A stretch of 64,000 nt of DNA from Polyangiaceae bacterium. Its GTDB lineage: Bacteria; Myxococcota_A; Polyangia; Polyangiales; Polyangiaceae. The position numbers and the translations under genes were made by a program. Under the pieces are notes generated by a model, which worked only from the letters and a program-made list of their open reading frames with translations, did no database searches and was not told the origin of the DNA. Where the stretch lies: the NCBI GenBank assembly GCA_019637265.1, contig JAHBVY010000001.1, forward strand, positions 1,426,001 through 1,490,000, given 5' to 3'. How positions within the stretch are numbered: position 1 is the first letter of the stretch; every line of letters starts with the position of its first letter. Below are positions 1 through 64,000 of this stretch, one piece after another.

Positions 1-231
1 CACGCGGTAACTGTGAAACTCCTCCGGTGAGGTCGTGAGCTGCAGCCCGACGCCGCCGCAGCCGAGCAGCGTGGCCAAGAGAGCGCCTAAAGCGGTGAGG
101 CGCAGCGCAGCTCCGCGCCCAGTGAAGGTGAACGCGGCCGCGCAGAGCACTGCGGCCACGCCGCGCGACCCAGCGACACAGAGCGCCGGCGCGCGCGCGC
201 GCCCGGCGTGCGGTGAGCTGAGCCGGCTCAC
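1..231 (-). CDS. N-terminal part of a lipoprotein, cut by the window edge
   Basis: The reverse strand opens with GTG at 231-229 and stays open to the left edge, giving about 77 codons. The product begins with an Arg-rich n-region, a hydrophobic stretch and the lipobox LLGCGG, after which the chain reads GVGLQLTTSPEEFHSYRV. This is typical of a lipoprotein anchored to the envelope. The start overlaps the stop of the upstream gene as GTGA (231-228), so the two are probably translationally coupled and form an operon with the next two genes. The function is unknown and most of the protein lies outside the window. GTG is the only start that gives a sensible signal peptide. Confidence 0.55.
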   Translation of the reverse strand, partial: MSRLSSPHAGRARAPALCVAGSRGVAAVLCAAAFTFTGRGAALRLTALGALLATLLGCGGVGLQLTTSPEEFHSYRV

Positions 232-605
232 CCACCCTCCGGACAGAAGTCGCACTCCGTTGGGATCTCGGGGCGCACGTCGTCGACGAAGCGCGCCACC
301 TCATCGCAGCTCGCGTGGGACAGCGCACGGAGGCACACCACGCCATCGTGCACCAGCGGCACGCAGCGATCGGGGAAGCGGTCGCCGCGCCGATCTGGCG
401 CCGAGCAAGCGGCGCGGCAGCTGGTGCTATCGAAGCCGCAGCGACCACAGGCGTCGCACAAGATGGCGTCGCGGCTCGCGAAGAACACGGGAGGATCCAG
501 CTCGGCGGGCGCGCTGCCACAGCCGCCCACGTCCCCCGGGGTGGGCGCGGCGAGCAGCGGCACCAAGAGCCAAAGCAGCTTGCCTGACGGTCTCATTCGC
601 TTCAT
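228..605 (-). CDS. Small cysteine-rich exported protein
   Basis: This 125-residue protein has a basic n-region and hydrophobic core (KLLWLLVPLLAAP), followed by a possible weak lipobox VGGC. About eleven cysteines lie in the mature part, including CDACGRC and CRAAC spacings. Such spacing suits disulfide bonding in the periplasm or outside the cell. A metal-binding role is possible but the sequence does not show it. It overlaps the upstream barrel-type gene by ATGA (605-602) and the downstream lipoprotein by GTGA, so the three form one operon. I do not recognise a family. Confidence 0.6.
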   Translation of the reverse strand: MKRMRPSGKLLWLLVPLLAAPTPGDVGGCGSAPAELDPPVFFASRDAILCDACGRCGFDSTSCRAACSAPDRRGDRFPDRCVPLVHDGVVCLRALSHASCDEVARFVDDVRPEIPTECDFCPEGG

Positions 606-1318
606 GGCAGCGCCTCGAAGGCGACGCGCAGCCCCAGCGCCCCCGCCAGGATCGGGATCACGGTGGGGCTCACCTCGTGGGTCGCGGCGCCGTAGAACTG
701 CGAGTAGCTGAGCTCGGCGGTCGCGCTCAGCCCACCCGTAAGCGCCAGCAGCCCCACGAGTCCCGCTTCCAAGCCCACGGTGCTGTCCGGCGTCAGCACG
801 ATGGGGACGCCGAGCCGGAGCGCCGCGGACAGCCGCGGACCGAAGCGCCGCTCGAGCACGTAGCTGAGCGTCAGCACCTCCTGCGGGATCCCCTCGAGCG
901 CCACCGCGAGGCCGAGCTGCGCGCCGTGTTGGAAGCCGAGCGCCGGCCCCACCTGCGCCCCCACGTGGAGATCGGTGTACACGGCGGAGCGCGAGAGCCC
1001 TCCAGGGTCGTCGCCCAGCGGCGTGGCGAGGCGATACGGGTTGTTGAAGCGGAGCCCCGTGCCGAGCACGCCCCCGACGTAGAGCTCGAAGGCGGGGCCG
1101 AGCGCCGCGGGAGACGCGGCTCGCGGGGCGGCATCGACACCCGGCGCCGCGTCAGCACCGGCTGTCGATGAGGGCGCCGACGACGCGTCCTCGACCCGCT
1201 CGCTGACGCGCGGCGACTGGGCCGCCGCGACCCCCGTGAACAGCAGCGCGACGAGCGGCGCCGCGCACGCGCGCCCAGCTCGCAGCGCGAGGCCCCCATC
1301 GCCACGCGCCGCGATCAC
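602..1318 (-). CDS. Predicted outer-membrane protein, unknown function
   Basis: The 238-residue product starts at GTG 1318. It has a long n-region, a hydrophobic signal segment (LVALLFTGVAAAQ) and an Ala/Ser-rich linker to about residue 70. The rest alternates short amphipathic strands with Gly and aromatic residues, such as FELYVGGVLGTGLRF and ATAELSYSQFYGAATHEVSPT, which looks like a small beta-barrel. It is the first gene of a three-gene reverse operon with a Cys-rich protein and a lipoprotein, suggesting a joint envelope role. No closer family is recognised. Confidence 0.6.
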   Translation of the reverse strand: MIAARGDGGLALRAGRACAAPLVALLFTGVAAAQSPRVSERVEDASSAPSSTAGADAAPGVDAAPRAASPAALGPAFELYVGGVLGTGLRFNNPYRLATPLGDDPGGLSRSAVYTDLHVGAQVGPALGFQHGAQLGLAVALEGIPQEVLTLSYVLERRFGPRLSAALRLGVPIVLTPDSTVGLEAGLVGLLALTGGLSATAELSYSQFYGAATHEVSPTVIPILAGALGLRVAFEALP

Positions 1319-1358
1319 TTGGCTGATCCTAGCGACGGACAGCCCACCGCCCCTTCCT

Positions 1359-2663
1359 CTAGCCGAGCTCCCCGCGGCACGCGGCCTCCACGTCGGCGAC
1401 CGTCTTGGGGATCGCCGCGCTGAGCACGCGATGGCCCTGATCGGTCACCAGCACGTCGTCCTCGATCCGCACGCCGATGCCTCGGTACGCCTCCGGCGCG
1501 GCGCTCTCCTCTGCGATGTAGATCCCAGGCTCCACCGTGATCACCACGCCGGCTTGGAGCGGGCGCGGCTTGCCGCCCTCGAAGTAGGGGCCCACGTCGT
1601 GGACATCCATCCCCAGGTAGTGGCTGGTCTTGTGCATGTAGTAAGGGCGGTAGCGGAGCTCTTCGATCGCCTCACTGACCGGTCCCTCGATGAGGCCGAG
1701 CTGGACCAAGCCGCGCGTGATCACCTCCACGCTCGCGCGATGCACGTCGTCGAGGGTCGCGCCGGGGCGCACCGCGCGGATGCTGGCGAGCTGCGCCTCC
1801 AGCACCACCTCGTAGATGGCCCGCTGCGGCTCGCTGAAGCTGCCGTTCACGGGGAAGGTGCGGGTGATGTCGGAGGCGTAGTATTCGTACTCGCAGCCAG
1901 CGTCGATCAGGAGCAGCTCGCCGTCTTGCATCTGGCGGTTGTTGCTCCGGTAGTGCAGCACCGTGGCGTTGGGCCCCGAACCGACGATCGAGCCGTACGC
2001 CGGCCTGGGTGAGCCGCGACGCCGGAACACCTGCGACAGCACCGCGTCGATCTCATACTCATACTTGCCCGGCGCGGCCTCCGCCATCGCCCGCACGTGA
2101 GCCTCACGCGTGATGTCGATGGCGCGCGTCATCAGCTGCAGCTCCTCCCCCGACTTGAGCAGCCGCAGCCGGTGCAGCACCTTGCCCGGATCAATAATTT
2201 CCGTAGGGAAACGTGCGCCGGTCTTGGCGCGGCGCCGCGCGGCGCCCAGCGCGGCGAAGAAGCGCGCCTCGAACTGGGGGTCGCGCCCGAACGCATAGAA
2301 CACGCGGTCCACCTCGAACAGCCGCGGCAGCTCCTCATCCAGCTGCCCGATCGCGAACGCCCGGTCGGCGCCATACGTCTCACGCGCGCCCTCGAGCCCC
2401 GCGCGCGCGCCGTCCCACACCTCGCGCTCCGGATCGCGCTCACGCAGGAACAGCGTCATCGCCTCGGGCGCCTCGCTGCTCAGCACGAGCACGCTCTCCG
2501 GCTCCTCGAAGCCGGTCAGGTAATAAAAGTCGGAGTCCTGACGGTACTCGTGCTCCACGTCGTGGTTTCGGATCGCGACCGGCGCCGCGGGGATCACGAG
2601 CACCCCGGAGCCCATCGCCTCAAGTACGCGCCGGCGGCGCTCTCGGAAGATCTGTGCGTTCAT
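1359..2663 (-). CDS. pepP: Xaa-Pro aminopeptidase, M24 family
   Basis: This cytosolic metalloenzyme removes the N-terminal residue from peptides whose second residue is proline. Counting from an upstream GTG at 2717, the M24 metal ligands are D272 (LLIDAGCEY), D283 (ASDITRT), H366 (HKTSHYLG), E396 (VEPGIY) and E419 (GVRIEDD); all five are present. The N-terminal AMP_N domain (EHEYRQDSDFYYLTGF) precedes the catalytic domain. I prefer ATG 2663, because MNAQIFRERRRRVLEAM lines up with the usual start of the family and a GAGG sits upstream. The GTG 18 codons earlier has no properly spaced ribosome site. The gene stands alone and diverges from the gene at 3075. Confidence 0.93.
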   Translation of the reverse strand: MNAQIFRERRRRVLEAMGSGVLVIPAAPVAIRNHDVEHEYRQDSDFYYLTGFEEPESVLVLSSEAPEAMTLFLRERDPEREVWDGARAGLEGARETYGADRAFAIGQLDEELPRLFEVDRVFYAFGRDPQFEARFFAALGAARRRAKTGARFPTEIIDPGKVLHRLRLLKSGEELQLMTRAIDITREAHVRAMAEAAPGKYEYEIDAVLSQVFRRRGSPRPAYGSIVGSGPNATVLHYRSNNRQMQDGELLLIDAGCEYEYYASDITRTFPVNGSFSEPQRAIYEVVLEAQLASIRAVRPGATLDDVHRASVEVITRGLVQLGLIEGPVSEAIEELRYRPYYMHKTSHYLGMDVHDVGPYFEGGKPRPLQAGVVITVEPGIYIAEESAAPEAYRGIGVRIEDDVLVTDQGHRVLSAAIPKTVADVEAACRGELG

Positions 2664-3074
2664 GGTGATCTGAGCCTCAGCGCGCTCGCGCTGCTCCTGG
2701 AGCGACGAACGGTTCACCTTTTATCGCTCGATGACAACCAGAGAGATCGGCGCCAGCCATAGCGCCGCGCACTGCCTCGCCAACCCCCCCCGATCCCCAG
2801 CACACAGCGCGGACGGTCCACTCCACGCCGGGCCGCTTCGACGCCCTACCCGCGTGTCGCTGGTCGCCGTGGTTTTTTGGGGGTTGGACGGCACCGCGCT
2901 CGTGCAGCTCCGTGACCTGCTCCAAACGGGCACACCGCACGCCGAGCTTGCTTCATCAGCACGCGCGGCGACCCTCCCCCATGAGCCCCGGTCACGCCGC
3001 GCGCTCCTCCTCCGTCCGGCTAGGCCGCGAGCCGCTAGATTGACTGACGTGGTGCGAGAGGGTAGGCCCACGCC
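2664..3074. other. Non-coding gap between divergent genes, carries a dispersed repeat
   Basis: No convincing gene lies here. The gap separates pepP from the gene at 3075 and must hold both promoters. It carries one full copy of the dispersed GGTTGGACGG repeat (2873-2900) and an inverted partial match, CCAACCCCCC, near 2780-2789, about 120 bases away. A TTGACT at about 3039-3044 is a weak -35 candidate for the rightward gene, with no good -10. Confidence 0.5.
2873..2900 (+). repeat. Dispersed intergenic repeat, full copy (T6-G5 form)
   Basis: Six T are followed by the 19-base core GGGGGTTGGACGGCACCGC and then GCT. It is the clearest copy of the family in the window and reads towards the rightward gene. 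Confidence 0.75.
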
Positions 3075-3551
3075 GTGACCCGCGATCCTCAAGACGACGA
3101 CGACGAGCTCGACGAACGGGTGTTCAGCGAGCGCGACCGGCGTCGCCTCGAGCGCTTGGTCCCCATGATCATCAAGCGCCTGGTCGAGACGGGCTACGAG
3201 AAGGTCACGGAGAAGGTCAGTGAAGGGTACGGTCGCATCAGCGACGGGAACGTGCGGCAGCTGGTGAGCGAGCTGAAGCTGCCCAAGGAGGCGCTCCAGC
3301 TGATCTTGTCGCAGATCGACGAGACCAAGAACGGCCTCTACCGCGTGACAGCCAAAGAGATCCGCGACTTCTTGGAGCACACGAATTTCTCTGAGGAAAT
3401 TGCCAAGGTGCTCACTACCCTCTCCTTCGAGATCAAGACCGAGGTGCGGTTCATCCCCAACGACGCCAAGGCGGGCGTCCCGAAGCCCGACGTCAAGGCG
3501 AGTATGCGCGTGAAGCGCGATAGCGACGAGGATCCAAGCGAACGTGAGTAA
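3075..3551 (+). CDS. Conserved hypothetical acidic cytosolic protein
   Basis: The 158-residue product starts at GTG 3075, about 12 bases after a GAGAGGG ribosome site. It opens with an acidic run (DDDDELDE) and ends with a charged tail. The middle, about residues 20-125, is helical and regular (RRRLERLVPMIIKRLVETGYEKV), with no signal peptide or membrane segment. It overlaps the following zinc-ribbon gene by eight bases, so the two are co-transcribed. I do not recognise the family. The helical, charged character would suit a nucleic-acid or protein partner, but that is only a guess. Confidence 0.75.
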   Translation: MTRDPQDDDDELDERVFSERDRRRLERLVPMIIKRLVETGYEKVTEKVSEGYGRISDGNVRQLVSELKLPKEALQLILSQIDETKNGLYRVTAKEIRDFLEHTNFSEEIAKVLTTLSFEIKTEVRFIPNDAKAGVPKPDVKASMRVKRDSDEDPSERE

Positions 3552-3993
3552 CCTGTCAGCTGCTAGTGAAATAGACGCCTGGTGCACCAAGTGCCGCCGA
3601 GACTTGGGTCACCGCATCGTGGCCATGGTGGGCCCGACGCCCAAGCGGGTCATCTGCCTGACCTGTGACTCCACCCACAACTACCGCGCGCCCAAGGGCG
3701 CCGCGCCCGTGAAGGCGCCCCGCGCCTCACGCGCCAAGGCGGAGCCAAAAACACCTCGCGAGACGGCGCGCTCCAAGAACGAGGCCGAGCGCCTGCGCGA
3801 GTGGGAGCAGCGAGTGGCGGGCGCGGCGGAGGCGGCCTTCCGCCGCTACGCCATCGACGCGACCTTCAAGGAGGGGGATCTGGTGCTGCACCGGAAGTTC
3901 GGTGAGGGCTACGTGGTGGAGACCGACGCCGACGGCAAGGTCTACATCATGTTCCGTGACCAGCTTCGGACCTTGGTGCACGGGCGTACATGA
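3544..3993 (+). CDS. Zinc-ribbon protein with C-terminal Tudor-like domain
   Basis: The 149-residue protein has an N-terminal CxxC...CxxC zinc ribbon (CTKC at about residues 14-17, CLTC at about 38-41). A basic Ala/Lys/Arg linker rich in AKAEPK follows, and then a C-terminal module (FKEGDLVLHRKFGEGYVV). That module resembles the small beta-barrel found at the C-terminus of UvrD/PcrA helicases and in CarD-like RNA-polymerase-binding proteins. A role in contacting RNA polymerase or nucleic acid is an inference. The start GTG 3544 overlaps the upstream gene by eight bases, and its stop overlaps the esterase start by ATGA. No signal peptide is present. Confidence 0.75.
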   Translation: MSNLSAASEIDAWCTKCRRDLGHRIVAMVGPTPKRVICLTCDSTHNYRAPKGAAPVKAPRASRAKAEPKTPRETARSKNEAERLREWEQRVAGAAEAAFRRYAIDATFKEGDLVLHRKFGEGYVVETDADGKVYIMFRDQLRTLVHGRT

Positions 3994-6815
3994 GGGGCGC
4001 GCAGCGCGGGGCAGTCTCACGCCTCGGCGCTGTCTCGAGCCTCGGCGCTGGGCTCACCCTCGCCGCGAAGCTCGCCCTCGCCGTCTTCCTGTCAGGAGTC
4101 AGCCTCACTGTCAGTAGCCGGGCGTACGCAGAGGCCCCGGCGCGCGCGGAGGTCCGCTTGACGCCGGGCGCCGACGGCGCGCTCGGCGCTTGGCTCGTCG
4201 CCGGCCCGATCAGCGCGCAGGCCGCGCGCCGCTTCGACCCGGGGAGCGCCTCGCCTCACGCGGGGGCCGAGCTGTCCGGCGCGCGCTTCCGCGTGCTGGG
4301 GCACCGCGGCGGCGCGATCGATCTGCGGCGCGCCCTCGGCGGACCGGGCAGCTTCGCCGCGCTCGCGGGCCGGCTGGAGGTGAAGGCGCCCGGGCCCGGC
4401 TACCTGCTGGTGGGCTTGGACGGCCGCTACTCCGTGTGGCTGAACCGCAAGCAAGTCTACGAGCGCCCCGTGGACGCGCTGCGCGGCCGCGGCTTCGAGC
4501 CAGTCCCCCTCGAGCTCGAGGCGGGGAGCCACGAGCTGCTCATCTGGGCCGCGTCGGACCTGCCGCACTTCGCCCTCAGCGTACGCATCGTCTCACAGGC
4601 TGACGGCTTGCCACCCGCGGGCCTCAGCTGGGCGCTGCCGGGCGCGACCGACGCCGATCGGGCGCGGCTGGCCTCGGAGCTGCTCGAGAGCTCGCTCACG
4701 CTGCGCCCCGGGCGCGCCCAGCTCCGGCTACAATTTCCATACGGATATATTGAACCCAAGGGCCCGGGGGATCTGGCGGAGCGCGGGTGGATCCCAGAGA
4801 TCACCCTGGGGGCTGCGGGCGCCGCGCGGCGGCTGAGGGTGGGGGCGCTCCCGAGCGGGGCGCAGGGGACGCGGGACTTCGAGGTCTCGCTGCCGCGCCG
4901 CGCGGGGGAGCCGGTGGAGCTGGCGCTCGGGCTCGGGGGTGAGCGCCGTCAGCTCACGGCGCGTCGTGAGCCAGCGACCGAGGAGGCGCTCGAGCTCGCC
5001 GCGCGGGTGGAGGCCGAGGCGATACGACGTGGACCTGACCATGCCTTCATCGCCGACACCCTGAGCTGGCATCGGCGCGCGCTGCAAGGGGTCACCGGGG
5101 CTGACGAGCGCCGCGCGCGGGAGCGGCTCACCGCGTTCACGAAGCGAGCCCAGGGCGGTGAGTCGCCGCTCGCTCCGGGGGTGCAGCACCTGGCGCTGCG
5201 CTCGCGCCTCGACGGTCAGCCTCAACCCCTGAGCCTGCACCTCCCGCGCGACTACAGCGGCCGCTCGCAGAGCGCCCGTTACCCCCTGGTGGTGCTGCTC
5301 CACGGCTACGGCAGCACACCGGAGCGCATCCTGCGCGCCTTCCTGGGCAGCGCCTCGGAGCACCCGGTGGTGGACGGCGTCGTGATCGCGCCGCACGCCC
5401 ACGGCGACAGCTTCTTTCGCGACGCCGGCGAGCAGAACACGCTGGACGTGATCGACTGGGCTCTAAGTAGTCTCCCTGTCGATCCCGATCGCGTGAGCAT
5501 CAGCGGCGTCAGCATGGGCGGCACCGGCACGGCGCACCTCGCGCTCCGCTACCCGGAGCGCTTCAGCGCGGCGTCGCCGCTCTCCGGCTACCACAGCTAC
5601 TTCGTGCGCCGGGACACCAGCGGGCGCCCGATCCGCGACTGGGAGCTCGAGCAGATGCACCACTTCTCCCCGGCCAGCTGGGCGGAGAACGGCGGCGCGC
5701 TGCCGATGTACGTCGCCCACGGCACCCTCGATCACCCGCTGGAGAACTCACGCGTCTTGGTCGATCGCGCGCGCGCCCTCAAGAACCCGATCACCGACGT
5801 GTGGCCCGAGATCGGGCACAACGCCTGGGAGAAGGTGTGGGCGCGCGCCGCGATGTGGCCGTGGCTGAGCGGTCAGCGCCGCAAGAGCGCGCCCTTAAGC
5901 TCGCTCCGCCTGGTCACCTCCCAGCTCCGCTACGGCAAGCGCCACTTCGTGGAGCTGCTCGCCCTCGCGCATGGCCCGGCGCTGGCGCGCTTCGAGGCGC
6001 GCGTTCAGTCAGGCAAGCTTGTCATCACGACGGACGGCGTCACGAGCTTTCGCTTGCTGCCGCCGCTGCCCGCTGGGCTCACGTGGCCGCTCGGTGTCGA
6101 GGTGGACGGCGCGGCGCTCGAGCTCCCGGAGCGCGCGGTGCTGGAGCGGGGCGCTGAAGGTTGGCGCGTCACCAAGGAGCCAGAGGCTGACGATCAGGGC
6201 GGCGAGCAGGTGCGCAAGCGACCCGGCGCGGAGGGCCCCATCCGCGATCTCTTCTTGCAGCCCACCCGCATCGTCTACGGCACGCGCCGCCCGCAGACGG
6301 CGCGCGTCACCCGCGAAATAGCGCGCGGCTTCCTCGCCACGCGCGGCCGCGCCGATCTGCACTACACCATCTCGGCGGACACCGAGCTCAGCGCCCGAGA
6401 CAGGAGCGCTCACAACCTGCTGCTCATCGGCGGCGCCGACGACAACCACACGAGCCGCGCGTTCAAAGAGCAGCTATTTTCCTCGCGGGAAGGCGCCGCG
6501 CTCACCCTGCGCGGTGAGCGCTTCGAAGGCGACGGGGTAGGCGCCATCTACATCCAGCCGCACCCGGAGGATCCCAGCAAGAGCGTCGTGGTGATCGACG
6601 CCGCCACCGCCCAGGGCTACTGGCTCAGCGCGGCGCTACCCCAGCTGATCCCCGATTTCCTGGTGTTCGACGCCGACATGCTCCCCGCCACGGGGCAGCA
6701 GCTGCTCGGCCACGCGAGGGTGCTCGCCGGCGGTCGCTTCGACGAGCACTGGCAGCTCCCACGCGGCGCGCGCGACCCCGCCGTGGTCAACCCCACGGCG
6801 ATCCCCAAGCGCTGA
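3990..6815 (+). CDS. Large secreted esterase of the alpha/beta-hydrolase superfamily
   Basis: The 941-residue product has a signal peptide (LALAVFLSGVSLTVSSRAYA, about residues 28-47). A beta-rich N-terminal region to about 410 includes PA14-like or jelly-roll-like text (GYLLVGLDGRYSVWLNRKQVY). The hydrolase domain spans about 425-640. It has the oxyanion motif HGYG at 438 and the nucleophile elbow GVSMGG with S508; D581 (HGTLDH) and H610 (EIGHNAW) are likely the other triad members. This resembles the PHB-depolymerase/feruloyl-esterase type with extra domains on both sides. A C-terminal segment of about 300 residues is unassigned. The substrate is unknown. The start overlaps the zinc-ribbon gene by ATGA. 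Confidence 0.8.
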   Translation: MRGAQRGAVSRLGAVSSLGAGLTLAAKLALAVFLSGVSLTVSSRAYAEAPARAEVRLTPGADGALGAWLVAGPISAQAARRFDPGSASPHAGAELSGARFRVLGHRGGAIDLRRALGGPGSFAALAGRLEVKAPGPGYLLVGLDGRYSVWLNRKQVYERPVDALRGRGFEPVPLELEAGSHELLIWAASDLPHFALSVRIVSQADGLPPAGLSWALPGATDADRARLASELLESSLTLRPGRAQLRLQFPYGYIEPKGPGDLAERGWIPEITLGAAGAARRLRVGALPSGAQGTRDFEVSLPRRAGEPVELALGLGGERRQLTARREPATEEALELAARVEAEAIRRGPDHAFIADTLSWHRRALQGVTGADERRARERLTAFTKRAQGGESPLAPGVQHLALRSRLDGQPQPLSLHLPRDYSGRSQSARYPLVVLLHGYGSTPERILRAFLGSASEHPVVDGVVIAPHAHGDSFFRDAGEQNTLDVIDWALSSLPVDPDRVSISGVSMGGTGTAHLALRYPERFSAASPLSGYHSYFVRRDTSGRPIRDWELEQMHHFSPASWAENGGALPMYVAHGTLDHPLENSRVLVDRARALKNPITDVWPEIGHNAWEKVWARAAMWPWLSGQRRKSAPLSSLRLVTSQLRYGKRHFVELLALAHGPALARFEARVQSGKLVITTDGVTSFRLLPPLPAGLTWPLGVEVDGAALELPERAVLERGAEGWRVTKEPEADDQGGEQVRKRPGAEGPIRDLFLQPTRIVYGTRRPQTARVTREIARGFLATRGRADLHYTISADTELSARDRSAHNLLLIGGADDNHTSRAFKEQLFSSREGAALTLRGERFEGDGVGAIYIQPHPEDPSKSVVVIDAATAQGYWLSAALPQLIPDFLVFDADMLPATGQQLLGHARVLAGGRFDEHWQLPRGARDPAVVNPTAIPKR

Positions 6816-6861
6816 CCTGACTGTCAGTCACTCGATCTAATCTATCCATTGCCCGAACGAG

Positions 6862-6884
6862 TGGGGGTTAGACGGCACCGCGCT
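6862..6884 (+). repeat. Dispersed intergenic repeat copy
   Basis: TGGGGGTTAGACGGCACCGC plus GCT matches the family core with one change (TTAGAC for TTGGAC). It sits in the gap between converging genes, and its right end abuts the TAG stop of the pseudouridine synthase (6885-6883). Confidence 0.7.
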
Positions 6885-7965
6885 ACTTACCGCGCCGCGA
6901 CGGACGCGCTGGCGCCTGACGAGGGGCAGCGCCCGAGCCCGCGCGGCTCCCCGCCGCACCTCGCTTGGGGACGCCCGAAGGCCTCCCCGCTGCGCCCCCC
7001 GTTCGCTTCGGCGCGCCCGCTCCCGCGCGCGCGGTCCCCGTACGCTCCGCCGCCCGCGCGCGCGACGACTTCCCCGCGGCGGCCTCCACCCAGGTGTCCC
7101 GCGACGACTCGCTTCCGCGCGGAAGCCGACCCCCGCTCGGCGACGCGCTCGCCCGCCTCCCTGGCCCCCCCTGCCCGCGCCGCCCAGACACCAGCGCCCC
7201 GCCGCGGCTCTCCTCCGGCAGCGCCTGCGCCGACACCCGCCGCGGCACCCCGTACACGCGCTTCAGCTCCACCAGCTCGCGCGCCGTGAGCGCGCGCCAC
7301 TCGCCAGGCCGCAGGCCCTCCGCCGTGATCCCGGCGAAGGACAGGCGCGCGAGCCGCATCACCGGGAACCCCGCCGCCTCACCCAGCCGATGGATCTGAC
7401 GATTCCTCCCCTCGAGGAGCTCGATCTCGAGCCAGGTCTTGCCCTGCTCCCAACGCAGGCGCCGCACCTTCGCCGGGCGCGTGCGCTTGCCCTCGATCTC
7501 GATCGGCTGGCGCCAGCGCTCGAGGTCCACGTCGCTCACCTCGCCCTGCACCTTGGCCACGTAGATTTTCTGCGTGGATTTTTTCGGGTGCAAGAGCGCG
7601 TTGGCGAACTCGCCGTCGTTCGTCATCAGGAGCACGCCGCTCGTGTGGTAGTCGAGGCGCCCCACCGGCACCACGCGACCCGGCGCGCGCCGCACCAGCT
7701 CCGCCACCGTCGGGCGCCCCTCCGGATCATGCATGGTGGACACCACGCCGCGCGGCTTGTGGAGCACCAGGTACACCGGCCGCTCCGCCACCAGGCGCTG
7801 CCCATCCACCTCGATCTTGGAGCGCCGCGGGTCGGCCTTGAACCCCAGCTCCGTCACCACCCGGCCATCCACCCGCACGCGCCCGGCGCTGATCAGCTCC
7901 TCGGCGCCACGCCGCGACGCTAGCCCCGCGGCGGCGACGATCTTCTGCAGACGTTCCTCAGCCAT
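6883..7965 (-). CDS. rluB: RsuA/RluB-family rRNA pseudouridine synthase with basic tail
   Basis: The enzyme converts a specific uridine in rRNA to pseudouridine. An N-terminal S4 RNA-binding domain (ERLQKIVAAAGLASRRGAEELI) is followed by the catalytic motif GRLDYHTSG with the active Asp, at about residue 104. The motif GRNRQIHRLGEAAGFPVMRL typical of RsuA/RluB/RluE follows. The core ends near residue 245. A tail of about 115 residues rich in Gly, Arg, Ala, Ser and Pro follows, like the basic tails of many high-GC homologues; it probably adds RNA affinity. RluB rather than RluE or RsuA is the best guess. It stands alone and converges on the esterase gene. Confidence 0.88.
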   Translation of the reverse strand: MAEERLQKIVAAAGLASRRGAEELISAGRVRVDGRVVTELGFKADPRRSKIEVDGQRLVAERPVYLVLHKPRGVVSTMHDPEGRPTVAELVRRAPGRVVPVGRLDYHTSGVLLMTNDGEFANALLHPKKSTQKIYVAKVQGEVSDVDLERWRQPIEIEGKRTRPAKVRRLRWEQGKTWLEIELLEGRNRQIHRLGEAAGFPVMRLARLSFAGITAEGLRPGEWRALTARELVELKRVYGVPRRVSAQALPEESRGGALVSGRRGQGGPGRRASASPSGGRLPRGSESSRDTWVEAAAGKSSRARAAERTGTARAGAGAPKRTGGAAGRPSGVPKRGAAGSRAGSGAAPRQAPARPSRRGK

Positions 7966-8069
7966 GGGCGCTTGCTACTGGGTTCCTCTCGCCTCCGCCA
8001 GTCGCTTCATCCCAGCCACTCATCGCGCTCACTGGTAGCGACCGGATCGGTGCGCTAGAAGTGGCTCGC

Positions 8070-8423
8070 ATGCGACGCGTCGAGAAGCCGTGGGGCCATG
8101 AGCTGATCTGGGCACACACCGAGCGCTACGTGGCCAAGGTGCTCTTCATCAAGCAGGGGCACCAGCTGAGTCGCCAGTACCACCGCGTGAAGGACGAGAC
8201 GCTGTTCATCGAGACGGGGGAAATGGAGCTCGAGCTCGGTGAGCCACCGAACCTCGAGGTGCGGATCATGAAGCCGGGTGACGTGTTCCACGTCACCCCC
8301 GGCACCATCCACCGCATGCGCGCTCGCGAGGACGTGCGGGTGTTCGAGGTGTCCACGCCCGAGCTGGATGACGTGGTGCGCTTGGAGGACAGCTACGGGC
8401 GCGAGGGCACCAGCACGCCGTAA
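8070..8423 (+). CDS. Single-domain cupin protein, mannose-6-P isomerase type II-like
   Basis: The 117-residue protein is one cupin barrel. It shows KPWGHELIWA at the N-terminus, QYHRVKDETLFIETGEMEL (cupin motif 1, with H and E ligands) and the second motif PGTIHRM. The KPWG start and the ETL..I pattern are those of mannose-6-phosphate isomerase type II and mannose-1-phosphate guanylyltransferase cupins. It may act on a sugar phosphate, but the small single-domain form is often of unknown function. ATG 8070 is chosen over GTG 8061 because it gives the standard MRRVEKPWG start. No operon partner is seen. Confidence 0.8.
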   Translation: MRRVEKPWGHELIWAHTERYVAKVLFIKQGHQLSRQYHRVKDETLFIETGEMELELGEPPNLEVRIMKPGDVFHVTPGTIHRMRAREDVRVFEVSTPELDDVVRLEDSYGREGTSTP

Positions 8424-8484
8424 TCGCACCGGCTCCTCAGTCAGCCCAGCTCACCTAGCCTGATCCCGGCTCTAGGACGACGAC

Positions 8485-8500
8485 GAACGGTCGACCGTTC
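8485..8500. promoter_or_regulatory. Perfect 16-base palindrome between converging genes
   Basis: GAACGGTCGACCGTTC is perfectly self-complementary with no spacer. It could be the site of a dimeric DNA-binding protein. It is not a normal terminator, since no loop and no T-run are present. Confidence 0.4.
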
Positions 8501-8515
8501 TCGTGCTCAAATCCG

Positions 8516-8558
8516 ACAGCGCTCTAGGACGACAGCGCTCTAGGACGACAGCGCTCTA
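8516..8558. repeat. 16-base tandem repeat ending in a stop codon
   Basis: The unit GCTCTAGGACGACAGC occurs about 2.5 times in tandem, with a further partial match at 8469-8482. The last copy supplies the TAG stop of the reverse-strand lipoprotein gene (8558-8556). Confidence 0.75.
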
Positions 8559-9392
8559 GTTGCGCTTGCGCGCGCTCATGCGCGCGTCGGTGACGCCGCC
8601 GTCGGCGGCCTCCAGCTCGAGCCGCTTGCGCTCGGCCTCCTCCGCTGCCTCACGCTCACGCTCGGCCTTCTCTGCGGCGAGCCGCGCCACCTCGTCGCGA
8701 TCCCAACGATCGACCTGACCGTCGTGATCCAAGTCGACGCCCATGCGCTCGAGCACGCCCTCCCCGTAGATCTCCCACACGTCAGGCTTCCCGTCGTGAT
8801 TGGTGTCGCGCTGCACGCGGCTCAGCTTGCCGCGCACGTAGTACCTGAACTCGTCAGGCTTCCCGTCACGGTTCCGATCCGTCTCCACCTTGGCGACGCG
8901 GCCCGCCGCGAAGGTGATCCAGGTGTCGATTTGGCCGTCGTAGTCGGTGTCCGCCTGCTCGCGCAGCGACTCGCCCTTGTCGTCGTAGGTGCGGACGACG
9001 TCCTTCATCCCGTCGAGGTTGGTGTCGATCTCCCGGCACAACAGCACCCGCCGCCGGTCTTCGCCCTCCCCCAGCACCGCGAACACGCGCCGCACGTTGG
9101 GGATGTTCGCCCCCGGCCCACGCGACTCCACCACCTCACGATCGCTCCTCCCACGGAAGTCGCAGCGCGAGCGATCGTCGCCGGTCGCCATCGGGTCCAC
9201 GGCGACGCCCGTCCGCGGCGGCGCGCTGCCGCCGCTCTCGGTGCCGCCACGGCAGGCGACCACGCAGGCCACCGCCGCCGTGACCGACAGGGCCACGCCC
9301 AACCCCCGACGCCCGATCCTCCCGCCCGGCATCGGCCCGGTGGATCGCGCGGGGCGGCTCGCCTCTGGCGCCTGATCGACTCGCTGCCTCAT
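8556..9392 (-). CDS. Lipoprotein with Asp-rich calcium-type repeats
   Basis: The 278-residue product has a long n-region, a hydrophobic segment and the lipobox VACVVACRGG. An ATG 20 codons in (MPGGRIGRRGLG) would give a shorter n-region and may be the true start. Four or five repeats follow, including DTNLDGMKD, DTDYDGQID, DRNRDGKPD, DTNHDGKPD and DLDHDGQVD. These match the DxDxDGxxD calcium loops of thrombospondin type 3 or dockerin-like repeats. A Glu/Arg/Ala-rich helical tail ends the protein. It is the second gene of a pair, with ATGA overlap to an upstream gene of the same type. It probably acts at the cell surface or periplasm; the ligand is unknown. Confidence 0.75.
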   Translation of the reverse strand: MRQRVDQAPEASRPARSTGPMPGGRIGRRGLGVALSVTAAVACVVACRGGTESGGSAPPRTGVAVDPMATGDDRSRCDFRGRSDREVVESRGPGANIPNVRRVFAVLGEGEDRRRVLLCREIDTNLDGMKDVVRTYDDKGESLREQADTDYDGQIDTWITFAAGRVAKVETDRNRDGKPDEFRYYVRGKLSRVQRDTNHDGKPDVWEIYGEGVLERMGVDLDHDGQVDRWDRDEVARLAAEKAEREREAAEEAERKRLELEAADGGVTDARMSARKRN

Positions 9393-10150
9393 GGCGTCTC
9401 CTCCGCGCCGGGCTCCGCTGAATCTCCCTGACCCTCCAGCTCGACCGGGACGTCACCCTGACCGCCAGGTTGGAAGGTGGGGCCCGTGGGGCCCGGGGTG
9501 TGCCGCGCCGGGGGCACGTAGCCGCTGCCTTCGCCGCACACGTCCACGGTGGCGCCAGGATCCGGGCGGCCGTCCCCGTCCACGTCCGAGTGAATGCGGG
9601 GGCACTCCTCGCGCTCCGGATCGGGGTACTCCCACCACTGGTCGATCACGCCATCCCCGTCGGAGTCGCGCTCGGTGCGTGACAGCTTTCCTCCCTGGAA
9701 AAAGTGCCAGGTGTCGAGGCGGCCCCCGAGGGTGGTGGCGCGGTGCTGCTCGGTCAGCACGCCGGCCTGGTACAGCGCGATCTCGTCGATGCGGCCGTCG
9801 CGATCGTAGTCGCTCTCGCGGCGACGCACCTGACCCGAGGCGTCAAAGTACACCCAGGTATCGACACGAGCGTCGAAGTTCAGATCGACCGAACGGCACA
9901 GCTCGCGCGCGCCGTCGAACACCTGGATCAAATCCGGCGTGCCGTCGCCGTTGACGTCCGTGCCCCGCGCGCTCGAGCTCTGCACGTCGCACGGCTCGTG
10001 AGTGATGGTGGTGTCACGCCGCGTGACCCCCTCCCCATCCACGCTGTGGGCGCTGGAGACGGACGCGCTGCAGCCAAGCGCCGTCAGCCCGCACGCCAAC
10101 GCCATGAGCGACGCACGCGCGGCGCCCCGCCCCACACCCACCCTATCCAT
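9389..10150 (-). CDS. Lipoprotein with Asp-rich calcium-type repeats, paralogue of its neighbour
   Basis: The 253-residue product starts at ATG 10150 with MDRVGVGRGAARASLMA and the lipobox LTALGCSAS. Repeats such as DVNGDGTPD, DLNFDARVD, DYDRDGRID, DSDGDGVID and DVDGDGRPD follow, each a calcium-loop type segment alternating with short aromatic strands (TWVYFDASG). The C-terminus is Pro/Gly-rich. Overlap by ATGA with the next gene and the shared repeat plan point to a tandem duplication. A longer reading frame upstream to 10363 lacks signal character at its start and was not used. Confidence 0.75.
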   Translation of the reverse strand: MDRVGVGRGAARASLMALACGLTALGCSASVSSAHSVDGEGVTRRDTTITHEPCDVQSSSARGTDVNGDGTPDLIQVFDGARELCRSVDLNFDARVDTWVYFDASGQVRRRESDYDRDGRIDEIALYQAGVLTEQHRATTLGGRLDTWHFFQGGKLSRTERDSDGDGVIDQWWEYPDPEREECPRIHSDVDGDGRPDPGATVDVCGEGSGYVPPARHTPGPTGPTFQPGGQGDVPVELEGQGDSAEPGAEETP

Positions 10151-10408
10151 CGAGCTCGCCAGTCTGCGCAAGGTGTCGCCTTCGTCTCGTCGGGTACCGC
10201 CCCGAGCTGCCGCTCTCCCGAGCCGCCGACTGGATGGTAGGCCCCGGCTCTCAGCGTGACAAGGCGACGCGGCCACGGAAGCCGCCTGCGAGCCGGCCCC
10301 GCCACCCAGCCGCAAGACGACGCTGACGAGGTGACCCAGCGCGTGCTGCCTGGGGCCGCCCAAGCGACTGCTCGGTCCATGGAAGGGGCGACGTGTGGCC
10401 CACCCATC

Positions 10409-10428
10409 GCGGTGCCGTCCAACCCCCC
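10409..10428 (-). repeat. Dispersed intergenic repeat copy
   Basis: Read on the reverse strand this is GGGGGGTTGGACGGCACCGC, an exact core match with one extra G. Confidence 0.75.
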
Positions 10429-10629
10429 GATCCCTCGTCCCATCGTTCGGCCACTTGGCCGGACCAGCTCCAGGCCGCCGCCTACCCGAATCCCCAGATC
10501 GCTCCGGGCGATCGATCCCTTGCTACCACCTACGAAGCCGCCCGAGACACCACGTAACTAATTGAAATCACTGAATAATTTTCGACACTGGGGCTCGCCC
10601 CCCTTGGGGGTGAGGGCGCCACGGGTGGA

Positions 10630-10658
10630 TTGACAATACACGTATGGGAATCTAATGT
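10630..10658 (+). promoter_or_regulatory. Near-consensus sigma-70 promoter for the ribbon-helix-helix gene
   Basis: TTGACA (10630-10635) is separated by exactly 17 bases from TAATGT (10653-10658), and an AT-rich stretch like an UP element lies upstream (10555-10590). The expected transcript start is about 10665, some 50 bases before the ATG at 10715. Confidence 0.7.
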
Positions 10659-10714
10659 AACGGCAGTCATCACCGCCGCTGAGCGGCCGCCGCTGCCGCC
10701 CGGGAAGAGCGCCC

Positions 10715-10909
10715 ATGTCACGTAAGAAGATCTCGACGACGGTCTACATCACGCCAGAGCAGAACGACAAACTGCGCTTGCTGCATGACCGCACCAAGGT
10801 GCCCGTCGCGGTCTACATTCGTGAAGGCATCGATCTCGTGCTGAAGCACTACGAGCACGCCTTGCCGGGGCAGATGACGCTGACGGACGCCCCCCCAGCC
10901 AAGAAGTGA
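10715..10909 (+). CDS. Small ribbon-helix-helix (CopG/Arc-like) DNA-binding protein
   Basis: The 64-residue protein reads as one ribbon-helix-helix fold. The beta strand is STTVYITPEQ; helix A is QNDKLRLLHDRTKV and helix B is VAVYIREGIDLVLKHYE. Such proteins bind operator DNA as dimers and often repress their own gene or act as antitoxins. No toxin-like gene follows; the next gene is lepA, about 210 bases on. The strong upstream promoter suggests high or autoregulated expression. GGAAGAG lies six bases before the ATG. Confidence 0.8.
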   Translation: MSRKKISTTVYITPEQNDKLRLLHDRTKVPVAVYIREGIDLVLKHYEHALPGQMTLTDAPPAKK

Positions 10910-11119
10910 TCGCACCCGCCGCCACCGCTCCGCTCTCGGGCGCCTCGCCGAGGCGGGCCGTCGGAGCTTGGGGTTGGCGCCCAGTCGTTCGGCGCAGCGG
11001 GGCGTGCAGGCCGCGACGGCACCGGACGACAGCGCAGCGCCCTCGAGCCGCAGTGCACCCTCGAGCCGCGCTACACATTGCGTTCGCGCCCCCGATCAGG
11101 GGTAGAAGCGCTCCCCCGC

Positions 11120-12928
<1,809 letters not shown>

Positions 12929-13071
12929 CCACGAGGGGCGGGGCTAGCTCATGAACCTGACTGATTCGCTGCGCTCGATCGCTTCGGCCACCCTCGAGGT
13001 GGAGGCGCTGATGTGCCTCCGCGCCGGACCCGCTCGACTGAGCCACTGACAGACGACGCGTGTGAAGCCTG

Positions 13072-14508
13072 ATGATGCAAGCTGAAGAGCTCGAGGAGCT
13101 GAACCGCGACCGAACCGAGCACGCCCGGGTGACGGCGCTGCCGAGCGCCCCGTTCGGGCCGCGGCTCGTCATCCAGCGCTACCAGCTCGGCAACGGCCTG
13201 ACGGTGCTGCTGTGCGAGGACCACTCCGCGAAGGTGGTCGCCTACCACACCTGGTATCGCGTCGGCTCACGCCACGAACGCCCCGGCAAGACGGGGCTCG
13301 CGCACCTGTTCGAGCACCTGATGTTCAACGAGACCGAGCAGCTCGCGAAGGGGGAGTTCGATCGGCGCCTCATGCAAGCCGGCGCGGAGAGCAACGCCTC
13401 CACCTGGCTCGACTGGACGCACTACACCATCGCCGTCCCGAGTGATCAGCTGGGGCTCGTGGTGGGGCTCGAGGCCGAGCGCATGGCGCACCTCGTGCTG
13501 CGCGCGCCGGAGCTCGCGAGCGAGAAGGAGGTGGTGCTGAACGAGCGCCGTTTCCGCGTGGATGACGACGTGGACGGGCGGCTGAACGAGGCGCTGTGGG
13601 GCGCCGCGCTCACGCGCCACCCGTATCGCTCGCCGACCATCGGCTCCGCGGAGGACATCCAAGGCTTCACGGTGGAGGACTGCGAGGCCTTCTATCGCGC
13701 TTACTACGCGCCGAACAACGCGTGCGTGGTGGTCGTCGGTGACGCGCGCCCGCTCGATTTGCTCAGGTTGGTGAGCGACGCTTACGGCGCGCTCACGCCT
13801 TCGACGATTTCACCGGAGGACACCTGGCCCGAGCCGCCGCAGCTCGAGGCGCGTGAGCTCACGCTCACCCTGCCCACCCCCACCCTCAAGCTCGCGCTGG
13901 CCTACCACGCCCCCGCCATGGGCGACGCCGATCACCCGGCGCTGGCGCTGCTCAGCGAGATCTTGACCGGCGGCCGCGCGAGCCGCCTGACCCACCGCTT
14001 GATCACCCAGGGCGAGCTCGCGAGCGACGTGCGGAGCTTCCTCGGCCCCCTGAAGGACCCTAGCTTGTTCGAGATCGCCATCACGGCGCGCGAAGGCGTC
14101 GCCTCGGCGCCGATCCTCGCGATCGTGTCCGAGGAGCTGGCGCGGCTGCAGGCGGAGCTGGTCAGCCAAGCTGAGCTGGATCGCGCGCTCGCCCGCTTCG
14201 AGCTCGGGCTGGTGAGCGGCCTCGAGAGCGTCGAAGGCAAGGCGAGCACCATCGGCCTGTATGAGATCGTGCTCGGGCAGCCGGGCGCCGCCTTCGAGCG
14301 GCTCGCGGCGATGCGCCGGGTGACGCCGAGCGACCTGCGCTGGGCCGCGCGGCGCTACCTGGGCGCTCATCAACGCACGCTGATCGAGGTGGTGCCCGAC
14401 GAGAGCCTGTTGGGTGAAGCACCTGACGAGCCTGCCTCGAGCGAGGGGGCGGCTTCGAGCGAGCCCGGCGAAAGAGCGCGCGACGCGGCGGCGCGGGAGG
14501 CGTCATGA
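13072..14508 (+). CDS. M16 (pitrilysin/processing-peptidase) zinc protease, active subunit
   Basis: The 478-residue product carries the inverted zinc motif HLFEH (H78, E81, H82) in HLFEHLMFNE. The downstream helix EKEVVLNERR provides the usual third ligand Glu, followed by HPYRSPTIG. It has no clear signal peptide, so it may act in the cytosol, or the N-terminus may be mis-set. The next gene, overlapping by ATGA, is the non-catalytic partner, as in bacterial PqqF-like or YmxG-type heterodimers. A Glu/Ser/Ala-rich tail ends the protein. The pair probably degrades or matures peptides; no substrate gene is nearby. Confidence 0.9.
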   Translation: MMQAEELEELNRDRTEHARVTALPSAPFGPRLVIQRYQLGNGLTVLLCEDHSAKVVAYHTWYRVGSRHERPGKTGLAHLFEHLMFNETEQLAKGEFDRRLMQAGAESNASTWLDWTHYTIAVPSDQLGLVVGLEAERMAHLVLRAPELASEKEVVLNERRFRVDDDVDGRLNEALWGAALTRHPYRSPTIGSAEDIQGFTVEDCEAFYRAYYAPNNACVVVVGDARPLDLLRLVSDAYGALTPSTISPEDTWPEPPQLEARELTLTLPTPTLKLALAYHAPAMGDADHPALALLSEILTGGRASRLTHRLITQGELASDVRSFLGPLKDPSLFEIAITAREGVASAPILAIVSEELARLQAELVSQAELDRALARFELGLVSGLESVEGKASTIGLYEIVLGQPGAAFERLAAMRRVTPSDLRWAARRYLGAHQRTLIEVVPDESLLGEAPDEPASSEGAASSEPGERARDAAAREAS

Positions 14509-15779
14509 TCCCGGTGCTCCTCGAGCGCGACGACGCGCTGCCGCTGGTCCACGTGTCCGTCGCCTTCAGGCTCGGCTCCATCGCCGACCCACCAGGCAAG
14601 GAGGGCCTCACCAGCCTCACCCTGCGGCTGATGCGGCGCACCGGGGGCGGGCGCGATCCGCGCGCGCAGGACGAGCGCATCGACAGCCTGGGGGCGGCGC
14701 TGTGGGTCGACGCGGGTCAGAGCACCGCGGGCGCGCATGGCAGCGTGATCTCGCGTAGCCTCCCGGCCTTCCTCGCGGTGATGCGCGAGGTGATCGCGGA
14801 GCCCGGCTTCGACCCCGGCGAGCTCGAGCGCCTGCGGCGTGAGGCTGAGAGCGAGCTGACCGAGGTGCTCGACAGCGACCGCAGCCTGGCGCGGCGCTGG
14901 TTCGCGCGGCGGCTGTTCGCGGGCCACCCCTATGGGCGCCCCACCGGCGGCACGCGCGCGAGCCTCGCTGCCATCACGCTCGATGACATCCACGCGCGCT
15001 ATCGGGAGCTGGTGGTCGCCTCGAACATCACCCTCGCGTTCGCGGGCGACATCGAGCTCGCCACCGCGCGGGCCTTCGCGGACGAGCTCGCTCGGGCGCT
15101 GCCCGCCGGCCCGGCGCTGCACGACCCCACCGAAGATCCAACTCAGCGCCCCGGCATCCACCTGAGCTTCGTCGACAAGCCCGAGCGGACCCAGACGCAG
15201 ATCCTGATCGGCTGCCTCGGCACTCACCCGCTGGACCCAGACCACCTCGCGCTCTCGGTCGCCAACACCGTGTTCGGCGGCACCTTCACCTCGCGGCTCA
15301 CGCAAGAGGTGCGCGCGAAGCGCGGCTGGTCCTACGGCGCCTACTCGAGCCTCGCCGTCGACCGCCGCCGTCGCAGCTTTTCCATGTGGACATTCCCCAA
15401 GCTGGAGGACGCGCTGAGCTGCATCCAGCTCGAGCTCGATCTGCTGCGCGCTTGGGTGAAGGAGGGCCCCACGGAGGAGGAGCTCGAGAGCACCAAGAGC
15501 TACCTCGCGCGCTCCCACGCGTTCTCCACCGACAGCGCCGCCAAGCGCGTGAGCCAGCAGCTCGACGCCGCGCTCTATGACCTGCCCGCGAGCTACTACA
15601 GCGAGTACACCGCGAAGGTCCCGAAGGTCACCCTGGCGGAGGCGCGCGCGAGCCTCGCGCGGCTCACGCCGGACAAGCTCCGGATCACGGTGGTGGGCAC
15701 CGCCAGCTCGCTGCTCGATCAGCTGGAGGCGGGGCTGCCGCTCGACTCCTCCGAGCGCATCCCCTTCGACGCTGACTGA
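14505..15779 (+). CDS. M16 peptidase-like protein, non-catalytic subunit
   Basis: The 424-residue product has the M16 fold signatures. These are FRLGSIADPPGKEGLTSLTLRL where the active partner has its zinc helix, HPYGRPTGGTRASLAAI, and the C-terminal TRLTQEVRAKRGWSYGAYS type motif. The HxxEH zinc site is absent, so it should lack activity and instead help bind substrate in a heterodimer with the upstream gene. The genes overlap by four bases. This active/inactive pairing is standard in the family. Confidence 0.88.
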   Translation: MIPVLLERDDALPLVHVSVAFRLGSIADPPGKEGLTSLTLRLMRRTGGGRDPRAQDERIDSLGAALWVDAGQSTAGAHGSVISRSLPAFLAVMREVIAEPGFDPGELERLRREAESELTEVLDSDRSLARRWFARRLFAGHPYGRPTGGTRASLAAITLDDIHARYRELVVASNITLAFAGDIELATARAFADELARALPAGPALHDPTEDPTQRPGIHLSFVDKPERTQTQILIGCLGTHPLDPDHLALSVANTVFGGTFTSRLTQEVRAKRGWSYGAYSSLAVDRRRRSFSMWTFPKLEDALSCIQLELDLLRAWVKEGPTEEELESTKSYLARSHAFSTDSAAKRVSQQLDAALYDLPASYYSEYTAKVPKVTLAEARASLARLTPDKLRITVVGTASSLLDQLEAGLPLDSSERIPFDAD

Positions 15780-15874
15780 TGCCTCGCTGCTACTAGCAGC
15801 GAGCTTCAGGCTATTTCCTTGAGGAATTTATCCGACGGAGGACACGCAGCTCCAGTCCTTGAACGTGGCGCGTG

Positions 15875-15909
15875 TTTTTTTTGGGGGGGTTGGGTCACGC
15901 CGCGCCCCC
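15875..15909 (+). repeat. Dispersed intergenic repeat, degenerate T8-G7 copy
   Basis: Eight T and seven G are followed by TTGGGTCACGCCGCG, which keeps the T-run, G-run, TTGG and the final CCGCG but has lost the middle of the core. It lies between converging genes. Confidence 0.5.
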
Positions 15910-15940
15910 CGCGCGACGACATCCTGGCAGGGCGTGCGGT

Positions 15941-17650
15941 CTACAGCCCCAGGAGCCGCACCACGTCGTCCGCCAGCGCCTGAGCTTCAGGCGTGAGCTC
16001 ACACTCAACACCAATCACCGTGAGGGCGTCGTGCACATCGCGCGCGAGGTCCACGTAGATCTTCAGCTTGGGCTCGGTGCCGCTCGGGCGGATCACCACC
16101 CGGCCATCCGCGAGTGACAGCTCCACGACGTCCGCCTGAGGCAGCCACTCCGGGCGCGCCTCGGCGCCCACCATGTAGTCCGTGACACTGACCACATCCC
16201 GCTCCCCGATCCGCGACGGCGGCGAAGCGCGGAGCCGCGCCATCGCCTGGGCGATGGCCTCCGCCCCGCTCTGCCCCACCAGCGTCACGCTCCGCTGCAC
16301 GCTGACCCACAGCCCGTGCTCGCGCGCCAGCTGCTGCAGGCGCTCGAGCACGGTGAGCCCCTGCTGGCGGAGCGCCGCGACCAAATCTGCGAACAGCACC
16401 GCCGCGCTGATGCCGTCTTTGTCGCGCACCAGGTGCCCCGCGGAGTAACCGAGCGCCTCCTCGAAGCCGAAGGTGGTGCGCACCCCGCCCTGCTCCTCGA
16501 GCCGCAAGGCCGCGCGCCAGATCCACTTGAACCCCGTCAGGGTGCGCTCGGTGCGCGCGCCGTAGGCCTCGGCGAGCCGCGCGGTCATGGGGGTGGAGAC
16601 GATGGTGGAGATCACCAGGCGCTGCGGGGTGAGCGGCGCCGCGGCGAGCAGGTAGTCCGCCAGAAGGACGCCTACCTGATTACCCGTGAGCTGCACCCAG
16701 CGCCCCGCGGGGCTCTTCACCGCCACCGCCAGGCGGTCCCCGTCAGGGTCATTGGCGAGCACCAGCTCCGCGTGATGCTCGTCGGCCAGCGCCTCCGCCA
16801 ACGCCAAGGCGCCGGGCTCCTCCGGGTTCGGGAAATCGAGCGTGGGGAAATGACCATCCGGCGCGAGCTGCTCCGGCACCGGGTGCACCTCGGCGAAGCC
16901 AGCCTCCGCCAGCGCGCGCAAGGTGAACTCGCCGGCCACGCCGTGGAGCGGCGTGTAGACGATGGGGAAGGCGCGGTCCGCCACCAGCCTTGGCCGGAGC
17001 GCCGAGAGCTCCGCGAAGTAGCGATCGATCAAGCTCTCCGGCACCGCCTCCAAGAGCTCGGTGGAGCCGCCGCTCGGCACCGCCTTGGTGGAGCCCACCT
17101 GCGCGATGCGGCGCGCGATCTCCGCGTCCACCGGCGGCGCGATTTGAGCGGCGTCCTCCGCGTACACCTTGTACCCGTTGTACGCCGGTGGGTTGTGGCT
17201 GGCGGTGACGCACACGGCGCCGCTCGCGGCGAGCTGGCGCGCGACGTAAGCGACGATGGGGGTAGGCACCGGGCGCGTGAAGTGACGCACGGGGATCCGC
17301 GCGGCGGTGAGCACGCCGCGCGTCGCCTCCTCGAGCTCGGCGCTGGTGAGGCGCGCGTCACGCCCCACCACCACGGGGCGCGTCTTGGCGTCAGGCACCC
17401 GCGAGAGCAAGTAGTCAGCGAAGCCGCGCGTCGCCCGCACCACGTTGGCCAGGTTCATGCGCGAGCGACCGGCGCCGACCAGGCCCCTGAGCCCCGCGGT
17501 GCCAAACTCGAGCGGCGCGCCCATGCGCTCGGACAGCTCATCCCACGCCTGCTGCTCGATCAGCTGCTTCAGCACCTCGGCGTCAGTCAGGCTCGGATCG
17601 TCCGCCGCCCAGGCCTCCGCCTCCCGCACCACCTCGACTTGGTCGCTCAT
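15941..17650 (-). CDS. Phosphohexomutase (phosphoglucomutase/phosphomannomutase)
   Basis: The enzyme interconverts hexose 1- and 6-phosphates in the cytosol and supplies precursors for glycogen, cell wall and exopolysaccharide. The 569-residue product shows the phosphoserine motif TASHNP with YNGYKVY and the metal loop DPDGDR. The sugar-binding loop GFEEALGY and the phosphate-binding loop RPSGTEPKLKIY are also present. The length fits the PgcA-type group that acts on glucose or mannose phosphate and sometimes ribose phosphate. I start at ATG 17650 (MSDQVEVVREAEAW). It stands alone between converging and same-strand genes. Confidence 0.92.
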   Translation of the reverse strand: MSDQVEVVREAEAWAADDPSLTDAEVLKQLIEQQAWDELSERMGAPLEFGTAGLRGLVGAGRSRMNLANVVRATRGFADYLLSRVPDAKTRPVVVGRDARLTSAELEEATRGVLTAARIPVRHFTRPVPTPIVAYVARQLAASGAVCVTASHNPPAYNGYKVYAEDAAQIAPPVDAEIARRIAQVGSTKAVPSGGSTELLEAVPESLIDRYFAELSALRPRLVADRAFPIVYTPLHGVAGEFTLRALAEAGFAEVHPVPEQLAPDGHFPTLDFPNPEEPGALALAEALADEHHAELVLANDPDGDRLAVAVKSPAGRWVQLTGNQVGVLLADYLLAAAPLTPQRLVISTIVSTPMTARLAEAYGARTERTLTGFKWIWRAALRLEEQGGVRTTFGFEEALGYSAGHLVRDKDGISAAVLFADLVAALRQQGLTVLERLQQLAREHGLWVSVQRSVTLVGQSGAEAIAQAMARLRASPPSRIGERDVVSVTDYMVGAEARPEWLPQADVVELSLADGRVVIRPSGTEPKLKIYVDLARDVHDALTVIGVECELTPEAQALADDVVRLLGL

Positions 17651-17826
17651 GGGCCGTGAGCATAACAAATTCGGCCGCGCCTGCCGCAGGCTTGACGAAG
17701 CAGCCAGCTGCCGAGCATCGCGAATCGCCGCTCAGCGCACCCCACCTCACTCGGCCCACCTCGCTCGGCGCACCGCCGTTCAGCGCGCTCACTGCCACCG
17801 CGACCGCTCAGCGCCGCACGAGCGAC

Positions 17827-19035
17827 TCAATCCGCGGGCCGACCGCGCCGGAGCCGGATCGGCTCCCCCTTCAGCGCCAGCTGACCACAGGCCGCGTCGA
17901 CGTCGTCCCCGCGCCGCACCCGCACGAAGCACGACACGCCTGCGGCGTGCAGGTGCGCGCGGAAGGCTGCGACGGCGGCGGCGGGCGGCGCGGTGAGCCC
18001 CGCGCCCTCCACCGGGTTCATCGGGATCAGGTTGACCTTCACCCGCAGCCCACGCAGCAAGATCGCCAAGCGCCGCGCGTGGTCCAGGCTGGCGTTCACG
18101 CCGTCGATCAAGGTGTACTCGATGGTGATGCGCCGCCGCCGCGGCAGCGGGTAGGCGCGCAGCGCGCGCATCAGCTCCTCCACCGGGTAACGCTCGTTGA
18201 TCGGGATCAACCGGCTCCGCGTCTCGTTGTCCGGCGCGTGCAAGCTGATGGCGAGCCCCACCTTCCCCGCGAAGTCCTCGCCCAGCCGCCGGATCCCGCC
18301 CACCAGCCCCACGCTGCTCACCGTGATGCGCCGCGGGCTCATCCCTAAACCGTCAGGGTGAGTGATGAGCTCGATCGCGCGCCGCGTGACCTCATAGTGC
18401 TGGAGCGGCTCCCCCATGCCCATGAACACCAGGTTCCGTAGATCCTCCTCGGGGGTGAGGTAGCGCTTCGCGATCAGCACTTGGGCCACGATCTCCTCGG
18501 GACCCAAGCCGCGCTGGAGCCCCGCGCGACCACTGGCGCAGAACACGCACCCCATGGCGCAGCCGTGCTGGGTGGAGATGCACAGAGTGACGCGCTCGCG
18601 GCTGTTCGGGACGTCGTCCGGATCGAGGCTCGCCGCGGCGGCGTCGGCGTCCTCTTCGTCGGCGCCGGGGCGCGACATCGGGATCAAGACGCACTCCACC
18701 AGCCCACCGCCGCGCACCTCGAGCAGCAGCTTGCGCGTTCCGTCACGGGAACGGCGCACCTCGCGCACGGTCAGTGGATCTGACAAACCCAGCTCGCCCA
18801 GGCGCTCGCGGAGCCCGCGCCCGAGGTCCGTCATCGCGCTGGGGTCCATCACCCCGCGCTGGTGGATCCAGCGAAACACCTGCGCCGCGCGGAACGGCCG
18901 CTCGGACACCGCCGTGAGCAGCTCGCGCCACTCGTCAGGGGTACGAGCCACTGGATGCAGCTCGGCGGCAGAGCGCTGCTCAGCGGCAGAGCGCTGCTTG
19001 GACACGGCGCGCGGTGAGCCGCTCTCGTCAGCCAC
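17827..19035 (-). CDS. rlmN: Dual-specificity rRNA/tRNA adenine C2-methyltransferase RlmN
   Basis: This radical-SAM enzyme methylates A2503 of 23S rRNA and A37 of some tRNAs. The [4Fe-4S] ligands are in CAMGCVFCASG, and MGMGEPLQHY, SVGLVGGIRRL and LHAPDNETRSRLIPINERYP are RlmN signatures. GTG 19035 is the likely start, with AGGAG a few bases upstream and an eight-base overlap with mazG. The N-terminus before residue 30 contains the duplicated text QRSAAEQRSAAE, encoded by a short tandem repeat. An Asp/Ala insertion (DEEDADAAAASLDPDDV) also looks like an expansion. Confidence 0.94.
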   Translation of the reverse strand: MADESGSPRAVSKQRSAAEQRSAAELHPVARTPDEWRELLTAVSERPFRAAQVFRWIHQRGVMDPSAMTDLGRGLRERLGELGLSDPLTVREVRRSRDGTRKLLLEVRGGGLVECVLIPMSRPGADEEDADAAAASLDPDDVPNSRERVTLCISTQHGCAMGCVFCASGRAGLQRGLGPEEIVAQVLIAKRYLTPEEDLRNLVFMGMGEPLQHYEVTRRAIELITHPDGLGMSPRRITVSSVGLVGGIRRLGEDFAGKVGLAISLHAPDNETRSRLIPINERYPVEELMRALRAYPLPRRRRITIEYTLIDGVNASLDHARRLAILLRGLRVKVNLIPMNPVEGAGLTAPPAAAVAAFRAHLHAAGVSCFVRVRRGDDVDAACGQLALKGEPIRLRRGRPAD

Positions 19036-19507
19036 CCTGCTCCTCCCGCTTCGCTTCGTCCCAGTAGCCGTCCAGCTCCTCGAGGGGGAGGCCCCGCGTG
19101 GGCGCGCCGCAGGCGTCGCGGGGCCAGTCGCCGTGCACCGAGAGCGCGCGGCGCTCGACGTGAGCGAAGCGCGCCTCGAACTTGTCACACGTCGTGCAGA
19201 GCGCGCGCTCGGCGTCCACCCCCAGGTGCCGCGCGAGGTTCACCACGGCGAACAGCACATCCCCCAGCTCCTGCTCCACCGCCGCGCGGTCACCGCTCCT
19301 CGCCGCGCGGTCCAGCTCCCCCAGCTCCTCCGTGAGCTTCTCGCGCGAGCCCTCGACGCTCGGCCAGTCGAAGCCGACCGTCGCCACCGCCGCGCTGATC
19401 GCCTGCGCGCGCGGGAGCGCTGGCGTGGCGCGCGGCACCGAGCCGAGCAGCGGCTGCTGCGGCGGAGGTAGGGGCGCTGCCTTAGGGCGCTCGAACGGAC
19501 GCGACAT
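19028..19507 (-). CDS. mazG: Single-domain MazG-type nucleotide pyrophosphohydrolase
   Basis: MazG hydrolyses nucleoside triphosphates to monophosphates and clears aberrant dNTPs or ppGpp. The 159-residue product contains one all-alpha MazG domain, with the metal-binding motif KLTEELGELDRA (EExxE type) and the second acidic motif EQELGDVLFAVVNLARHLGVD (ExxD). The full-length protein in other bacteria has two such domains; only the C-terminal type is present here. The first 30 residues are Pro/Ala-rich. It overlaps rlmN by eight bases. Confidence 0.85.
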   Translation of the reverse strand: MSRPFERPKAAPLPPPQQPLLGSVPRATPALPRAQAISAAVATVGFDWPSVEGSREKLTEELGELDRAARSGDRAAVEQELGDVLFAVVNLARHLGVDAERALCTTCDKFEARFAHVERRALSVHGDWPRDACGAPTRGLPLEELDGYWDEAKREEQGG

Positions 19508-19632
19508 CGACGCGCTCTAGCACACCCTACCAGAGGCACCGAGCGAACGCCGATGCGCCCAGCGCAGGGAGAGGTAAGCCGGGGTGACCGCCAACAGCAC
19601 CCCACCTTCGCATGGGGCGAGCACAATCACTT

Positions 19633-19660
19633 GGGTTTTGGGGTTTGGCAGCGCACCGCC
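19633..19660 (+). repeat. Dispersed intergenic repeat, TTTGGCA variant
   Basis: GGGTTTTGGGGTTTGGCA then GCGCACCGCC. This is the variant form in which TTGGAC is replaced by TTTGGCA while CACCGC is kept. It lies just before the end of the cysteine synthase gene. Confidence 0.55.
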
Positions 19661-19668
19661 CATCAGGT

Positions 19669-20613
19669 TCAGAACAAGTAGCGCTCGCCCGAGTCGCAGA
19701 GCACCGTCACCACGTTGCCCTCGCCGAGGCGGCGCCCCACCTCGAGCGCCGCGTGCACGTTGGCCCCCGACGAAGGCCCCACCAAGAGGCCCTCCTCGCG
19801 CGCCAAGCGCCGCACCATCGCCTCGGCGGCGACGTCGGTCACCGGCAGCACCTCATCGAGCAGCGCGCGATCCAAGTTCTCCGGGACGAAGCCGGCGCCC
19901 AGCCCTTGGATACCGTGCATCCCTGGCCGCTTCCCGCTCAGCACCGCGCTCGCGGCCGGCTCCACCGCGACCAGCCGCACCTCGCTGCCGAGGCGCTCGC
20001 GCAGCACCCGGCCCACGCCGGTGATGGTGCCGCCCGTCCCCACCCCCGCGACGAAGGCTCGGACGTCGCCCTCCAGCTGCTCGAGGATCTCCAAGGCGGT
20101 CCCGCGCTCATGCGCTCCGGGGTTCGCTGGGTTCGAGAACTGACTCGGCATGAAGGCGCCCGGCGTGGTGCGGAGCAGCTCCGTGGCGCGCGCCACGGCG
20201 CCGGCCATCCCCTCTTGCGCGGGCGTGAGCACGATCTCCGCGCCGTAGGCGCGCAGGATGTAGCGACGCTCGAGGCTCATGTCCTCGGGCATCACCAGCA
20301 CGCAGCGATAGCCGCGCACCGCGGCGATCATCGCCAAGCTGATCCCGGTGTTGCCGCTGGTCGCCTCGATGATGCTGGCGCCCTCCACGAGCTCACCCGC
20401 CTCGGCCGCCGCGAGGATCATGGCGAAGGCGGGGCGATCTTTCACGCTACCCGCGGCGTTCACGAACTCCGCCTTGCCCCACAGGGTGGCGCCCTCGCTG
20501 ATGCGCATCAAGCGCACGAGGGGCGTGCCGCCGATCAACCCCAGCGCACCACTTGCCACCAGCAGCCCGCTCGGGCTGCGACGGGCGTACCCTTGCTTCG
20601 TTCGCTCGCTCAT
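19669..20613 (-). CDS. cysK: Cysteine synthase / O-acetylserine sulfhydrylase-family PLP enzyme
   Basis: The enzyme makes cysteine from O-acetylserine and sulfide with pyridoxal phosphate. The 314-residue product shows the Schiff-base lysine K58 in AGSVKDRPA, the substrate loop EATSGNTGISLA, the phosphate-binding loop GVGTGGTITGVGRVL, and the C-terminal PSSGAN. The family also includes CysM and cystathionine beta-synthase; without a regulatory domain, CysK/CysM is the best call and the exact donor is uncertain. It appears to be a single-gene unit. Confidence 0.9.
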   Translation of the reverse strand: MSERTKQGYARRSPSGLLVASGALGLIGGTPLVRLMRISEGATLWGKAEFVNAAGSVKDRPAFAMILAAAEAGELVEGASIIEATSGNTGISLAMIAAVRGYRCVLVMPEDMSLERRYILRAYGAEIVLTPAQEGMAGAVARATELLRTTPGAFMPSQFSNPANPGAHERGTALEILEQLEGDVRAFVAGVGTGGTITGVGRVLRERLGSEVRLVAVEPAASAVLSGKRPGMHGIQGLGAGFVPENLDRALLDEVLPVTDVAAEAMVRRLAREEGLLVGPSSGANVHAALEVGRRLGEGNVVTVLCDSGERYLF

Positions 20614-20728
20614 GGCTCTCCGGAGTGTCCCACGGCGCCGCGCCGCCGCCAGACGCTACTCAGCCCCCGCACCTCCCCGCAACCACGGAGCGCCACCGCG
20701 ACCCCACGAGCCTCAAAACCAAGAGCGC

Positions 20729-21622
20729 TCAGCGCCGCAGCACCCGGAGCGGCGCCCCGTCCACCGTGAGCGGCCCCTCGAGCGCCGCCGTCTTCAGCAG
20801 CGCGAACCCCACGGGGCCCAGCGCCGCGCTGACCCGCGCCGAGCGCAGCTCACCCACCACCTGCTCACCGGCGCGCACCTCGGCCCCCGCAGCGGGCGGC
20901 TCCGCGGCGTCGATCGCCACCGGGAACAAAGCGCGCCGCACCTTGCCGCGTAGGTCCTGCATGCAGACCACCTCCTGACCCAGGTAGCAGCCCTTCTGCC
21001 AATCGATGGGTTGGGCGCCTAGCTGACGATGCGCGAGGCTCGCCTCGTGAGGGTTGCTCTCGGGGCCATAGTCAGCCCCCCACTCGGGGAGCCAACGCTC
21101 CACCCGCAGCTCGGCGTAGCGCTCAGGGGAGAGCTCACTCGTCAGGGACAGCGACAACTCGGCGCCGCGCGGCACAGCGGCCAGCGCCCCGCCAAACCCC
21201 AAAAAATCCAGCTCCCCGAAGGCGCGCGCCGACAGGCCCGCCACGGCCCCCGCTGCTCCCGGGCCGATCAGCATCACCAGCTCCACCTCGGGGCACGGCT
21301 CCTGCTCGGCGTCTTCCATGATCAAGAAATGATCGAGGCTCGCGAGTAGATCGGCTGACTGACCAGCGGGCGTGAAGAGCAGGAGCTCCTCCTCCCCCGC
21401 GAGCGTCCACACCTCCGCCTGGATCTTCCCTGGCTTGTTCAAGGACAGGCCCCACCCCGCGATGCCCGGCCGGAGCGACAGCACGTCGTGCGTGAGCACC
21501 CCGTGCAGCCAGCTCTGCCGATCGGGCCCGGTCACCCGGATCGCCTCGAGCTCCGGGCGCCGAACCCAGGCGAAATCCCCCTCGATCCCCGAAAGCACTT
21601 GCCCAGGCCAGCTACTCGACAT
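20729..21622 (-). CDS. ygfZ: YgfZ-type folate-binding protein (iron-sulfur cluster repair)
   Basis: YgfZ binds tetrahydrofolate and supports maturation or repair of some Fe-S enzymes, including radical-SAM methylthiotransferases. The 297-residue product has the GcvT-like fold and the signature KGCYLGQEVV with K210 and C212, the cysteine essential in the family. I start at ATG 21622 (MSSSWPGQVLSGIEGDF), 14 codons inside the longest frame, since those codons are Arg-rich and not conserved. It stands alone. Confidence 0.9.
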   Translation of the reverse strand: MSSSWPGQVLSGIEGDFAWVRRPELEAIRVTGPDRQSWLHGVLTHDVLSLRPGIAGWGLSLNKPGKIQAEVWTLAGEEELLLFTPAGQSADLLASLDHFLIMEDAEQEPCPEVELVMLIGPGAAGAVAGLSARAFGELDFLGFGGALAAVPRGAELSLSLTSELSPERYAELRVERWLPEWGADYGPESNPHEASLAHRQLGAQPIDWQKGCYLGQEVVCMQDLRGKVRRALFPVAIDAAEPPAAGAEVRAGEQVVGELRSARVSAALGPVGFALLKTAALEGPLTVDGAPLRVLRR

Positions 21623-21830
21623 CCCCTCTCGTCTAGTGCCACGGGGGGCCGCCCGCAACCGCACGACGTTGGAGGAGGGTGAGGCGCGGGCCGAGGCGCG
21701 CCGCCGCAGCTAGACAAGTCAGCTGTCGATCGTCACCCTCGCTGGCGTCATCCGAGGAGGATCGAGGGAGGCCGATTCAGCTCGGCGGATCGGTCGAGCG
21801 CCCTGGCTCGCCGGTGCTGCCCCACGCGGC

Positions 21831-22721
21831 TCAGTCGATGCCGATCGACTCACCCACCACGGGGTAGATGGGGCCATTCTTCAGCGTGACCACCAGCTCG
21901 TCACCCGCTGGCGCGCGCAGCGTGAGCTTCACCCCAGTGGTGGCGTTGGCGTTGATCAGGCTCTGCGGCGCGCCCTCTTCCAGCTCGGCCACGAGGCGAT
22001 CTTGAATCGCGACGATCTCCTGACCTTTGGCCACCCCCGCGCGGCGCGCCGGCGACTCTTCGAGCACCCGCGTCACGAAGATCTTCCTCGTCCGGAGCTC
22101 ATAGTAGAGCCCGAGCCCTAGCTTCGCGTGCGCTGGCTCCACCTGGAGCGACACCCGAGCGCCGCTCGGGCAGTCGAAGTTGAGCTCCCCTTGGTAGGCG
22201 TCCGCGAGGCTCGAGAGCCGCTTCACGCAGATGGGGTGGTTGTTCACCGGGTTCGAATCCCACAGCTCCACCGTCAGTCGCGAGCCGCGGGGCACGCGGT
22301 AGTTGGCGCGCTTCTGGCCAGGCCAGGTGGGGCTCAGGGTGTTCGACTGGACGGGCGTCCGCAGAAGCTCACGCCCCTCCAGCTTGATCACCACGTAAGG
22401 GTCAGGGGCGCTGCCCCCCACGGAGTCCCACTTGCGCCCATCGCGGGTGCGCTCCGGGATCTGCGCCCCCTTCACCGCGATGAAGTAGAGATCGCCCGGA
22501 GGCGGCGGATCGAGCTGGGCGCCCGCCGGGACGGACCGCACCGGCGGCGAGAGCTCGGGGTAGATCACCCCACACCCGGCGCCCGAGCACGCCAAGACGA
22601 GCGCCGCCCAGGACGCGAGCCCGCGCGCCACGCCCGCCGCTGCACGCGGCCCTCGAACCAGGCGCCGAGCGGCACCAGGCTCCTTCGGTGACCCGCTCTC
22701 ACCCGCGCTAAGCCCGATCAT
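21831..22721 (-). CDS. Lipoprotein with C2-like and PDZ domains
   Basis: The 296-residue product has a long basic n-region and a lipobox ending in CSGAGC (near residue 50). A C2-like domain follows at about 75-180 (APDPYVVIKLEGRELLRTP, NTLSPTW, LTVELWDSN), and a PDZ domain occupies about 200-285 (LEESPARRAGVAKGQEIVAI). C2 folds often bind phospholipid or calcium, and PDZ domains bind C-termini, so this may be a surface or periplasmic adaptor. The pairing of C2 and PDZ in one lipoprotein is uncommon. It diverges from asnS with only about 50 bases between, so the promoters must overlap. Confidence 0.75.
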   Translation of the reverse strand: MIGLSAGESGSPKEPGAARRLVRGPRAAAGVARGLASWAALVLACSGAGCGVIYPELSPPVRSVPAGAQLDPPPPGDLYFIAVKGAQIPERTRDGRKWDSVGGSAPDPYVVIKLEGRELLRTPVQSNTLSPTWPGQKRANYRVPRGSRLTVELWDSNPVNNHPICVKRLSSLADAYQGELNFDCPSGARVSLQVEPAHAKLGLGLYYELRTRKIFVTRVLEESPARRAGVAKGQEIVAIQDRLVAELEEGAPQSLINANATTGVKLTLRAPAGDELVVTLKNGPIYPVVGESIGID

Positions 22722-22773
22722 TGGCGCCGGAGGCTAGCACACCCGGCGTCCATGGAGCTATGCGGCGTGGGCT

Positions 22774-24213
22774 ATGTCCGACTCCCCCAAAGTGCCCCAG
22801 AGCCCGACAGTCCTTGGTTCGCCCGACGCCAGCGGCGCCGAGCTGCGCATCGCGGACGCCGCAGGCGCGGGATCCGCCAGCGAAGCCAAGGGCGCGTCCG
22901 ATGGCCACGCACCCACCTCGACGGGCAGCGTGCTCATCAGCGCGCTCGCGGCGCACGTGGGCCGCGTGGTTCGCCTGGAGGGCTGGCTCAAGAACATGCG
23001 CTCGAGCAAGAAGCTCCACTTCCTCGAGCTGCGTGACGGCACCGGCGTCGTCCAGGCGATCGTCTCGCTGGGAGACGTGGGGGAGGCGCTGTTCGAGCGC
23101 GCGGGGCAGCTGGGTCAGGAGACCAGCCTCCGCGTGGTGGGCGAGGTGCGCGCGCACCCGAAGCAGCCCGGCGTGTTCGAGATCGGGGTGAGCGCGCTCG
23201 AGGTGATCGCGGAGGCGCACGACTACCCCATCAGCCCCAAGGCGCACGGCACCGACTTCCTGATGGACCACCGCCACCTGTGGCTGCGCTCGAGCCGCCA
23301 GCACGCCATCTTGCGGGTGCGCCACGCCATCATCCAGGCGGTGCGGCGCTTCTTCGATGAGCGCGACTTCACCTTGGTGGACGCGCCGGTGTTCACGCCC
23401 AACGCCTGCGAGGGGACGAGCACGCTGTTCGAGACGGACTATCATGGTCAGCCTGCCTACCTGACTCAGAGCGGGCAGCTGTACATGGAGGCGGCCGCCG
23501 CGGCGTTTGGTAAGGCGTACTGCTTTGGTCCGACTTTCCGCGCGGAGAAGAGCAAGACGCGGCGTCACCTGGCGGAGTTCTGGATGGTGGAGCCCGAGGT
23601 GGCGTTCATGGACCTGGACGGCGACATGCAGCTGGCGGAGGACTTCCTGTGCTTCATCGTCGATCACGTCTTGAAGACGCGGCGCCCGGAGCTCGAGAGC
23701 CTGGAGCGCGACCTCACGAGGCTCGAGCGCGTGAAGGCGCCGTTCCCGCGCATCAGCTACCGCGAGGCCATCACGCTGCTTCAGCAGGCAGGAAAAGAGG
23801 TCACGTTCGGTGACGACTTCGGCGCCGAGGACGAGACGATCATCAGCGAACAGTTCGATCGGCCGGTGATCGTCCAGCGCTACCCGTCGGCGATCAAGGC
23901 CTTCTACATGAAGCAAGATCCGGAGGACCCAGCGCTCTCGCTGTGCATGGACGTGCTCGCGCCGGAGGGCTACGGCGAGATCATCGGCGGCGGCCAGCGC
24001 GAGGACAGCCTCGAGCTGCTCGAACAGCGGATCGCCGAGCACCAGCTCCCGAAGGAGGCCTTCGAGTGGTACCTCGATCTGCGCCGCTACGGCAGCTTCC
24101 CCCACGCCGGCTTCGGCCTTGGCATCGAGCGCACCGTGGCTTGGCTGTGCGGCCTGCCCCACGTGCGGGAAACAATCCCCTTCCCCCGCATGTTGAGCCG
24201 CCTGTCACCTTGA
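22774..24213 (+). CDS. asnS: Asparaginyl-tRNA synthetase
   Basis: AsnRS attaches asparagine to tRNA-Asn. The 479-residue product has the N-terminal OB-fold anticodon-binding domain ([20 protein letters not shown]) and class II motifs: motif 2 [21 protein letters not shown] and motif 3 [31 protein letters not shown] is the AsnRS/AspRS loop, and the core length fits AsnRS. About 50 residues precede the OB-fold, rich in Ala, Ser and Gly; these may be a real extension or a misplaced start. The gene diverges from the C2/PDZ lipoprotein. Confidence 0.93.
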
Positions 24214-24244
24214 ACGGCCGTTTGGCCGTGAGTGACGCTCGGTG

Positions 24245-24275
24245 TTTTTTGGGGTGGGTTGGACGGCACCGCGCT
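24245..24275 (+). repeat. Dispersed intergenic repeat copy, left end of an inverted pair
   Basis: Six T, GGGGTGGGTTGGACGGCACC, then GCGCT. The core is intact apart from an inserted TGGG in the G-run. It is the left boundary of the block ending at 24485. Confidence 0.7.
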
Positions 24276-24462
24276 GGGTGACACCTCACGACGCGCTGCG
24301 TGAGGCGCTCACAGGTACGGTGCGCGCTTCACGCGCTGTGTGACGCTTCACGGCGCTGCGCGCGCGCCTCATGGCGCGCTGCGTGGCACTTCACCGCTGC
24401 GTGTGCGCGCCTCACGGCGCGCTGCGTGACGCTTCGCGGCGCTGCGCGTGCGGCGCTCGCGG
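24270..24462 (+). repeat. Degenerate tandem repeat of about 43-45 bases
   Basis: Three to four units begin with CGCGCTGCGTGACGCTTC-like text and end with GCGCGCCTCACGG-like text; examples start near 24375 and 24418. The units differ by small changes and lengths. They lie wholly inside the inverted repeat pair. Confidence 0.6.
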
Positions 24463-24463
24463 T

Positions 24464-24485
24464 GCGGTGCCGTCCAACCCCCAAC
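24464..24485 (-). repeat. Dispersed intergenic repeat copy, right end of an inverted pair
   Basis: On the reverse strand this is GTTGGGGGTTGGACGGCACC followed by GC, a full core match facing the copy at 24245. Confidence 0.7.
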
Positions 24486-24799
24486 CCGGACCCAAGCCCT
24501 GAAGAGATGAAACGTCGAAGCCCGGATGAGCCAGCGGTAGTCAGCCTCATGTCGGCATCGACAGCTCCAAGCGCGCTGCTGATCCGAAAACAACGGCTGC
24601 TCCAAGCGAGGTGAGGTGCGCGCGGGCGCCACAGGCTGGCATGACATGGGTGTCGTGATGGCATCCTCCGCTCGTTCGCGTAGGCTTGTGAATGAAGCGC
24701 TCCGCACCCAGGTCCTACATGAGCCGCGGGCAACACCCGCCCACCTCATGAGCAGGGGGCCCACGTCGCCACGTCACGCCGCCACTCAGGAGACCTCAA

Positions 24800-25648
24800 A
24801 TGAGGATGTTCGCCTTCATCGGCAATCGACAAGACGTCGGCTCCAGGATCCTGGAGCTGACGCCGTCCGTGCTCACGGTGGAGGCGCCCGCGGGTGAGTC
24901 GCTCGGTTGGGGCGTTGGCTTCTACCAAACGGGGGAGGTGCTCTTGCGGCGGCGCCCGCTGGACGATCGCGCGGTCATCGATCTGGTGGAGGTGACGCGC
25001 GGCGTGCGGTCAGATCTCCTGATTGGTCACGTGCGGCGGCCGACCATCGGGGATCTCCGCACGGAAAACACGCACCCCTTCCGCTACCGCCAGTGGCTGA
25101 TGGCGCAGACCGGCACCATCCCCCACTTCGACCGCCTGCGCGGGCGCATGCTGGAATCTCAGCCGGAGTTCCTACGACGAAACGTCCGCGGGGACACCGA
25201 CACCGAGTGCTTCTTCTACCTGGTGCTCTCGTTCCTCCACGACGCGGGGCACCTCGCGAGCGACCACGTGGAGCCGACGCACGTGCGGCAGGCGCTCCGC
25301 TCCGCCATGTCCCTCGTGGACCGGTTGACCCAGGAGGTGGGCGCACCAGAGGCCCGCGGGGACATCCTGCTCACCGAGGGGGAGCACCTGTTCGCCGTGC
25401 ATCGGGGCGGGGACATGGGGCTCCGCCGCATCGAGGGGCGGGCGGAGCTGACTCAGCTGCTCGGCGACACGGAGCCGGGAGCCGGGAGCCCCGCCGCGAG
25501 CTCTGCGAGCGTCGCAGGCCTGGATCAGGCGCGTTTCTACGTGCTGAGCTCGGGAGCGGCGCCGCTCGGCTCACGCTGGGAGCGCGTCCCCGAGGACACG
25601 CTGCTCACCCTGTCACGCACCGAAGATCCGGAGCTCGAGCCGCTGTAG
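24800..25648 (+). CDS. Class II glutamine amidotransferase-like protein lacking the cysteine nucleophile
   Basis: The 282-residue product has the Ntn fold of the YafJ/EgtC group: LGWGVGFY (35-42), GHVRRPTIGDLRTENTHPF (76-94) and GDTDTE (131-136). These match the GWG.FY, HxRxxTxG...NTHPF and G(E/D)TDSE motifs of active members. Active enzymes begin Met-Cys-Arg, and that Cys, exposed as residue 1, is the nucleophile. Here the protein begins MRMFAFIG with no Cys, and the HNG motif is AQTGT (102-106). Amidase activity is therefore unlikely. Either the start is misread or this is a catalytically dead, perhaps regulatory, member. No synthase partner lies nearby. The stop falls in a tandem repeat. 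Confidence 0.75.
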   Translation: MRMFAFIGNRQDVGSRILELTPSVLTVEAPAGESLGWGVGFYQTGEVLLRRRPLDDRAVIDLVEVTRGVRSDLLIGHVRRPTIGDLRTENTHPFRYRQWLMAQTGTIPHFDRLRGRMLESQPEFLRRNVRGDTDTECFFYLVLSFLHDAGHLASDHVEPTHVRQALRSAMSLVDRLTQEVGAPEARGDILLTEGEHLFAVHRGGDMGLRRIEGRAELTQLLGDTEPGAGSPAASSASVAGLDQARFYVLSSGAAPLGSRWERVPEDTLLTLSRTEDPELEPL

Positions 25649-25750
25649 GCCTCGGAGCCGCTGTAGGCCTGGGAGCCGTACGCGCCGCAGAACCGCTGTG
25701 AGTACGGTGGAACCACTGTGAGCGCGGTGGAACCGCTGTAAGCTCGGCGG
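25637..25750 (+). repeat. Two tandem arrays at the 3-prime end of the amidotransferase gene
   Basis: GAGCCGCTGTAGGCCTCG occurs as two 18-base units plus a stub (25637-25678), with the gene's TAG stop inside the first unit. Three 20-base units follow at 25691, 25711 and 25731, each reading roughly AACCGCTGTGAGTACGGTGG. Confidence 0.75.
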
Positions 25751-25751
25751 A

Positions 25752-26453
25752 GTGCGCTCGCCTCACCTGTTTCAGAGCCGTCTCGAGGGTGTCCCTCGGC
25801 GCCGCCGCTCGCGCCCCCTCCGGGAGCCGCGCGCGCGCTCGCTGGCTCACACCCGGCGTGCCATCGCCATGAGCGCCGTGTGGCTGACGGCGAGCCTCGG
25901 CCTCGCCTGCGCCCAGCGCGCGGCGCCCCCCGATGCGCCCGACACCGCGCGATCGAGCGACGAGGTCGACCCAGCCTGGGTGCCCCACGGCGTGGTCAAG
26001 CTCCCACCCCCGAGGCTGGACGCCGACACGCAGGAGGGCGTGGTGACCCTGATCGCGCCCCCGAGCCTGGAGCAGGCGCGCAGCACCGTGCGGCGGTTCT
26101 TCCGCGCCGTGGTGAACGAGTCGGAGCAAGGCATCCTCGAGGAGATGGCCCCCTCCCGATCCCACGAGACGTTCTCCCGCTGGCGGCGGCGCTTCGCGAC
26201 CCTGGACTACGACGCGCTCCAGGGCGTGACCCTGTTTCAAGACAGTGACCTGACCATCACCCGGGGCGGCGAGCTCAGCGCTCAAGGCTCCGCGCTGGGG
26301 CTGTCCCCGGACTTCGTCGTGATCGTGGTGAAGCCGCGCGTGACGAAGGTCGGCACGTCGAGGCTGTTCGGTGACGAGCTCGTGTTCTACCTTCAGAGCG
26401 ACACCGAGCGCTACCGCATCACCAACATCCAAGAGGACTTCCCCAACCCATGA
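25752..26453 (+). CDS. Predicted lipoprotein, unknown function
   Basis: The 233-residue product starts at GTG 25752, with an Arg-rich n-region and the membrane segment and lipobox MSAVWLTASLGLACAQ. Without the Arg-rich n-region the alternative ATG 25869 would leave a signal with no positive charge, so I keep the longer form. The mature part contains a possible NTF2-like or helical-sheet domain (ARSTVRRFFRAVVNESEQG). It overlaps the zinc-ribbon membrane gene by ATGA and is co-transcribed with it. Its fold resembles, at sequence-pattern level, the lipoprotein at 27321 across the convergent junction. Confidence 0.7.
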   Translation: MRSPHLFQSRLEGVPRRRRSRPLREPRARSLAHTRRAIAMSAVWLTASLGLACAQRAAPPDAPDTARSSDEVDPAWVPHGVVKLPPPRLDADTQEGVVTLIAPPSLEQARSTVRRFFRAVVNESEQGILEEMAPSRSHETFSRWRRRFATLDYDALQGVTLFQDSDLTITRGGELSAQGSALGLSPDFVVIVVKPRVTKVGTSRLFGDELVFYLQSDTERYRITNIQEDFPNP

Positions 26454-27310
26454 CCCTGCCAAGCCCGTGCGCGCGGTGTGGCGCGCCCACCACTGGTCAG
26501 AGCCACTGTCCGAAGTGTGGTGCGCCGCTCGGCTCGGCTGGCTTGGCGCCACCACAAACGTCAGTCCAGCTGCCCGCTCCGCAGGTGTCAGCCCCGATCG
26601 CGCCCCCGCAGGTGTCGCAGCTGGCGCCGTCGGTCGCCCGCAAGCGCTCGCGCCGGGGTCCGTCGCTGCAGGCGATGATCATCTGGCTGATGGTGGCGGG
26701 CGCCGCCGTGGTGATCGCGGTCTTGTTGTTGGTCGCGCAGTCGGGCCCAGCGCCGACCGAGGTGGAGCTGGCGGGGCCATCCGCGGAGCCAGAAGCGTCT
26801 GCGGAGCCGCCCCCCAAGATCTGGGTGATCAGCGACGCCTTGGTGGACGCCAAGACGCGCGCTCGCGCGTGGCACGAGGACGCCACCCTGGTGCAGGTGA
26901 GCGCGACCGGCGCGCGCGCGGGGCTCGTGGACTTGAGCCAGGGCGGCGTCATCGAGCACGTGTTCGGGGTGCCGAGCCGCGTGGCGCTCCCCGGCAACCC
27001 CGTCGGGGTGACTGTCTACGTGGTGCGCACCACGGTAGAGGACACGAGCGCCGCCGAGGTGGCGCGCCCAGGTGCGCTGATCGCAGCCGAGCCGACTTGC
27101 ACGGGGCAAGAGGCGTGGAGCAAGGCAGTCGCCGCCGGGCTCAACCGCGAGCGCCCCGCGAGCCTCGAGTATCGCCACGAGGCCCGCGAGGGCCGCGGCC
27201 TGTGGCTCGTCAGCCAACAGGACGAGCCCGACGCGGATGGCTCCGCGCCCTCCGCCGCCAAGCTCACGCGCCGCGTGGACGGTCAGAGCTGCGCCATCGT
27301 GCGGCGCTGA
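26450..27310 (+). CDS. Single-pass membrane protein with N-terminal zinc ribbon
   Basis: The 286-residue product opens with a zinc ribbon (CARCGAP...CPKCGAPLG, about residues 7-26). A Pro/Gln linker follows, then one transmembrane helix (about 75-98, MIIWLMVAGAAVVIAVLLLVA) and a periplasmic domain of about 180 residues. The domain reads PKIWVISDALVDAKTRARAW and ends with RRVDGQSCAIVRR. Zinc-ribbon plus one helix is a common plan in myxobacteria for proteins of unknown role. The start overlaps the preceding lipoprotein by ATGA, and the gene ends ten bases before a converging gene. Confidence 0.75.
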   Translation: MTLPSPCARCGAPTTGQSHCPKCGAPLGSAGLAPPQTSVQLPAPQVSAPIAPPQVSQLAPSVARKRSRRGPSLQAMIIWLMVAGAAVVIAVLLLVAQSGPAPTEVELAGPSAEPEASAEPPPKIWVISDALVDAKTRARAWHEDATLVQVSATGARAGLVDLSQGGVIEHVFGVPSRVALPGNPVGVTVYVVRTTVEDTSAAEVARPGALIAAEPTCTGQEAWSKAVAAGLNRERPASLEYRHEAREGRGLWLVSQQDEPDADGSAPSAAKLTRRVDGQSCAIVRR

Positions 27311-27320
27311 TTTCGAGCGC

Positions 27321-27902
27321 TCACATCCCGCTGATGACGCGGAAGGACTCACCGTCCGGGATCAGCTCCAGGCGGTTGTCCGCCACCTTGCGCCGCCACA
27401 CCTCCCCCTGGTGCGTGGGGATGCGGTAGCTGGCGCTGTAGGTGTAGTCCACCTGGATCACGTCGCGGCGCCCCTTGCTCACGTTGCGGTAGCGGATTTC
27501 GTAGCGGATGGCGCGCGTCTCACGGAACTTGCTCCGCAGGTACTCCTCGAGCCCCGCGTAGTCGATGTCGTCCGTGGAGTCGATGTTGCCGCCGTCCTCG
27601 TAGTAGTTCTCGTCCGCCAGCTTCAGCAAGAGCGCCACGTTCTGGCGCTCCACGGCCCGGCGGTACTGCTCACAGAACTCGATCACGCGCTGGTTGAAGT
27701 CCGTGTCCTCGACGTCGGTGTTCGGGATGTAGTGCGTCTTGCAACCGAGCACGACGAGCAGCGCGCACGCCAAGGTGAGCGCCCGCGCGACGGCAGAGAG
27801 CCCGACGCGAACAGAGAGCCCGACGCGGCTCCCCCCTCGAGCGGTGCCCGCGCGCTTCGTGGCCTTCATGCGGGCTGCCAACACGACCTCACTCCCGTCC
27901 AT
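27321..27902 (-). CDS. Predicted lipoprotein, last gene of the ketosynthase operon
   Basis: The 193-residue product has an Arg-rich n-region, the segment ALTLACALLVVLGC as lipobox, and a mature domain of about 140 residues. The pattern FNQRVIEFCEQYRRAVERQN...LADENYYEDGG looks like an NTF2-like or SnoaL-like sheet fold used as a scaffold or ligand pocket. It lies 11 bases after the second ketosynthase and is probably the last gene of that operon. ATG 27902 is used; ATG 27869 is possible. The role is unknown. Confidence 0.75.
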   Translation of the reverse strand: MDGSEVVLAARMKATKRAGTARGGSRVGLSVRVGLSAVARALTLACALLVVLGCKTHYIPNTDVEDTDFNQRVIEFCEQYRRAVERQNVALLLKLADENYYEDGGNIDSTDDIDYAGLEEYLRSKFRETRAIRYEIRYRNVSKGRRDVIQVDYTYSASYRIPTHQGEVWRRKVADNRLELIPDGESFRVISGM

Positions 27903-27913
27903 TCCGCGGCAGA

Positions 27914-30040
27914 CTACTTACTTGGGCCCCGCGCGCAACCGCTTCCGTCGCCTTGGAGCCACTCCAAGAGCCGCGGCCAGCCTTCACGCGGTGATGGCGC
28001 GCCGCCCGACTGACGAGATGACGAAGCGCTCCGCTCCACGTGGGTGAGCTGCGCCAAAATGGCAGACGAATCGAGCCGCGGCTCGCTGTCCGCCGCGCGG
28101 ACCACGCGCGCCGCGAGCGCGCCGTGCAAGAGCTCGAGCCCAGCCGCCGCGAGCAGGCGTCCGACGTCCTCGGTCACGACGTCCGCCGCGATCACCCACA
28201 CCTCATCGGCGTCCCCCGCCTCGATCAGCTGGGTGGCGACGAACAAGGCCTCGAGCGGCGCCGCCGCCCCCGCCCCCACGCTGAAGCAAGGACCGCCGAG
28301 CCCAAACAGGATGGAGACCATGCCCGGCGCGAGGTTGGGGCTCGTCGCCGGGAAGCCGCGCGGCGGCGCGCGGCCATGACCACGCCGCATCAGCTCCGCG
28401 TGGTAGCCCTGGTTGTGGCTCAGCGTGGCGGCGAGGGTGCCCACCACCACGCCGATTCGTTTCCTCACAGAAACACCCAGCGGCTCGCCCTCGAAGGCTC
28501 GCAGCTCCTCCGCCGAGAGCAGGCTCAAGGCGGCGCTGGCGCACAGCGCGCTCAGCGCGTCGAGGCGGCGCGCGGTGAGCGGACCTGCGCGCCCCAGCCG
28601 CGCGAGCCGCTCCGTCTCTGGCTCGCGCACCGGGGAGCCCACCTGAGCGAGCCGCGCGCCATATCGTTCCGTCGTGGAAATATTGATGGGGGACCGCGCC
28701 GCGGTCAGCGCCACGTTGCAGCCGCCGAACGCCATCGCCAACTTGAGCACCCGCGAAGCGCCGCGCGGGTGCGCCGGGCGCGGCGCGCTCAGCGCCAGCT
28801 CATGGGGAGGGCTCGGGAGCGCCGGCGCGCCGTGCTCCAGGCACTCGAAGGCGGCGAGCAGCTCGAGCGCCGAGCCGGCGCCCAGGGTGTGCCCCACCCG
28901 CGCCTTGAACGCGTGCACCGGCGCGCGCGCGCTGAGCTGAGCGATCGCCAGCGCCTCCTCGCGATCGTTGGCGAGCGTGGCGGTGCCGTGGGCGCTGATG
29001 AGCCAGGCTTCATCCAGGCCAGCCTGTGCTGCGGCCAAGGCGCTCGATTCGTCAGATGTATTTACTATTCGAGGGCCGCGCGCCTCCTCGGGAGCGGCGG
29101 CGCCAGCCTCCGCGAGGGCGCGCTGCGCGGCCGCGACGAGGCCGGGCGCACCGGGCGCGGGCGCCGTGGGGTGCGCCGCGTCCGAGCTCGCCGCGAAGCC
29201 GAGCAGGTACCGCGCAGAGCGCTCCCTGCGATCGGCTGCCCCCTCTGCATCGGGTGCCGCCGCGGAGTCTTGCGCAGCCGTCTCGTGAGACTCACTGACG
29301 GATAGTGCGGCTGCCTCCGCTGCATCGGGCGCTTTGGAGCCCTGCACGGCTGTATCGTAAGCCTTGCTGATGGATGGCTCGGCGCGGGTGAGCGCGAGCA
29401 GCGCCGCGCCCTCACCCAGGGCGAGCCCGTCGCGCGCCAGGGAGAACGGGCGCGGCTCGCTCGCCGTGACGACGCCGAGCGACTCGAACCCCGCGGCGAC
29501 CAGGGGCGCGATCACGTCGTAGCCCCCGGCGATCACCAGATCGGCGGCGCCGCTCTGGAGCACGCGCAGCGCGACCCCGAGCGCCATCGCGCTGCTGGCG
29601 CAGGCCGCGTACACCTGCACCAGGGGCGCGTTCGGGAGGATCCCGGCGAGCCCCTGGAGCGGACCGAAGTAGCTGGCCTGCGCCGCGAGCGCTGGTGAAA
29701 CGTCAGCTCCATTGGCTAAAGCCTCGAACGCCGCCTCCTGGCTCACCATGCCGCCCGACGAGGTGCCGAGCACCACGCACAGCCGCCGCGCGCGCCACCC
29801 TGGAGCGCGCTGATCCAGCGCCGCCGTCAGCTCCTCCGCCGCCAGGGCCAGCAGCGCGCGCGCCGGATCCACGGCCCCCTCCCGGGTCAGCTCCACGCGC
29901 GCCGCGCGCGGCGCGCCGAGCCCGAGCGCCGCGAGCGCTCGATCGAAGCCCACGGCGCTGGGGCCACTCGGCAGGACCGCGGCGCGCCCGCGCCCCAAGG
30001 CGCTCACCGCGGCGCTCGCCACCACCCGCGCCGCGCTCAA
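27914..30040 (-). CDS. Ketosynthase fused to a degenerate second ketosynthase half
   Basis: Residues about 1-450 form a full beta-ketoacyl-ACP synthase with the complete site C147 (YAACASSA), H351 (HGTATLAND), K379 and H384 (FKARVGHTLGAG). From about 460 to 650 a second ketosynthase N-terminal half follows (GPCFSVGAGAAAPLEAL), where the nucleophile position is A590, as in a chain-length factor. A low-complexity in-frame insert occupies about 221-270 (SISKAYDTAVQGSKAPD..., then a similar copy). The start is TTG 30040 (LSAARVVASAAVSALG) with GAGGGG upstream; the ATG overlapping the previous stop leads to a stop after 23 codons in another frame. The gene follows the other ketosynthase and ACP in one operon. 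Confidence 0.8.
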   Translation of the reverse strand: MSAARVVASAAVSALGRGRAAVLPSGPSAVGFDRALAALGLGAPRAARVELTREGAVDPARALLALAAEELTAALDQRAPGWRARRLCVVLGTSSGGMVSQEAAFEALANGADVSPALAAQASYFGPLQGLAGILPNAPLVQVYAACASSAMALGVALRVLQSGAADLVIAGGYDVIAPLVAAGFESLGVVTASEPRPFSLARDGLALGEGAALLALTRAEPSISKAYDTAVQGSKAPDAAEAAALSVSESHETAAQDSAAAPDAEGAADRRERSARYLLGFAASSDAAHPTAPAPGAPGLVAAAQRALAEAGAAAPEEARGPRIVNTSDESSALAAAQAGLDEAWLISAHGTATLANDREEALAIAQLSARAPVHAFKARVGHTLGAGSALELLAAFECLEHGAPALPSPPHELALSAPRPAHPRGASRVLKLAMAFGGCNVALTAARSPINISTTERYGARLAQVGSPVREPETERLARLGRAGPLTARRLDALSALCASAALSLLSAEELRAFEGEPLGVSVRKRIGVVVGTLAATLSHNQGYHAELMRRGHGRAPPRGFPATSPNLAPGMVSILFGLGGPCFSVGAGAAAPLEALFVATQLIEAGDADEVWVIAADVVTEDVGRLLAAAGLELLHGALAARVVRAADSEPRLDSSAILAQLTHVERSASSSRQSGGAPSPREGWPRLLEWLQGDGSGCARGPSK

Positions 30041-30104
30041 CGGGGCCCCTCGGGTGCTCCGGCGCCCCCGAAGGCGCTCACCGCCGCGCGGTGCCTGGAG
30101 GCGC

Positions 30105-32315
30105 TCATCCTTCGGCTCCTTCGACGCGCGCGAGCTGGGTGTACGAGAGGCGCCCTTCGCGCACATCGACCACCAACGCCTGACTGAGCTCCCCGGTGAG
30201 CAGCCGCTCAGCAGCGCGCGCGAGCGCCGCGTTGCCCAAGCCCTCCACTGAGCACAGCCGGGGGCGCTCGAGCTCGCCCCAGCCGTCGTCATCCCAAGCC
30301 AGGCTGCCATCGTCCGACGCGAGCAGCGCGCGGGCCACGCCGCTCGGCGCGCGAGGCAGCGTGAGCCCATCACCGAACGCCACCACCTGGATCGGCTGGG
30401 GCGCGCGACACCACAGCTGCCCCGCCGCCGCCCACTCGGTCGGCGCGGCGTCCCAGCAGGCGGCGGCCACCCGCAGCGCGAGCGGATCGAGCGGCTCGGC
30501 GGCGCAGGAGAGCGCGCGCCGCGCGACGCCCGCGGCGACCCACTCGATGGCCTGGTGCGCCGCCGCGTGCGCCGAGGCGGCGCCGGCGCTCACCGCGGCG
30601 ACCGGCCCACGGATCGCGCTGTAGAGCGCCGCGTTCCCCGACGCCGCGCTCGGGAGCAGGTTGGGGAAATCCGCGGGGGCCGGGCGCGCCACCCGAGCGC
30701 GCGCGAGGAAGCGCGCGGCTGGCTCGATGAGGCCGAAGGCCGTCCCATGAGCCAGCGCCGTCTCGTCATCGCCGCCCTCCGGGAGCAGCTGACTCGTGAG
30801 CCAGGCGATCCAAGTAGACAGTGGATCGAACCGCCTCGAGCGCGCGGCGTCGAGCAGCGCCGCGCGCTCGGGGAGCGCGCCGGGCGCATGAGCGCCGAGG
30901 GGCCCCTCGCCAGGGCGCGTCAGCACGCTCCGCGCCAAGTACACCGGCACCGCCGGCCTCCGAGGAGCGCCCGTGCGAGCCAAACGAGCCGGGGCGGAGC
31001 GCGCGAAGCACAGCACCGCGCCCATGCCCCCGAATCCAAAGGAGTTGCTGAGCGCCACCTCACAGGGTGCTGTCTCCGCCTGGCTACCGATCAGCGCGCT
31101 CCAAGGCTCGAGGTCCGCGGCCACGTTGGGCGGCAACACGCCGGCCTCCAGCGCCTGCACCGTGATGACCGCCTCCACCGCGCCGGAGCCACCGAGTAGG
31201 TGGCCCAGCTGACCTTTACTGGAAGCGACCCGCGGCGCGCGCTGCGGAGCCCCCGCCGGGGCACGCGGCTGCTCCGCGCCTCGCAGTTCCTCTGAAGCGC
31301 CCTGCCCATCCGCTGAAGTGCCCTGCGACCCGAACACCGCTTCGAGCGCGACGCGCTCGGCGGCGTCGTTGTGCGGCGTCCCGGTGCCGTGCGCGTTCAC
31401 GTAACCCACCGCGTCCGGCGTGAAGCCCGCGTCGCTCAGCGCGCTCTGGATCAGCGCCGCCGCGCGCCGCCCTGCAGGATCCGGCTGCGTGACGTGGTGA
31501 GCCTCCGAGCCCACCGCGACGCCGCACAAGTAGCCGCGCACGCGCGCGCCGCGCCGCGCCGCGCTCTCGAGCGACTCGAGCACCAAGGCCCCTGCCCCCT
31601 CCCCCAAGCTGAGCCCCGCGCGACTGCGAGCGAAGGGCCTGCCGCCCTGCGGATCGAGCAACCCGAGGGCGCCGAAGCCAAGTGAGGTGGTCTGACAAAG
31701 CGCGTCGGCGCCGCCCACGAGCACCCGCGCCACCCGCCCGCTCCGGATCCACTCCGCGCCCACCGCCACCGCGAGCGCACCGCTCGAGCACGCCGAGCAC
31801 ACCGTGCGCGCCGGCCCCACGCCGAGCAGCCGCTGGCGCGCCCGCGTCACCACGCGGGAGATAGGGAACCCGAGCAGCGCCGTGAGCTCCTCGTCCGGCG
31901 TCTCCGGCGACACCAGGCCGAGCAGCGGCTCCAGCTCGGCGAGGCCCCCCGTGGTGGTCCCCCACACCAGACCGAGCTCACTATCCATCAGTTCATCTGA
32001 CGAATGCGCGCCCACTTCGGTGCCTCCCCCGGAGCCTGCCTCAGTGCCTGCTTCGGCTCCTGACGCCTCGCCCACCAAAAGCAGGTGCTCCTCGAGGCCG
32101 GCGTCGATCAGCGTCGCGACCAAGGCCGCGAGGCTGAGCGCCTCGGTGCGCGGCAGCCGAGCCAGCTCCGGCGGCAGCGCGCAGCGGGCGACGGGCGCCT
32201 GCCCCGCGCCCCTCGAGAGCGCGCTCTCCCCCTGCGCGAGGCGCGCGAACGTCTCCTGCGCCTGGCCCAGGGCGGTGATCACCCCGAGCCCCGTCACCGC
32301 TACCTCACGCGTCAT
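30105..32315 (-). CDS. Ketosynthase fused to a degenerate second ketosynthase half
   Basis: The 736-residue product begins MTREVAVTGLGVITALG, a classic FabF/KS start. Catalytic residues are C176 (CSACSSGA), H309 (AHGTGTPHND), K367 and H372 (SSKGQLGHLLGG). The first module spans about 1-440. The second, about 450-730, is a partial KS (GPVAAVSAGAASAHA) in which the nucleophile position is Ala579 rather than Cys. Flexible inserts rich in Gly, Ala, Glu and Ser occur near 85-105 and 330-365. It overlaps the ACP gene by ATGA. It probably condenses acyl units on that ACP; the product is unknown, and no ketoreductase, dehydratase or acyltransferase is adjacent. Confidence 0.85.
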   Translation of the reverse strand: MTREVAVTGLGVITALGQAQETFARLAQGESALSRGAGQAPVARCALPPELARLPRTEALSLAALVATLIDAGLEEHLLLVGEASGAEAGTEAGSGGGTEVGAHSSDELMDSELGLVWGTTTGGLAELEPLLGLVSPETPDEELTALLGFPISRVVTRARQRLLGVGPARTVCSACSSGALAVAVGAEWIRSGRVARVLVGGADALCQTTSLGFGALGLLDPQGGRPFARSRAGLSLGEGAGALVLESLESAARRGARVRGYLCGVAVGSEAHHVTQPDPAGRRAAALIQSALSDAGFTPDAVGYVNAHGTGTPHNDAAERVALEAVFGSQGTSADGQGASEELRGAEQPRAPAGAPQRAPRVASSKGQLGHLLGGSGAVEAVITVQALEAGVLPPNVAADLEPWSALIGSQAETAPCEVALSNSFGFGGMGAVLCFARSAPARLARTGAPRRPAVPVYLARSVLTRPGEGPLGAHAPGALPERAALLDAARSRRFDPLSTWIAWLTSQLLPEGGDDETALAHGTAFGLIEPAARFLARARVARPAPADFPNLLPSAASGNAALYSAIRGPVAAVSAGAASAHAAAHQAIEWVAAGVARRALSCAAEPLDPLALRVAAACWDAAPTEWAAAGQLWCRAPQPIQVVAFGDGLTLPRAPSGVARALLASDDGSLAWDDDGWGELERPRLCSVEGLGNAALARAAERLLTGELSQALVVDVREGRLSYTQLARVEGAEG

Positions 32316-32572
32316 GGGCGGTGCTGAGCGACGTACGCCGCGAGGGCGCGCGGCGACGCGAAGATGGGCTTCGCGGCCTCACCCTCTGGGATCGTCACCT
32401 GGTACGCCTCCTCGATCGCCATCGCCAGCTGCAGCGCGTCCAGCGAATCGAGCCCGAGGCCCGCGCCGAACAGCGGCGCGTCGTCCTCGATGTCCGCGGG
32501 CTCGACGCCTTGCAGATCCAGCTCGCGGATCATCAGCTGCTTGAGCTCGAGGAGCAGCGCGGCGGGTGCCAT
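32312..32572 (-). CDS. Acyl carrier protein
   Basis: The 86-residue acidic, helical protein has the phosphopantetheine site GLGLDSLDALQL with S43, which receives the 4-prime-phosphopantetheine arm. It is a dedicated carrier for the two downstream ketosynthases (ATGA overlap with the first). It begins five bases after the MoxR stop. It is not the main fatty-acid ACP, which normally sits with fabD, fabG and fabF. Confidence 0.92.
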   Translation of the reverse strand: MAPAALLLELKQLMIRELDLQGVEPADIEDDAPLFGAGLGLDSLDALQLAMAIEEAYQVTIPEGEAAKPIFASPRALAAYVAQHRP

Positions 32573-32576
32573 GCCC

Positions 32577-33590
<1,014 letters not shown>

Positions 33591-33779
33591 AAAGACTCCT
33601 CGAGCAGCGAACAAAAGCAGGGCTCTTGGGGGCGCGCGAGCTTAGCTCGAAACGGCGCGCCGTGAAGGGCGCAGGCGAACCGGGCTGCCAAACCCCTGCG
33701 CCGCGGCTCAGGGGCTCCGCCGAGCCAGCGGGTGATGAGAGTTGCCGCGGCTCTGGGCGGCGTGTAAGCGAACGCCGCC

Positions 33780-34094
33780 ATGGGGTCGCAAGCGGATCGG
33801 ATCGCACCGCTCGGTCGGCGAGCGTCGCCCGCAGGCTTCGCGCGTGGCGCGCGGACGGCGATGCTCGCGATCAGCCTCGGCTACTGCCTCGGGGTCACGC
33901 CGGCGCGCGCCGCGACGCCGGACGGCGAAGAGCGGATCGAGGATCGCCCGGTCGGCCTCGCCTCCGGCCGCTTCGCCGCCGCGCCGTGGCAGATCGGCGC
34001 GCTCGGGCTCTCGTCGCTCGTGATCGCGGGCCTCGCCTGGCGAGCGCTCCGGCGACGCCCGGGCGCGCACCGAAGCGGTACGGGGCGCTCGTGA
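33780..34094 (+). CDS. Small membrane or secreted protein coupled to the next gene
   Basis: The 104-residue product has a hydrophobic segment with signal character (TAMLAISLGYCLGVTPARAATPD), then a short polar part. A second hydrophobic helix (WQIGALGLSSLVIAGLAW) precedes a basic tail. Its stop overlaps the GTG start of the flippase-like gene as GTGA, so they are coupled. The function is unknown. ATG 33861 would remove the first 27 residues and leave the signal core; either start is possible. Confidence 0.55.
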   Translation: MGSQADRIAPLGRRASPAGFARGARTAMLAISLGYCLGVTPARAATPDGEERIEDRPVGLASGRFAAAPWQIGALGLSSLVIAGLAWRALRRRPGAHRSGTGRS

Positions 34095-35062
34095 GTCGCT
34101 TCCTCCGGCGCGTGCTGGTCGCGCTCTTGCTCGGCGTGGTCGTGTACGGCGCGCTGGTGATCTACTCCGGGTTCGCCCAGGTGAGCGCCAGCTTACGCGG
34201 CTTCGACTGGCGGATGTTCGCGGCCGCGCTCGGCCTCGCGAGCCTCAACTACGGGCTCCGCTTCGCCAAGTGGGAATACTACCTCGCGCGGCTCGAGGTG
34301 CGCGGCGTCCCCAAGCTCGAGAGCTTGCTCGTGTACTTGTCGGGCTTCGTGCTGACGGTCACGCCGGGCAAGGTGGGCGAGGTGTTCAAGAGCGCGGTGC
34401 TCTCCGAGACGCACCAGGTGCCGGTGGCGCGCACCGCGCCCATCGTGATCGCCGAGCGCCTGACCGACGTGCTGGGGGTGATCGTGATCATCTTGCTCGG
34501 GAGCATCGGCTTCGCGGGGGGGCTGAAGTGGGCGCTGATCGGGCTCGGGCTCGTCAGCGTGCTCTTGGTGCTCATCCTGTGGCGCGCGCCGGTCACCTGG
34601 CTCATCGCGCGGCTCGAGGCGCGCGGCGGGCGGCTCGCGGCGCTCGCGCCGCGCCTCCGGGAAGCGATGGACTCGCTCCGCGTCGTCGCCAGCCCCGGCG
34701 CGCTGCTGCTCCCCACGGCGCTCTCCATCGTGGGTTGGGGCGGGGAGGGCTTCGCGCTGTGGCTCTTGCTCCAGGGCTTCGGGATGGACGTCAGCGTGAC
34801 GCTCAGCCTGTTCTTCTTCTCGGTCGCCACCCTGGCGGGCGCGGTGGTCCCGGTGCCGGGCGGGCTCGGCGTGGCCGACACCTTGATCCAAGAGCAGCTG
34901 GTGCAGCTCGGCGGGGTGGACGCGGGCAGCGCCACCGCGGCCATGCTGCTGATCCGATTCGCCACGCTGTGGTGGGCGGTGCTGGTCGGCTTCCTGGCGC
35001 TCGCCCTGCTCAAGCGGCGCTTCCCGCACCTGCTGCGAGCGCCGCTGCCTGGCGAGCGCTAG
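34091..35062 (+). CDS. Multi-pass LPG-synthase/UPF0104-like membrane protein
   Basis: The 323-residue product has about eight transmembrane segments and the family motifs SGFVLTVTPGKVGEVFKSAVL, ERLTDVLGVIVIILLG and PVPGGLGVADTLI. These are typical of the lysylphosphatidylglycerol synthase transmembrane (UPF0104) superfamily, whose members include flippases and lipid transporters. It lacks the synthetase domain of MprF, so amino-acid transfer is unlikely and lipid or glycolipid transport is the best guess. The start is GTG 34091. Confidence 0.8.
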   Translation: MSRFLRRVLVALLLGVVVYGALVIYSGFAQVSASLRGFDWRMFAAALGLASLNYGLRFAKWEYYLARLEVRGVPKLESLLVYLSGFVLTVTPGKVGEVFKSAVLSETHQVPVARTAPIVIAERLTDVLGVIVIILLGSIGFAGGLKWALIGLGLVSVLLVLILWRAPVTWLIARLEARGGRLAALAPRLREAMDSLRVVASPGALLLPTALSIVGWGGEGFALWLLLQGFGMDVSVTLSLFFFSVATLAGAVVPVPGGLGVADTLIQEQLVQLGGVDAGSATAAMLLIRFATLWWAVLVGFLALALLKRRFPHLLRAPLPGER

Positions 35063-35090
35063 TGAGCGCCGCGCGGGGCGCCGAGGTGCA

Positions 35091-35107
35091 CACCAACCCC
35101 CAAAAAA
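35091..35107 (-). repeat. Dispersed intergenic repeat, partial copy
   Basis: Reverse strand: a T-rich run, GGGGG, then TTGGTG. It keeps the T-run, G-run and TTGG but not the GACGGCACCGC part. Confidence 0.5.
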
Positions 35108-35149
35108 TAAAAAGCCCTACGAGTCAGTGAAGCGGACGATTGGCGCGGA

Positions 35150-35264
35150 CTGAGAGCTGGGCGGGTTTGAAACATCAGTAAAACTGATGATCGCCACGGG
35201 CTGAGAGCTGGGCGGGCTTGAAACCCGCCCCTACCGTGATCCGCATGAGTCAGATTATCTGACT
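35150..35264. terminator. Three short hairpins and a duplicated 24-base segment
   Basis: Hairpins are at 35173-35189 (CATCAG/CTGATG), 35210-35230 (GGGCGGG/CCCGCCC) and 35248-35264 (AGTCAGA/TCTGACT). CTGAGAGCTGGGCGGGTTTG and a near copy (35150-35173, 35201-35224) are 51 bases apart. The GC hairpin may terminate transcription of either converging gene, though no T-run follows on the rightward side. Confidence 0.5.
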
Positions 35265-35298
35265 ATGGATGCTCCTCGCGGGCGCCCTCGGGCCGCGC

Positions 35299-36282
35299 TC
35301 ACAGCGCCGCGAGCGCCTGCGCCGCGCGTTGGAAGTCGGCGGGCGGCTCGCGCCGGAGCGACACCGCCTCCCCAGTGATGGGGTGCGTGAAGCCGAGCGT
35401 CGTCGCGTGCAGCGCCTGACGACCCAGCTCGCGCCCGATCGCCGCCAGCCGCTCGTCGCTCACCGGGAGACAGTAGGTCACGTCGCCCAGGATCGGCGTG
35501 CGACGCTGCTCGAGCAAGTGCACCCGGATCTGATGCGTGCGCCCCGTCTTGAGGCGACAGCGCACCTTCGCCGAGTGATTGAAGCTCGTCACCAGCGTCA
35601 CCGTGGTCACCGCCAGGCGCCCCGCGTTCGTCAGTGACGTGAACCGTCGGCGGTGCAGCGGGCTCCGCGCGTGCATCGTCTCGATGACGCCCTCCGCGGG
35701 GACCCCGATGGTCAGCGCCTCGTACTCACGCGCCACGCTGCGCTCACTGAACTGCCGCTTCAGCCCCTCGCGCGCCTCCGCGTGCTTGGCGACCACGAGC
35801 AGGCCGCTGGTGTCGCGATCCAAGCGGTGCACGACGCCCGGCCTGAGGTACCCCGCGGGGTCACGCGGATCGACCGGCGCCGCCTCGAAGCCGGGCCGCG
35901 CCAACAGGCCGTTCACCAGGGTGCCGCTCGGGTGCCCCGCGCCGGGGTGCACCACCAAGCCCGCCGGCTTGTCGACCACCACCAGGTGCTCGTCCTCATA
36001 CACGACGTCGAGCACCACGCTCGGATCGGGCTCCGCGCGGCTGAGCTGCGGTGCCCCACGGCGCACGCACAGCTCATCACCGGCGCGCGCGCTGTCCGAG
36101 GGCTTGCACGGCGCGCCATTCTTCGTGACGAGGCCCTCCTGCATCCAGCGCTGGAGCTCGGCGCGCGAGACGTCAGGGAAGCGCCGCGCCAGCACGCGAT
36201 CGAGCCGCTCGGCGCGCGCCCGCCCGCGGGCGTCGTAGCCGCGCACCGCCTCCTCCTCCGTCAACACGAAGCGCTCACTCAT
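35299..36282 (-). CDS. rluD: RluD-family pseudouridine synthase
   Basis: The enzyme isomerises uridines in the 23S rRNA helix 69 region or similar sites. The 327-residue product has an N-terminal S4 domain (SRAELQRWMQEGLVTKNG) and the catalytic motif GVVHRLDRDTSGLLV with the active Asp. RLKTGRTHQIRVHL and ILGDVTYC are the RluA/RluC/RluD consensus; RluD is preferred for its S4 domain. I start at ATG 36282 (MSERFVLTEEEA). The longer frame adds 31 unlikely codons. Confidence 0.9.
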   Translation of the reverse strand: MSERFVLTEEEAVRGYDARGRARAERLDRVLARRFPDVSRAELQRWMQEGLVTKNGAPCKPSDSARAGDELCVRRGAPQLSRAEPDPSVVLDVVYEDEHLVVVDKPAGLVVHPGAGHPSGTLVNGLLARPGFEAAPVDPRDPAGYLRPGVVHRLDRDTSGLLVVAKHAEAREGLKRQFSERSVAREYEALTIGVPAEGVIETMHARSPLHRRRFTSLTNAGRLAVTTVTLVTSFNHSAKVRCRLKTGRTHQIRVHLLEQRRTPILGDVTYCLPVSDERLAAIGRELGRQALHATTLGFTHPITGEAVSLRREPPADFQRAAQALAAL

Positions 36283-36419
36283 GGAGCAAGCCTGACTGAC
36301 GACCACAGGTGACACCGGAGCGCCCCGCGGCGTCGCCCAGCTGACGCCGCCTGCGTACGCGGCGCGCTCGTCCACCCGACTGACGACCGGATCGCGAGAC
36401 GGGCGGGCTCAGGGCGATG

Positions 36420-36442
36420 GATTTTCTGGGGGTTGGTCTGCT
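36420..36442 (+). repeat. Dispersed intergenic repeat, partial copy
   Basis: ATTTTCTGGGGGTTGG followed by TCTGCTCCC: T-rich run, G5 and TTGG are kept, and the rest is lost. It lies in the gap between the RluD-type gene and the small protein gene. Confidence 0.45.
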
Positions 36443-36511
36443 CCCTTGACCACCGCGCGGCACCCAAGTCGACGCGCATCACCGGGCGGCCCGCAGGGAG
36501 GCGAACGCGGG

Positions 36512-36775
36512 CTACCAGAGGCGGCTCTTGAGGTGGCCCTTGGACTTCACCAGGATGTCCACCAAGGCGCGATCGTAGAGGTTGCGCGAGTACAGCTCCT
36601 CCGCGACGCGGCTCTTGTACAAGGCGCGGCCCTCCTCGATCTCCTCGACCAGCTCCTCGAACAAGCTGTCCTTCTCGATGCCACGGACGATCTTCTCCTC
36701 GTTGTAGAGGTTGAGATCACTGGCGATGGCTCGCGCCAGGCGACGGGCGGCTTCCTCGATCGTAATCAGCGGCAT
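36512..36775 (-). CDS. Small conserved acidic/helical protein
   Basis: The 87-residue product is all helical and charged (LARAIASDLNLYNEEKIVRG, FEELVEEIEEGRALYKSRVA, DILVKSKGHLKSRLW) with no signal peptide. Its ATG 36775 lies inside the 3-prime end of the glycosyltransferase gene, overlapping it by 59 bases in another frame, so the two are co-transcribed after maf. The family is unknown to me. The regular heptad-like pattern suggests oligomerisation. Confidence 0.75.
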   Translation of the reverse strand: MPLITIEEAARRLARAIASDLNLYNEEKIVRGIEKDSLFEELVEEIEEGRALYKSRVAEELYSRNLYDRALVDILVKSKGHLKSRLW

Positions 36776-38369
36776 CGGCTTCTCCTCCGGGCGCGGCGCC
36801 CTGGTTCCCGCGAGTATCCCCCTCCTCGCGGCGCCCTGTCAAAACCCAGGCGGCCACCGCCGACGCGACCAGCGCCGGGGCCGCCACCAGCGCGTAGCGG
36901 GAAGCGCCGAAGAACACCGCGTGGACCAGCGCGGTGGTGGCGAGCGTCCACAGCCCGAGCACCAGCGCCGGGTGACGCGGCCTGAGCCAGAGCGCCAGCA
37001 CCAAGACCACCAGGTAGGTCGGCCACAGCCACTCGAGCAAGAGCCATGGCGCGCCCAGCACGATCAGCCCCATGACGAGGGAGCGCGCTCGCCGGCCCTG
37101 AGCCTGACGGAGCGCCAAGCGAACGAGGCCCACGAAGAGCACCAGCGCCGTGAGCCGCAACCCCACCAGCTCGGCGACGAAGGCCACCGTGCGCGCCCGC
37201 TCCCCGAAGGCCTCCGGATTCGACTGGCTCAAGTACCACCCGGAGGCGTCGCCGTAGTCGAAGGTGTACGAGAGCTTCTTCGGGATCAGGGCGAGCCAGC
37301 GCAGGAAATCGCGCTGCAGGTAGCGCCGCCCCGCGCGGGAGAAGCACGCGTCCTTCTCGGCTTCACCCCACACCTCGCGGCACTCATCAGGGAAGCCGAC
37401 TTCTTCGACGGGGACCCAAGCCCCCGTGGCGCCGGGGCCCGTACCGATCAGGAGGTTCCACCCTCCATTGGCGCTCACCCACACGCAGCGATCCATCTTC
37501 GCGCAGTTCCGCGCGGTCCAAGGCGAGGTGACGAGCAGCGCCACCAGGGTGATGGCGGCGGCGCGCGCCAGCCAGCGGAGGGAGCCGCCGAGGCGGGCGC
37601 GGGCGACCGATTCGGTCAGCTCAACTGTTGAGTTGTCACCTCGAGGATCGCTAATCCGTGGCTCTGTCCGAAGCGCTCGGCTTGGATCAGTCAGTTTCTC
37701 TGTCTGATACGCGTGGCTCGGCTCATCAGTCAATTTCTCTGTCGAAATAGCCCGCGCTGGTGCGCCGCCGCCCGCCCGCCTCGCAGGCGTCGCGAGCCAC
37801 GCGAGGGCCGGCGCCAGCAAGATGACCTGAGGCCGGAACAGGCACAGCACCCCGAGCCCGAGCCCCGCGAGCAGCCAACCCCAGCGCCCCGCGCGGCCGC
37901 GCGCCAGCGTCAGCCACCCGAGCAAGAGCACCCCCGAGCCGACGACGCCCTCCGTCATCAGCGCCGGCGTGTAGAGCACCAAGCTCGGGTGCAGCGCGAC
38001 GCCGAGCCCAGCGGCCAGCGCCGCGCGACGCCCCAGGGAGCCGACCAGCCGCGACGCCGCGAGCGCCGAGAGCGCGCCCAGCAGCGCCGCCACCGTCATC
38101 GCCACCCAAGGCGCCGCGCCGAACACCGCGTACACCGCGCCCAGCAGCGCGGGGTAACCGATCGGGTAATGCGCGGCGTAGGTCACCGCGCCGTCCGGCC
38201 ACAGCCAGGTGTAGCCATCGCCCTGCGCGATGCGCTCGGCCACCACCTGATAGAACGCGCCGTCCGCTGCCGCGGGGAAACGCTCCGCGCTGAGCAGCAC
38301 CACGACGGCGCGCACCAGGAGGGCGACGCCGAACGCGAGCCAGCCCGGATCGAGGCGCCTGCGAGCCAT
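36717..38369 (-). CDS. Multi-pass glycosyltransferase of the GT39/ArnT-like group
   Basis: The 550-residue product begins MARRRLDPGWLAFGVALLVR. It has about ten transmembrane helices and the loop YPIGYPALLGAVYAVFG typical of dolichyl- or undecaprenyl-phosphate-sugar transferases. A periplasmic loop holds a low-complexity in-frame insert (about 37610-37750) in which TEKLTDEPSHAYQTEKLTD repeats. The gene starts on the last base of the Maf stop (TGATG) and its tail overlaps the small protein gene. It is likely to transfer a sugar to an envelope acceptor; the acceptor is unknown. Confidence 0.8.
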   Translation of the reverse strand: MARRRLDPGWLAFGVALLVRAVVVLLSAERFPAAADGAFYQVVAERIAQGDGYTWLWPDGAVTYAAHYPIGYPALLGAVYAVFGAAPWVAMTVAALLGALSALAASRLVGSLGRRAALAAGLGVALHPSLVLYTPALMTEGVVGSGVLLLGWLTLARGRAGRWGWLLAGLGLGVLCLFRPQVILLAPALAWLATPARRAGGGAPARAISTEKLTDEPSHAYQTEKLTDPSRALRTEPRISDPRGDNSTVELTESVARARLGGSLRWLARAAAITLVALLVTSPWTARNCAKMDRCVWVSANGGWNLLIGTGPGATGAWVPVEEVGFPDECREVWGEAEKDACFSRAGRRYLQRDFLRWLALIPKKLSYTFDYGDASGWYLSQSNPEAFGERARTVAFVAELVGLRLTALVLFVGLVRLALRQAQGRRARSLVMGLIVLGAPWLLLEWLWPTYLVVLVLALWLRPRHPALVLGLWTLATTALVHAVFFGASRYALVAAPALVASAVAAWVLTGRREEGDTRGNQGAAPGGEADAADYDRGSRPSPGASHRQ

Positions 38370-39007
38370 CAGAGCGGGAAGGCCTCGAGCCACCCGAGGC
38401 GCTCCAATGCCTCGACCACCTGCGCCACCGGGAGCCCCACCACGTTGGTGTACGAGCCCTCGAGGCGACTGATGAGGAAGCTGCCGAGCCCCTGGCCAGC
38501 GTAGGCGCCCGCTTTGTCGAGACCCTCCCCCGACTCTGCGTAGCGGCGCAGCCAGGCTGGAGAACAGGCGCGGAAGGTGACGCGCGTGAGCTCGGTGTGC
38601 GCGGTGACGAGCCGGGCGTCGCCCCGAAACGCCACCCCCAAGGCGAAGCGCGTCATCACCTCGTGGGTGCGCCCCGCGAGGCGCGTGAGCATGGCGAAAG
38701 CCTCGTCCGCGTCGCTCGGCTTCCCGAGGATTTCCCCCTGGCAAACCACGGTGGTGTCCGCCACCAAGAGCGCATGAGGCGCCTCTCGGGTCCGCTCGCG
38801 CACCGCCGCGAGGCCCCCCACCGCCTCGAGCTTCGCCGCCGCGATGCGCTCGAGGTAGTCGCCCGGCTCCTCACCCGCGAGGACGCGCTCATCCACCTCC
38901 GCCACCGCGACCCAGTGCGGCAAGCCGAGCTGCGCCAGCAGATCGCGCCGGCGCGGCGACTGAGAGCCCAGGATGAGCGGCGTGGCGGCGGAGACGCGGG
39001 GCTGCAT
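38369..39007 (-). CDS. maf: Maf-family nucleotide pyrophosphatase
   Basis: Maf proteins hydrolyse non-canonical or pyrimidine nucleoside triphosphates and affect septum formation. The 212-residue product shows the P-loop-like start LILGSQSPRRRDLL, ADTTVVCQGEILGKP and the C-terminal YAGQGLGSFLISRLEGSYTNVVGLP. It is the first gene of the maf, glycosyltransferase, small-protein unit; overlap with the next gene is one base. Confidence 0.93.
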   Translation of the reverse strand: MQPRVSAATPLILGSQSPRRRDLLAQLGLPHWVAVAEVDERVLAGEEPGDYLERIAAAKLEAVGGLAAVRERTREAPHALLVADTTVVCQGEILGKPSDADEAFAMLTRLAGRTHEVMTRFALGVAFRGDARLVTAHTELTRVTFRACSPAWLRRYAESGEGLDKAGAYAGQGLGSFLISRLEGSYTNVVGLPVAQVVEALERLGWLEAFPL

Positions 39008-39268
39008 GACTGAGCGCGCCTACAGCAGCGAGCCCATCGGCGCTAGAGCAAGGTTCAGCTAGACGTCGCGTCGCTTGGTCGTCGAGGGAAGGCCGCGAGC
39101 CGCGATGAGCTGCTCGCGACGTTCACCGTCTGACGCCTCGAGGGAGAGGGCATGGGGTTTGGCATGGCTGTGCTCCGCTCGTGGGGTGACCTACCGAGGA
39201 CACGAGGTGTCCGCTGGATGGCGGCTCGCTGTGCACCCGCGCGCCCCGCGACTATCCTCCGCCTGACG

Positions 39269-40306
39269 ATGAAGCGCCTCACCCTGGCCGTGCCGCTCGC
39301 GCTGCTGCTCTGCACCGCGAGGGCGCGCGCCGCGGACTGCACACCCGCTTCGCGGCAGTCACCCTGCGTCCCCGCCAGCGCGCTGTGGGTGAGGCCGGGC
39401 GCCTCCCCCTTCCTGCTGCTGCCAGATCCCGAGCCTGAAGCCGCGGGCCGGGTTTCAGTCAGCCTCACTGGCGAATACTCACTGAGCCCTTTGACGCTGG
39501 AGGCCGCGTCGCCCGACCCAGCGGGCCGCGAGATCCCGGTGGTGAAGCACCGCGTGGGGCTCACGGCGGGGGCGCGCCTCGGGCTCGGCCAGGGTCTCGA
39601 CCTGGGCCTCAGCCTGCCGCTCGTGCTGTTTCAAGAGGGCACGGGCGCGCGCGCCGTCACCTCGCGCAGCGCGAGCCCGCTGCCCCAGCAGGCGCTCGGC
39701 GACCCGCGCCTGGAGGCGCGCTTCCAGCTGCTCCACGTCGATGATTTCCGCGCGGCTATTAGCAACACCCTGCTGCTCCCGCTAGGCGATGAGTCGGCGC
39801 ACGCGGGGGAGCGCGGCTTCGTCATGGCGCCCGAGCTGCTCGGCAGCTACCAACGCGGCCGCCTCCAGCTGAGCGCGGCGCTCGGGGCGCGGCTCCGGCA
39901 GCCGGTGGAGCTCGGCGGCGCCGAGCACGGCACCGAGCTCGGCGCGCTGTTCGGAGCGCGCCTCACGGCGCTGCCGCGCTGGCTCACCCTGAGCGCGGAG
40001 CTCTCGGTGTCCTCGGGCCTCTCCTGGGTGACGACCGAGAGCGCAGGCGGCGCCACGTCGGAGCGCCTCGAGCGCCCCGCCGCCTGGCTGCTCGGCATCG
40101 CCACGACGCCCACCCCCGAGCTCCGCGTGCTGCTGGCCGGCGGCGGCGCCCTGCCGCTGAGCGTCACCGAGCGAACCTCGCCTCCCCAAGGCGCGCTCCC
40201 CGGCAGCGGCGCCGAGCCCGTCAGTGACACTCACCTGAGCGCCGCCCTGGGCGTCCCCGCGTTTCACGGCCTACTCAGCCTCCAATACCAGTTCGGCGCG
40301 CTGTGA
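39269..40306 (+). CDS. Predicted outer-membrane beta-barrel protein
   Basis: The 345-residue product starts at ATG 39269 with the signal peptide KRLTLAVPLALLLCTARARA. It continues with alternating strands (VGLTAGARLGLGQGLDLGLS, LHVDDFRAAISNTLLLPLG) that end at LSLQYQFGAL, a C-terminal aromatic/leucine of a barrel. It looks like an MXAN-type outer-membrane protein of unknown function. A longer frame from 39152 lacks a better signal start. It converges on the toxin-antitoxin pair. Confidence 0.7.
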   Translation: MKRLTLAVPLALLLCTARARAADCTPASRQSPCVPASALWVRPGASPFLLLPDPEPEAAGRVSVSLTGEYSLSPLTLEAASPDPAGREIPVVKHRVGLTAGARLGLGQGLDLGLSLPLVLFQEGTGARAVTSRSASPLPQQALGDPRLEARFQLLHVDDFRAAISNTLLLPLGDESAHAGERGFVMAPELLGSYQRGRLQLSAALGARLRQPVELGGAEHGTELGALFGARLTALPRWLTLSAELSVSSGLSWVTTESAGGATSERLERPAAWLLGIATTPTPELRVLLAGGGALPLSVTERTSPPQGALPGSGAEPVSDTHLSAALGVPAFHGLLSLQYQFGAL

Positions 40307-40312
40307 GCGCAC

Positions 40313-40696
40313 TCATACGCGTGGTAGCTGAGGGATGCGCGCGAAATCCGAATCCTTGGTGAACAGGGTGGCGCCGTGCTGAAGCACGAGGGCAGCAATC
40401 CACACGTCGTGGATCGGGATGGGCGTTCCTTGCCGCTTCAACTGCAGCTTGAGCGTGGCGAAGCGCTCCGCCGTCTCCTCGTCGCAGCTGAGCACCACGA
40501 CGCGCGCACGATCGAGGAAGCGTACTAGGAACGCTTCATTCTCACGCCCTCGGGTTCCACTCAGGAATCCGAACCGCAACTCGGCCAATACCGGGACCGG
40601 CATCAGCACCTGCTCAGCTCTCCGCACCAGGTGAACCGCGTCGGGATCACCCTCCATGATCAGACGATAGGTGTTCGTGTCGAGCGCCAGCCTCAC
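40313..40696 (-). CDS. vapC: PIN-domain toxin, VapC type
   Basis: The PIN RNase of type II toxin-antitoxin systems cleaves tRNA or rRNA. The 127-residue product keeps the acidic site: D6 (LALDTNTY), E39 (VPVLAELRFG), D97 (PIHDVWIA) and D115 (LFTKDSDF). The start overlaps the antitoxin stop by ATGA (40696-40693), so it is made only after the antitoxin on the same transcript. It may be a mobile or accessory module set between envelope genes. Confidence 0.9.
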   Translation of the reverse strand: MRLALDTNTYRLIMEGDPDAVHLVRRAEQVLMPVPVLAELRFGFLSGTRGRENEAFLVRFLDRARVVVLSCDEETAERFATLKLQLKRQGTPIPIHDVWIAALVLQHGATLFTKDSDFARIPQLPRV

Positions 40697-40947
40697 TCCC
40701 AGTCCCTCGAATCCACCACGCGCTGCTCTGCCAGCGCGCGGTCCACCGCCTCATCCTGAACCCACGTCCCGAACAGATCGTCGAGGTCGTCGTTCGCCTT
40801 CGGTTGAACCAACCCTGCCTCGGCCTCCAGCACCTGCAGAACGAGGGTGTTCAGGCTGACGCCACGCACAGCAGCCTTCGCACGCAAGGCGCGGTGAATG
40901 CGCGCCGGCACGTTTCGAATCGTGTATTGATGTGCCTTCGGCTCCAT
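40693..40947 (-). CDS. vapB: VapB/FitA-type antitoxin
   Basis: The 84-residue product begins MEPKAHQYTIRNVPARIHRA, a ribbon-helix-helix N-terminal domain of the FitA/VapB type (ALRAKAAVRGVSLNTLVLQVL). It is followed by a Pro/Asp-rich tail that should wrap the toxin. I use ATG 40947; a GTG six codons upstream (40965) is possible. It neutralises the PIN toxin and probably represses its own operon through the RHH domain. Confidence 0.87.
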   Translation of the reverse strand: MEPKAHQYTIRNVPARIHRALRAKAAVRGVSLNTLVLQVLEAEAGLVQPKANDDLDDLFGTWVQDEAVDRALAEQRVVDSRDWE

Positions 40948-41085
40948 GCAGGCATGCTGTCTCACAGCGCCTGCATCGTCAAGGTCTCAGCCGCACAACC
41001 CAGGGTGCTGTGCTCGAGGAACCGCTGTGGGCGCACAGCCTTGAAGCACCCCGCCCCGCCGTACTTTCAGCGCCTCACGGCGACT

Positions 41086-41097
41086 TGCCAAACCCCC
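41086..41097 (-). repeat. Dispersed intergenic repeat, partial TTTGGCA variant
   Basis: TGCCAAACCCCC, the reverse of GGGGGTTTGGCA, sits immediately left of the duplicated export-gene end. Confidence 0.45.
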
Positions 41098-41108
41098 GCC
41101 CTCCTCCG

Positions 41109-41242
41109 AACACGCGCTGGGGAACGAAGATGCGGTCCCCTGACTGGAGCGGGGATGTCGGGCGCGGCGCCACCGATCAGAACACGCGCTGGGGAACGAA
41201 GATGCGGTCCCCTGACTGGAGCGGGATGTCGGGTGCGGCGCC
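41109..41242. repeat. Direct duplication of the 3-prime end of the export gene
   Basis: A segment of about 62 bases occurs twice (41109-41171 and 41181-41242), with 72 bases between starts. The copies differ by one extra G and one C/T change. The right copy contains the last 20 or so codons of the polysaccharide export gene; the left copy lies just past its TGA stop and repeats the codons for DRIFVPQRVF in a broken form. Confidence 0.8.
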
Positions 41243-41824
41243 CTCGTTGATGGCGTCCGCCGAGACCACCACCGTCACGTCGCCGTCCTGCGTTTGGCGC
41301 GTGAGGCGCACCTGACCCAGGCTCGCGATGGAGTTGAAGCCGCCCGCCTGAGAGACGGCCTGGATCAGGGTGAGCCCGGGCGCGTAGGGGAAGCTGCCTG
41401 GCTTCTGCACCTCACCCAGCACGGTCACCTTACGGCTGTTGTAAGCCTCCACCCTGACTATCACCACGGGGCGCTGGAGGATCTGCTGCTCCTTCAGCTC
41501 CTTCGTGATGAGCTGGGCCACCTCCTGCGGCTCGAGGCCCGTCACCTTCAGGCGCTCGAGGTAAGGTACGGCTACCGTACCATCGCTCGCTATCTCGTAC
41601 TCCTCTGGCAGATCCTTCTCGCCGACGATCTGCATCTTGAAGACGTCCCCGGGCCCGAGCCGACTCGACTCCGCCACGGGTGGCAGGTTGCCGCGCACGG
41701 CGGGCCCCGAGGAGCCACACGCCACCAGCCACGCGGCCAGCAGCACCGCCACGAGGCAACGCGTCAGGCGCCCGAACGAAGCCGCCGCGGCCAAGCCAGT
41801 CAGCGTAGCGCGCGCCGCCGTCAC
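41177..41824 (-). CDS. Wza-type polysaccharide export lipoprotein
   Basis: The 215-residue product is a lipoprotein (lipobox VAVLLAAWLVACGSS). It has a polysaccharide-export domain (LGPGDVFKMQIVGEKDLPEEYEIASDG) and one SLBB-like domain (VTVLGEVQKPGSFPYAPGLT). It should form the outer-membrane or periplasmic channel through which capsule or exopolysaccharide leaves. It is shorter than E. coli Wza. GTG 41824 overlaps the barrel gene stop by GTGA, so the two are coupled. The duplicated end at 41109-41242 abuts the stop codon. Confidence 0.88.
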   Translation of the reverse strand: MTAARATLTGLAAAASFGRLTRCLVAVLLAAWLVACGSSGPAVRGNLPPVAESSRLGPGDVFKMQIVGEKDLPEEYEIASDGTVAVPYLERLKVTGLEPQEVAQLITKELKEQQILQRPVVIVRVEAYNSRKVTVLGEVQKPGSFPYAPGLTLIQAVSQAGGFNSIASLGQVRLTRQTQDGDVTVVVSADAINEGAAPDIPLQSGDRIFVPQRVF

Positions 41825-43185
41825 ATGAACCAGCGCGCGCCGAGGTAGATCTCGTAGCGGTTGAACCGCAGATCGTCGGTCAACGTTGGATCCGTCTCCG
41901 AGGTCGGCACTTCGTTCTTGGTCAGGTTGGCGTTGTAACGCCCAGTGACGTTCAGCCCGAAGCTGTCGCTCGTGCGGTACTCCGCGAACACCGAGGCATC
42001 CACCCGGTTCTCACCGAAGGCGCCGAAGCGCGCGGCGCCGCTCGCGAAGTAGCTCTGCGGGTAGCTCACGTGGGTGAGGCCACCCTCCACCCCGAAGACC
42101 ACCACGCCACCCAAGAAGTAATCGAACTTCAGGTAGCCGCGATCCTGCTGGTAGTAATCCCCGAGGTAGCTGTTGCGGAAGTCACGCAGGTAGCCGAGCG
42201 CGATGGAGGACAAGCCGACCGAGGCCGAGGTGCTGTCCAAATCGGGCTGCGGGCTGACGAACCACTTCAGCTCACCGTGACCGATGACGCTGTCGAAGTC
42301 GTGCACCGGCTTACCATCCCGCGACTCATAGAAGCTGGCGCCCCAACCCACCATCGCGAGCAGGGCGAAGCGGTTCGTGATGAGCCCGTTCAGCCCGACC
42401 CGCGCCCGAAGCGGGGTGGAGTCTTGCTGCGCGCCCGCACCCCCAGATCCATCAGCCCGCGTGTAGCGCAGGAACCCGAGCGAGGCGTCGTACATCAGCG
42501 CCGTGCGCGGCAGGAAGCGCCAGCGGCCGCGCGTCTTGATGGAGTGCTGGCCGTTGTCCAGGTGCTGGAAGGCGTCCTCCTCGAAGTACGTGGCCTGATA
42601 CTCGTAGCCCAAACGCCAATCGAAGAGGCCACCGCCTGGACGCCAGACGACCCCGAGGCCACCGCGCACCGCGTGGCGATCGAACGCCAGGCTGTCTTCA
42701 GGGGTGTTCGAGGGCTGCACCATCCGGGTGTAGTCTGCGTAGACGTCGCCGCCCCAAGGGCGCGTGGGGGCGATCTCCAGCTTGAGGCCCGCGGTGCCGC
42801 TGATGTGGCGTTGCTCGCTCACCTCATCCGAGAAGTCGCTGTCCGCCGCCAAGAGCTCGTTGTAGGTCGCCGACAGGTTCGCCTCGAAGTTGAAGGCGCG
42901 GTGCTGATCGGGCGCGCGGGGGCCGCTCAGCGTCTTCAGGCTGAGGGATGGGGTGAGCCGGAAGCGCCACGCGGCGAGCTCGTTCTCCTCCGAAGAGCGC
43001 TGGAAGTAGTTGGAGTCGTAGCCGAGCTCCCCCGCGATGCCTGGATGCAGCGAGAGATCCCCCGTGCGGATGCCGGGCCCCTCCCCGAGACGTCGATCGG
43101 CGAGCCAAGGCTGACCCTGCGCGGCAGCGACGCCGGGCAACAGAGTCAGCGCAAGGGCGGCCGCCCACGTGAAGTGCTTCTTCAT
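41821..43185 (-). CDS. Outer-membrane beta-barrel protein beside polysaccharide export
   Basis: The 454-residue product starts at ATG 43185 with signal peptide MKKHFTWAAALALTLLPGVAAA. It alternates strands such as LAAWRFRLTPSLSLKTL, DWRLGYEYQATYFEED and FGLNVTGRYNANLTKN. The C-terminus RYEIYLGARWFM ends on an aromatic-rich strand, as barrels do. It is similar in plan to the beta-barrel proteins often encoded beside Wza-like exporters, and the GTGA overlap supports joint action in exopolysaccharide secretion. TTG 43188 is the only earlier start. Confidence 0.82.
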   Translation of the reverse strand: MKKHFTWAAALALTLLPGVAAAQGQPWLADRRLGEGPGIRTGDLSLHPGIAGELGYDSNYFQRSSEENELAAWRFRLTPSLSLKTLSGPRAPDQHRAFNFEANLSATYNELLAADSDFSDEVSEQRHISGTAGLKLEIAPTRPWGGDVYADYTRMVQPSNTPEDSLAFDRHAVRGGLGVVWRPGGGLFDWRLGYEYQATYFEEDAFQHLDNGQHSIKTRGRWRFLPRTALMYDASLGFLRYTRADGSGGAGAQQDSTPLRARVGLNGLITNRFALLAMVGWGASFYESRDGKPVHDFDSVIGHGELKWFVSPQPDLDSTSASVGLSSIALGYLRDFRNSYLGDYYQQDRGYLKFDYFLGGVVVFGVEGGLTHVSYPQSYFASGAARFGAFGENRVDASVFAEYRTSDSFGLNVTGRYNANLTKNEVPTSETDPTLTDDLRFNRYEIYLGARWFM

Positions 43186-43290
43186 CAATCAGTCCAAAAA
43201 GGTACAAGCGGTGACAAGCGAGCCCGGCAGCGAGCCGAGCACCTTGCCCTGATTTCTATCGGGCCTACCAACAGCAGACAGGTGACCTCA

Positions 43291-43875
43291 TCAGCTGGTC
43301 GGGCTGCTCACCACCGGCGGTGGACTGATGAGCGGGTCGTCAGGGTACTCTGACGGGTCTGTATCGACGATGCCCGGGTCGATGGTCAGCTCGACCTCCG
43401 TATCGCCGATGAACGCCGCCTCTTCGCCCACGCACTGGTTGGCCTCTGCTGCCAGGCTCTGGCCCCGATCGCGCAGCACACCGAGCACTGAGAACTCATG
43501 GCGCGCGCGATCCGTATCGCCCCGCTCCACCGCCGTCTTCAGGCTCGCCTGACGATCCTTGAAGGAGCGCAGCGCGACGTCGATCTGGTTCAGCTTGTCA
43601 TCCAAGCAGAGCACCTTCACCACGTCGCGCGCCTGGCGCGCCTCTTGGAGCTGCTTGCGGATCATCGACCCGGTGCGCTCCATCTCGCCGAGGTACTGAT
43701 CGGCGCGCGCGGACTGCTCAGCGGGCGTCAGGTTCACGTCCTGCTGCGCCTCGAGCTCCACGGGGTTGCCTGCGCCATCCGACGCGCCGTCACCCGCGCT
43801 CTGCGCGGTGGCGACTGCGCCAACGAACAGCGCCGCGATCACCGCGCCCAACTGCGTCCTGGTTCGAAGCTTCAA
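43291..43875 (-). CDS. Periplasmic helical protein, unknown function
   Basis: The 194-residue product starts at TTG 43875, chosen because GGGAGG lies six bases upstream; the TTG 43893 alternative has none. A signal peptide (LKLRTRTQLGAVIAALFVGAVATAQ) leads to a helical, Glu/Gln/Arg-rich domain of about 120 residues (EQSARADQYLGEMERTGSMI). An acidic, Pro-rich tail ends the protein. Two cysteines flank the helical region, possibly disulfide-bonded. It belongs to the same gene group as the export and Glt/Nfs-like genes; I do not recognise its family. Confidence 0.75.
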   Translation of the reverse strand: MKLRTRTQLGAVIAALFVGAVATAQSAGDGASDGAGNPVELEAQQDVNLTPAEQSARADQYLGEMERTGSMIRKQLQEARQARDVVKVLCLDDKLNQIDVALRSFKDRQASLKTAVERGDTDRARHEFSVLGVLRDRGQSLAAEANQCVGEEAAFIGDTEVELTIDPGIVDTDPSEYPDDPLISPPPVVSSPTS

Positions 43876-44174
43876 GCCGCGCCTCCCTCTCAACGAAAAC
43901 CTCTAAAAAGTAAGCGTGGGCGAGTATACGGAGCGGTCAATCGAGTGTCAACGACCCCCCTACCTGGTCGTACTTCCGCTCTGCTCATAACTCGGCCTCG
44001 AGGCTCCATCGCACCTGGCCGCGCCGGCCGCTAGGCCGTGCTCGCGGGCGGGCTGGACGACGGGGCTCACGGGGGGGTGTGATGCGCGAAGGGCCAAGGC
44101 CATTCAGCGCTTTGCGCGCAGTGGCTCACGCGGCACCACGGTGGGTGCCAACTTCACTGAGCGCGGCTCGCAGC

Positions 44175-44195
44175 GCGATGCCAAACCCCCAAAAA
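44175..44195 (-). repeat. Dispersed intergenic repeat, TTTGGCA variant
   Basis: Reverse strand: T5, GGGGGTTTGGCATCGC, so the T-run and G5 are present and TTGGAC is replaced by TTTGGCA. Confidence 0.6.
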
Positions 44196-44287
44196 CGGAC
44201 GCTGGACCGAGTCAGTGTCCAGCGCGCCGCGGCTCACTCGACGTGAGAAATCGAACGCTGGGCCGAGTCAGGGCGCAGCATGCCGCG
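44196..44287. repeat. Diverged 36-base direct repeat
   Basis: CGGACGCTGGACCGAGTCAG at 44196 and CGAACGCTGGGCCGAGTCAG at 44252, each followed by text ending GCCGCG. The copies start 56 bases apart. Confidence 0.6.
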
Positions 44288-44320
44288 CCCCCAAGGTGGT
44301 TCCGCGTGTCGACGGCGCGG

Positions 44321-45745
44321 CTACTGCTTCACGAAGGTGACGGGCACGCTGATCACCGCGCTGCCACCCTCGGGCGGGGCGAACTGCGCGGCGCTCGCGC
44401 GCGATTGGACGCAGCTCACCACCGAACCGGGCAGGTTGCCGCTGGCCGCCGCCGACACGCCCTGAACCTCACCGCCCGGCCCCACGCGAATGCTCAGCCG
44501 AATGCTGCCTTGCGCGTCCGGGTTCTGAGACAGCCCGCGCTGGTAGCACGCGCGGAAGCCGGCGCGCATCCCAGCCACCACCTGACTCGCGTTGGTCACG
44601 TTGCCACCCGCGACCGCCGCCCCGCCAACGCTGGCTGAGCCCGTGGGGCCCTTCACCGTGCCGCCGGTGCCGGTGCCCTCACCGCCGGTCTTGCCGGTGG
44701 CGCCGATGCTGCCGAGGCCACCACCCGAAGCGCCGGGGCGCATCGGGCCGCCACCGCCCGGGAGGCTGAGCCCACCGGGGCCCATGCTGCCGACGCCCGC
44801 GCCGCTCGCCGCCGCGCGATCCAGCGCATCCGTCGTGACCTCACCATCTTGAAGCACGCCGGCCGTCGCGGGCCCAGCGCCAGCGAGCGCCCCGAGGGTC
44901 TGCATCTCGAGCTGCTCGAGCTGGTTCGAGAGCGCGGCGGCCTCCTTCGAGCTCATGTTGCCGCTGCCGCCACCCTGCGTGCCCGCCGTCTTGGCGGGAG
45001 CCGAGCTGGCCTTCTTCGCCGGCTGCTTCTCGGTCTCCTTGGTGTCCTTCGCGTCGGTCTCCTCGAGGTTCTCGGTGGACTCCTGAATGGGCGGGGGCGG
45101 CGGCAGCTTCTCCACCATCTCCACCAAGCCCTTCACCGCGAGGCCATCGTCCACGACGGGATCGAGCCAGTCCGAGTAGATGAGGCCGATCCCCATCAGG
45201 TGCAGCAAGAACGAGAACGCCGCGATCACCGTGGTGGGCCAGTCGATGCTGTTCGCGCCGCGCGTCACCGACACCGGCAGCTGCGGACGCGGCTGCACCG
45301 GAGGCGGCGCGACGAACTGGAACAAGAAGGTGACGTCGCCGATCACCACCTTGCCGCGCGAGTCCTCCGACAACGCGATCTGATAGACGCCAGGCTGCAC
45401 CTGGCGCGCTTGACCGCGCAGCACGTTCAAGTCGCTGATGCCGGTGGGCAGCGCCACCCGGCCCGTCATTCCATCAAGGAAATTCAGTGCGTACTGGCCA
45501 CCCACCAGCTCGAACAGCTTGAAGTTCGCCGGGAGGTTGCCGGTGGCCACCACGAACTGACTGCGCTCGGAGGGGCCGACCGTCACGTGGGTGCGCTGCT
45601 TGATGATGCGCTCCTCGATCACCCGGCCGCTTTGGACGACCCCGATGCGGAGCACCTTCGGCCCGGTCGCCATCACCGCGCGCATGACGGCGGTCATCTG
45701 CCCAGGGCGCTGGCTCGCGCCAGGTTGCATTGGCTGCTGTGTCAT
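44321..45745 (-). CDS. AgmX/PglI (GltG-type) TonB-like envelope protein
   Basis: The 474-residue product has a cytoplasmic FHA-like N-terminal part (about 25-150, LRIGVVQSGRVIEERIIKQR) and one transmembrane helix (about 174-194, VIAAFSFLLHLMGIGLIYSDW). A Pro motif LPPPPPI precedes a charged, Gly/Ser/Thr-rich periplasmic linker (about 220-375). The C-terminal domain (about 385-470, GMRAGFRACYQRGLSQNP) is the AgmX/PglI TonB-like module. This plan matches GltG of the M. xanthus gliding machine and its sporulation paralogue NfsG, which link inner and outer membrane. The FHA part suggests phosphothreonine sensing. Which of the two machines it serves is not decided by sequence. Confidence 0.82.
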   Translation of the reverse strand: MTQQPMQPGASQRPGQMTAVMRAVMATGPKVLRIGVVQSGRVIEERIIKQRTHVTVGPSERSQFVVATGNLPANFKLFELVGGQYALNFLDGMTGRVALPTGISDLNVLRGQARQVQPGVYQIALSEDSRGKVVIGDVTFLFQFVAPPPVQPRPQLPVSVTRGANSIDWPTTVIAAFSFLLHLMGIGLIYSDWLDPVVDDGLAVKGLVEMVEKLPPPPPIQESTENLEETDAKDTKETEKQPAKKASSAPAKTAGTQGGGSGNMSSKEAAALSNQLEQLEMQTLGALAGAGPATAGVLQDGEVTTDALDRAAASGAGVGSMGPGGLSLPGGGGPMRPGASGGGLGSIGATGKTGGEGTGTGGTVKGPTGSASVGGAAVAGGNVTNASQVVAGMRAGFRACYQRGLSQNPDAQGSIRLSIRVGPGGEVQGVSAAASGNLPGSVVSCVQSRASAAQFAPPEGGSAVISVPVTFVKQ

Positions 45746-45906
45746 CGAAATCCCTCAGAGCGGCAAACCACCGCGCGCCCCGAGCCTAGCACGATCCAAA
45801 GGTGCCAGGCCCAGGTTCGATGAGATGGGCTCCTAGCCGACTGGGTACGCGTTCCGTCGCCGAAGGGTCTTCACGTCGTCCTGGTGGCGCGTGCATTTCA
45901 CGGGGT

Positions 45907-45930
45907 TGGGGTTTGGCGGCTGCCGGTGCG
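45907..45930 (+). repeat. Dispersed repeat fragment
   Basis: TGGGGTTTGGCGGC followed by TGCCGGTGCG, the TTTGGC variant of the core. Confidence 0.4.
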
Positions 45931-45943
45931 CCATGGCCCACGG

Positions 45944-45958
45944 GTTTTTTTGGGGGTG
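45944..45958 (+). repeat. Dispersed repeat fragment (T7-G5)
   Basis: TTTTTTTGGGGGTGC: T-run and G-run only. Confidence 0.4.
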
Positions 45959-46101
45959 CACTCCCTCCTGATGCGCCATGTACCTCTTCGAGTTGACGCC
46001 GTTCATCTGCTGAGAGGCGCTGGGGGCACGGTCGTCGACCTCATGAGCGGATCCATCGTCCCTCAAGAGCGCCTCATGGTAGCGAGGGGCGTTGAAGAGC
46101 C

Positions 46102-46118
46102 GGTTGGACGGCCGCGCC
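46102..46118 (+). repeat. Dispersed repeat fragment
   Basis: GGTTGGACGGCCGCGCC keeps GGTTGGACGGC and loses two bases of CACCGC. Confidence 0.45.
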
Positions 46119-46130
46119 ATCCCGGAACCC

Positions 46131-46670
46131 TCAGAGTTGCCCGGGCCACTCCGTCTCCGCGAAGCGCGTCAGCCTGCGCGCCACGGTGCCCCAAGCCGTG
46201 AGCTGCTCGCCCGCGCGGCGCTGAGCCCTCCGCGCGAGCCACGCGGAGACCGCGCCCGTGACGACGCCCGCCGCGATGCACAGGGCCAGCGTGGGGAGAC
46301 CACCGCGCCCGCTCAACCACTGGATGAGCGCCACCGCCGCGCAGAACCCGCTGGCCGCCACGGCGATGCGCGTCGCGCTCTTGGCCACGAGCCCGGCGCT
46401 GTTCAGCTCATGCTTGAGGAGGCCCAGGCTCAGGTTCAGCTCCGCCATCACCTCACGGGCGCTCTCCGCCGCGAGGGCAGCCGCGACCAGCTCGGCGCGA
46501 AGACCGCCCGGCAGCTCAGGCTGGAGCTGCTCCAGCTCGGCGCGCGAGCCCAGGCGGAGCTTGGAAGCCAGCTCGGCACCATCATCCACCGCGAGCAGGC
46601 GCTGGTAGCGGCGCGCGCTGACGAAGCAGCAGGCGCCGCCGACACCCCAGGCGATGACCGGCCAGATCAT
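46131..46670 (-). CDS. Two-helix-pair membrane protein, unknown function
   Basis: The 179-residue product has an N-terminal hydrophobic segment (WPVIAWGVGGACCFVSA). Two more lie near residues 108-145 (RIAVAASGFCAAVALIQWLSG and LPTLALCIAAGVVTGAVSAWLA), with an amphipathic helical stretch between. The organisation resembles MotA/TolQ/ExbB-type proton channel subunits in spacing, but the conserved proline and threonine positions are not clear, so I do not call it that. It lies between the TonB-like and small periplasmic genes and so may serve the same machine. Confidence 0.7.
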   Translation of the reverse strand: MIWPVIAWGVGGACCFVSARRYQRLLAVDDGAELASKLRLGSRAELEQLQPELPGGLRAELVAAALAAESAREVMAELNLSLGLLKHELNSAGLVAKSATRIAVAASGFCAAVALIQWLSGRGGLPTLALCIAAGVVTGAVSAWLARRAQRRAGEQLTAWGTVARRLTRFAETEWPGQL

Positions 46671-46682
46671 GCGGTACGCTGC

Positions 46683-46764
46683 GCTGACGAAGGGTGCGGC
46701 GCCGTCAAAGGGCGCACCGCTGACGAAGGGCGCTGCGCCGTCAAAGGGCGCACCGCTGACGAAA
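46683..46764. repeat. 36-base tandem repeat, 2.3 copies
   Basis: Units start at 46683, 46719 and 46755; each begins GCTGACGAAGGGTGCGGCGC. The period is a multiple of three but no gene spans it; it is upstream of the membrane-protein gene. Confidence 0.75.
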
Positions 46765-46791
46765 AGCCAGCGCCCTCCCTGGCGGAGCGCA

Positions 46792-47040
46792 TCAGAACGG
46801 GTCGCGGTACAGCGCCTCCTCGATCCGATCGAGGAAGGGCTGACGCAGCTCTGCCAGCGTGAGCTTCGGTTGGATGCGGCTCACGTCCACCGCGGCGATC
46901 GGCTTCTGAACCCGCCCGACGATGGTCACCTCGCTGATCGTCACCACCCGGCTCCCGCCTTGGGCGGCGGCCGGCGACGACCCCAACACGACCACGGCCA
47001 GAGCGGCCCCGATGATCAGCCACGCACTCAGTCGCTTCAT
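46792..47040 (-). CDS. Small secreted protein of the Glt/Nfs-like cluster
   Basis: The 82-residue product has a signal peptide (LSAWLIIGAALAVVVLGSSPAAA) and a short mature part. That part (SRVVTISEVTIVGRVQKPIAAVDVSRI) resembles the secretin/AgmX-like peptide that ends with REP-FLDRIEEALYRDPF; its pattern fits a small periplasmic binding partner. ATG 47040 is used; a longer Arg-rich frame upstream is a repeat translation. It lies between the TPR lipoprotein and the membrane protein and may be a GltF-like component; that identity is only positional. Confidence 0.65.
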   Translation of the reverse strand: MKRLSAWLIIGAALAVVVLGSSPAAAQGGSRVVTISEVTIVGRVQKPIAAVDVSRIQPKLTLAELRQPFLDRIEEALYRDPF

Positions 47041-47059
47041 GGCTCGTCCTCCTGCGCGG

Positions 47060-48415
47060 CTAGAAGCTCGCGCTGCCTTCCTTCTTCTCGGGTGCCGGCG
47101 CCTTGTCAGCCGCCGCGGGATCGGCCGGCGGCGCCTTCGGCGCCTTGGACTTCTCCGCGGCCTCCGCCTCGGCGATCGACTTCTGGCTCCGCGCGCGCAC
47201 GAGCAGCTCATCCGTGTCATCCGGATCGCCCGGCTGTGGGCGCGGGTGCAGCTCCTTGTACTTCTCGAACGCGGTGATGGCGCGCTCGGCGGCCATCTTC
47301 TTGTCCACGCCCTGGAGCTGACCCCCGAACAGGTAGAGCAGGCCCAGGTTGTAGTACGTCTTCGCCAGGCTCGGCTCGCGGCTCTTCACCAGCTCGAGCT
47401 CCTTCAACGCGGCGTCCGGCTTACCGAGCAGCCGGTAAGCGTCCCCCAGGTTGAGGTGCGCCAGGAGGTTACGGCGGTCGTACTTGAGCGCTCCCTCGAG
47501 CAGGTTCGCTGCCTCCTGAGCGTTGCCGGACTCGAGCATGAACGCCGCGAGGCTGACCCGCGCCTCGACCAAATCCGGGCGCGACGCCACCGCCAGCTTG
47601 AACTCTTCGAGCGCCGCCGAGCGCTTGCCCGTCTCGCGCAGGATGAGCGCGCGCAACAGGCGCGCCTCGGCGTTGCTCGCGTCGCGCGCCGGGCTCTCAC
47701 CGAAGCCATCCAAGATCGCGGTGAGGGTGTACAGCGCGAGATCGAGGCGGCGGTTGCGGTAGTGGTCGCGCGCCAGGGTGACCATGGCGGGGCGATAGTC
47801 AGGGTTCCGCTTCAATGCCGTCTGCGCCAGGCGCTGAGCGCTCGCGGAGTCTTTCTGCTGGCTCTTCAGCTCGGCTTGAGCCGCCGGCACCGCGGCGCTC
47901 TTCGGCATCGCCGTGGCTTTCCCTTGCAGGAATGACTCCGCCTCCCCGAAGCGCTTCTTGCGGGCGAGCAGCAGCGCGTAGCTCACGATCGCCGGCTCGT
48001 AGTCCTTCACCACCGTGAGCGCCTGCTGGTAGGCGCGCCCCGCGCCGTCCTCGTCGTCGAGCCGCTCCTTCACGCTGCCGAGCGAGAAGTACGCCCGGTA
48101 AGCGTTCTTGTCGGCGGCGATCGCGGCCTCGAACTGCGTCTTGGCGGCGTCGAGATCCCCCACCTTGAACGCCTCCATGCCCGCGGCGTAGGCCTGCGCC
48201 GCCGCCGCGTTCATCACCGGGCGGTTCGATGCCTCACCGCTCGACAGGCCATCTGTCTGGGCGTACTGGCCGCCGTCGGGCGTGGCGACCGCGCCACCCC
48301 CGGTGGAGGCGCCGGGCGGAGGCCCCACCGGCGTCTCCGCGCCGGGGCCCCCCTTCTTGGCGCAAGCGACGCTCGAGAGCGCGAGGGCGATGGTGAGCAG
48401 CAATCCAAAGCGCAT
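47060..48415 (-). CDS. TPR-repeat lipoprotein, AglT/GltE-like
   Basis: The 451-residue product is a lipoprotein (C18 in LTIALALSSVACAKK) with about eight tetratricopeptide repeats (AGMEAFKVGDLDAAKTQFEA, YYNLGLLYLFGGQLQGV). Its tail is rich in Ala, Lys, Pro and Glu (AEKSKAPKAPPADPAAADKA). It matches the plan of AglT/GltE, the outer-membrane TPR lipoprotein of the gliding machine. ATG 48415 is preferred over 48427 because GGAGG lies five bases upstream of it. It is coupled to the preceding 1,379-residue gene. Confidence 0.8.
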   Translation of the reverse strand: MRFGLLLTIALALSSVACAKKGGPGAETPVGPPPGASTGGGAVATPDGGQYAQTDGLSSGEASNRPVMNAAAAQAYAAGMEAFKVGDLDAAKTQFEAAIAADKNAYRAYFSLGSVKERLDDEDGAGRAYQQALTVVKDYEPAIVSYALLLARKKRFGEAESFLQGKATAMPKSAAVPAAQAELKSQQKDSASAQRLAQTALKRNPDYRPAMVTLARDHYRNRRLDLALYTLTAILDGFGESPARDASNAEARLLRALILRETGKRSAALEEFKLAVASRPDLVEARVSLAAFMLESGNAQEAANLLEGALKYDRRNLLAHLNLGDAYRLLGKPDAALKELELVKSREPSLAKTYYNLGLLYLFGGQLQGVDKKMAAERAITAFEKYKELHPRPQPGDPDDTDELLVRARSQKSIAEAEAAEKSKAPKAPPADPAAADKAPAPEKKEGSASF

Positions 48416-48426
48416 CTGTGCCTCCA

Positions 48427-51400
48427 TCAGTTCGCCACCGGGAGCGGCCTGGGCATCCCGTCCGCGGCGGGCTCTCCCACCACGCCGGGGCGGATGCGCA
48501 CGAACATCCCCTCGGTGTAGTTCAGGTCCTTCACCCGCGTGGTGTAGGTCTTCATCTTCGCCTCCCCCACCACGTCCGTGAGGAACGCCAAGCGACGGAT
48601 CGCGCGCACCACCTCGGGCTTCGAGATGTTGTAGCGCCGCGAGAGCACCACGGCCTCCGAGTAGCGCACCACCGCGATCTCGTCAGCGCTGTTGATCTCC
48701 TTGTCGCGCGTGTCGCGCCAGGCCTGCTGGATCTTCACGCGGATCTCGTCGGCCTTCTCTTGGAGCTCCGGGTTGTCGCTCTCCTCAGCCTGCTTCAGCG
48801 CCTTCTCCTGCGCGGCGGAGAACATCTTCAGCTCCGGAGGCCGCGTGTTGTAGAGCCCCGTCCGCAGCGAGTCGTACACCGAGCCCTGACGCGCGCGCGC
48901 CACGATGGTCCAGGTGGGGCTGACGTAAGTGTCGATCACCTTCTGGAGGCGGTCGTGCCACTTCTTCCCCTCCACGGCGTCCGCGCGATACTTGGTGATC
49001 ACCTCGGTGACCGTGCCTTTGTAGCGGTGGTGCCCGGTGTCGTAGTCGAAGCTCTTCTTCAGATCGGCGTCGATTTGGACGTAGTCGGCCTCGGCCGCCA
49101 TGTCCGCCTCGCGGCTGCCGAGCGCGGTGGAGACGTTGTCTTTGCGTGGCGCCAGGCGGTTCCACTTGGTGAAGGCGGCGATGGTGTTCTGCCACCACTT
49201 CTGGGTGTCCCGCTGCGCCGACGCGCGCTTCATCCGCGCGACGTTGTACGCGGCCTCCACCACGTACTGCGCGGCGGCGTCCTGCTTCTCGTAGCGCTGG
49301 TAGTAGCCCTCCATCGCCGCTTGCGCCTTGCGCCGCGCCGCGAGGTTACCGCCCTCGTCGGGGCTCAGCTCATCCCACTTCTTCACCTCGGAGCTCGCGA
49401 TGATGAAGTCGGCCTCGGCCAGCTCCTTCGGTGAGGCGCCGAGCTTCTGGAAGCGCGCCTTGGAGCGCGCCATCCCGCCCTCGTCACCCAGGCTGGAGTA
49501 CAGGCTGAGCGCCTGGCGCGCGGCGCCGCGGCGATCTTCCGGGGTGAAGTGCTCGACGTTGCTGATGGTGTCGAACGTCTCCGCCGCCTTCGGGTAGTCG
49601 AAGAAGAGCACGTAGGAGCCCGCCAGCGCGTCGTAGGCCTGCTTCAAGTAGCCGACGCGCTCCTCGTACTTGGCTGGCTCCGCGGGCACCGGGGGTGACT
49701 TGCGCGGGTTGCCGTTCTTCAGCTCCTGGAGCTTCTCTTCGCTGCCGTAGCGGGCGATGAAGAGCTCGTACATCTCGATCGCCTTGTCGTACTCGCCCAC
49801 CTGCTTGTAGGCGTAGGCGCCGTTCATCGCGGCCTCGGGCGCCTCGTCGCGCGCCGGGGCGGCGTCGAGCGCGGCCTTGTAGGCAGCGGCCGCGGCGCGC
49901 CACTTCTTCGCGCGCTCCGGGCCGTCCGGCATCTTCTCCGCCTCTTCGAACAGCTTGGCCGCGTCCTGATAAGCGAGGCCCGACTGCACCGGCTTGCGGA
50001 TGTTGTCCTCCGCCGCCTTCGACTCCGGGTTGTAGGCGCAGCTCGGCCCCTCGACCAGCCGACGCGCTTCTTGGGCGTCGCCCTCGAAGTTCGCCATGCT
50101 GATGAGCTTCTCCCAGGCCTTGTAGCCCCACTCGTTCTTGCCGCAATACTCCGTGTAGAGCGGCGTGAAGCGCTTACGCGCCTCGGCGAACTGGCCGTAG
50201 ACGAAGAAGTAGTCGCCCGCCTGGAACGCGTAGAGGTGGCCGTTCTTCTCTGGATCTCGCGCCAGCGGGATCCGCGCGTTGTAGTCCTCGCGCGCCTTCA
50301 CCGCGTCGAGCACCGCGGCCGGGACCACCTTCTGCACCACCTTGCGGCTCGTGCCCTCACCGGTGAACTCGACCTCCTCCACCTTGGGGATGCCGTCCGT
50401 GCCGCCGGAGGCTTCATGACGCCGGTACAAGTCCGTGAGCACCAGCTGAGACAAATCCACAAGGTAATACGCCGAAGGCTGGAGGTACTTGTCGTCCTCG
50501 TTCGAGTCGCGGACCGCGACGAGCGCCTCCTTCGCGGCGTTCACCTCGGCCACCGTCGGTGAGCGCTCCATCACCACCTGCAGCCGCACCACCTGGTAGC
50601 GAGCGTCGGCGAGCCAGAAGCGGCTCTCATACGAGTCGAGCGCGTTCGGCTCCTGCTCGAGGTAAGCCGCCCAGCCCACCTCCGCGAGGCGGTACTCCGC
50701 CACCGCCTTCTCGAGCAGGCGGACCTGCTCACCGGCGTCGCTCAGCTCGCGCGCGCGGTCGTACAGCGCGCGCCCGTTGTTGGTGTGGTCCGCCGCCGCG
50801 CGCTTGAGCCCGTTGCGGACCAGCTGCTCCGCTTGCTGCAGCGCCTCTGGATCGTCCCGGTTCGCGTTCGTCCAAGGCGTGGTGCCCACGTAGGCGGCCA
50901 GCTTGGTGCGCGCCGCGAGCGCCTTGCTCGCGTACTCCTCGCGCGCGCTGGAGCCATCCGGCGCGAGCTTGGACAGCTGATCGTACAGCTCGGCGACGCG
51001 GTTCTGCATCAGCGGCGCGTCGCGATCCATCGGGAACTTCTGGAGCGTGAGCTCGAGCGTGGCGATCGCGTTGCGGTTCTGAGTGATCTCGATGAACTCT
51101 TGCGCGAGGCTCTTGTAGATCTCGACGGTCCACTTCTTGTCTTGGGGGATCAGCGCGGGGTCTTGCACCCGCGTGATGGCGATCGCCATCTTCTGCTCCG
51201 CCACGAGGGGGTCCGTCTCCAAGTCGAGCACGTCGCTGCGCGGGATCAGCGGGTGCTCGGGCGGCGGACCCTGCATGTCCACGTAGGTGAGCGAGCCCGC
51301 GATGTAGGTGTACGCTTCCGTGCGGAAATCCGCGCCGGGGTCGCCCGTCTTCGCCTCCTGCTCGTCGGCGTAGTGGAGCAGCTTGATGAACCACTCCACC

Positions 51401-52566
51401 GCGGTCTGGTAGCGCTGCTGCTTGAAGTAGGTCCAGGCGCGCTTGTAGAGCGCGACGCCGTAGAGCGGCGGCTTCTCCACCTTCATGGAGTGCTCGTAGG
51501 CCCGCACGGCGCGGTTCAAGTTGTAGGGGCCGCCCTTCGGATCGATCTGATCGAAGTGGTGGTTACCGAGCTGCCACCACACCTCCGCCTCGTAGCGGGG
51601 CTCTTGCCCCGGCTCGAGCACCTGCGGCAGCCCACGGCAGCTGTCCGGGTAAGGATCCCGGAAGAGCAGCTCCTCATCCACCGGCGCCTTGGCGATGTTG
51701 GCCCGCCGGCGCACGTCCTGATCGAGGGGGATGGGGTTCTTGTTGTACCACTCGTTCCAGAACGCATCGTCATGGTCCTGGACCAACGGCTCCACCAAGA
51801 GCTTGGAGGCGTCGTCGGGGTGGTCCTTGATCTGGTAGCGGTTCGAGCACACGAGCGCGCGGAACGCCTGCTGACCCTCCTCGAGCCGGTTCGCGTCGGT
51901 GAGCGCGTGGGCGAGGTAGTAGTAAACCGCCGCCAGCTCCTCGTAGCCGGGGTACTCGTGGATGATGCGCCGGTAGAGCGAGATCGCGGGGACCAAGCCG
52001 TCCGTCAGATCCGCGTCGAAGTCGACGCGGGCGCGCTCTTCATACAGGGCCGCCAGGCGGAACATGGCGTCCGGCGTGGCCACGGGGTGCGCGTTCTCCC
52101 CGCTGTAGCGCGCGATGAACTCCTCCAGCCGCTTGATCGCCTCGTCGCGCGCGGCGACCAGGTTCTTCTGCTCGATGTCGATCTCGCGGTCGAGCGTCGA
52201 GAGCACCCGGCGGCGGCGCTCCTCGTAGTGATGGCGCACGATCATCGTGAGCGCCTTGCGGTAGCTCTTGGCCCCCTTCTCGTACTCCTTCAGCTCCGAC
52301 TGCAGCTGGCGCAGCCCCTGGACCTGAGCCGGGGTAGGATCGGCAGGTGGCGCCACGCTGCGCCGAATGGCGGGCGCAGGCGCTGCGCTGCTGGCGGGCG
52401 CAGCGCTACCCGTAGGCGCCGCGCTGCCGGCAGGCGCTGCGCTGCCAGAGGGCGCTGCGCTGCCAGCGGGCGCCGTGGGCTGCGCCTGTGCCCGAGGCGT
52501 CGCCCCGCCCATGCCCGCGACGCAAGCGAGCGCCACCAGGCTGCTCGAAACCTTCCTGCGCATCAT
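48427..52566 (-). CDS. Very large TPR-rich periplasmic or outer-membrane protein
   Basis: The 1,379-residue product has a signal peptide (VSSSLVALACVAGMGGATPRAQA) and an Ala/Pro/Ser/Gly low-complexity stretch (about residues 29-70). Most of the rest is helical repeats with TPR-type spacing (AIATLELTLQKFPMDRDAPL, AYKQVGEYDKAIEMYELFIARYG). The size and composition fit AgmK/GltI of the gliding machine. It overlaps the upstream 824-residue gene by ATGA, so the two are coupled. Binding partners cannot be read from the sequence. Confidence 0.82.
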   Translation of the reverse strand: MMRRKVSSSLVALACVAGMGGATPRAQAQPTAPAGSAAPSGSAAPAGSAAPTGSAAPASSAAPAPAIRRSVAPPADPTPAQVQGLRQLQSELKEYEKGAKSYRKALTMIVRHHYEERRRRVLSTLDREIDIEQKNLVAARDEAIKRLEEFIARYSGENAHPVATPDAMFRLAALYEERARVDFDADLTDGLVPAISLYRRIIHEYPGYEELAAVYYYLAHALTDANRLEEGQQAFRALVCSNRYQIKDHPDDASKLLVEPLVQDHDDAFWNEWYNKNPIPLDQDVRRRANIAKAPVDEELLFRDPYPDSCRGLPQVLEPGQEPRYEAEVWWQLGNHHFDQIDPKGGPYNLNRAVRAYEHSMKVEKPPLYGVALYKRAWTYFKQQRYQTAVEWFIKLLHYADEQEAKTGDPGADFRTEAYTYIAGSLTYVDMQGPPPEHPLIPRSDVLDLETDPLVAEQKMAIAITRVQDPALIPQDKKWTVEIYKSLAQEFIEITQNRNAIATLELTLQKFPMDRDAPLMQNRVAELYDQLSKLAPDGSSAREEYASKALAARTKLAAYVGTTPWTNANRDDPEALQQAEQLVRNGLKRAAADHTNNGRALYDRARELSDAGEQVRLLEKAVAEYRLAEVGWAAYLEQEPNALDSYESRFWLADARYQVVRLQVVMERSPTVAEVNAAKEALVAVRDSNEDDKYLQPSAYYLVDLSQLVLTDLYRRHEASGGTDGIPKVEEVEFTGEGTSRKVVQKVVPAAVLDAVKAREDYNARIPLARDPEKNGHLYAFQAGDYFFVYGQFAEARKRFTPLYTEYCGKNEWGYKAWEKLISMANFEGDAQEARRLVEGPSCAYNPESKAAEDNIRKPVQSGLAYQDAAKLFEEAEKMPDGPERAKKWRAAAAAYKAALDAAPARDEAPEAAMNGAYAYKQVGEYDKAIEMYELFIARYGSEEKLQELKNGNPRKSPPVPAEPAKYEERVGYLKQAYDALAGSYVLFFDYPKAAETFDTISNVEHFTPEDRRGAARQALSLYSSLGDEGGMARSKARFQKLGASPKELAEADFIIASSEVKKWDELSPDEGGNLAARRKAQAAMEGYYQRYEKQDAAAQYVVEAAYNVARMKRASAQRDTQKWWQNTIAAFTKWNRLAPRKDNVSTALGSREADMAAEADYVQIDADLKKSFDYDTGHHRYKGTVTEVITKYRADAVEGKKWHDRLQKVIDTYVSPTWTIVARARQGSVYDSLRTGLYNTRPPELKMFSAAQEKALKQAEESDNPELQEKADEIRVKIQQAWRDTRDKEINSADEIAVVRYSEAVVLSRRYNISKPEVVRAIRRLAFLTDVVGEAKMKTYTTRVKDLNYTEGMFVRIRPGVVGEPAADGMPRPLPVAN

Positions 52567-55037
52567 TCGTCGTCTCCTGCGTCGTCGATCACTTCACGCA
52601 GCTCGTCGTTGAGGCTCGCCTCCTCGCGCGAGCGCTCTCGCTGTAGGTTCGTCACGCGGGTGCGCGCCTCTTCTCGGACCTCCCAAGCGTGCTGAACCAC
52701 GCCGGTGTCCGCGCGCAGCACGATGCTCTTCAGGCGATCGCGCACCAGCGCGAAGTGCTTCATGGCCACCTCACCCACCAGCACCCGCGCCTGCTGATCG
52801 AGGGACTCGAGCTGCTCGGCGTAGCGCTCGACCAGCGCCGACTCCTCCGCGAGCTGCTGCTCGAGCCGCGTGGTCTGGGAGGCGACCTGCGCGTCCAGGC
52901 GATCGTAAGCCTCCTGGACGTTCCGCTCGGCGGTGCGCGCCCGCTCCAGCACCGGCTGGATCGACTTGGCGTAAGCCGCGAGCCCGCCGCTCCCCTTCGC
53001 AGCCAGGTTGATCTCCTCCGTGAGCGCCTCACGGAAGGCGGTGCGGAGCTTCGCGTCGTCCACGTAGCGCTGATCGCCGAACCCCACCTGGACGCGGCCA
53101 AGCTCGATCTGCCGCCGGTACTCCTTGATGCGCGCGCGGTAAGCTTGGAGGTCGCGCTCGTTCGCCGCGATCTCCGCCTCGAAGCGCTTGCGCGCCTCGG
53201 GATCCTGCTGCACCCCGTGGCGATCCGCGTCCGCCATCACCCGCTTCAGCCCATTGATCACCGCCTGGAGCCCGTCCGAGGCGATCGTCAGCTGCTGCAG
53301 GCTCTGAGACACGCGGTTCCACTGCCGCTCCCCTGACACCTCGCGCGCGGCGAAGTCCCCCTCGGTGCGCGGCAGCCCGCTGAGCTGCTTCATCAGCGCG
53401 CGGCGCCGGGCGCGCGCGGCGCCGAGCGCGCCGCTCTGCGCCGAGCTGTCCACGTCCTCCAGCCCCAGCGCCAAATCACCGCGCGCCACCGTGATGCGGT
53501 TGAGCAGCGCCAGCGCCTGCTCGAGCCCCGCCTTGAGCTCCGGGAACGCCTTGGCGCGCGTCGACGAGCGCAGCACCACGCGCAGCTTCGAGCTGAGCAG
53601 GCGGCTGTCACGGACGAGCTCACGGCTCTGGCTCACGTCATCGATCACCGCGAAGACGCGATCCCCCTCCGCCACCTCGCGCGCCCACTCGAGCGCCACC
53701 CGCGGCAGCTCACCGTCCTCCACCACGCGCTCTGAATCGGTCAGCTTCTCGTAGTAAACGGTGGGATCCGTCGTGTCCTTGAGGAAGCGGTCCACCTGGG
53801 TGTGGACGGGATCGAACTGGCCGCGGACGCTCTGGTAGAGCTGGAGCGCCGGCTCGAACTTACCCGAGCGGAGCAGCAGATCCGCGCGCAAGAGCGAGCC
53901 ATCGGCGAAGCGCAGGCTGTTCGGGTCGGAGATGGCGAGCACCTCCAAGGCGCGCTCGGCGCGCTGGTAGTCACCCAACCTGACGTACACCCAGGCGAGC
54001 TCGTACAGCATGTGGTTGAACTCCGGGCTCCGCCGGTCCACGTGGCTGTAGGCCTGCACCGCGTCCAAGTAGCTGTCGCTCTCGTAAAACAACCTGCCGA
54101 GCGCCATCCAGGCGAGATCCACCACGTGGCGGTGGCGGTCGTTGTCGGCCTTCAGTTGGGTGACCTGACGGAAGGCCTCCACCGCCTTGGCGTAGCGCGC
54201 GCGCGGCACCTGAGCCTTGGGCGCCGCTGGTGCGCCCTCCTCTGGCTCGGGCGGTGGGGGCGGCGTCGCCTCCTTCACCTCGATGGCGCCGACCAGGTAC
54301 TTCGCCTGAGGCTCCCACTCGGAGCCGGGCGCTACCTGGGCCAGCGCGCTCCGCGCCGCCGCGAGCTCGCGCTTGGTGTAGTGAGCCTTGCCCCGGGCGT
54401 ACTGGAGCGAGCCGGTGCGGTCCGACGCGGGCAGCTTGGCGAGGTGCGCCATCACCTCGTCCAGCGTCTCCAAGCGATCGGTACGCAGCGCGATGTCCAC
54501 CAAGCGGCTGAGTGAGCGCCCGGCGTAGCTCGTCATCGCCGCGCCGCCCTCCACGATCTCGGTGTAGTGCCGCCGCGCGGACAGCAGCTGATCCGACAGG
54601 AAATAGGCCTCCGCCAGCAAGAACAGAGCGTCCGCGTGCTCGGCGGGTGACGCCTTGCCCTGACGGTGGAGCTCCACCACCTTGCTGAGCTCCCGGATGG
54701 CGCGCTCGTAGTCCTTCGAGCGGAGCAAGATCTCCCCGCTCACCACGCGCTTGGCGGGGCTCGTCTGGCTCGCGCCGCGCGCCTTGGCCACGGCCGCCTG
54801 CACCTGACCGGTGGCGCCCGCGACCGCGCGGATCTCGGTCTCCGCCCGGCCCCGCGCCTCGGCCGCGTCGAGCGCGGATGCCTCGTGGGGCCAAGCCAGG
54901 GTGGCGACGAGCGCGCCCGCCGCCCACAGCGAACCACGCCCCCAACGCGGCGACGCCGTGACACCCGAGCAGACGTCCACGCGGCGAGTCACGGCTGCCT
55001 GCGCCGCGCTGCGGACCCGACGGCCCCCGCGGCTCAC
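52563..55037 (-). CDS. Large TPR/coiled-coil envelope protein of the Glt/Nfs-like cluster
   Basis: The 824-residue product starts at GTG 55037 (GGAGG lies nine bases upstream); GTG 55043, which overlaps the upstream stop as GTGA, is the alternative. A signal peptide (LWAAGALVATLAWPHEASALD) leads to TPR-like repeats (SGEILLRSKDYERAIRELSK, AYSHVDRRSPEFNHMLYELA) to about residue 400. Long coiled coils follow (ARARRRALMKQLSGL, QQLAEESALVERYAEQLESL). This arrangement suits a trans-periplasmic scaffold such as GltD/AgmU or its Nfs counterpart. The exact orthology is not certain. Confidence 0.8.
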   Translation of the reverse strand: MSRGGRRVRSAAQAAVTRRVDVCSGVTASPRWGRGSLWAAGALVATLAWPHEASALDAAEARGRAETEIRAVAGATGQVQAAVAKARGASQTSPAKRVVSGEILLRSKDYERAIRELSKVVELHRQGKASPAEHADALFLLAEAYFLSDQLLSARRHYTEIVEGGAAMTSYAGRSLSRLVDIALRTDRLETLDEVMAHLAKLPASDRTGSLQYARGKAHYTKRELAAARSALAQVAPGSEWEPQAKYLVGAIEVKEATPPPPPEPEEGAPAAPKAQVPRARYAKAVEAFRQVTQLKADNDRHRHVVDLAWMALGRLFYESDSYLDAVQAYSHVDRRSPEFNHMLYELAWVYVRLGDYQRAERALEVLAISDPNSLRFADGSLLRADLLLRSGKFEPALQLYQSVRGQFDPVHTQVDRFLKDTTDPTVYYEKLTDSERVVEDGELPRVALEWAREVAEGDRVFAVIDDVSQSRELVRDSRLLSSKLRVVLRSSTRAKAFPELKAGLEQALALLNRITVARGDLALGLEDVDSSAQSGALGAARARRRALMKQLSGLPRTEGDFAAREVSGERQWNRVSQSLQQLTIASDGLQAVINGLKRVMADADRHGVQQDPEARKRFEAEIAANERDLQAYRARIKEYRRQIELGRVQVGFGDQRYVDDAKLRTAFREALTEEINLAAKGSGGLAAYAKSIQPVLERARTAERNVQEAYDRLDAQVASQTTRLEQQLAEESALVERYAEQLESLDQQARVLVGEVAMKHFALVRDRLKSIVLRADTGVVQHAWEVREEARTRVTNLQRERSREEASLNDELREVIDDAGDDE

Positions 55038-55039
55038 GC

Positions 55040-55840
55040 TCACTTCCCTCCCGTACCGACGCTGAACCCGCCGGAGGCCCCACTCTTCTTGGACCCGCCG
55101 GGCTGAGGCTGACTGGTGGCGGTGCTCGTCCCCGTCATCAGGCGCTCGCTGTGACGGATGGCGGGCCGCTGCTCGAGCGGCGTGGTCACGCCGCCCTTCT
55201 CCCACGCCGTCACGTCGACGCGGATCGTCTTGCCCTCCGTCACCGTGAAGGAGTGGCTCGACTTCACCTCGAAGCGATAACCACGAAGGTAAGAGAACAC
55301 GCCATAACCGTGGCCGCGCAGCTGGATCAGGCTCTGGATGGTGTGATCCCCCGGGGTCACCGAGCCGGTGAAGATCGGGATCTCCCGCTGATCGGCCAGC
55401 GCCCCACCTTCATCCTTCTTGTTGTACTGAACCGCGCCATCGAGCACGAACAGCGCCCGCACCAGCTTGAACGCGCTCGAGAGCTCGTTGGTGAACACGA
55501 TCTCCGCGCGAGCGCCGCCCACGCCGCCGCCCAGGATGGTCTCCGACAGCAGGCTGAGCCGCGTGTGGCTGCGGCGGATTTGCTCCTTCAGCTCGTCCAC
55601 CCGCGCCTCGAGATCGCGCAGCCGCACTTGGTACGTGGCCCCGTCCATCTCGGGCTCGGCCGCCGCCGCAGGCGCTGCCGCCTCACCCTGGCCCGCTGGG
55701 GTTTGCCCCGCGGCGGGCGCCGCCGCCGGAGCCTCGCTCCCAGCCGCCTCAGGCGCCGCCGCCTCACCCTCGGTCTGCGCGACCGCCGGCGCTGACCAAA
55801 CCAACGCAAGCAACACCCACCAGGCCTTCCGCTGTATCAT
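55040..55840 (-). CDS. Secreted coiled-coil protein, first gene of the Glt/Nfs-like operon
   Basis: The 266-residue product starts at ATG 55840 (MIQRKAWWVLLALVWSAPAVA is the signal), with GGAGAGG six bases upstream. An Ala/Pro/Glu/Gly linker runs to about residue 65, then a coiled coil (YQVRLRDLEARVDELKEQIR). A conserved beta domain (about 115-225, EIVFTNELSSAFKLVRALFV and GSVTPGDHTIQSLIQLRGHG) precedes a Gly/Ser-rich tail. The linker resembles that of lipoyl enzymes and such proteins are easily misnamed acetyltransferases; no catalytic motif supports that. The GTGA overlap with the next gene marks it as the operon head. Confidence 0.75.
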   Translation of the reverse strand: MIQRKAWWVLLALVWSAPAVAQTEGEAAAPEAAGSEAPAAAPAAGQTPAGQGEAAAPAAAAEPEMDGATYQVRLRDLEARVDELKEQIRRSHTRLSLLSETILGGGVGGARAEIVFTNELSSAFKLVRALFVLDGAVQYNKKDEGGALADQREIPIFTGSVTPGDHTIQSLIQLRGHGYGVFSYLRGYRFEVKSSHSFTVTEGKTIRVDVTAWEKGGVTTPLEQRPAIRHSERLMTGTSTATSQPQPGGSKKSGASGGFSVGTGGK

Positions 55841-56034
55841 CTGCAACCTCTCCAACGCTAAGGCACGGACCCCCGGCCCGGCGCACGCGAGCGTAGCACC
55901 TTCACGCGGCGCCGCGGGGCCCAAATCCTCCATCCAGCCATCCGTCTCCTTCGGCCCAGCGGCTGAGTGGCCGGAGCATCAGCCAGTCGCGCCCAGCTCC
56001 CGTTCACGCGCCGCCCAAGGGATTAGGGGATCCA

Positions 56035-56058
56035 GGGGGTTGGACGGCACCGCTCTCG
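56035..56058 (+). repeat. Dispersed intergenic repeat, full copy, left end of an inverted pair
   Basis: GGGGGTTGGACGGCACCGCT then CTCG: an exact core match without the T-run. Confidence 0.75.
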
Positions 56059-56138
56059 TTCGAGCCGTGACGCCAAGCCTGGAGGAGCCGGCGCGGAGCG
56101 CGCTCCCAGGAGCTCCGAAAGCGAGCGGTCCAACTACG

Positions 56139-56156
56139 ATTGGCCCATTGGCCAAT
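56139..56156. promoter_or_regulatory. Inverted repeat, possible operator
   Basis: ATTGGCCCATTGGCCAAT: seven-base arms ATTGGCC and GGCCAAT around a short centre, AT-richer than its flanks. It could bind a regulator of either divergent gene. Confidence 0.35.
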
Positions 56157-56265
56157 ATTCAGCTCGGGTCGGGCGGCGCTGCGCGGGCGGAACAAGGGCT
56201 CCGCCGGCTTGGTTCGGTTCGCTGGCGCGAAGGCGGGTGGCCCTCGGTGAGCGCCTTGCAGTGAG

Positions 56266-56283
56266 ATGCCAAACCCCCAAAAC
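56266..56283 (-). repeat. Dispersed intergenic repeat, TTTGGCA variant, right end of an inverted pair
   Basis: Reverse strand: TTTTGGGGGTTTGGCAT. It faces the full copy at 56035, about 250 bases away. Confidence 0.65.
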
Positions 56284-56482
56284 CCGTGCGCGGCGAGCTT
56301 GTTGACTTCTTTGATGAAGGCAGGCCAAACAGAGACAGGCGCCCAGCGCCTCCCCCGCTCGCGGCGAGCCCCCGCCGCTGCAGCAAGGACCCATCGTGCG
56401 CAGATCGAATCTCACCGGCGTGCGTCGAAGCCGCCTTCATGGCTATCAGCGCGCGCCCAGCGGCCAACCAGGCCCGCACAGC

Positions 56483-56600
56483 ATCGCCTTCCAGCGCGGT
56501 GTCGTCCTCCAGCGCAGCATCGTCTCCCAGCGCGGTGTCGTCCTCCGGCGCAGCACTGCTTCCGGGCGCGGCCTCGCTTCGAAGCGCAGCCCCGCTTCCA
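56483..56600 (+). repeat. Imperfect short tandem repeat
   Basis: CCAGCGCGGTGTCGTCCT and CCAGCGCAGCATCGTCTC-like units of about 18 bases repeat five to six times upstream of the sigma factor gene. Confidence 0.65.
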
Positions 56601-56711
56601 TCCGCTGGGAGCTGCTCGGCTCCATTTCAGGGTGGAGCGAGCCACGCGGAGCCGGAGGACTGGGAGTCGCTGAGCGGCGTTCGTCTGAGATCCGAGCTGT
56701 CAGGTAGCGGC

Positions 56712-57326
56712 ATGACAGGGGAGCGTGCTGAAGCCACGGACGAGATGCTCATGGTGCGCTACCAGCGGGGGGACCGTCAGGCCTTCGCCACGTTGGTGCA
56801 GCGCTACAAGCGTCCGATCTTCAACTTCGTCCTGAGGCACCTGCGCCAGCCGGCGCTGGCGGAGGAGGTCACGCAAGACGTCTTCATGCGCGTCGTCCAG
56901 AAGGCGGCGGAGTTCAAGCACGAGGCCCGCTTCTCGACCTGGCTCTACACCATCGCCCGCAACCTCTCGGTCGATCACCTCCGCAAGCTCGCCCTGCGCC
57001 GGCACCCGTCGCTCGATCAACCACGCGGCCCTGACGACAGCCGCACCCTGCTCGACGCCGTGGCCGATCCGCACCCGAGCGCGTCCGTCGATCGGAGCGT
57101 GGTGGCCACCGAGGTGGGCGCGACGATCGTCAGCGCCATTGACAAGCTACCTGCGGAGCAGCGCGAGGTGTTCCTGCTGCGAGAGATGGCCAACCTCCCC
57201 TTCAAAGAGATCGCGAGCATCACCGGCGTGCCAGAGAACACCGTCAAGAGCCGCATGCGCTACGCGCTGGACCGCCTCCGTGAGGCGCTGTGTGAGTTCG
57301 AGGAGTACGCGCGCGCCCTGCGCTGA
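56712..57326 (+). CDS. ECF-family RNA polymerase sigma factor
   Basis: The 204-residue product starts at ATG 56712. Region 2 reads GDRQAFATLVQRYKRPIFNF and FSTWLYTIARNLSVDHLRK; region 4 reads PAEQREVFLLREMANLPFKE and ITGVPENTVKSRMRYALDRL. Two regions without a region 3 are the ECF plan. The following gene, 28 bases on, is a zinc-binding anti-sigma type membrane protein and almost certainly its regulator. The upstream frame is longer but low-complexity, so this start is preferred. Regulon members are unknown. Confidence 0.92.
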   Translation: MTGERAEATDEMLMVRYQRGDRQAFATLVQRYKRPIFNFVLRHLRQPALAEEVTQDVFMRVVQKAAEFKHEARFSTWLYTIARNLSVDHLRKLALRRHPSLDQPRGPDDSRTLLDAVADPHPSASVDRSVVATEVGATIVSAIDKLPAEQREVFLLREMANLPFKEIASITGVPENTVKSRMRYALDRLREALCEFEEYARALR

Positions 57327-57354
57327 GCGTCCCTCGCTGTTTTTTCGAGCTGAT

Positions 57355-58386
57355 ATGGACTGCGAGAAGTTCGACCGCGTGGCGCTGGACCTGCTCTATC
57401 GAGAGCTGGACGAGCTGACGAGCGCCGCCGCCAAGCGCCACCTGGAGCAGTGCGCCCGCTGCCGCTCGATCATGGCGGGGCTGCGCGCGACCCGCGAGGT
57501 GGGGGTGGTGCCAATGGTCGAGCCGCCTGACGATCTGGAGGCGCGCATCCTGCTCGCCGAGCGCGCCGCGCGGCGCAGCCTGCCGCTCAAGCAGCGGCTC
57601 GGGCGCGCGGTGAGCGTGATGGCGGGCTACGCCATGCGGCCTCAGCTGGCGATGGCCGCGCTCTTGCTGCTGCTGATCGGCTCGAGCCTGCTCTTGATCC
57701 GCGCCCGCCCCGGGGAGACGGGCATCATCAGCGTCACCGAGCGCGGCGTGCCCGAGGCGGAGGGGCCCGGCGTCGCCATCGTGCCCGCGCAGCCCGAGGC
57801 CGTGGCCCGCTTGGACCAGCAGGAGGACAGGGCCCCAGGGGGAGGCGCCTTCGCGCCACCGCCCGCCGCCGCTGCCGCCCGCGAGGAGGCCAAGTCACGA
57901 GGCCTGACGGACAAGGACGAAGCCCCCACGACCTTCGAGCTGGCCACCGCGGCCTACGCCGAGGGCAACTGGGTCGCCGCCGGCGCGTCCTTCGATCAGG
58001 TCGAGCGCGAGGGCGGACCGAACGCCGCCCAGGCCGCCTTGATGTCGGCGCAAGCGGCCCGCAACGCCTCGGGCTGCAGCGTGGCGGGGCCGCGCTTCGA
58101 GGCGGTCAGCACGCGCTACGCGGGGACGGCGGTGGCGAGTGAGGCGCGGCTCCAAGCCGCCGACTGCTTCCGCCAGACGGGTCAGCTGGACCGCGCGCGG
58201 CAGCACTACGAGGCGCTGGCGAGCGTCCCGAGCTACGGCACGCGCGCGCGCAAGGCGCTGGCGCAGCTCGACGAGCCAGCGCAGGCGGCGCCCCGCGCGT
58301 CCAAGGCGCGCCCCGGCGTGGGAGCGGCTCCGCCGGCGGCGCCCGTCGCGCCCACCGCTGAGGCGGGCGCGAGCGACGCCTACTAG
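57355..58386 (+). CDS. Zinc-binding anti-sigma factor with a periplasmic TPR-like domain
   Basis: The 343-residue product starts at ATG 57355. It has the ZAS motif H29-x3-C33-x2-C36 with C3 also near (MDCEKFDRVALDL...RHLEQCARC), then one transmembrane helix (about 97-115, QLAMAALLLLLIGSSLLLI). The periplasmic part has an Ala/Pro linker and TPR-like repeats (FELATAAYAEGNWVAAGASF). The cytoplasmic part should hold the sigma factor until an envelope signal arrives. A T6 run lies just before the gene, in the gap after the sigma factor. Confidence 0.85.
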   Translation: MDCEKFDRVALDLLYRELDELTSAAAKRHLEQCARCRSIMAGLRATREVGVVPMVEPPDDLEARILLAERAARRSLPLKQRLGRAVSVMAGYAMRPQLAMAALLLLLIGSSLLLIRARPGETGIISVTERGVPEAEGPGVAIVPAQPEAVARLDQQEDRAPGGGAFAPPPAAAAAREEAKSRGLTDKDEAPTTFELATAAYAEGNWVAAGASFDQVEREGGPNAAQAALMSAQAARNASGCSVAGPRFEAVSTRYAGTAVASEARLQAADCFRQTGQLDRARQHYEALASVPSYGTRARKALAQLDEPAQAAPRASKARPGVGAAPPAAPVAPTAEAGASDAY

Positions 58387-58389
58387 TAG

Positions 58390-58409
58390 GGGCGAATGAT
58401 TAATCGCCC
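58390..58409. terminator. Hairpin between converging genes
   Basis: GGGCGA and TCGCCC form a six-base stem around an eight-base loop (ATGATTAA). No T-run follows, so it may be a weak bidirectional terminator. A similar GCGAATGATTGG text follows in 58412-58425. Confidence 0.4.
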
Positions 58410-58458
58410 TACGGACGAATGATTGGTCGCCCCCCTTCCGGAGAGTAGTCAGTCGCCG

Positions 58459-59424
58459 CTACACCATCGCGGCGTTGGAGCCGGCTTCCCCGAGCTCCAC
58501 TTCGTCGGTCCGGGTGTCCACCGTGTCGGTGTCCGGCGGCTCGAAGCCCGGGCGCCCCACCTGCGTGGTGCCGAGCTTTGGGATGAACATGGCGAGCACG
58601 TACTGCTGGAACCAGTACCACCACACGCTGCGGTGGATCAGCCGCGGATCGATGTGGGGGCGCAGCTCGGCGTGCACCTTGGGCAAATCCGCCCAATGGG
58701 TGCCGGCGTTCTCGTGGTGCGCGGTGTGCAGCCCGTTGTTGAAGAGCAAGAAGTTCAGCAGCTTGCCCTCGAAGTTACGCGAGTGGTTGTGACGTGAGAA
58801 CGGATCCGCGTGGACGTGCTGCTCGTAGTTGAAGAGCATGATGGTCCACAGCGCGAAGAAGCCAGGGATCCCCGCGGCGAGCAACCACAACAGGCCGCCT
58901 GTCTTGAAGCCGTGGAGCGCCACCGCCAGCCCGAAGAGCAGCGCGTGGGTGCCGTACACGATGACATACTGCGAGATGATCTGGCGGTAGAGCTTCGGGT
59001 TCTTCTCCTTCGCCTTGCGGATGAAGGTCTTGATCGGCTCGCTCTGGTAGTAGCTGGAGACGAAGAAATAGGTGATCGCCACCAGCGCGTTGTGGCGGTT
59101 GGTGAAGCGCCAGGTGATGGTCGCGTCCCCTGCCTTGTTCACCAGCTTGTGGTGGTTCAGGTTGTGGGTCGGGATCCAGGCGAAGGTGGGGTACCCGTAG
59201 AAGAGGGAGATCCAGGTGCCGAAGAACTGGTTCGCGCCCTTGCTCTTGAAGGTGGGCGTGTGGTTGTGGTTGTGCGCGACGATGCCGCACGAGAGCGCGA
59301 AGTAGCAGCTCAGCGGCCACAGGTAGACCACTAAATCCGGACGGAAATAGAGGAAGATCAAGAGCCCCGGCGTCAGCACGAAGGTCCAGAGCAGGGTGCG
59401 GTAGTCTGCGGGGTTGCGAACCAT
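58459..59424 (-). CDS. Membrane fatty-acid desaturase
   Basis: The di-iron enzyme introduces a double bond into a fatty acyl chain. The 321-residue product has the histidine boxes HNHNH (early), HNLNHH and HTAHH, and an extra EQHVHAD, with about four transmembrane stretches between them. The Asp/Glu/Thr-rich C-terminal tail is cytoplasmic. The acyl substrate (ACP, CoA or lipid) cannot be told. The 5-prime leader (59425-59650) is rich in hairpins. It converges on the anti-sigma gene. Confidence 0.9.
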   Translation of the reverse strand: MVRNPADYRTLLWTFVLTPGLLIFLYFRPDLVVYLWPLSCYFALSCGIVAHNHNHTPTFKSKGANQFFGTWISLFYGYPTFAWIPTHNLNHHKLVNKAGDATITWRFTNRHNALVAITYFFVSSYYQSEPIKTFIRKAKEKNPKLYRQIISQYVIVYGTHALLFGLAVALHGFKTGGLLWLLAAGIPGFFALWTIMLFNYEQHVHADPFSRHNHSRNFEGKLLNFLLFNNGLHTAHHENAGTHWADLPKVHAELRPHIDPRLIHRSVWWYWFQQYVLAMFIPKLGTTQVGRPGFEPPDTDTVDTRTDEVELGEAGSNAAMV

Positions 59425-59539
59425 AGAGTCCTCTCCTCAGGGCGCCGGCTTGGGAGCGCCGGCCTTCAGACCCAGCCGCTGCCGGCCGCTGACCTCGTCG
59501 AAGCGCCGGCGCGGCGCGGCCGCTCTCAGAGCGACGCCC

Positions 59540-59561
59540 GGTGCGGTCTTAGTACCGCACC
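59540..59561 (-). promoter_or_regulatory. Leader hairpin upstream of the desaturase
   Basis: GGTGCGGT and ACCGCACC form an eight-base stem with a six-base loop. A second hairpin with six-base arms (GCCGCA/TGCGGC, 59598-59614) lies about 37 bases further from the gene. Either may regulate the mRNA. Confidence 0.45.
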
Positions 59562-59792
59562 CCGGCCAGGACCACGGCATTTCCACGCCGATGTCAGGCC
59601 GCAAAGCCTGCGGCGCGAAGCTCATGACGCGCTGAGCCAAGTCTCGCGAGCGCCCGGTCCTCGCGACTGCGAAGCGCGGTTCGCAGGTGCGAATACGAGC
59701 ACCCAGACGCAAGGCCAGCGCACCTCACCGCGCGTGGTCGGCAGCATGGCCGCGCGGATGAGGCGGCTGTGCGCTCGAAGGGACGGTGAAGA

Positions 59793-59810
59793 GCGGTTCC
59801 GTCCAACCCA
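59793..59810 (-). repeat. Dispersed intergenic repeat, near-full copy
   Basis: Reverse strand: TGGGTTGGACGGAACCGC, with a short G-run and C to A in the core. Confidence 0.6.
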
Positions 59811-59896
59811 CTCGAACGAGCGACGCACCCACGAGCCGCGCTCGGCGATCCGCTGCACGGCGTCATCGGCGCCTCAGCGCAGCCTGAGGCTCGGGG

Positions 59897-59921
59897 TTTG
59901 GGGGTTAGACGGCACCGCGCC
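59897..59921 (+). repeat. Dispersed intergenic repeat, full copy
   Basis: TTTGGGGGTTAGACGGCACC then GCGCC. TTAGAC replaces TTGGAC, as in the copy at 6862. Confidence 0.7.
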
Positions 59922-59985
59922 ATCACGGCGACGCGAGCCGCACCTCAGCCAAGCGAGCGCCACCGGAGGCGACGCTCCAGCCAGC

Positions 59986-60366
59986 TCAGTTGACCGTCGG
60001 CTCACCTGACGAACGCACGTAGGCGATGGTGCGCACCATCTCCACCAGGCGCTCGCGATCTTCCGCCGTCAAGTCGACGAACTGGATCCCCATGCCTGGG
60101 TTGGGCCCCAAGCGCGCCGTGTTGATCCACTGCACCACGCCGGTGAGCGTGGTCGGCGCCGCGGCGCCGTCTGGCGCGAAACGCAGCCTGAGGCGCGCGC
60201 CCACCGCGAGCGGCGTCAGCGTGCGCACGAAGATCCCGAGCGCCGAGATGTTGGAGATGGCCGCGTAGAGGAAGGTGTCCTCCGTCTCGCAATCGACAGT
60301 CCAGGTGACCTCCACCCGATCCGCCTCGCGCCGATTCGGCGCCCGTCCCTCACCTGAGCCGCTCAC
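59986..60366 (-). CDS. PilZ-domain protein
   Basis: PilZ domains bind cyclic di-GMP and alter motility, exopolysaccharide or envelope functions. The 126-residue product has the motif RREADR (R13, R17) and NISALGIFVRT with N39, S41 and G44, matching the RxxxR and D/NxSxxG pattern, then QWINTARLGPNPGMGIQFVD. It is a stand-alone domain of the myxobacterial TIGR02266 type. No partner is encoded beside it; it follows the glycosyltransferase on the same strand, across about 80 bases. Confidence 0.85.
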   Translation of the reverse strand: MSGSGEGRAPNRREADRVEVTWTVDCETEDTFLYAAISNISALGIFVRTLTPLAVGARLRLRFAPDGAAAPTTLTGVVQWINTARLGPNPGMGIQFVDLTAEDRERLVEMVRTIAYVRSSGEPTVN

Positions 60367-60448
60367 CCCCTGGCCTTAGCACGACAACGGGCGGCCGCTC
60401 AAAGCAACGCCACCTCCCTCGCTTCAGCGCCCCAGCGCCACGCGCGCG

Positions 60449-63121
60449 TCACCTCACGATCAGCCAGCCCGCGCGGATCCGGTTCTTGTCGTGGGCGCCT
60501 TGTCGCACCTCGAGCCGCCGGTCCCCGATGTAGAGGCCGTAGAGCACCTCGTAGTGGCCGCGGCTGAAATGCGGCTCGAGGCGGATGGTGTGGTAGTCGA
60601 CCACTTGATCGTCAGGGCGCCAGAGGTGCACCGGGTACTTGCCCTCGAGGGTGTCGTGGTCGCCGTTGTAGCGCCGGCGGTGGCCGTCGATGTGGATGAA
60701 GGTCTTCCAGTTGCCGGTGATCGCGCGCTTCACGCGCCAGTGGATCGCGAAGCGGTACTCCACCTGAGGCCGCACCACCGGCCAGGCGCGCCCGTCCACC
60801 TCCTCGGTCGGCACCGGGCGGCCCTCGAGATCGGTCACCTCCCAGCCCAAGTTCACGAGCTGATCCAGATCCGCGCCGACCAACACCTGCGGCTCGCGCG
60901 GCGCGTCGAGCAGCCAGCTCTGGAACGGGTTCTGGTTGGTCTCGTCCGGCGCCAGCCGGTTACTCACGAGTAAAATCTCGCTCGAGCGCGCGTTCAACAC
61001 CGGGAGGTTCTGCTTGTGTTGCTCGCGGTGCTTGGCGTTCAGCTGGGGTAGATCCGCGGAGCGGATCACGAGCCAGCGCCGGGCGGTGTCCGTCTGGAGC
61101 CAGCGCCCGGCGACGTTCATGTTCGGGTGGTTCACCACCTGCACGCCGGCGTAGTAGCTGGCGCTGCCCGCCTCTTGTTCCACCACCGCGAGCTCCTCAC
61201 CGGGGCCAGCCAGCCGCGCGTACGCCTCGAACACCTCCTTCGGCGACACCTGCGCGGCCAGCGCCGGGTAGTAGCCGAGGCTCAGCACCAGCCCGAAGCC
61301 GGCGAGCGAGGCGCCCGCCAGCATCAAGCGCCCCACCCGGAGCCGCTCGGTGACGAAGCGCGCGGCGTCGATCGCCGCCATCAAAGCGAAGGGCGCGATG
61401 GCCAGCGCCAACATCATGAGCCACGCGCGGCTCAGCACCCCACGAAGTGAGCTGGAGAGCCCCTCGATGGGCGGCAGTTGGAGCCAACGCGCGCTGAGCT
61501 CGCTCAGGACGGCGAACGCCACCGCCGCGGTGCCCAGCAAGAGCACGCTGAAGTGACGCGTGGTGCCGCGCAGCCACCCGGCGTACTCGGCGTAAGGCTG
61601 ACGATCGAACGCGCGCCCCTTCCCGCGCTCGAAGTACAAGAGCGCGAACAGCGCGGCCGACGCCGTGAGGCCGTACTTGATGAGCCGCGTGGCCGTCTCC
61701 TTGAAGCTCTCCGGGAACTGCCCGCCGCTGGTGGCGTAAGCCGTGAAGCCCTTCTCCGGGAAGTTCTTGAAGTCCGTGTAGAACACCACGGCGAGCGCCA
61801 CCGCGACCACCCCCGCCGCGAGCGAGCCTGGGAAATCGCGCGACGCCGCGCCGAGCCCCACCCCGATGATCGCCGCGAGCGCGAACAGGGCGACGAACGG
61901 CAGCTCACCGGTGACCGGCGCCATCGTCGCGTGCGCCGCGAACGCCAGCGCCGCGCACAGCACCAGCATCAACCGTAAGCCCAGCTCACCTTCAGCGCGC
62001 GCCGTGTCGCTCGGCGCATCGCGCTCGGCGCCTTCGGCGTCACCCTGAGCGCCGCGCCGCCAGATGAACAGCTGCGCGAGCGCGATGGGGAACACCGCGC
62101 TCCAGGGCAGCGCGCCGTGCCCCAGCTGGCGGATCACGGCGTCGAACGTGGGGCGCTGGCGCGCCACCTCCACCTGAGCGCCGAGCCAAATCGAGTAGTG
62201 CGCGGTGTCGGCTCGAGCCAGCGCCTTCAGGCCGACCCACAGCGCGACCAAGCCGAGCGTCAGCGCGAGGGCGCCCGTCAGGGCACCGAACCATGACCGC
62301 GATCGGGTGACCCCCGAGAGCACCCAAGCGAGGCCCACCGCCAAGCAGGGGACCGAGACCCCCAAGAGCGCCCCGCGCGACCCGAAGCCCGCCGCCACAC
62401 CCAAGAGGCCCAGCACCAGCCAACCGACCTGTAGCCCCCGCGTCGCGCGCCGGTCGAACACGGCGAGCCCCAGCCCCGAGACGGCGAGCGCCACCGCCGC
62501 GAAGGTCACGGCGTCCCCCAGCATGGTGCGCGCGTGGAGGAAGTACATGGGCGTGGTGCACAGGACCAGCGCGCTGAGCGCCGCCGCCTGACGCCCCATC
62601 AGCCGCCGCACCAGGAGGTAAGTCATCGCGACGCCCACCAGCGCCCACAGCGCGAGCGGCAGCCTGCCTGCCCATTCGTGGAGCCCGAACAGCTTGAAGC
62701 CGAGCGCCATCGAGGTGAGCGGGAGCTCCCCGCGCGACAGCTCGCCCAGGGTGGGCACCGCGTTGTTCGCGCCCTCGAGCTCGAGCCCCGTGGCGCCCAT
62801 CACGTTCAGCGCGATGCGCCGCGCCTGATCGGCGCGGAGCAGCTCGGGCGGCTCCCAGATCCCCGCCCAACCGATCGGCAGCAGCAGGCTCACCAGCGCC
62901 ACCACCGCGGCGAGCCACGGGAGCCAGCGGGGCCCCTCCCCCGCCTCACGCGCCGAACGTGGCTGCTTCGCGGCGTCCGAAGCCCCTGGATCGCCCTCTG
63001 CGTCCTCCTCGGCGGCCGCTGGCGAGTCGCTCACCTCGGGCGGCGCGCCCACAGGCGAAGCCTCGGGCGCCGCTTCGGACGCTGCCTCCTCCGAGGAGAC
63101 GGACGCGGGGCTCTCGCTCAT
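60449..63121 (-). CDS. Large multi-pass glycosyltransferase of the GT39/PMT-like group
   Basis: The 890-residue product has an acidic, Glu/Ala/Ser-rich N-terminal cytoplasmic tail (about 60 residues). About a dozen transmembrane helices follow, and a C-terminal soluble beta domain (about 690-890, GQ..VEYRFAIHWRVKRAITG and WRPDDQVVDYHTIRLEPHFS). The first luminal loop contains WEPPELLRADQARRIALNV, with acidic residues where the family uses Asp/Glu. It should transfer a sugar from a polyprenyl-phosphate carrier to an envelope or protein acceptor. Its length exceeds most family members. Confidence 0.8.
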   Translation of the reverse strand: MSESPASVSSEEAASEAAPEASPVGAPPEVSDSPAAAEEDAEGDPGASDAAKQPRSAREAGEGPRWLPWLAAVVALVSLLLPIGWAGIWEPPELLRADQARRIALNVMGATGLELEGANNAVPTLGELSRGELPLTSMALGFKLFGLHEWAGRLPLALWALVGVAMTYLLVRRLMGRQAAALSALVLCTTPMYFLHARTMLGDAVTFAAVALAVSGLGLAVFDRRATRGLQVGWLVLGLLGVAAGFGSRGALLGVSVPCLAVGLAWVLSGVTRSRSWFGALTGALALTLGLVALWVGLKALARADTAHYSIWLGAQVEVARQRPTFDAVIRQLGHGALPWSAVFPIALAQLFIWRRGAQGDAEGAERDAPSDTARAEGELGLRLMLVLCAALAFAAHATMAPVTGELPFVALFALAAIIGVGLGAASRDFPGSLAAGVVAVALAVVFYTDFKNFPEKGFTAYATSGGQFPESFKETATRLIKYGLTASAALFALLYFERGKGRAFDRQPYAEYAGWLRGTTRHFSVLLLGTAAVAFAVLSELSARWLQLPPIEGLSSSLRGVLSRAWLMMLALAIAPFALMAAIDAARFVTERLRVGRLMLAGASLAGFGLVLSLGYYPALAAQVSPKEVFEAYARLAGPGEELAVVEQEAGSASYYAGVQVVNHPNMNVAGRWLQTDTARRWLVIRSADLPQLNAKHREQHKQNLPVLNARSSEILLVSNRLAPDETNQNPFQSWLLDAPREPQVLVGADLDQLVNLGWEVTDLEGRPVPTEEVDGRAWPVVRPQVEYRFAIHWRVKRAITGNWKTFIHIDGHRRRYNGDHDTLEGKYPVHLWRPDDQVVDYHTIRLEPHFSRGHYEVLYGLYIGDRRLEVRQGAHDKNRIRAGWLIVR

Positions 63122-63238
63122 GGGCGGACCTTATCACTGGACCTCACTCCGTCAGCAAGCCCACGAGAGACGCGAGTCGGGCGAACGAGGCCCACGCTGG
63201 GGTGGCGTCGCGGTCAAAGCCATCCATACTCCGCGCCC

Positions 63239-64000
63239 ATGCGTTTCGGCAGTGTCGCGATCGTAGGCCGCACCAACGTGGGGAAGTCCACCTTCCTCAA
63301 CGCGGTGCTCGGCCAGCGCCTGGCCATCACCTCCCCCGTGCCCCAGACCACGCGAGACCTTTTGTTGGGGGTGGCGCAGCGTGAGGACGCGCAGATCGCG
63401 TTCGTCGACACCCCAGGCCTCCACGCCCCGCGCCACGAGCTGGGGCGCCGCATGAACGCCGCCGCGTTGGAGGCCCTGCGCACCCACGACCTGGTGCTGT
63501 TCATGACCGACGTGGGGCACCTGCCGAAGCGCCCGCCGCTGCACGGCAGTGACGCTGACTTGGTCCACAGCGCGGATCGGCGCCTGCTCTCGGAGCTTCC
63601 TCGAGGGACCACCGCCGTCGCCGTCGTCAACAAGGTGGACCTCCTGCGCGACAAGGCGCGGCTCTTGCCCTACCTGAAGGCGCTGTCCGAGGTGTACCCG
63701 TTCGAGGCCTTGGTGCCCACCAGCGTGCTGAAGCTGAGCGGGGTGGAGGCGGTGGTGGCGGAGCTCACCGCGCGGCTCCCCGAGGGGCCCCCGGGTTACG
63801 ATCCGGAGCTGCTCACGGATCGGCCGCTCACCTTCTTCGTGCGGGAGTACGTGCGCGAGCAGGTGATGCTCCAGTGCTACGCCGAGCTGCCCCACGCCGT
63901 GGCCGTCACCGTGGATCGCTTCGACGAGGGGGAGCGCCTGACGCGCGTTGAAGCGACTATCCATACAGAAAAAGTGGGTCAGCGGGGCGTGCTGATCGGC
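63239..64000 (+). CDS. era: GTPase Era, N-terminal 254 codons
   Basis: Era binds 16S rRNA and the 30S subunit during assembly. The G domain shows GRTNVGKSTFLNAVLG (G1), TTRD (G2), DTPGLH (G3) and NKVDLLRD (G4). The C-terminal KH domain begins with FVREYVREQVMLQCYAELPH and continues past the window edge. The start is ATG 63239. An Ala/Pro-free insertion (HGSDADLVHSADRR) follows the G3 region. The gene diverges from the glycosyltransferase. Confidence 0.95.
   Translation, partial: MRFGSVAIVGRTNVGKSTFLNAVLGQRLAITSPVPQTTRDLLLGVAQREDAQIAFVDTPGLHAPRHELGRRMNAAALEALRTHDLVLFMTDVGHLPKRPPLHGSDADLVHSADRRLLSELPRGTTAVAVVNKVDLLRDKARLLPYLKALSEVYPFEALVPTSVLKLSGVEAVVAELTARLPEGPPGYDPELLTDRPLTFFVREYVREQVMLQCYAELPHAVAVTVDRFDEGERLTRVEATIHTEKVGQRGVLIG

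Follow-up and report, generated by a model that had tools for sequence, protein, structure and literature searches.

The two inverted arms at positions 24245–24485 of the window, the 64,000-nt stretch of DNA analyzed here (bases 1426001–1490000 of contig C1 of a 5.7-Mb genome with ~70% GC), are probably independent, minimal copies (~20 bp) of a family of short interspersed repeats, one that has colonized intergenic DNA across its genus by insertion. The unit is not the pair but the single arm, a copy of a dispersed motif here called A.

The inverted pair and its folding

The initial annotation described two facing repeat copies at 24245 and 24464 with degenerate tandem units of ~45 bases between them, and both observations hold: perfect 17-bp inverted arms lie at 24256–24272 and 24464–24480, 191 nt apart, and enclose a tandem array with a period of 43, 4.0 copies, and 75% matches. 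A first A copy is indeed found at the boundary given as 24245, but this position is the start of its T/G-rich leader, and the arm begins at 24256. The 43-bp array has no second match anywhere on the 1.97-Mb contig C1, and the open reading frames within the block matched no Pfam family. The window has 11 matches to the 14-mer TTGGACGGCACCGC (≤2 mismatches); shuffled sequences have 1.2 ± 1.2, with a maximum of 4. The stop of the neighboring class II aminoacyl-tRNA synthetase gene precedes the A copy by 43 nt, on a gene map drawn with a codon-score caller, whose start positions are approximate. The block would represent two oppositely oriented A insertions into the spacer 3′ of this gene, with a local tandem array enclosed between them (Table 1).

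Table 1. Repeat copies and neighboring genes in the window
Feature	Position	Strand	Basis
A copy: T/G-rich leader 24245–24255 and core GGGTTGGACGGCACCGC 24256–24272	24245..24273	+	inverted-arm and motif search
A copy, inverse: GCGGTGCCGTCCAACCCCC 24464–24482 and short A/C-rich tail	24464..24487	-	inverted-arm and motif search
Degenerate 43-bp tandem array between arms, outside the repeat family	24284..24452	.	tandem-repeat analysis
Class II (D/K/N) aminoacyl-tRNA synthetase gene, neighbor	22774..24213	+	PF00152, E 2e-71
Class II glutamine amidotransferase gene, neighbor	24800..25648	+	PF13230, E 3.5e-15
A copy with TTTTTTGGGGG leader	2872..2897	+	motif search
A copy, TTAG variant	6866..6881	+	motif search, intergenic survey
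A copy with GGGATCGGGG leader	10409..10424	-	motif search, intergenic survey
A copy	56038..56053	+	motif search, intergenic survey
A copy, one mismatch, points away from copy at 59903	59793..59808	-	motif search
A copy, TTAG variant	59903..59918	+	motif search, intergenic survey
C copy	19640..19651	+	motif search
C copy	44178..44189	-	motif search
C copy GGGGTTTGGCA, partner in pair 56035/56266	56266..56277	-	motif search
Diverged B copy, 3′ end GGAGGGAGTGCACCCCC at low-coordinate end	45913..46131	-	C1:1471913-1472131, E 1.5e-49

Folding of both strands of the block gave z-scores of -8.2 and -6.9. The value of -8.2 arises mostly because of the 17-bp arms, the interior without them giving -2.9 against an intergenic background of -0.9 ± 1.1. 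The three facing A–A pairs on C1 reached -5.1 to -8.6. Solo copies of A and of a second motif, C, fold like background, and a structured RNA was rejected for A and C on this ground; with no Rfam match in the window, the suggested structured RNA cassette fared poorly.

The other pairs that had been named as similar resolve differently. That at 56035/56266 is an A copy facing a C copy (56040+/56266-), with arms complementary over a few bases only and a folding z of -0.3; that at 59793/59897 consists of two outward-pointing A copies (59793-/59905+); and the weaker pair at 2779/2873 combines a third, unrelated leader type with an A copy (2779/2884). The interiors of the noted pairs are mutually unrelated. 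On C1, A–A pairs within 300 bp number 4, vs. 10.8 ± 3.4 under random intergenic placement, and A+C pairs 10, vs. 31 expected, so that pairs overall are rarer than chance; facing pairs number 3 for A–A (2.7 expected) and 7 for A+C (7.9 expected). Among leader-type neighbors of all types within 450 bp on C1, 15 face each other, 11 point outward, and 1 of 27 runs in the same direction. Recombination that removes closely spaced direct repeats would account for the near-missing same-direction neighbors.

It is highly improbable that the inverted pair is itself the unit, whether a hairpin element of the REPIN or MITE type or a cassette for a structured RNA. Folding of the block far beyond shuffles, the z-scores of the three facing A–A pairs, and the neighbor orientations speak for it, but the folding excess stems from the arms, facing pairs occur at the random rate, copies are mostly solo, and pair interiors and spacings are unrelated; REPIN copies, unlike A, are mostly doublets, which are in excess and 93% inverted (PMC3116915). 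In view of the unrelated interiors and a pair frequency at chance, the pair was rejected as a transposon or cassette. The proposed miniature inverted-repeat element also had to be given up: most copies are solo, their ends are not inverted repeats, no target duplication was seen, and one pair is unlike the next in its composition, orientation, and interior.

Motif A in the intergenic DNA of one genus

Motif A, GGGGTTRGACGGCACCGC (core GGTTGGACGGCACCGC), is present in 378 copies at ≤1 mismatch in the 5.7-Mb genome (180+/198-); its reversed control gave 0. The conserved stretch consists of three Gs, the 16-mer, and purine-any-pyrimidine, with ~12 nt of T/G-rich sequence 5′ of these, and inspection of the core GGGTTRGACGGCACCGC revealed no internal dyad. 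Copies are intergenic in 49 of 50 cases in the 864 kb surveyed first, and 3 of the 99 exact 17-mers on C1 lie inside genes. Elements are scarce within 90 nt upstream of start codons (14 vs. 46 expected) and frequent 30–120 nt past stop codons (75 vs. 46 expected). No preferred distance of A to genes was found, and no preferred orientation to the flanking genes (codirectional/codirectional 15, opposite/opposite 13, opposite/codirectional 12, codirectional/opposite 9). Strand polarity is likewise absent on C1 (61+/57-), with 48 copies on the leading and 70 on the lagging strand as assigned from the GC skew, which switches near 780–800 kb. Start-codon avoidance and post-stop excess, without orientation or strand bias, is the pattern of tolerated insertions. 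A promoter or terminator role for A was rejected for lack of orientation bias, and a replication-polarized (KOPS-like) motif for lack of polarity over the full contig. Spacers holding two elements are rarer than by chance (11 vs. 27 ± 4), as is the joint occurrence of A and C in one intergenic region (2 vs. 10.8 ± 2.8 at random).

Among relatives, the A 16-mer occurred at chance level in 39 genomes, and the matches listed for public genomes and viruses included only single chance-level ones in unrelated taxa. The sister species (G001) carries a diverged dialect, GGGGGTGAGGCGGCACCGC. The pattern TGGGGGTNNNNCGGCACCGC was found 113 times in the genome under study and 8 times in the sister species, with a control of 0 in both, and 77 further genomes of the taxonomic family gave 1 match in total. 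The dialects have their outer halves in common, and the 4-nt center is uniform within each species and different between them. The repeat family is restricted to the genus. Conservation of the block's position across distant relatives, which the initial annotation had named as evidence against its reading, was not found, the motif being absent outside the genus.

The sister genome also holds 46 TTTGGGGGTTNG sites, most of them GGTTTGGGGGTTAGGCGC, where the control has 3. Of the GGTTTGGGGGTTAGGCGC copies sampled, about half are in frame as VWGLGA, in signal peptides or N-terminal membrane segments, and these in-frame copies use the rare codons GGG and TTA.

The main alternative holds that A is a functional recognition site, for a chromosome-organizing protein, a regulator, or DNA uptake, which selection keeps in place and for which the sister species has another dialect. 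Such a site would agree with the ~1% variation per site across the 16-nt core while adjacent bases vary freely, with the almost invariable purine beside the core and pyrimidine at the third position, with the rarity of A and C in one intergenic region, and with the outer halves common to both dialects. However, we consider it unlikely, as strand polarity and any preferred gene orientation or distance are absent, A is nearly missing from genes, unlike uptake sequences, and the 4-nt center is uniform within species though different between them.

The long form and the evidence for insertion

A long form, B, measures ~165 nt, has the left end of A and the right end ACCCCC, and is present in ~68 genome copies according to a covariance model; an alignment of ~185 nt covers seven loci in the vicinity of A copies. 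Its first bases, GCGGTGCCGTCCAACC, are motif A in reverse, and it finishes with GGAGGGAGTG(A/C)ACCCCC; GCGGTGCCGTCCAACC and GGAGGGAGTGMACCCCC, the two ends, do not form an inverted repeat. Eight young B copies share 93–99% identity with their nearest relatives over ~159 nt between flanks that are unrelated on both sides, and this near-identity fixes the ends of B at GCGGTGCCG and ACCCCC. The right end is followed by 5–15 nt of A/C-rich sequence that differs from copy to copy. A is therefore equivalent to the two ends of B brought together over a center of 4 nt. No B was found in the sister species, and 23 other relatives gave only two marginal matches (E 8e-5 and 3e-4); B is private to its own species.

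All three frames are broken in most B copies, and a protein-coding origin was rejected on this ground. Folding of B revealed no msDNA-like hairpin, and its covariation was 0.193, vs. 0.132 in shuffles, with few both-side changes and a pairing of 88.8% that is partly by construction. Rfam searches at eight B loci returned only a chance-level match outside the element. In the B copy at C1:1666805-1667006, the left-end region GCTGCCGCGCGGATGRCYACGTCGACTACCCGTCCAACC is repeated at the right end, with GACTAC, not GCGGTG, as alternative left end.

Motif C consists of GGGGTTTGGCA followed by a loosely conserved NNCNCT and has its leader in common with A, as do the smaller families TTTGCCTGCACCGC, TTGGT.., TTCGCCCC.., and TTGGGGA... 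As the right end and the leader are all that families C to K share, the picture of one two-ended element simplifies matters. A sigma-54-like reading of C (TTTGGCA..CTGC) was dropped by eye, with a spacing one off and no gene polarity.

The flanks of 420 elements were joined, and matches without an interruption were sought in 2.4 Mb of the genome, giving one convincing empty site; the remainder were coding repeats or chance. At C1:962145, the 20-bp GGGGGTTGGACGGCACCGCG is flanked by TCTAG and CTCTCTGA in a copy of another dispersed repeat family, of which uninterrupted paralogues exist at 522918, 628853, 455657, and 985480. Nothing was lost or duplicated, and this A copy has no A/C-rich tail. 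As the sole empty site, it sits in a diverged paralogous repeat of the same genome, not in a conspecific strain. Flanking direct repeats, as a target-site duplication would leave, showed no excess over all A copies.

The amplification of B between unrelated flanks, the A copy at one empty site, and the avoidance of start codons are evidence that the family spreads by insertion. The mobility suggested in the initial annotation is supported by the solo copies, the empty site, and the amplified B, but this support concerns single arms and their longer relatives, not the inverted pair. The outer ends of B are nearly invariant and its interiors differ by ~29% on average, a contrast that fits recognition by an enzyme but also a function of the ends in place, as in the recognition-site alternative. 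The 20-bp insert and the 165-nt long form, however, would not be expected of a recognition site.

The insertion at 962145 has as its host a shortened copy of J, a dispersed repeat of ~165 nt that contains strong hairpins (CTAGAGCGGCGATC..CGCCGCTCTAG and GAGGACGACAAACGGTAAACCGTTTGTCGTCCT). Copies of J on C1 lie at 173614, 329559, 881891, 905172, 1006021, 1157690, 1198605, 1259864, 1359989, 1668330, and 1765471. The genome also contains intergenic, palindromic REP-like repeats, GTAGGGGCGGGTTTGAAACCCGCCC and GTAGGGGCAGGCCCCCGTGCCTGCCC, with a GTAG foot (e.g., C1:337184 and 1743774), for which no Y1 transposase was found, and a CRISPR array (C1:1941025-1974442) with 462 repeats of CCTTCTGAGTCCTCCGGGACTCAGCCCCATTGAAGC and 461 different spacers, mostly of 35–38 nt. 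The contig ends 62 nt past the last CRISPR repeat, so the array may be longer.

Candidate movers and comparison with known systems

Searches of the genome, which is 98.5% complete, found no reverse transcriptase, no match to the REP-type Y1 transposase family PF01797 (control genomes were positive), and only two tyrosine recombinases. Reverse transcription could have inserted the elements as copies of a small RNA or single-stranded DNA, with the A/C-rich stretch past ACCCCC as a tail. This is very unlikely: although the copy-specific sequence past the right end of near-identical B copies, the A and C tails (on the other strand, mostly 60–99% G/T over the first 10–15 nt), the asymmetric ends without target duplication, and a reported precedent in msDNA-like repeats of Nannocystis would all suit it, the enzyme was not found, the A copy at the empty site is tailless, and B has no msDNA-like hairpin and weak covariation.

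If the arms are minimal inserted copies, as we prefer, the element, read on the other strand, would comprise a left end (rgy)GCGGTGCCG, a short center, and the right end ACCCCC, often with 5–15 nt of A/C-rich sequence after it. The center would be 4 nt in A and ~150 nt in B, with yet another version in the sister species, and copies would settle where they are harmless, not <90 nt before starts and often 30–120 nt after stops. We infer that a host enzyme or an extinct one may recognize the ends GCGGTGCCG and ACCCCC in trans, most likely in a single-strand-type (HUH-like) or comparable process without target duplication. It is conceivable, and we advance it tentatively, that the family represents a genus-restricted, ultra-short mobile class with a ~20-bp unit, asymmetric ends, no target duplication, interchangeable centers of 4–150 nt, and an A/C-rich tail particular to each copy, moved by something other than a reverse transcriptase or any known REP transposase.

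The intergenic DNA of bacteria is shaped by small dispersed repeats, of which the best understood rely on a transposase that can be identified. In the present case, a 20-bp sequence reaches almost 400 copies in a genome where no known mover was found, and its dialect in the sister species keeps the outer ends. How small a mobile DNA sequence can be, and which enzyme moves it, are therefore directly testable in this system.

Like REP/REPIN sequences mobilized by RAYTs, A has a short, species-specific core of 16–20 nt, hundreds of extragenic copies, no target duplication, and, as we infer here, mobility in trans. Its core, however, is non-palindromic, solo copies prevail over inverted doublets, and no Y1 transposase was found in the genome; the number of A–A pairs (4 within 300 bp vs. 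10.8 expected), the 0 matches to PF01797, and the lack of a core palindrome set A apart from REPINs. MITE-like repeats of the RU, BOX, or RUP type resemble B in being non-autonomous, ~100–200 bp long, intergenic, and amplified in one lineage, and the empty sites and mobility expected of them have their counterpart in one paralogous empty site and in young B copies between unrelated flanks. Unlike them, the present family lacks terminal inverted repeats, showed no target duplication, has a minimal form of ~20 bp, and carries several bodies on one end.

An attC cassette site is the palindrome RYYYAAC...GTTRRRY, used with an integrase. GTTRGAC in A fits GTTRRRY, yet there is no conserved partner box, and neither of the two tyrosine recombinases is shown to be IntI, so A was rejected as an integron attC. 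The DNA uptake sequences of Neisseria and Pasteurellaceae share with A the hundreds of copies of a short motif, the species dialects, and occasional inverted intergenic pairs; A differs in its near-absence from genes, its A/C-rich tail, its long form with the same ends, and its insertion at an empty site.

In the myxobacterium Nannocystis, Lampson and Rice reportedly proposed retroposition for msDNA-like repeats in 1997. That work is cited in PMC6868368. The msDNA/retron-like repeats of Nannocystis exedens are reportedly likewise dispersed, short, and non-coding, with retroposition suspected; they differ from the present family, in which no reverse transcriptase or msDNA-type hairpin was found and the minimal form is 20 bp. 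Taken together, these repeats belong to a known kind, the small non-autonomous repeats of bacteria, and form neither an inverted-repeat cassette nor a structured RNA, and within that kind the present family differs from those described.

Follow-up and report, generated by a model that had tools for sequence, protein, structure and literature searches.

The window analysed here, a stretch of 64,000 nucleotides from a Polyangiaceae bacterium, carries on its forward strand an asparaginyl-tRNA synthetase (AsnS) gene (22774..24213), an open reading frame of 282 codons related to class-II glutamine amidotransferases (GATases) (24800..25648), and a lipoprotein gene (25752..26453). The middle gene, our query, is preceded by AGGAG, by eye a likely ribosome-binding site (24788..24792, 7 nt 5' of the ATG at 24800). 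Its product begins MRMFAFIG and further on contains the stretches GWGVGFY, HVRRPTIGDLRTENTHPF, WLMAQTGT and RGDTDTE, so that the motifs listed in an earlier note on this DNA, including the unusual start and AQTG in the place of AHNG, are all found in the ORF. Pfam assigns it to GATase_4 (E=3.5e-15) and GATase_6 (E=7.1e-8), both above the cut-offs. The NCBIfam EgtC model (TIGR03442) also matches (E=3.9e-15), with 55.9 bits against an equivalog cut-off of 218.65.

The two elements that characterise active members of the YafJ/EgtC group, the N-terminal Cys and the oxyanion Asn-Gly of the HNG motif, are both absent. At the site of the missing nucleophile (24800..24808) the query reads ATG AGG ATG where its relatives encode M-A-R-[LM], the Ala codon being lacking in the query and in one relative, L007. 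Q103-T104-G105 (25106..25114) stands in the place of His-Asn-Gly, also in a pairwise alignment with PDB chain 3mdn, and the oxyanion Asn is thus gone. The earlier note had proposed a search for an upstream or alternative start with Cys; the open frame reaches back only to 24752, and these 48 bases contain neither a start codon nor a codon for Cys. The sole Cys of the protein, residue 137, is not conserved, and another conserved Cys as nucleophile was rejected, as the Cys-richest column has 13 Cys among 60 clade rows. What the query does retain is all five residues of what we take, by analogy with GlmS and EgtC, to be the glutamine pocket: R79, T82 and H92 in the segment R79 to P93 (25034..25078), G105, and D134 in R130-G-D-T-D134-T-E136 (25187..25207). 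With neither an N-terminal nucleophile nor an oxyanion Asn, the protein should be incapable of hydrolysing glutamine by the mechanism of its family, and we infer that catalysis has been lost.

A peptide-pattern scan of genome contigs, the one search here that reached beyond Myxococcota, yielded 62 relatives, 42-56% identical to the query in the best segment, nearly all in records labelled myxobacteria or deltaproteobacteria. One lies in a record labelled Planctomycetaceae (L029:1800-3449); there the amidotransferase ORF continues in frame into an unrelated protein, and the AsnS of the record is 69% identical to that of the window, which is probably the product of mis-binning together with a mis-join. 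This in-frame chimera and two members cut at contig ends (L040 and L045) were left out of the working alignment (A1, 60 members). Over the 63 rows made up of the query and its relatives, the nucleophile position is occupied by Ala in 58, Ser in one and Met in two (the query and L007, where the codon is missing), and is cut away by the contig end in two. Thr has taken the place of the oxyanion Asn in each of the 63, and the position of the preceding His is Gln in 36, His in 17 and another residue in the rest. Of the pocket residues, R79, H92 and D134 are kept in every row and G105 in 62, and position 82 is Thr (54) or Ser (9).

Alignment with close homologues, as the earlier note had advised, thus reveals a loss common to the clade, with Cys at position 2 in none of the 61 clade rows that have an intact N-terminus. 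Neither of the outcomes that the note had named as refuting its reading, Cys2 in all homologues of the clade or a true start upstream with a Cys, was seen. Shared as it is by the 62 relatives, the loss characterises the whole clade; the query has additionally lost an Ala codon. The note's idea of a single lost codon behind the start is half right: the query is one codon short relative to the clade, but the codon that the relatives have there is Ala and not Cys. Codon loss does not account for the missing nucleophile: the Cys has been replaced, mostly by Ala, in a lineage that spans the phylum, and the query and L007 have undergone the deletion as a further change inside it.

A profile made from A1 matched 86 of 140 genomes of the phylum Myxococcota at E<=1e-15, active paralogs included. 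We assembled a wide alignment of 169 rows, 60 from the clade and 109 from a sample of the phylum (some genomes were sampled in two sets, and the rows are therefore not all independent). HNG is present in 68 of its 68 Cys rows, and Asn occurs at that column in none of the 101 Cys-less rows, whose nucleophile position is, outside the clade, also occupied by Pro, Gly, Tyr or Val. In this count L174, with an MCR start, is a Cys row; the N-terminus of L083 is cut by the contig, and the start used for L168 is MSLSIAML. Nine further places were read by eye; five start MCR and have HNG, one has HNG with a cut N-terminus, and three start MSH, MAR and MER. We built a tree from 42 Cys-less and 50 Cys rows, a subset of those fetched, from which the three catalytic columns were removed and the active paralog of the query genome was left out. 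A single branch of it separates the Cys-less from the Cys rows, with a support of 99 in a quick search, 100/100 in a careful one and 100% of 200 bootstrap trees. The tree is unrooted and some of the far rows form long branches; the split along a single branch fits one old loss.

A wider profile (A3), run against 377 genomes of the phylum, matched 244 at E<=1e-8, again including active paralogs. Matches to A1 at E<=1e-40 were found in 83 of 97 closer relatives (for the family to which the window belongs, 54 of 60), their Cys-less status being read from the score, set against a strongest Cys-type match of 1.4e-43 seen with A1 in the 140 genomes. These distributions indicate that the Cys-less proteins form an old pseudoenzyme lineage that has been conserved as part of the core of the order, in genomes that have an active paralog and in genomes that have none. 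One genome (G383) has three matches to A1 (7e-106, 6e-76 and 3e-60, at G383:C40:37392-38216, G383:C334:3244-4062 and G383:C362:42134-42934).

The lineage bears the mark of strong purifying selection, as judged from codon comparisons. Pairwise dN/dS ranged from 0.041 to 0.168 in 15 pairs of members, hand-picked among close relatives and excluding the query, which has no relative near enough. Internal stops were found at none of the listed places matched by A1, in the 140 genomes or in the 97 relatives; one place matched by A3 (G194) contains a TAG. A shared and apparently single loss of catalytic residues, in genes that stay under selection, is as expected of a pseudoenzyme lineage. A dying gene, with a loss of recent date or a sequencing error confined to this genome, is next to impossible: the query is indeed one codon short against most relatives, but the 62 relatives share the loss, dN/dS is well below 1 in other members, and the frame of the query is intact.

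The AlphaFold2 model built from A1 (mean pLDDT 90.6, pTM 0.90) predicts a class-II GATase fold over the full length of the query. The best solved matches in Foldseek were 3mdn (8.8e-14), 1te5, and structures of EgtC and GlmS, among them the engineered variants 4zfl (EgtC C2A) and 3ooj (GlmS C1A); VIA gave Z 24.7 to 3mdn (rmsd 2.7, 207 aligned residues) and Z 21.0 to EgtC 4zfj (3.0, 212). The YafJ-like class-II GATases (1te5, 3mdn) share with the query the full-length fold and the HxR..T.G, NTHPF and TDTE motifs, whereas the query lacks Cys and HNG, has a conserved residue set of its own and sits on a separate branch of the tree. EgtC of ergothioneine biosynthesis (4zfj, 4zfk, 4zfl; Z 20.7-21.0) offers in its solved C2A variant a mimic of the natural Ala, although the query scores far under the EgtC cut-off. 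Since 4zfl is a Cys-to-Ala EgtC with substrate and 3ooj a GlmS C1A with glutamate, a class-II GATase site devoid of its Cys can still hold a ligand.

A class-II GATase fold that has lost its Cys in nature is found in beta-lactam synthetase, where it is fused to a synthetase domain; the N-terminal domain of this enzyme (1jgt, 1mc1) is among the fold matches but more distant (Z 11-12), and the query stands alone. The herpesvirus vGAT pseudo-amidotransferases are amidotransferase-like proteins that act through partners and not through any catalysis of their own, but they are viral and belong to a different amidotransferase class (class I). A literature search, at the level of search results, returned nothing on a stand-alone Cys-less lineage. 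Cys-less class-II GATase folds are already known in larger enzymes; the lineage described here is a stand-alone pseudoenzyme family in this known fold.

We then compared conservation in the clade (67 rows), in Cys proteins (67 rows) and in far Cys-less members (29 rows). The clade conserves, unlike the active proteins, among others N9, Q43, E46, L48, R51, R52, P53, R87-T88-E89, R95, R97, P122, F124, R130, S144, H147 and D148. In the far Cys-less rows L48, P53, R95, P122, G131 and E136 remain at 93-100%, while the pocket retains Arg in 66%, His in less than 50% (mostly Gln) and Asp in 45%. The full five-residue pocket, with Ser allowed for Thr, is present in 72 of the 101 Cys-less rows; the 29 others include L073, L074, L075, L076 and L082, all from the window's own family, and L007 (Gly to Ser). 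The alignments thus indicate that the near clade keeps the glutamine pocket and that elsewhere the pocket decays while a lineage-specific surface, with the elements PFR.R, P.F and RG, stays.

Immediately downstream, the lipoprotein gene has its likely start at ATG 25869 and the lipobox Cys codon at 25908-25910, and encodes an NTF2-like C-terminal domain. A lipoprotein gene lies on the same strand directly 3' of the amidotransferase gene in 58 of the 62 relatives; the four others are L024, L032, L026 (with 319 bases of contig left) and the chimera L029. At 24 of the 58 loci none of six other neighbours from the window was found, some of these contigs being short on one side, which suggests that the GATase-lipoprotein pair is more durable than the remaining neighbourhood. 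The lipobox scan placed the Cys codon 35-155 bases beyond the GATase stop in 44 loci, and the lipoprotein gene would therefore usually start near or inside the GATase end; the motif was missed in 14 of 58 loci, probably through limits of the search or of the regular expression, and a lipobox-like Cys is visible by eye in many. The gap is wider in the window (stop at 25648, ATG at 25869). Among 20 farther loci two also have the lipoprotein, L182 and, weakly, L178. The model of the lipoprotein (pLDDT 87.4) has an NTF2/cystatin-like C-terminal domain; Foldseek returned nothing under 0.001 for it, and in VIA NTF2/cystatin-like chains dominate (Z 10.5-11.6 over ~110 residues). At 25637-25751, where the amidotransferase gene ends and the gap to the lipoprotein gene opens, the window has two short degenerate tandem arrays with periods of 18 and 20, whose units resemble GAGCCGCTGTAGGCCTCG and GAACCGCTGTGAGCACGGTG.

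Our explanation is that the gene very probably belongs to a selected, non-catalytic pseudo-amidotransferase lineage of Myxococcota. The earlier note had taken the protein for a probably dead enzyme that is retained in some other role, an opinion that every comparison run here supports. The most likely role is that of a ligand-binding or regulatory protein. According to this scheme the class-II GATase fold would have been kept while the Cys nucleophile and the oxyanion Asn were replaced, apparently once, after which the gene remained under selection. The protein, presumably cytoplasmic, may hold glutamine, glutamate or a gamma-glutamyl compound akin to them but not turn it over, and the bound state could be passed to a partner through the lineage-specific surface (GEVLLRRRP, RTENTHPFRYR, PEF..RNVRG and SFLHD). 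As the pocket residues are kept in the query and most of the near clade, glutamine-like binding without turnover is the likeliest use of the site. The absence of the full pocket from 29 of 101 rows, including genomes of the window's own family, argues that glutamine binding is not the function of the whole lineage, and a glutamine-like ligand is therefore a tentative guess; an unrelated ligand, or a role that is structural alone, takes up the remaining weight. One may speculate further, and here the chances are low, that in Polyangiales a cytoplasmic sensor of a glutamine-like metabolite is wired to the envelope lipoprotein encoded beside it, so that the cell surface would be coupled to nitrogen state.

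The decay of the pocket in the far rows, where L48, P53, R95, P122, G131 and E136 persist, could also be read as favouring a scaffold, itself also non-catalytic, in which the Arg-rich lineage-specific surface binds a protein, a nucleic acid or an anionic partner and the old pocket lies idle. We consider this quite possible, if somewhat short of an even chance; against it stands the invariance of R79, H92 and D134 in the near clade, which are as strict as any surface residue. It is, on the other hand, very improbable that the protein is still an enzyme using another nucleophile, be it T104 or, in the manner of other Ntn hydrolases, a Ser or Thr at the N-terminus. Some far members do start MS or MT and T104 is invariant in the clade, but the clade has Ala or no residue at the N-terminal position, other members have Pro, Gly, Tyr or Val there, and T104 occupies the position of the former oxyanion Asn.

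Pseudoenzymes often pair with active kin, and the window's genome does encode one canonical YafJ-like paralog (MCRLFGF...AHNG, G000:C1:1025536-1026408), 31% identical to the query, of which the query could be a regulatory subunit. This active paralog was searched against 17 other genomes, selected because each matches the wide profile at one place (10 of these matches being Cys-less by sequence and 7 by score). It overlapped the same single match in 13 genomes, found nothing in three (G064, G069 and G109), and in G137 matched a different place, in a 997-aa frame. Genomes with a single match and no separate paralog suggest that the lineage needs no active stand-alone paralog; an obligate partnership is weakened by this search, and we hold the subunit explanation to be unlikely.

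The preferred reading, a non-catalytic lineage with a probable ligand-binding or regulatory role, has a practical side. Automatic annotation would presumably label such proteins class-II glutamine amidotransferases, as the query passes the Pfam cut-offs, and their sequences argue against this activity. The near members with an intact pocket and the far members with a decayed one form a natural series on what becomes of an amidotransferase fold without catalysis, and the adjoining lipoprotein is the first candidate partner.

The rest of the neighbourhood is more variable. AsnS was rejected as a functional partner: tblastn at 1e-6 recovered it at only 15 of 62 loci, downstream instead of upstream in L051, which makes it a neighbour in some relatives and not a rule. 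Across the sampled lineages compared, no single gene neighbour is common to all. In Labilithrix-like loci, the C2/PDZ, YgfZ-like and ketoacyl-synthase neighbours were not found beside the gene. In the window, a YgfZ/CAF17-like folate-binding protein (20729-21664, reverse strand; GCV_T and CAF17 C-terminal matches) is syntenic in part of the relatives, and two adjacent ORFs with partial ketoacyl-synthase matches (27914-32315, reverse strand) have, one or both, tblastn relatives in many of the 62 loci. Farther afield, where only a few calls of a codon-bias gene caller were used as it performs poorly on contigs of moderate GC, the neighbours are CutA, a patatin and a tyrosine recombinase in L180 (order-level), an alpha/beta hydrolase in L184, such a hydrolase together with a HEAT-repeat protein in L187, and PEGA proteins in L190 and L192. 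The CutA1 gene of L180 (L180:1271-1636, reverse strand) lies directly 3' of the Cys-less member, and an ORF of the same cluster occurs near the gene in five further loci.
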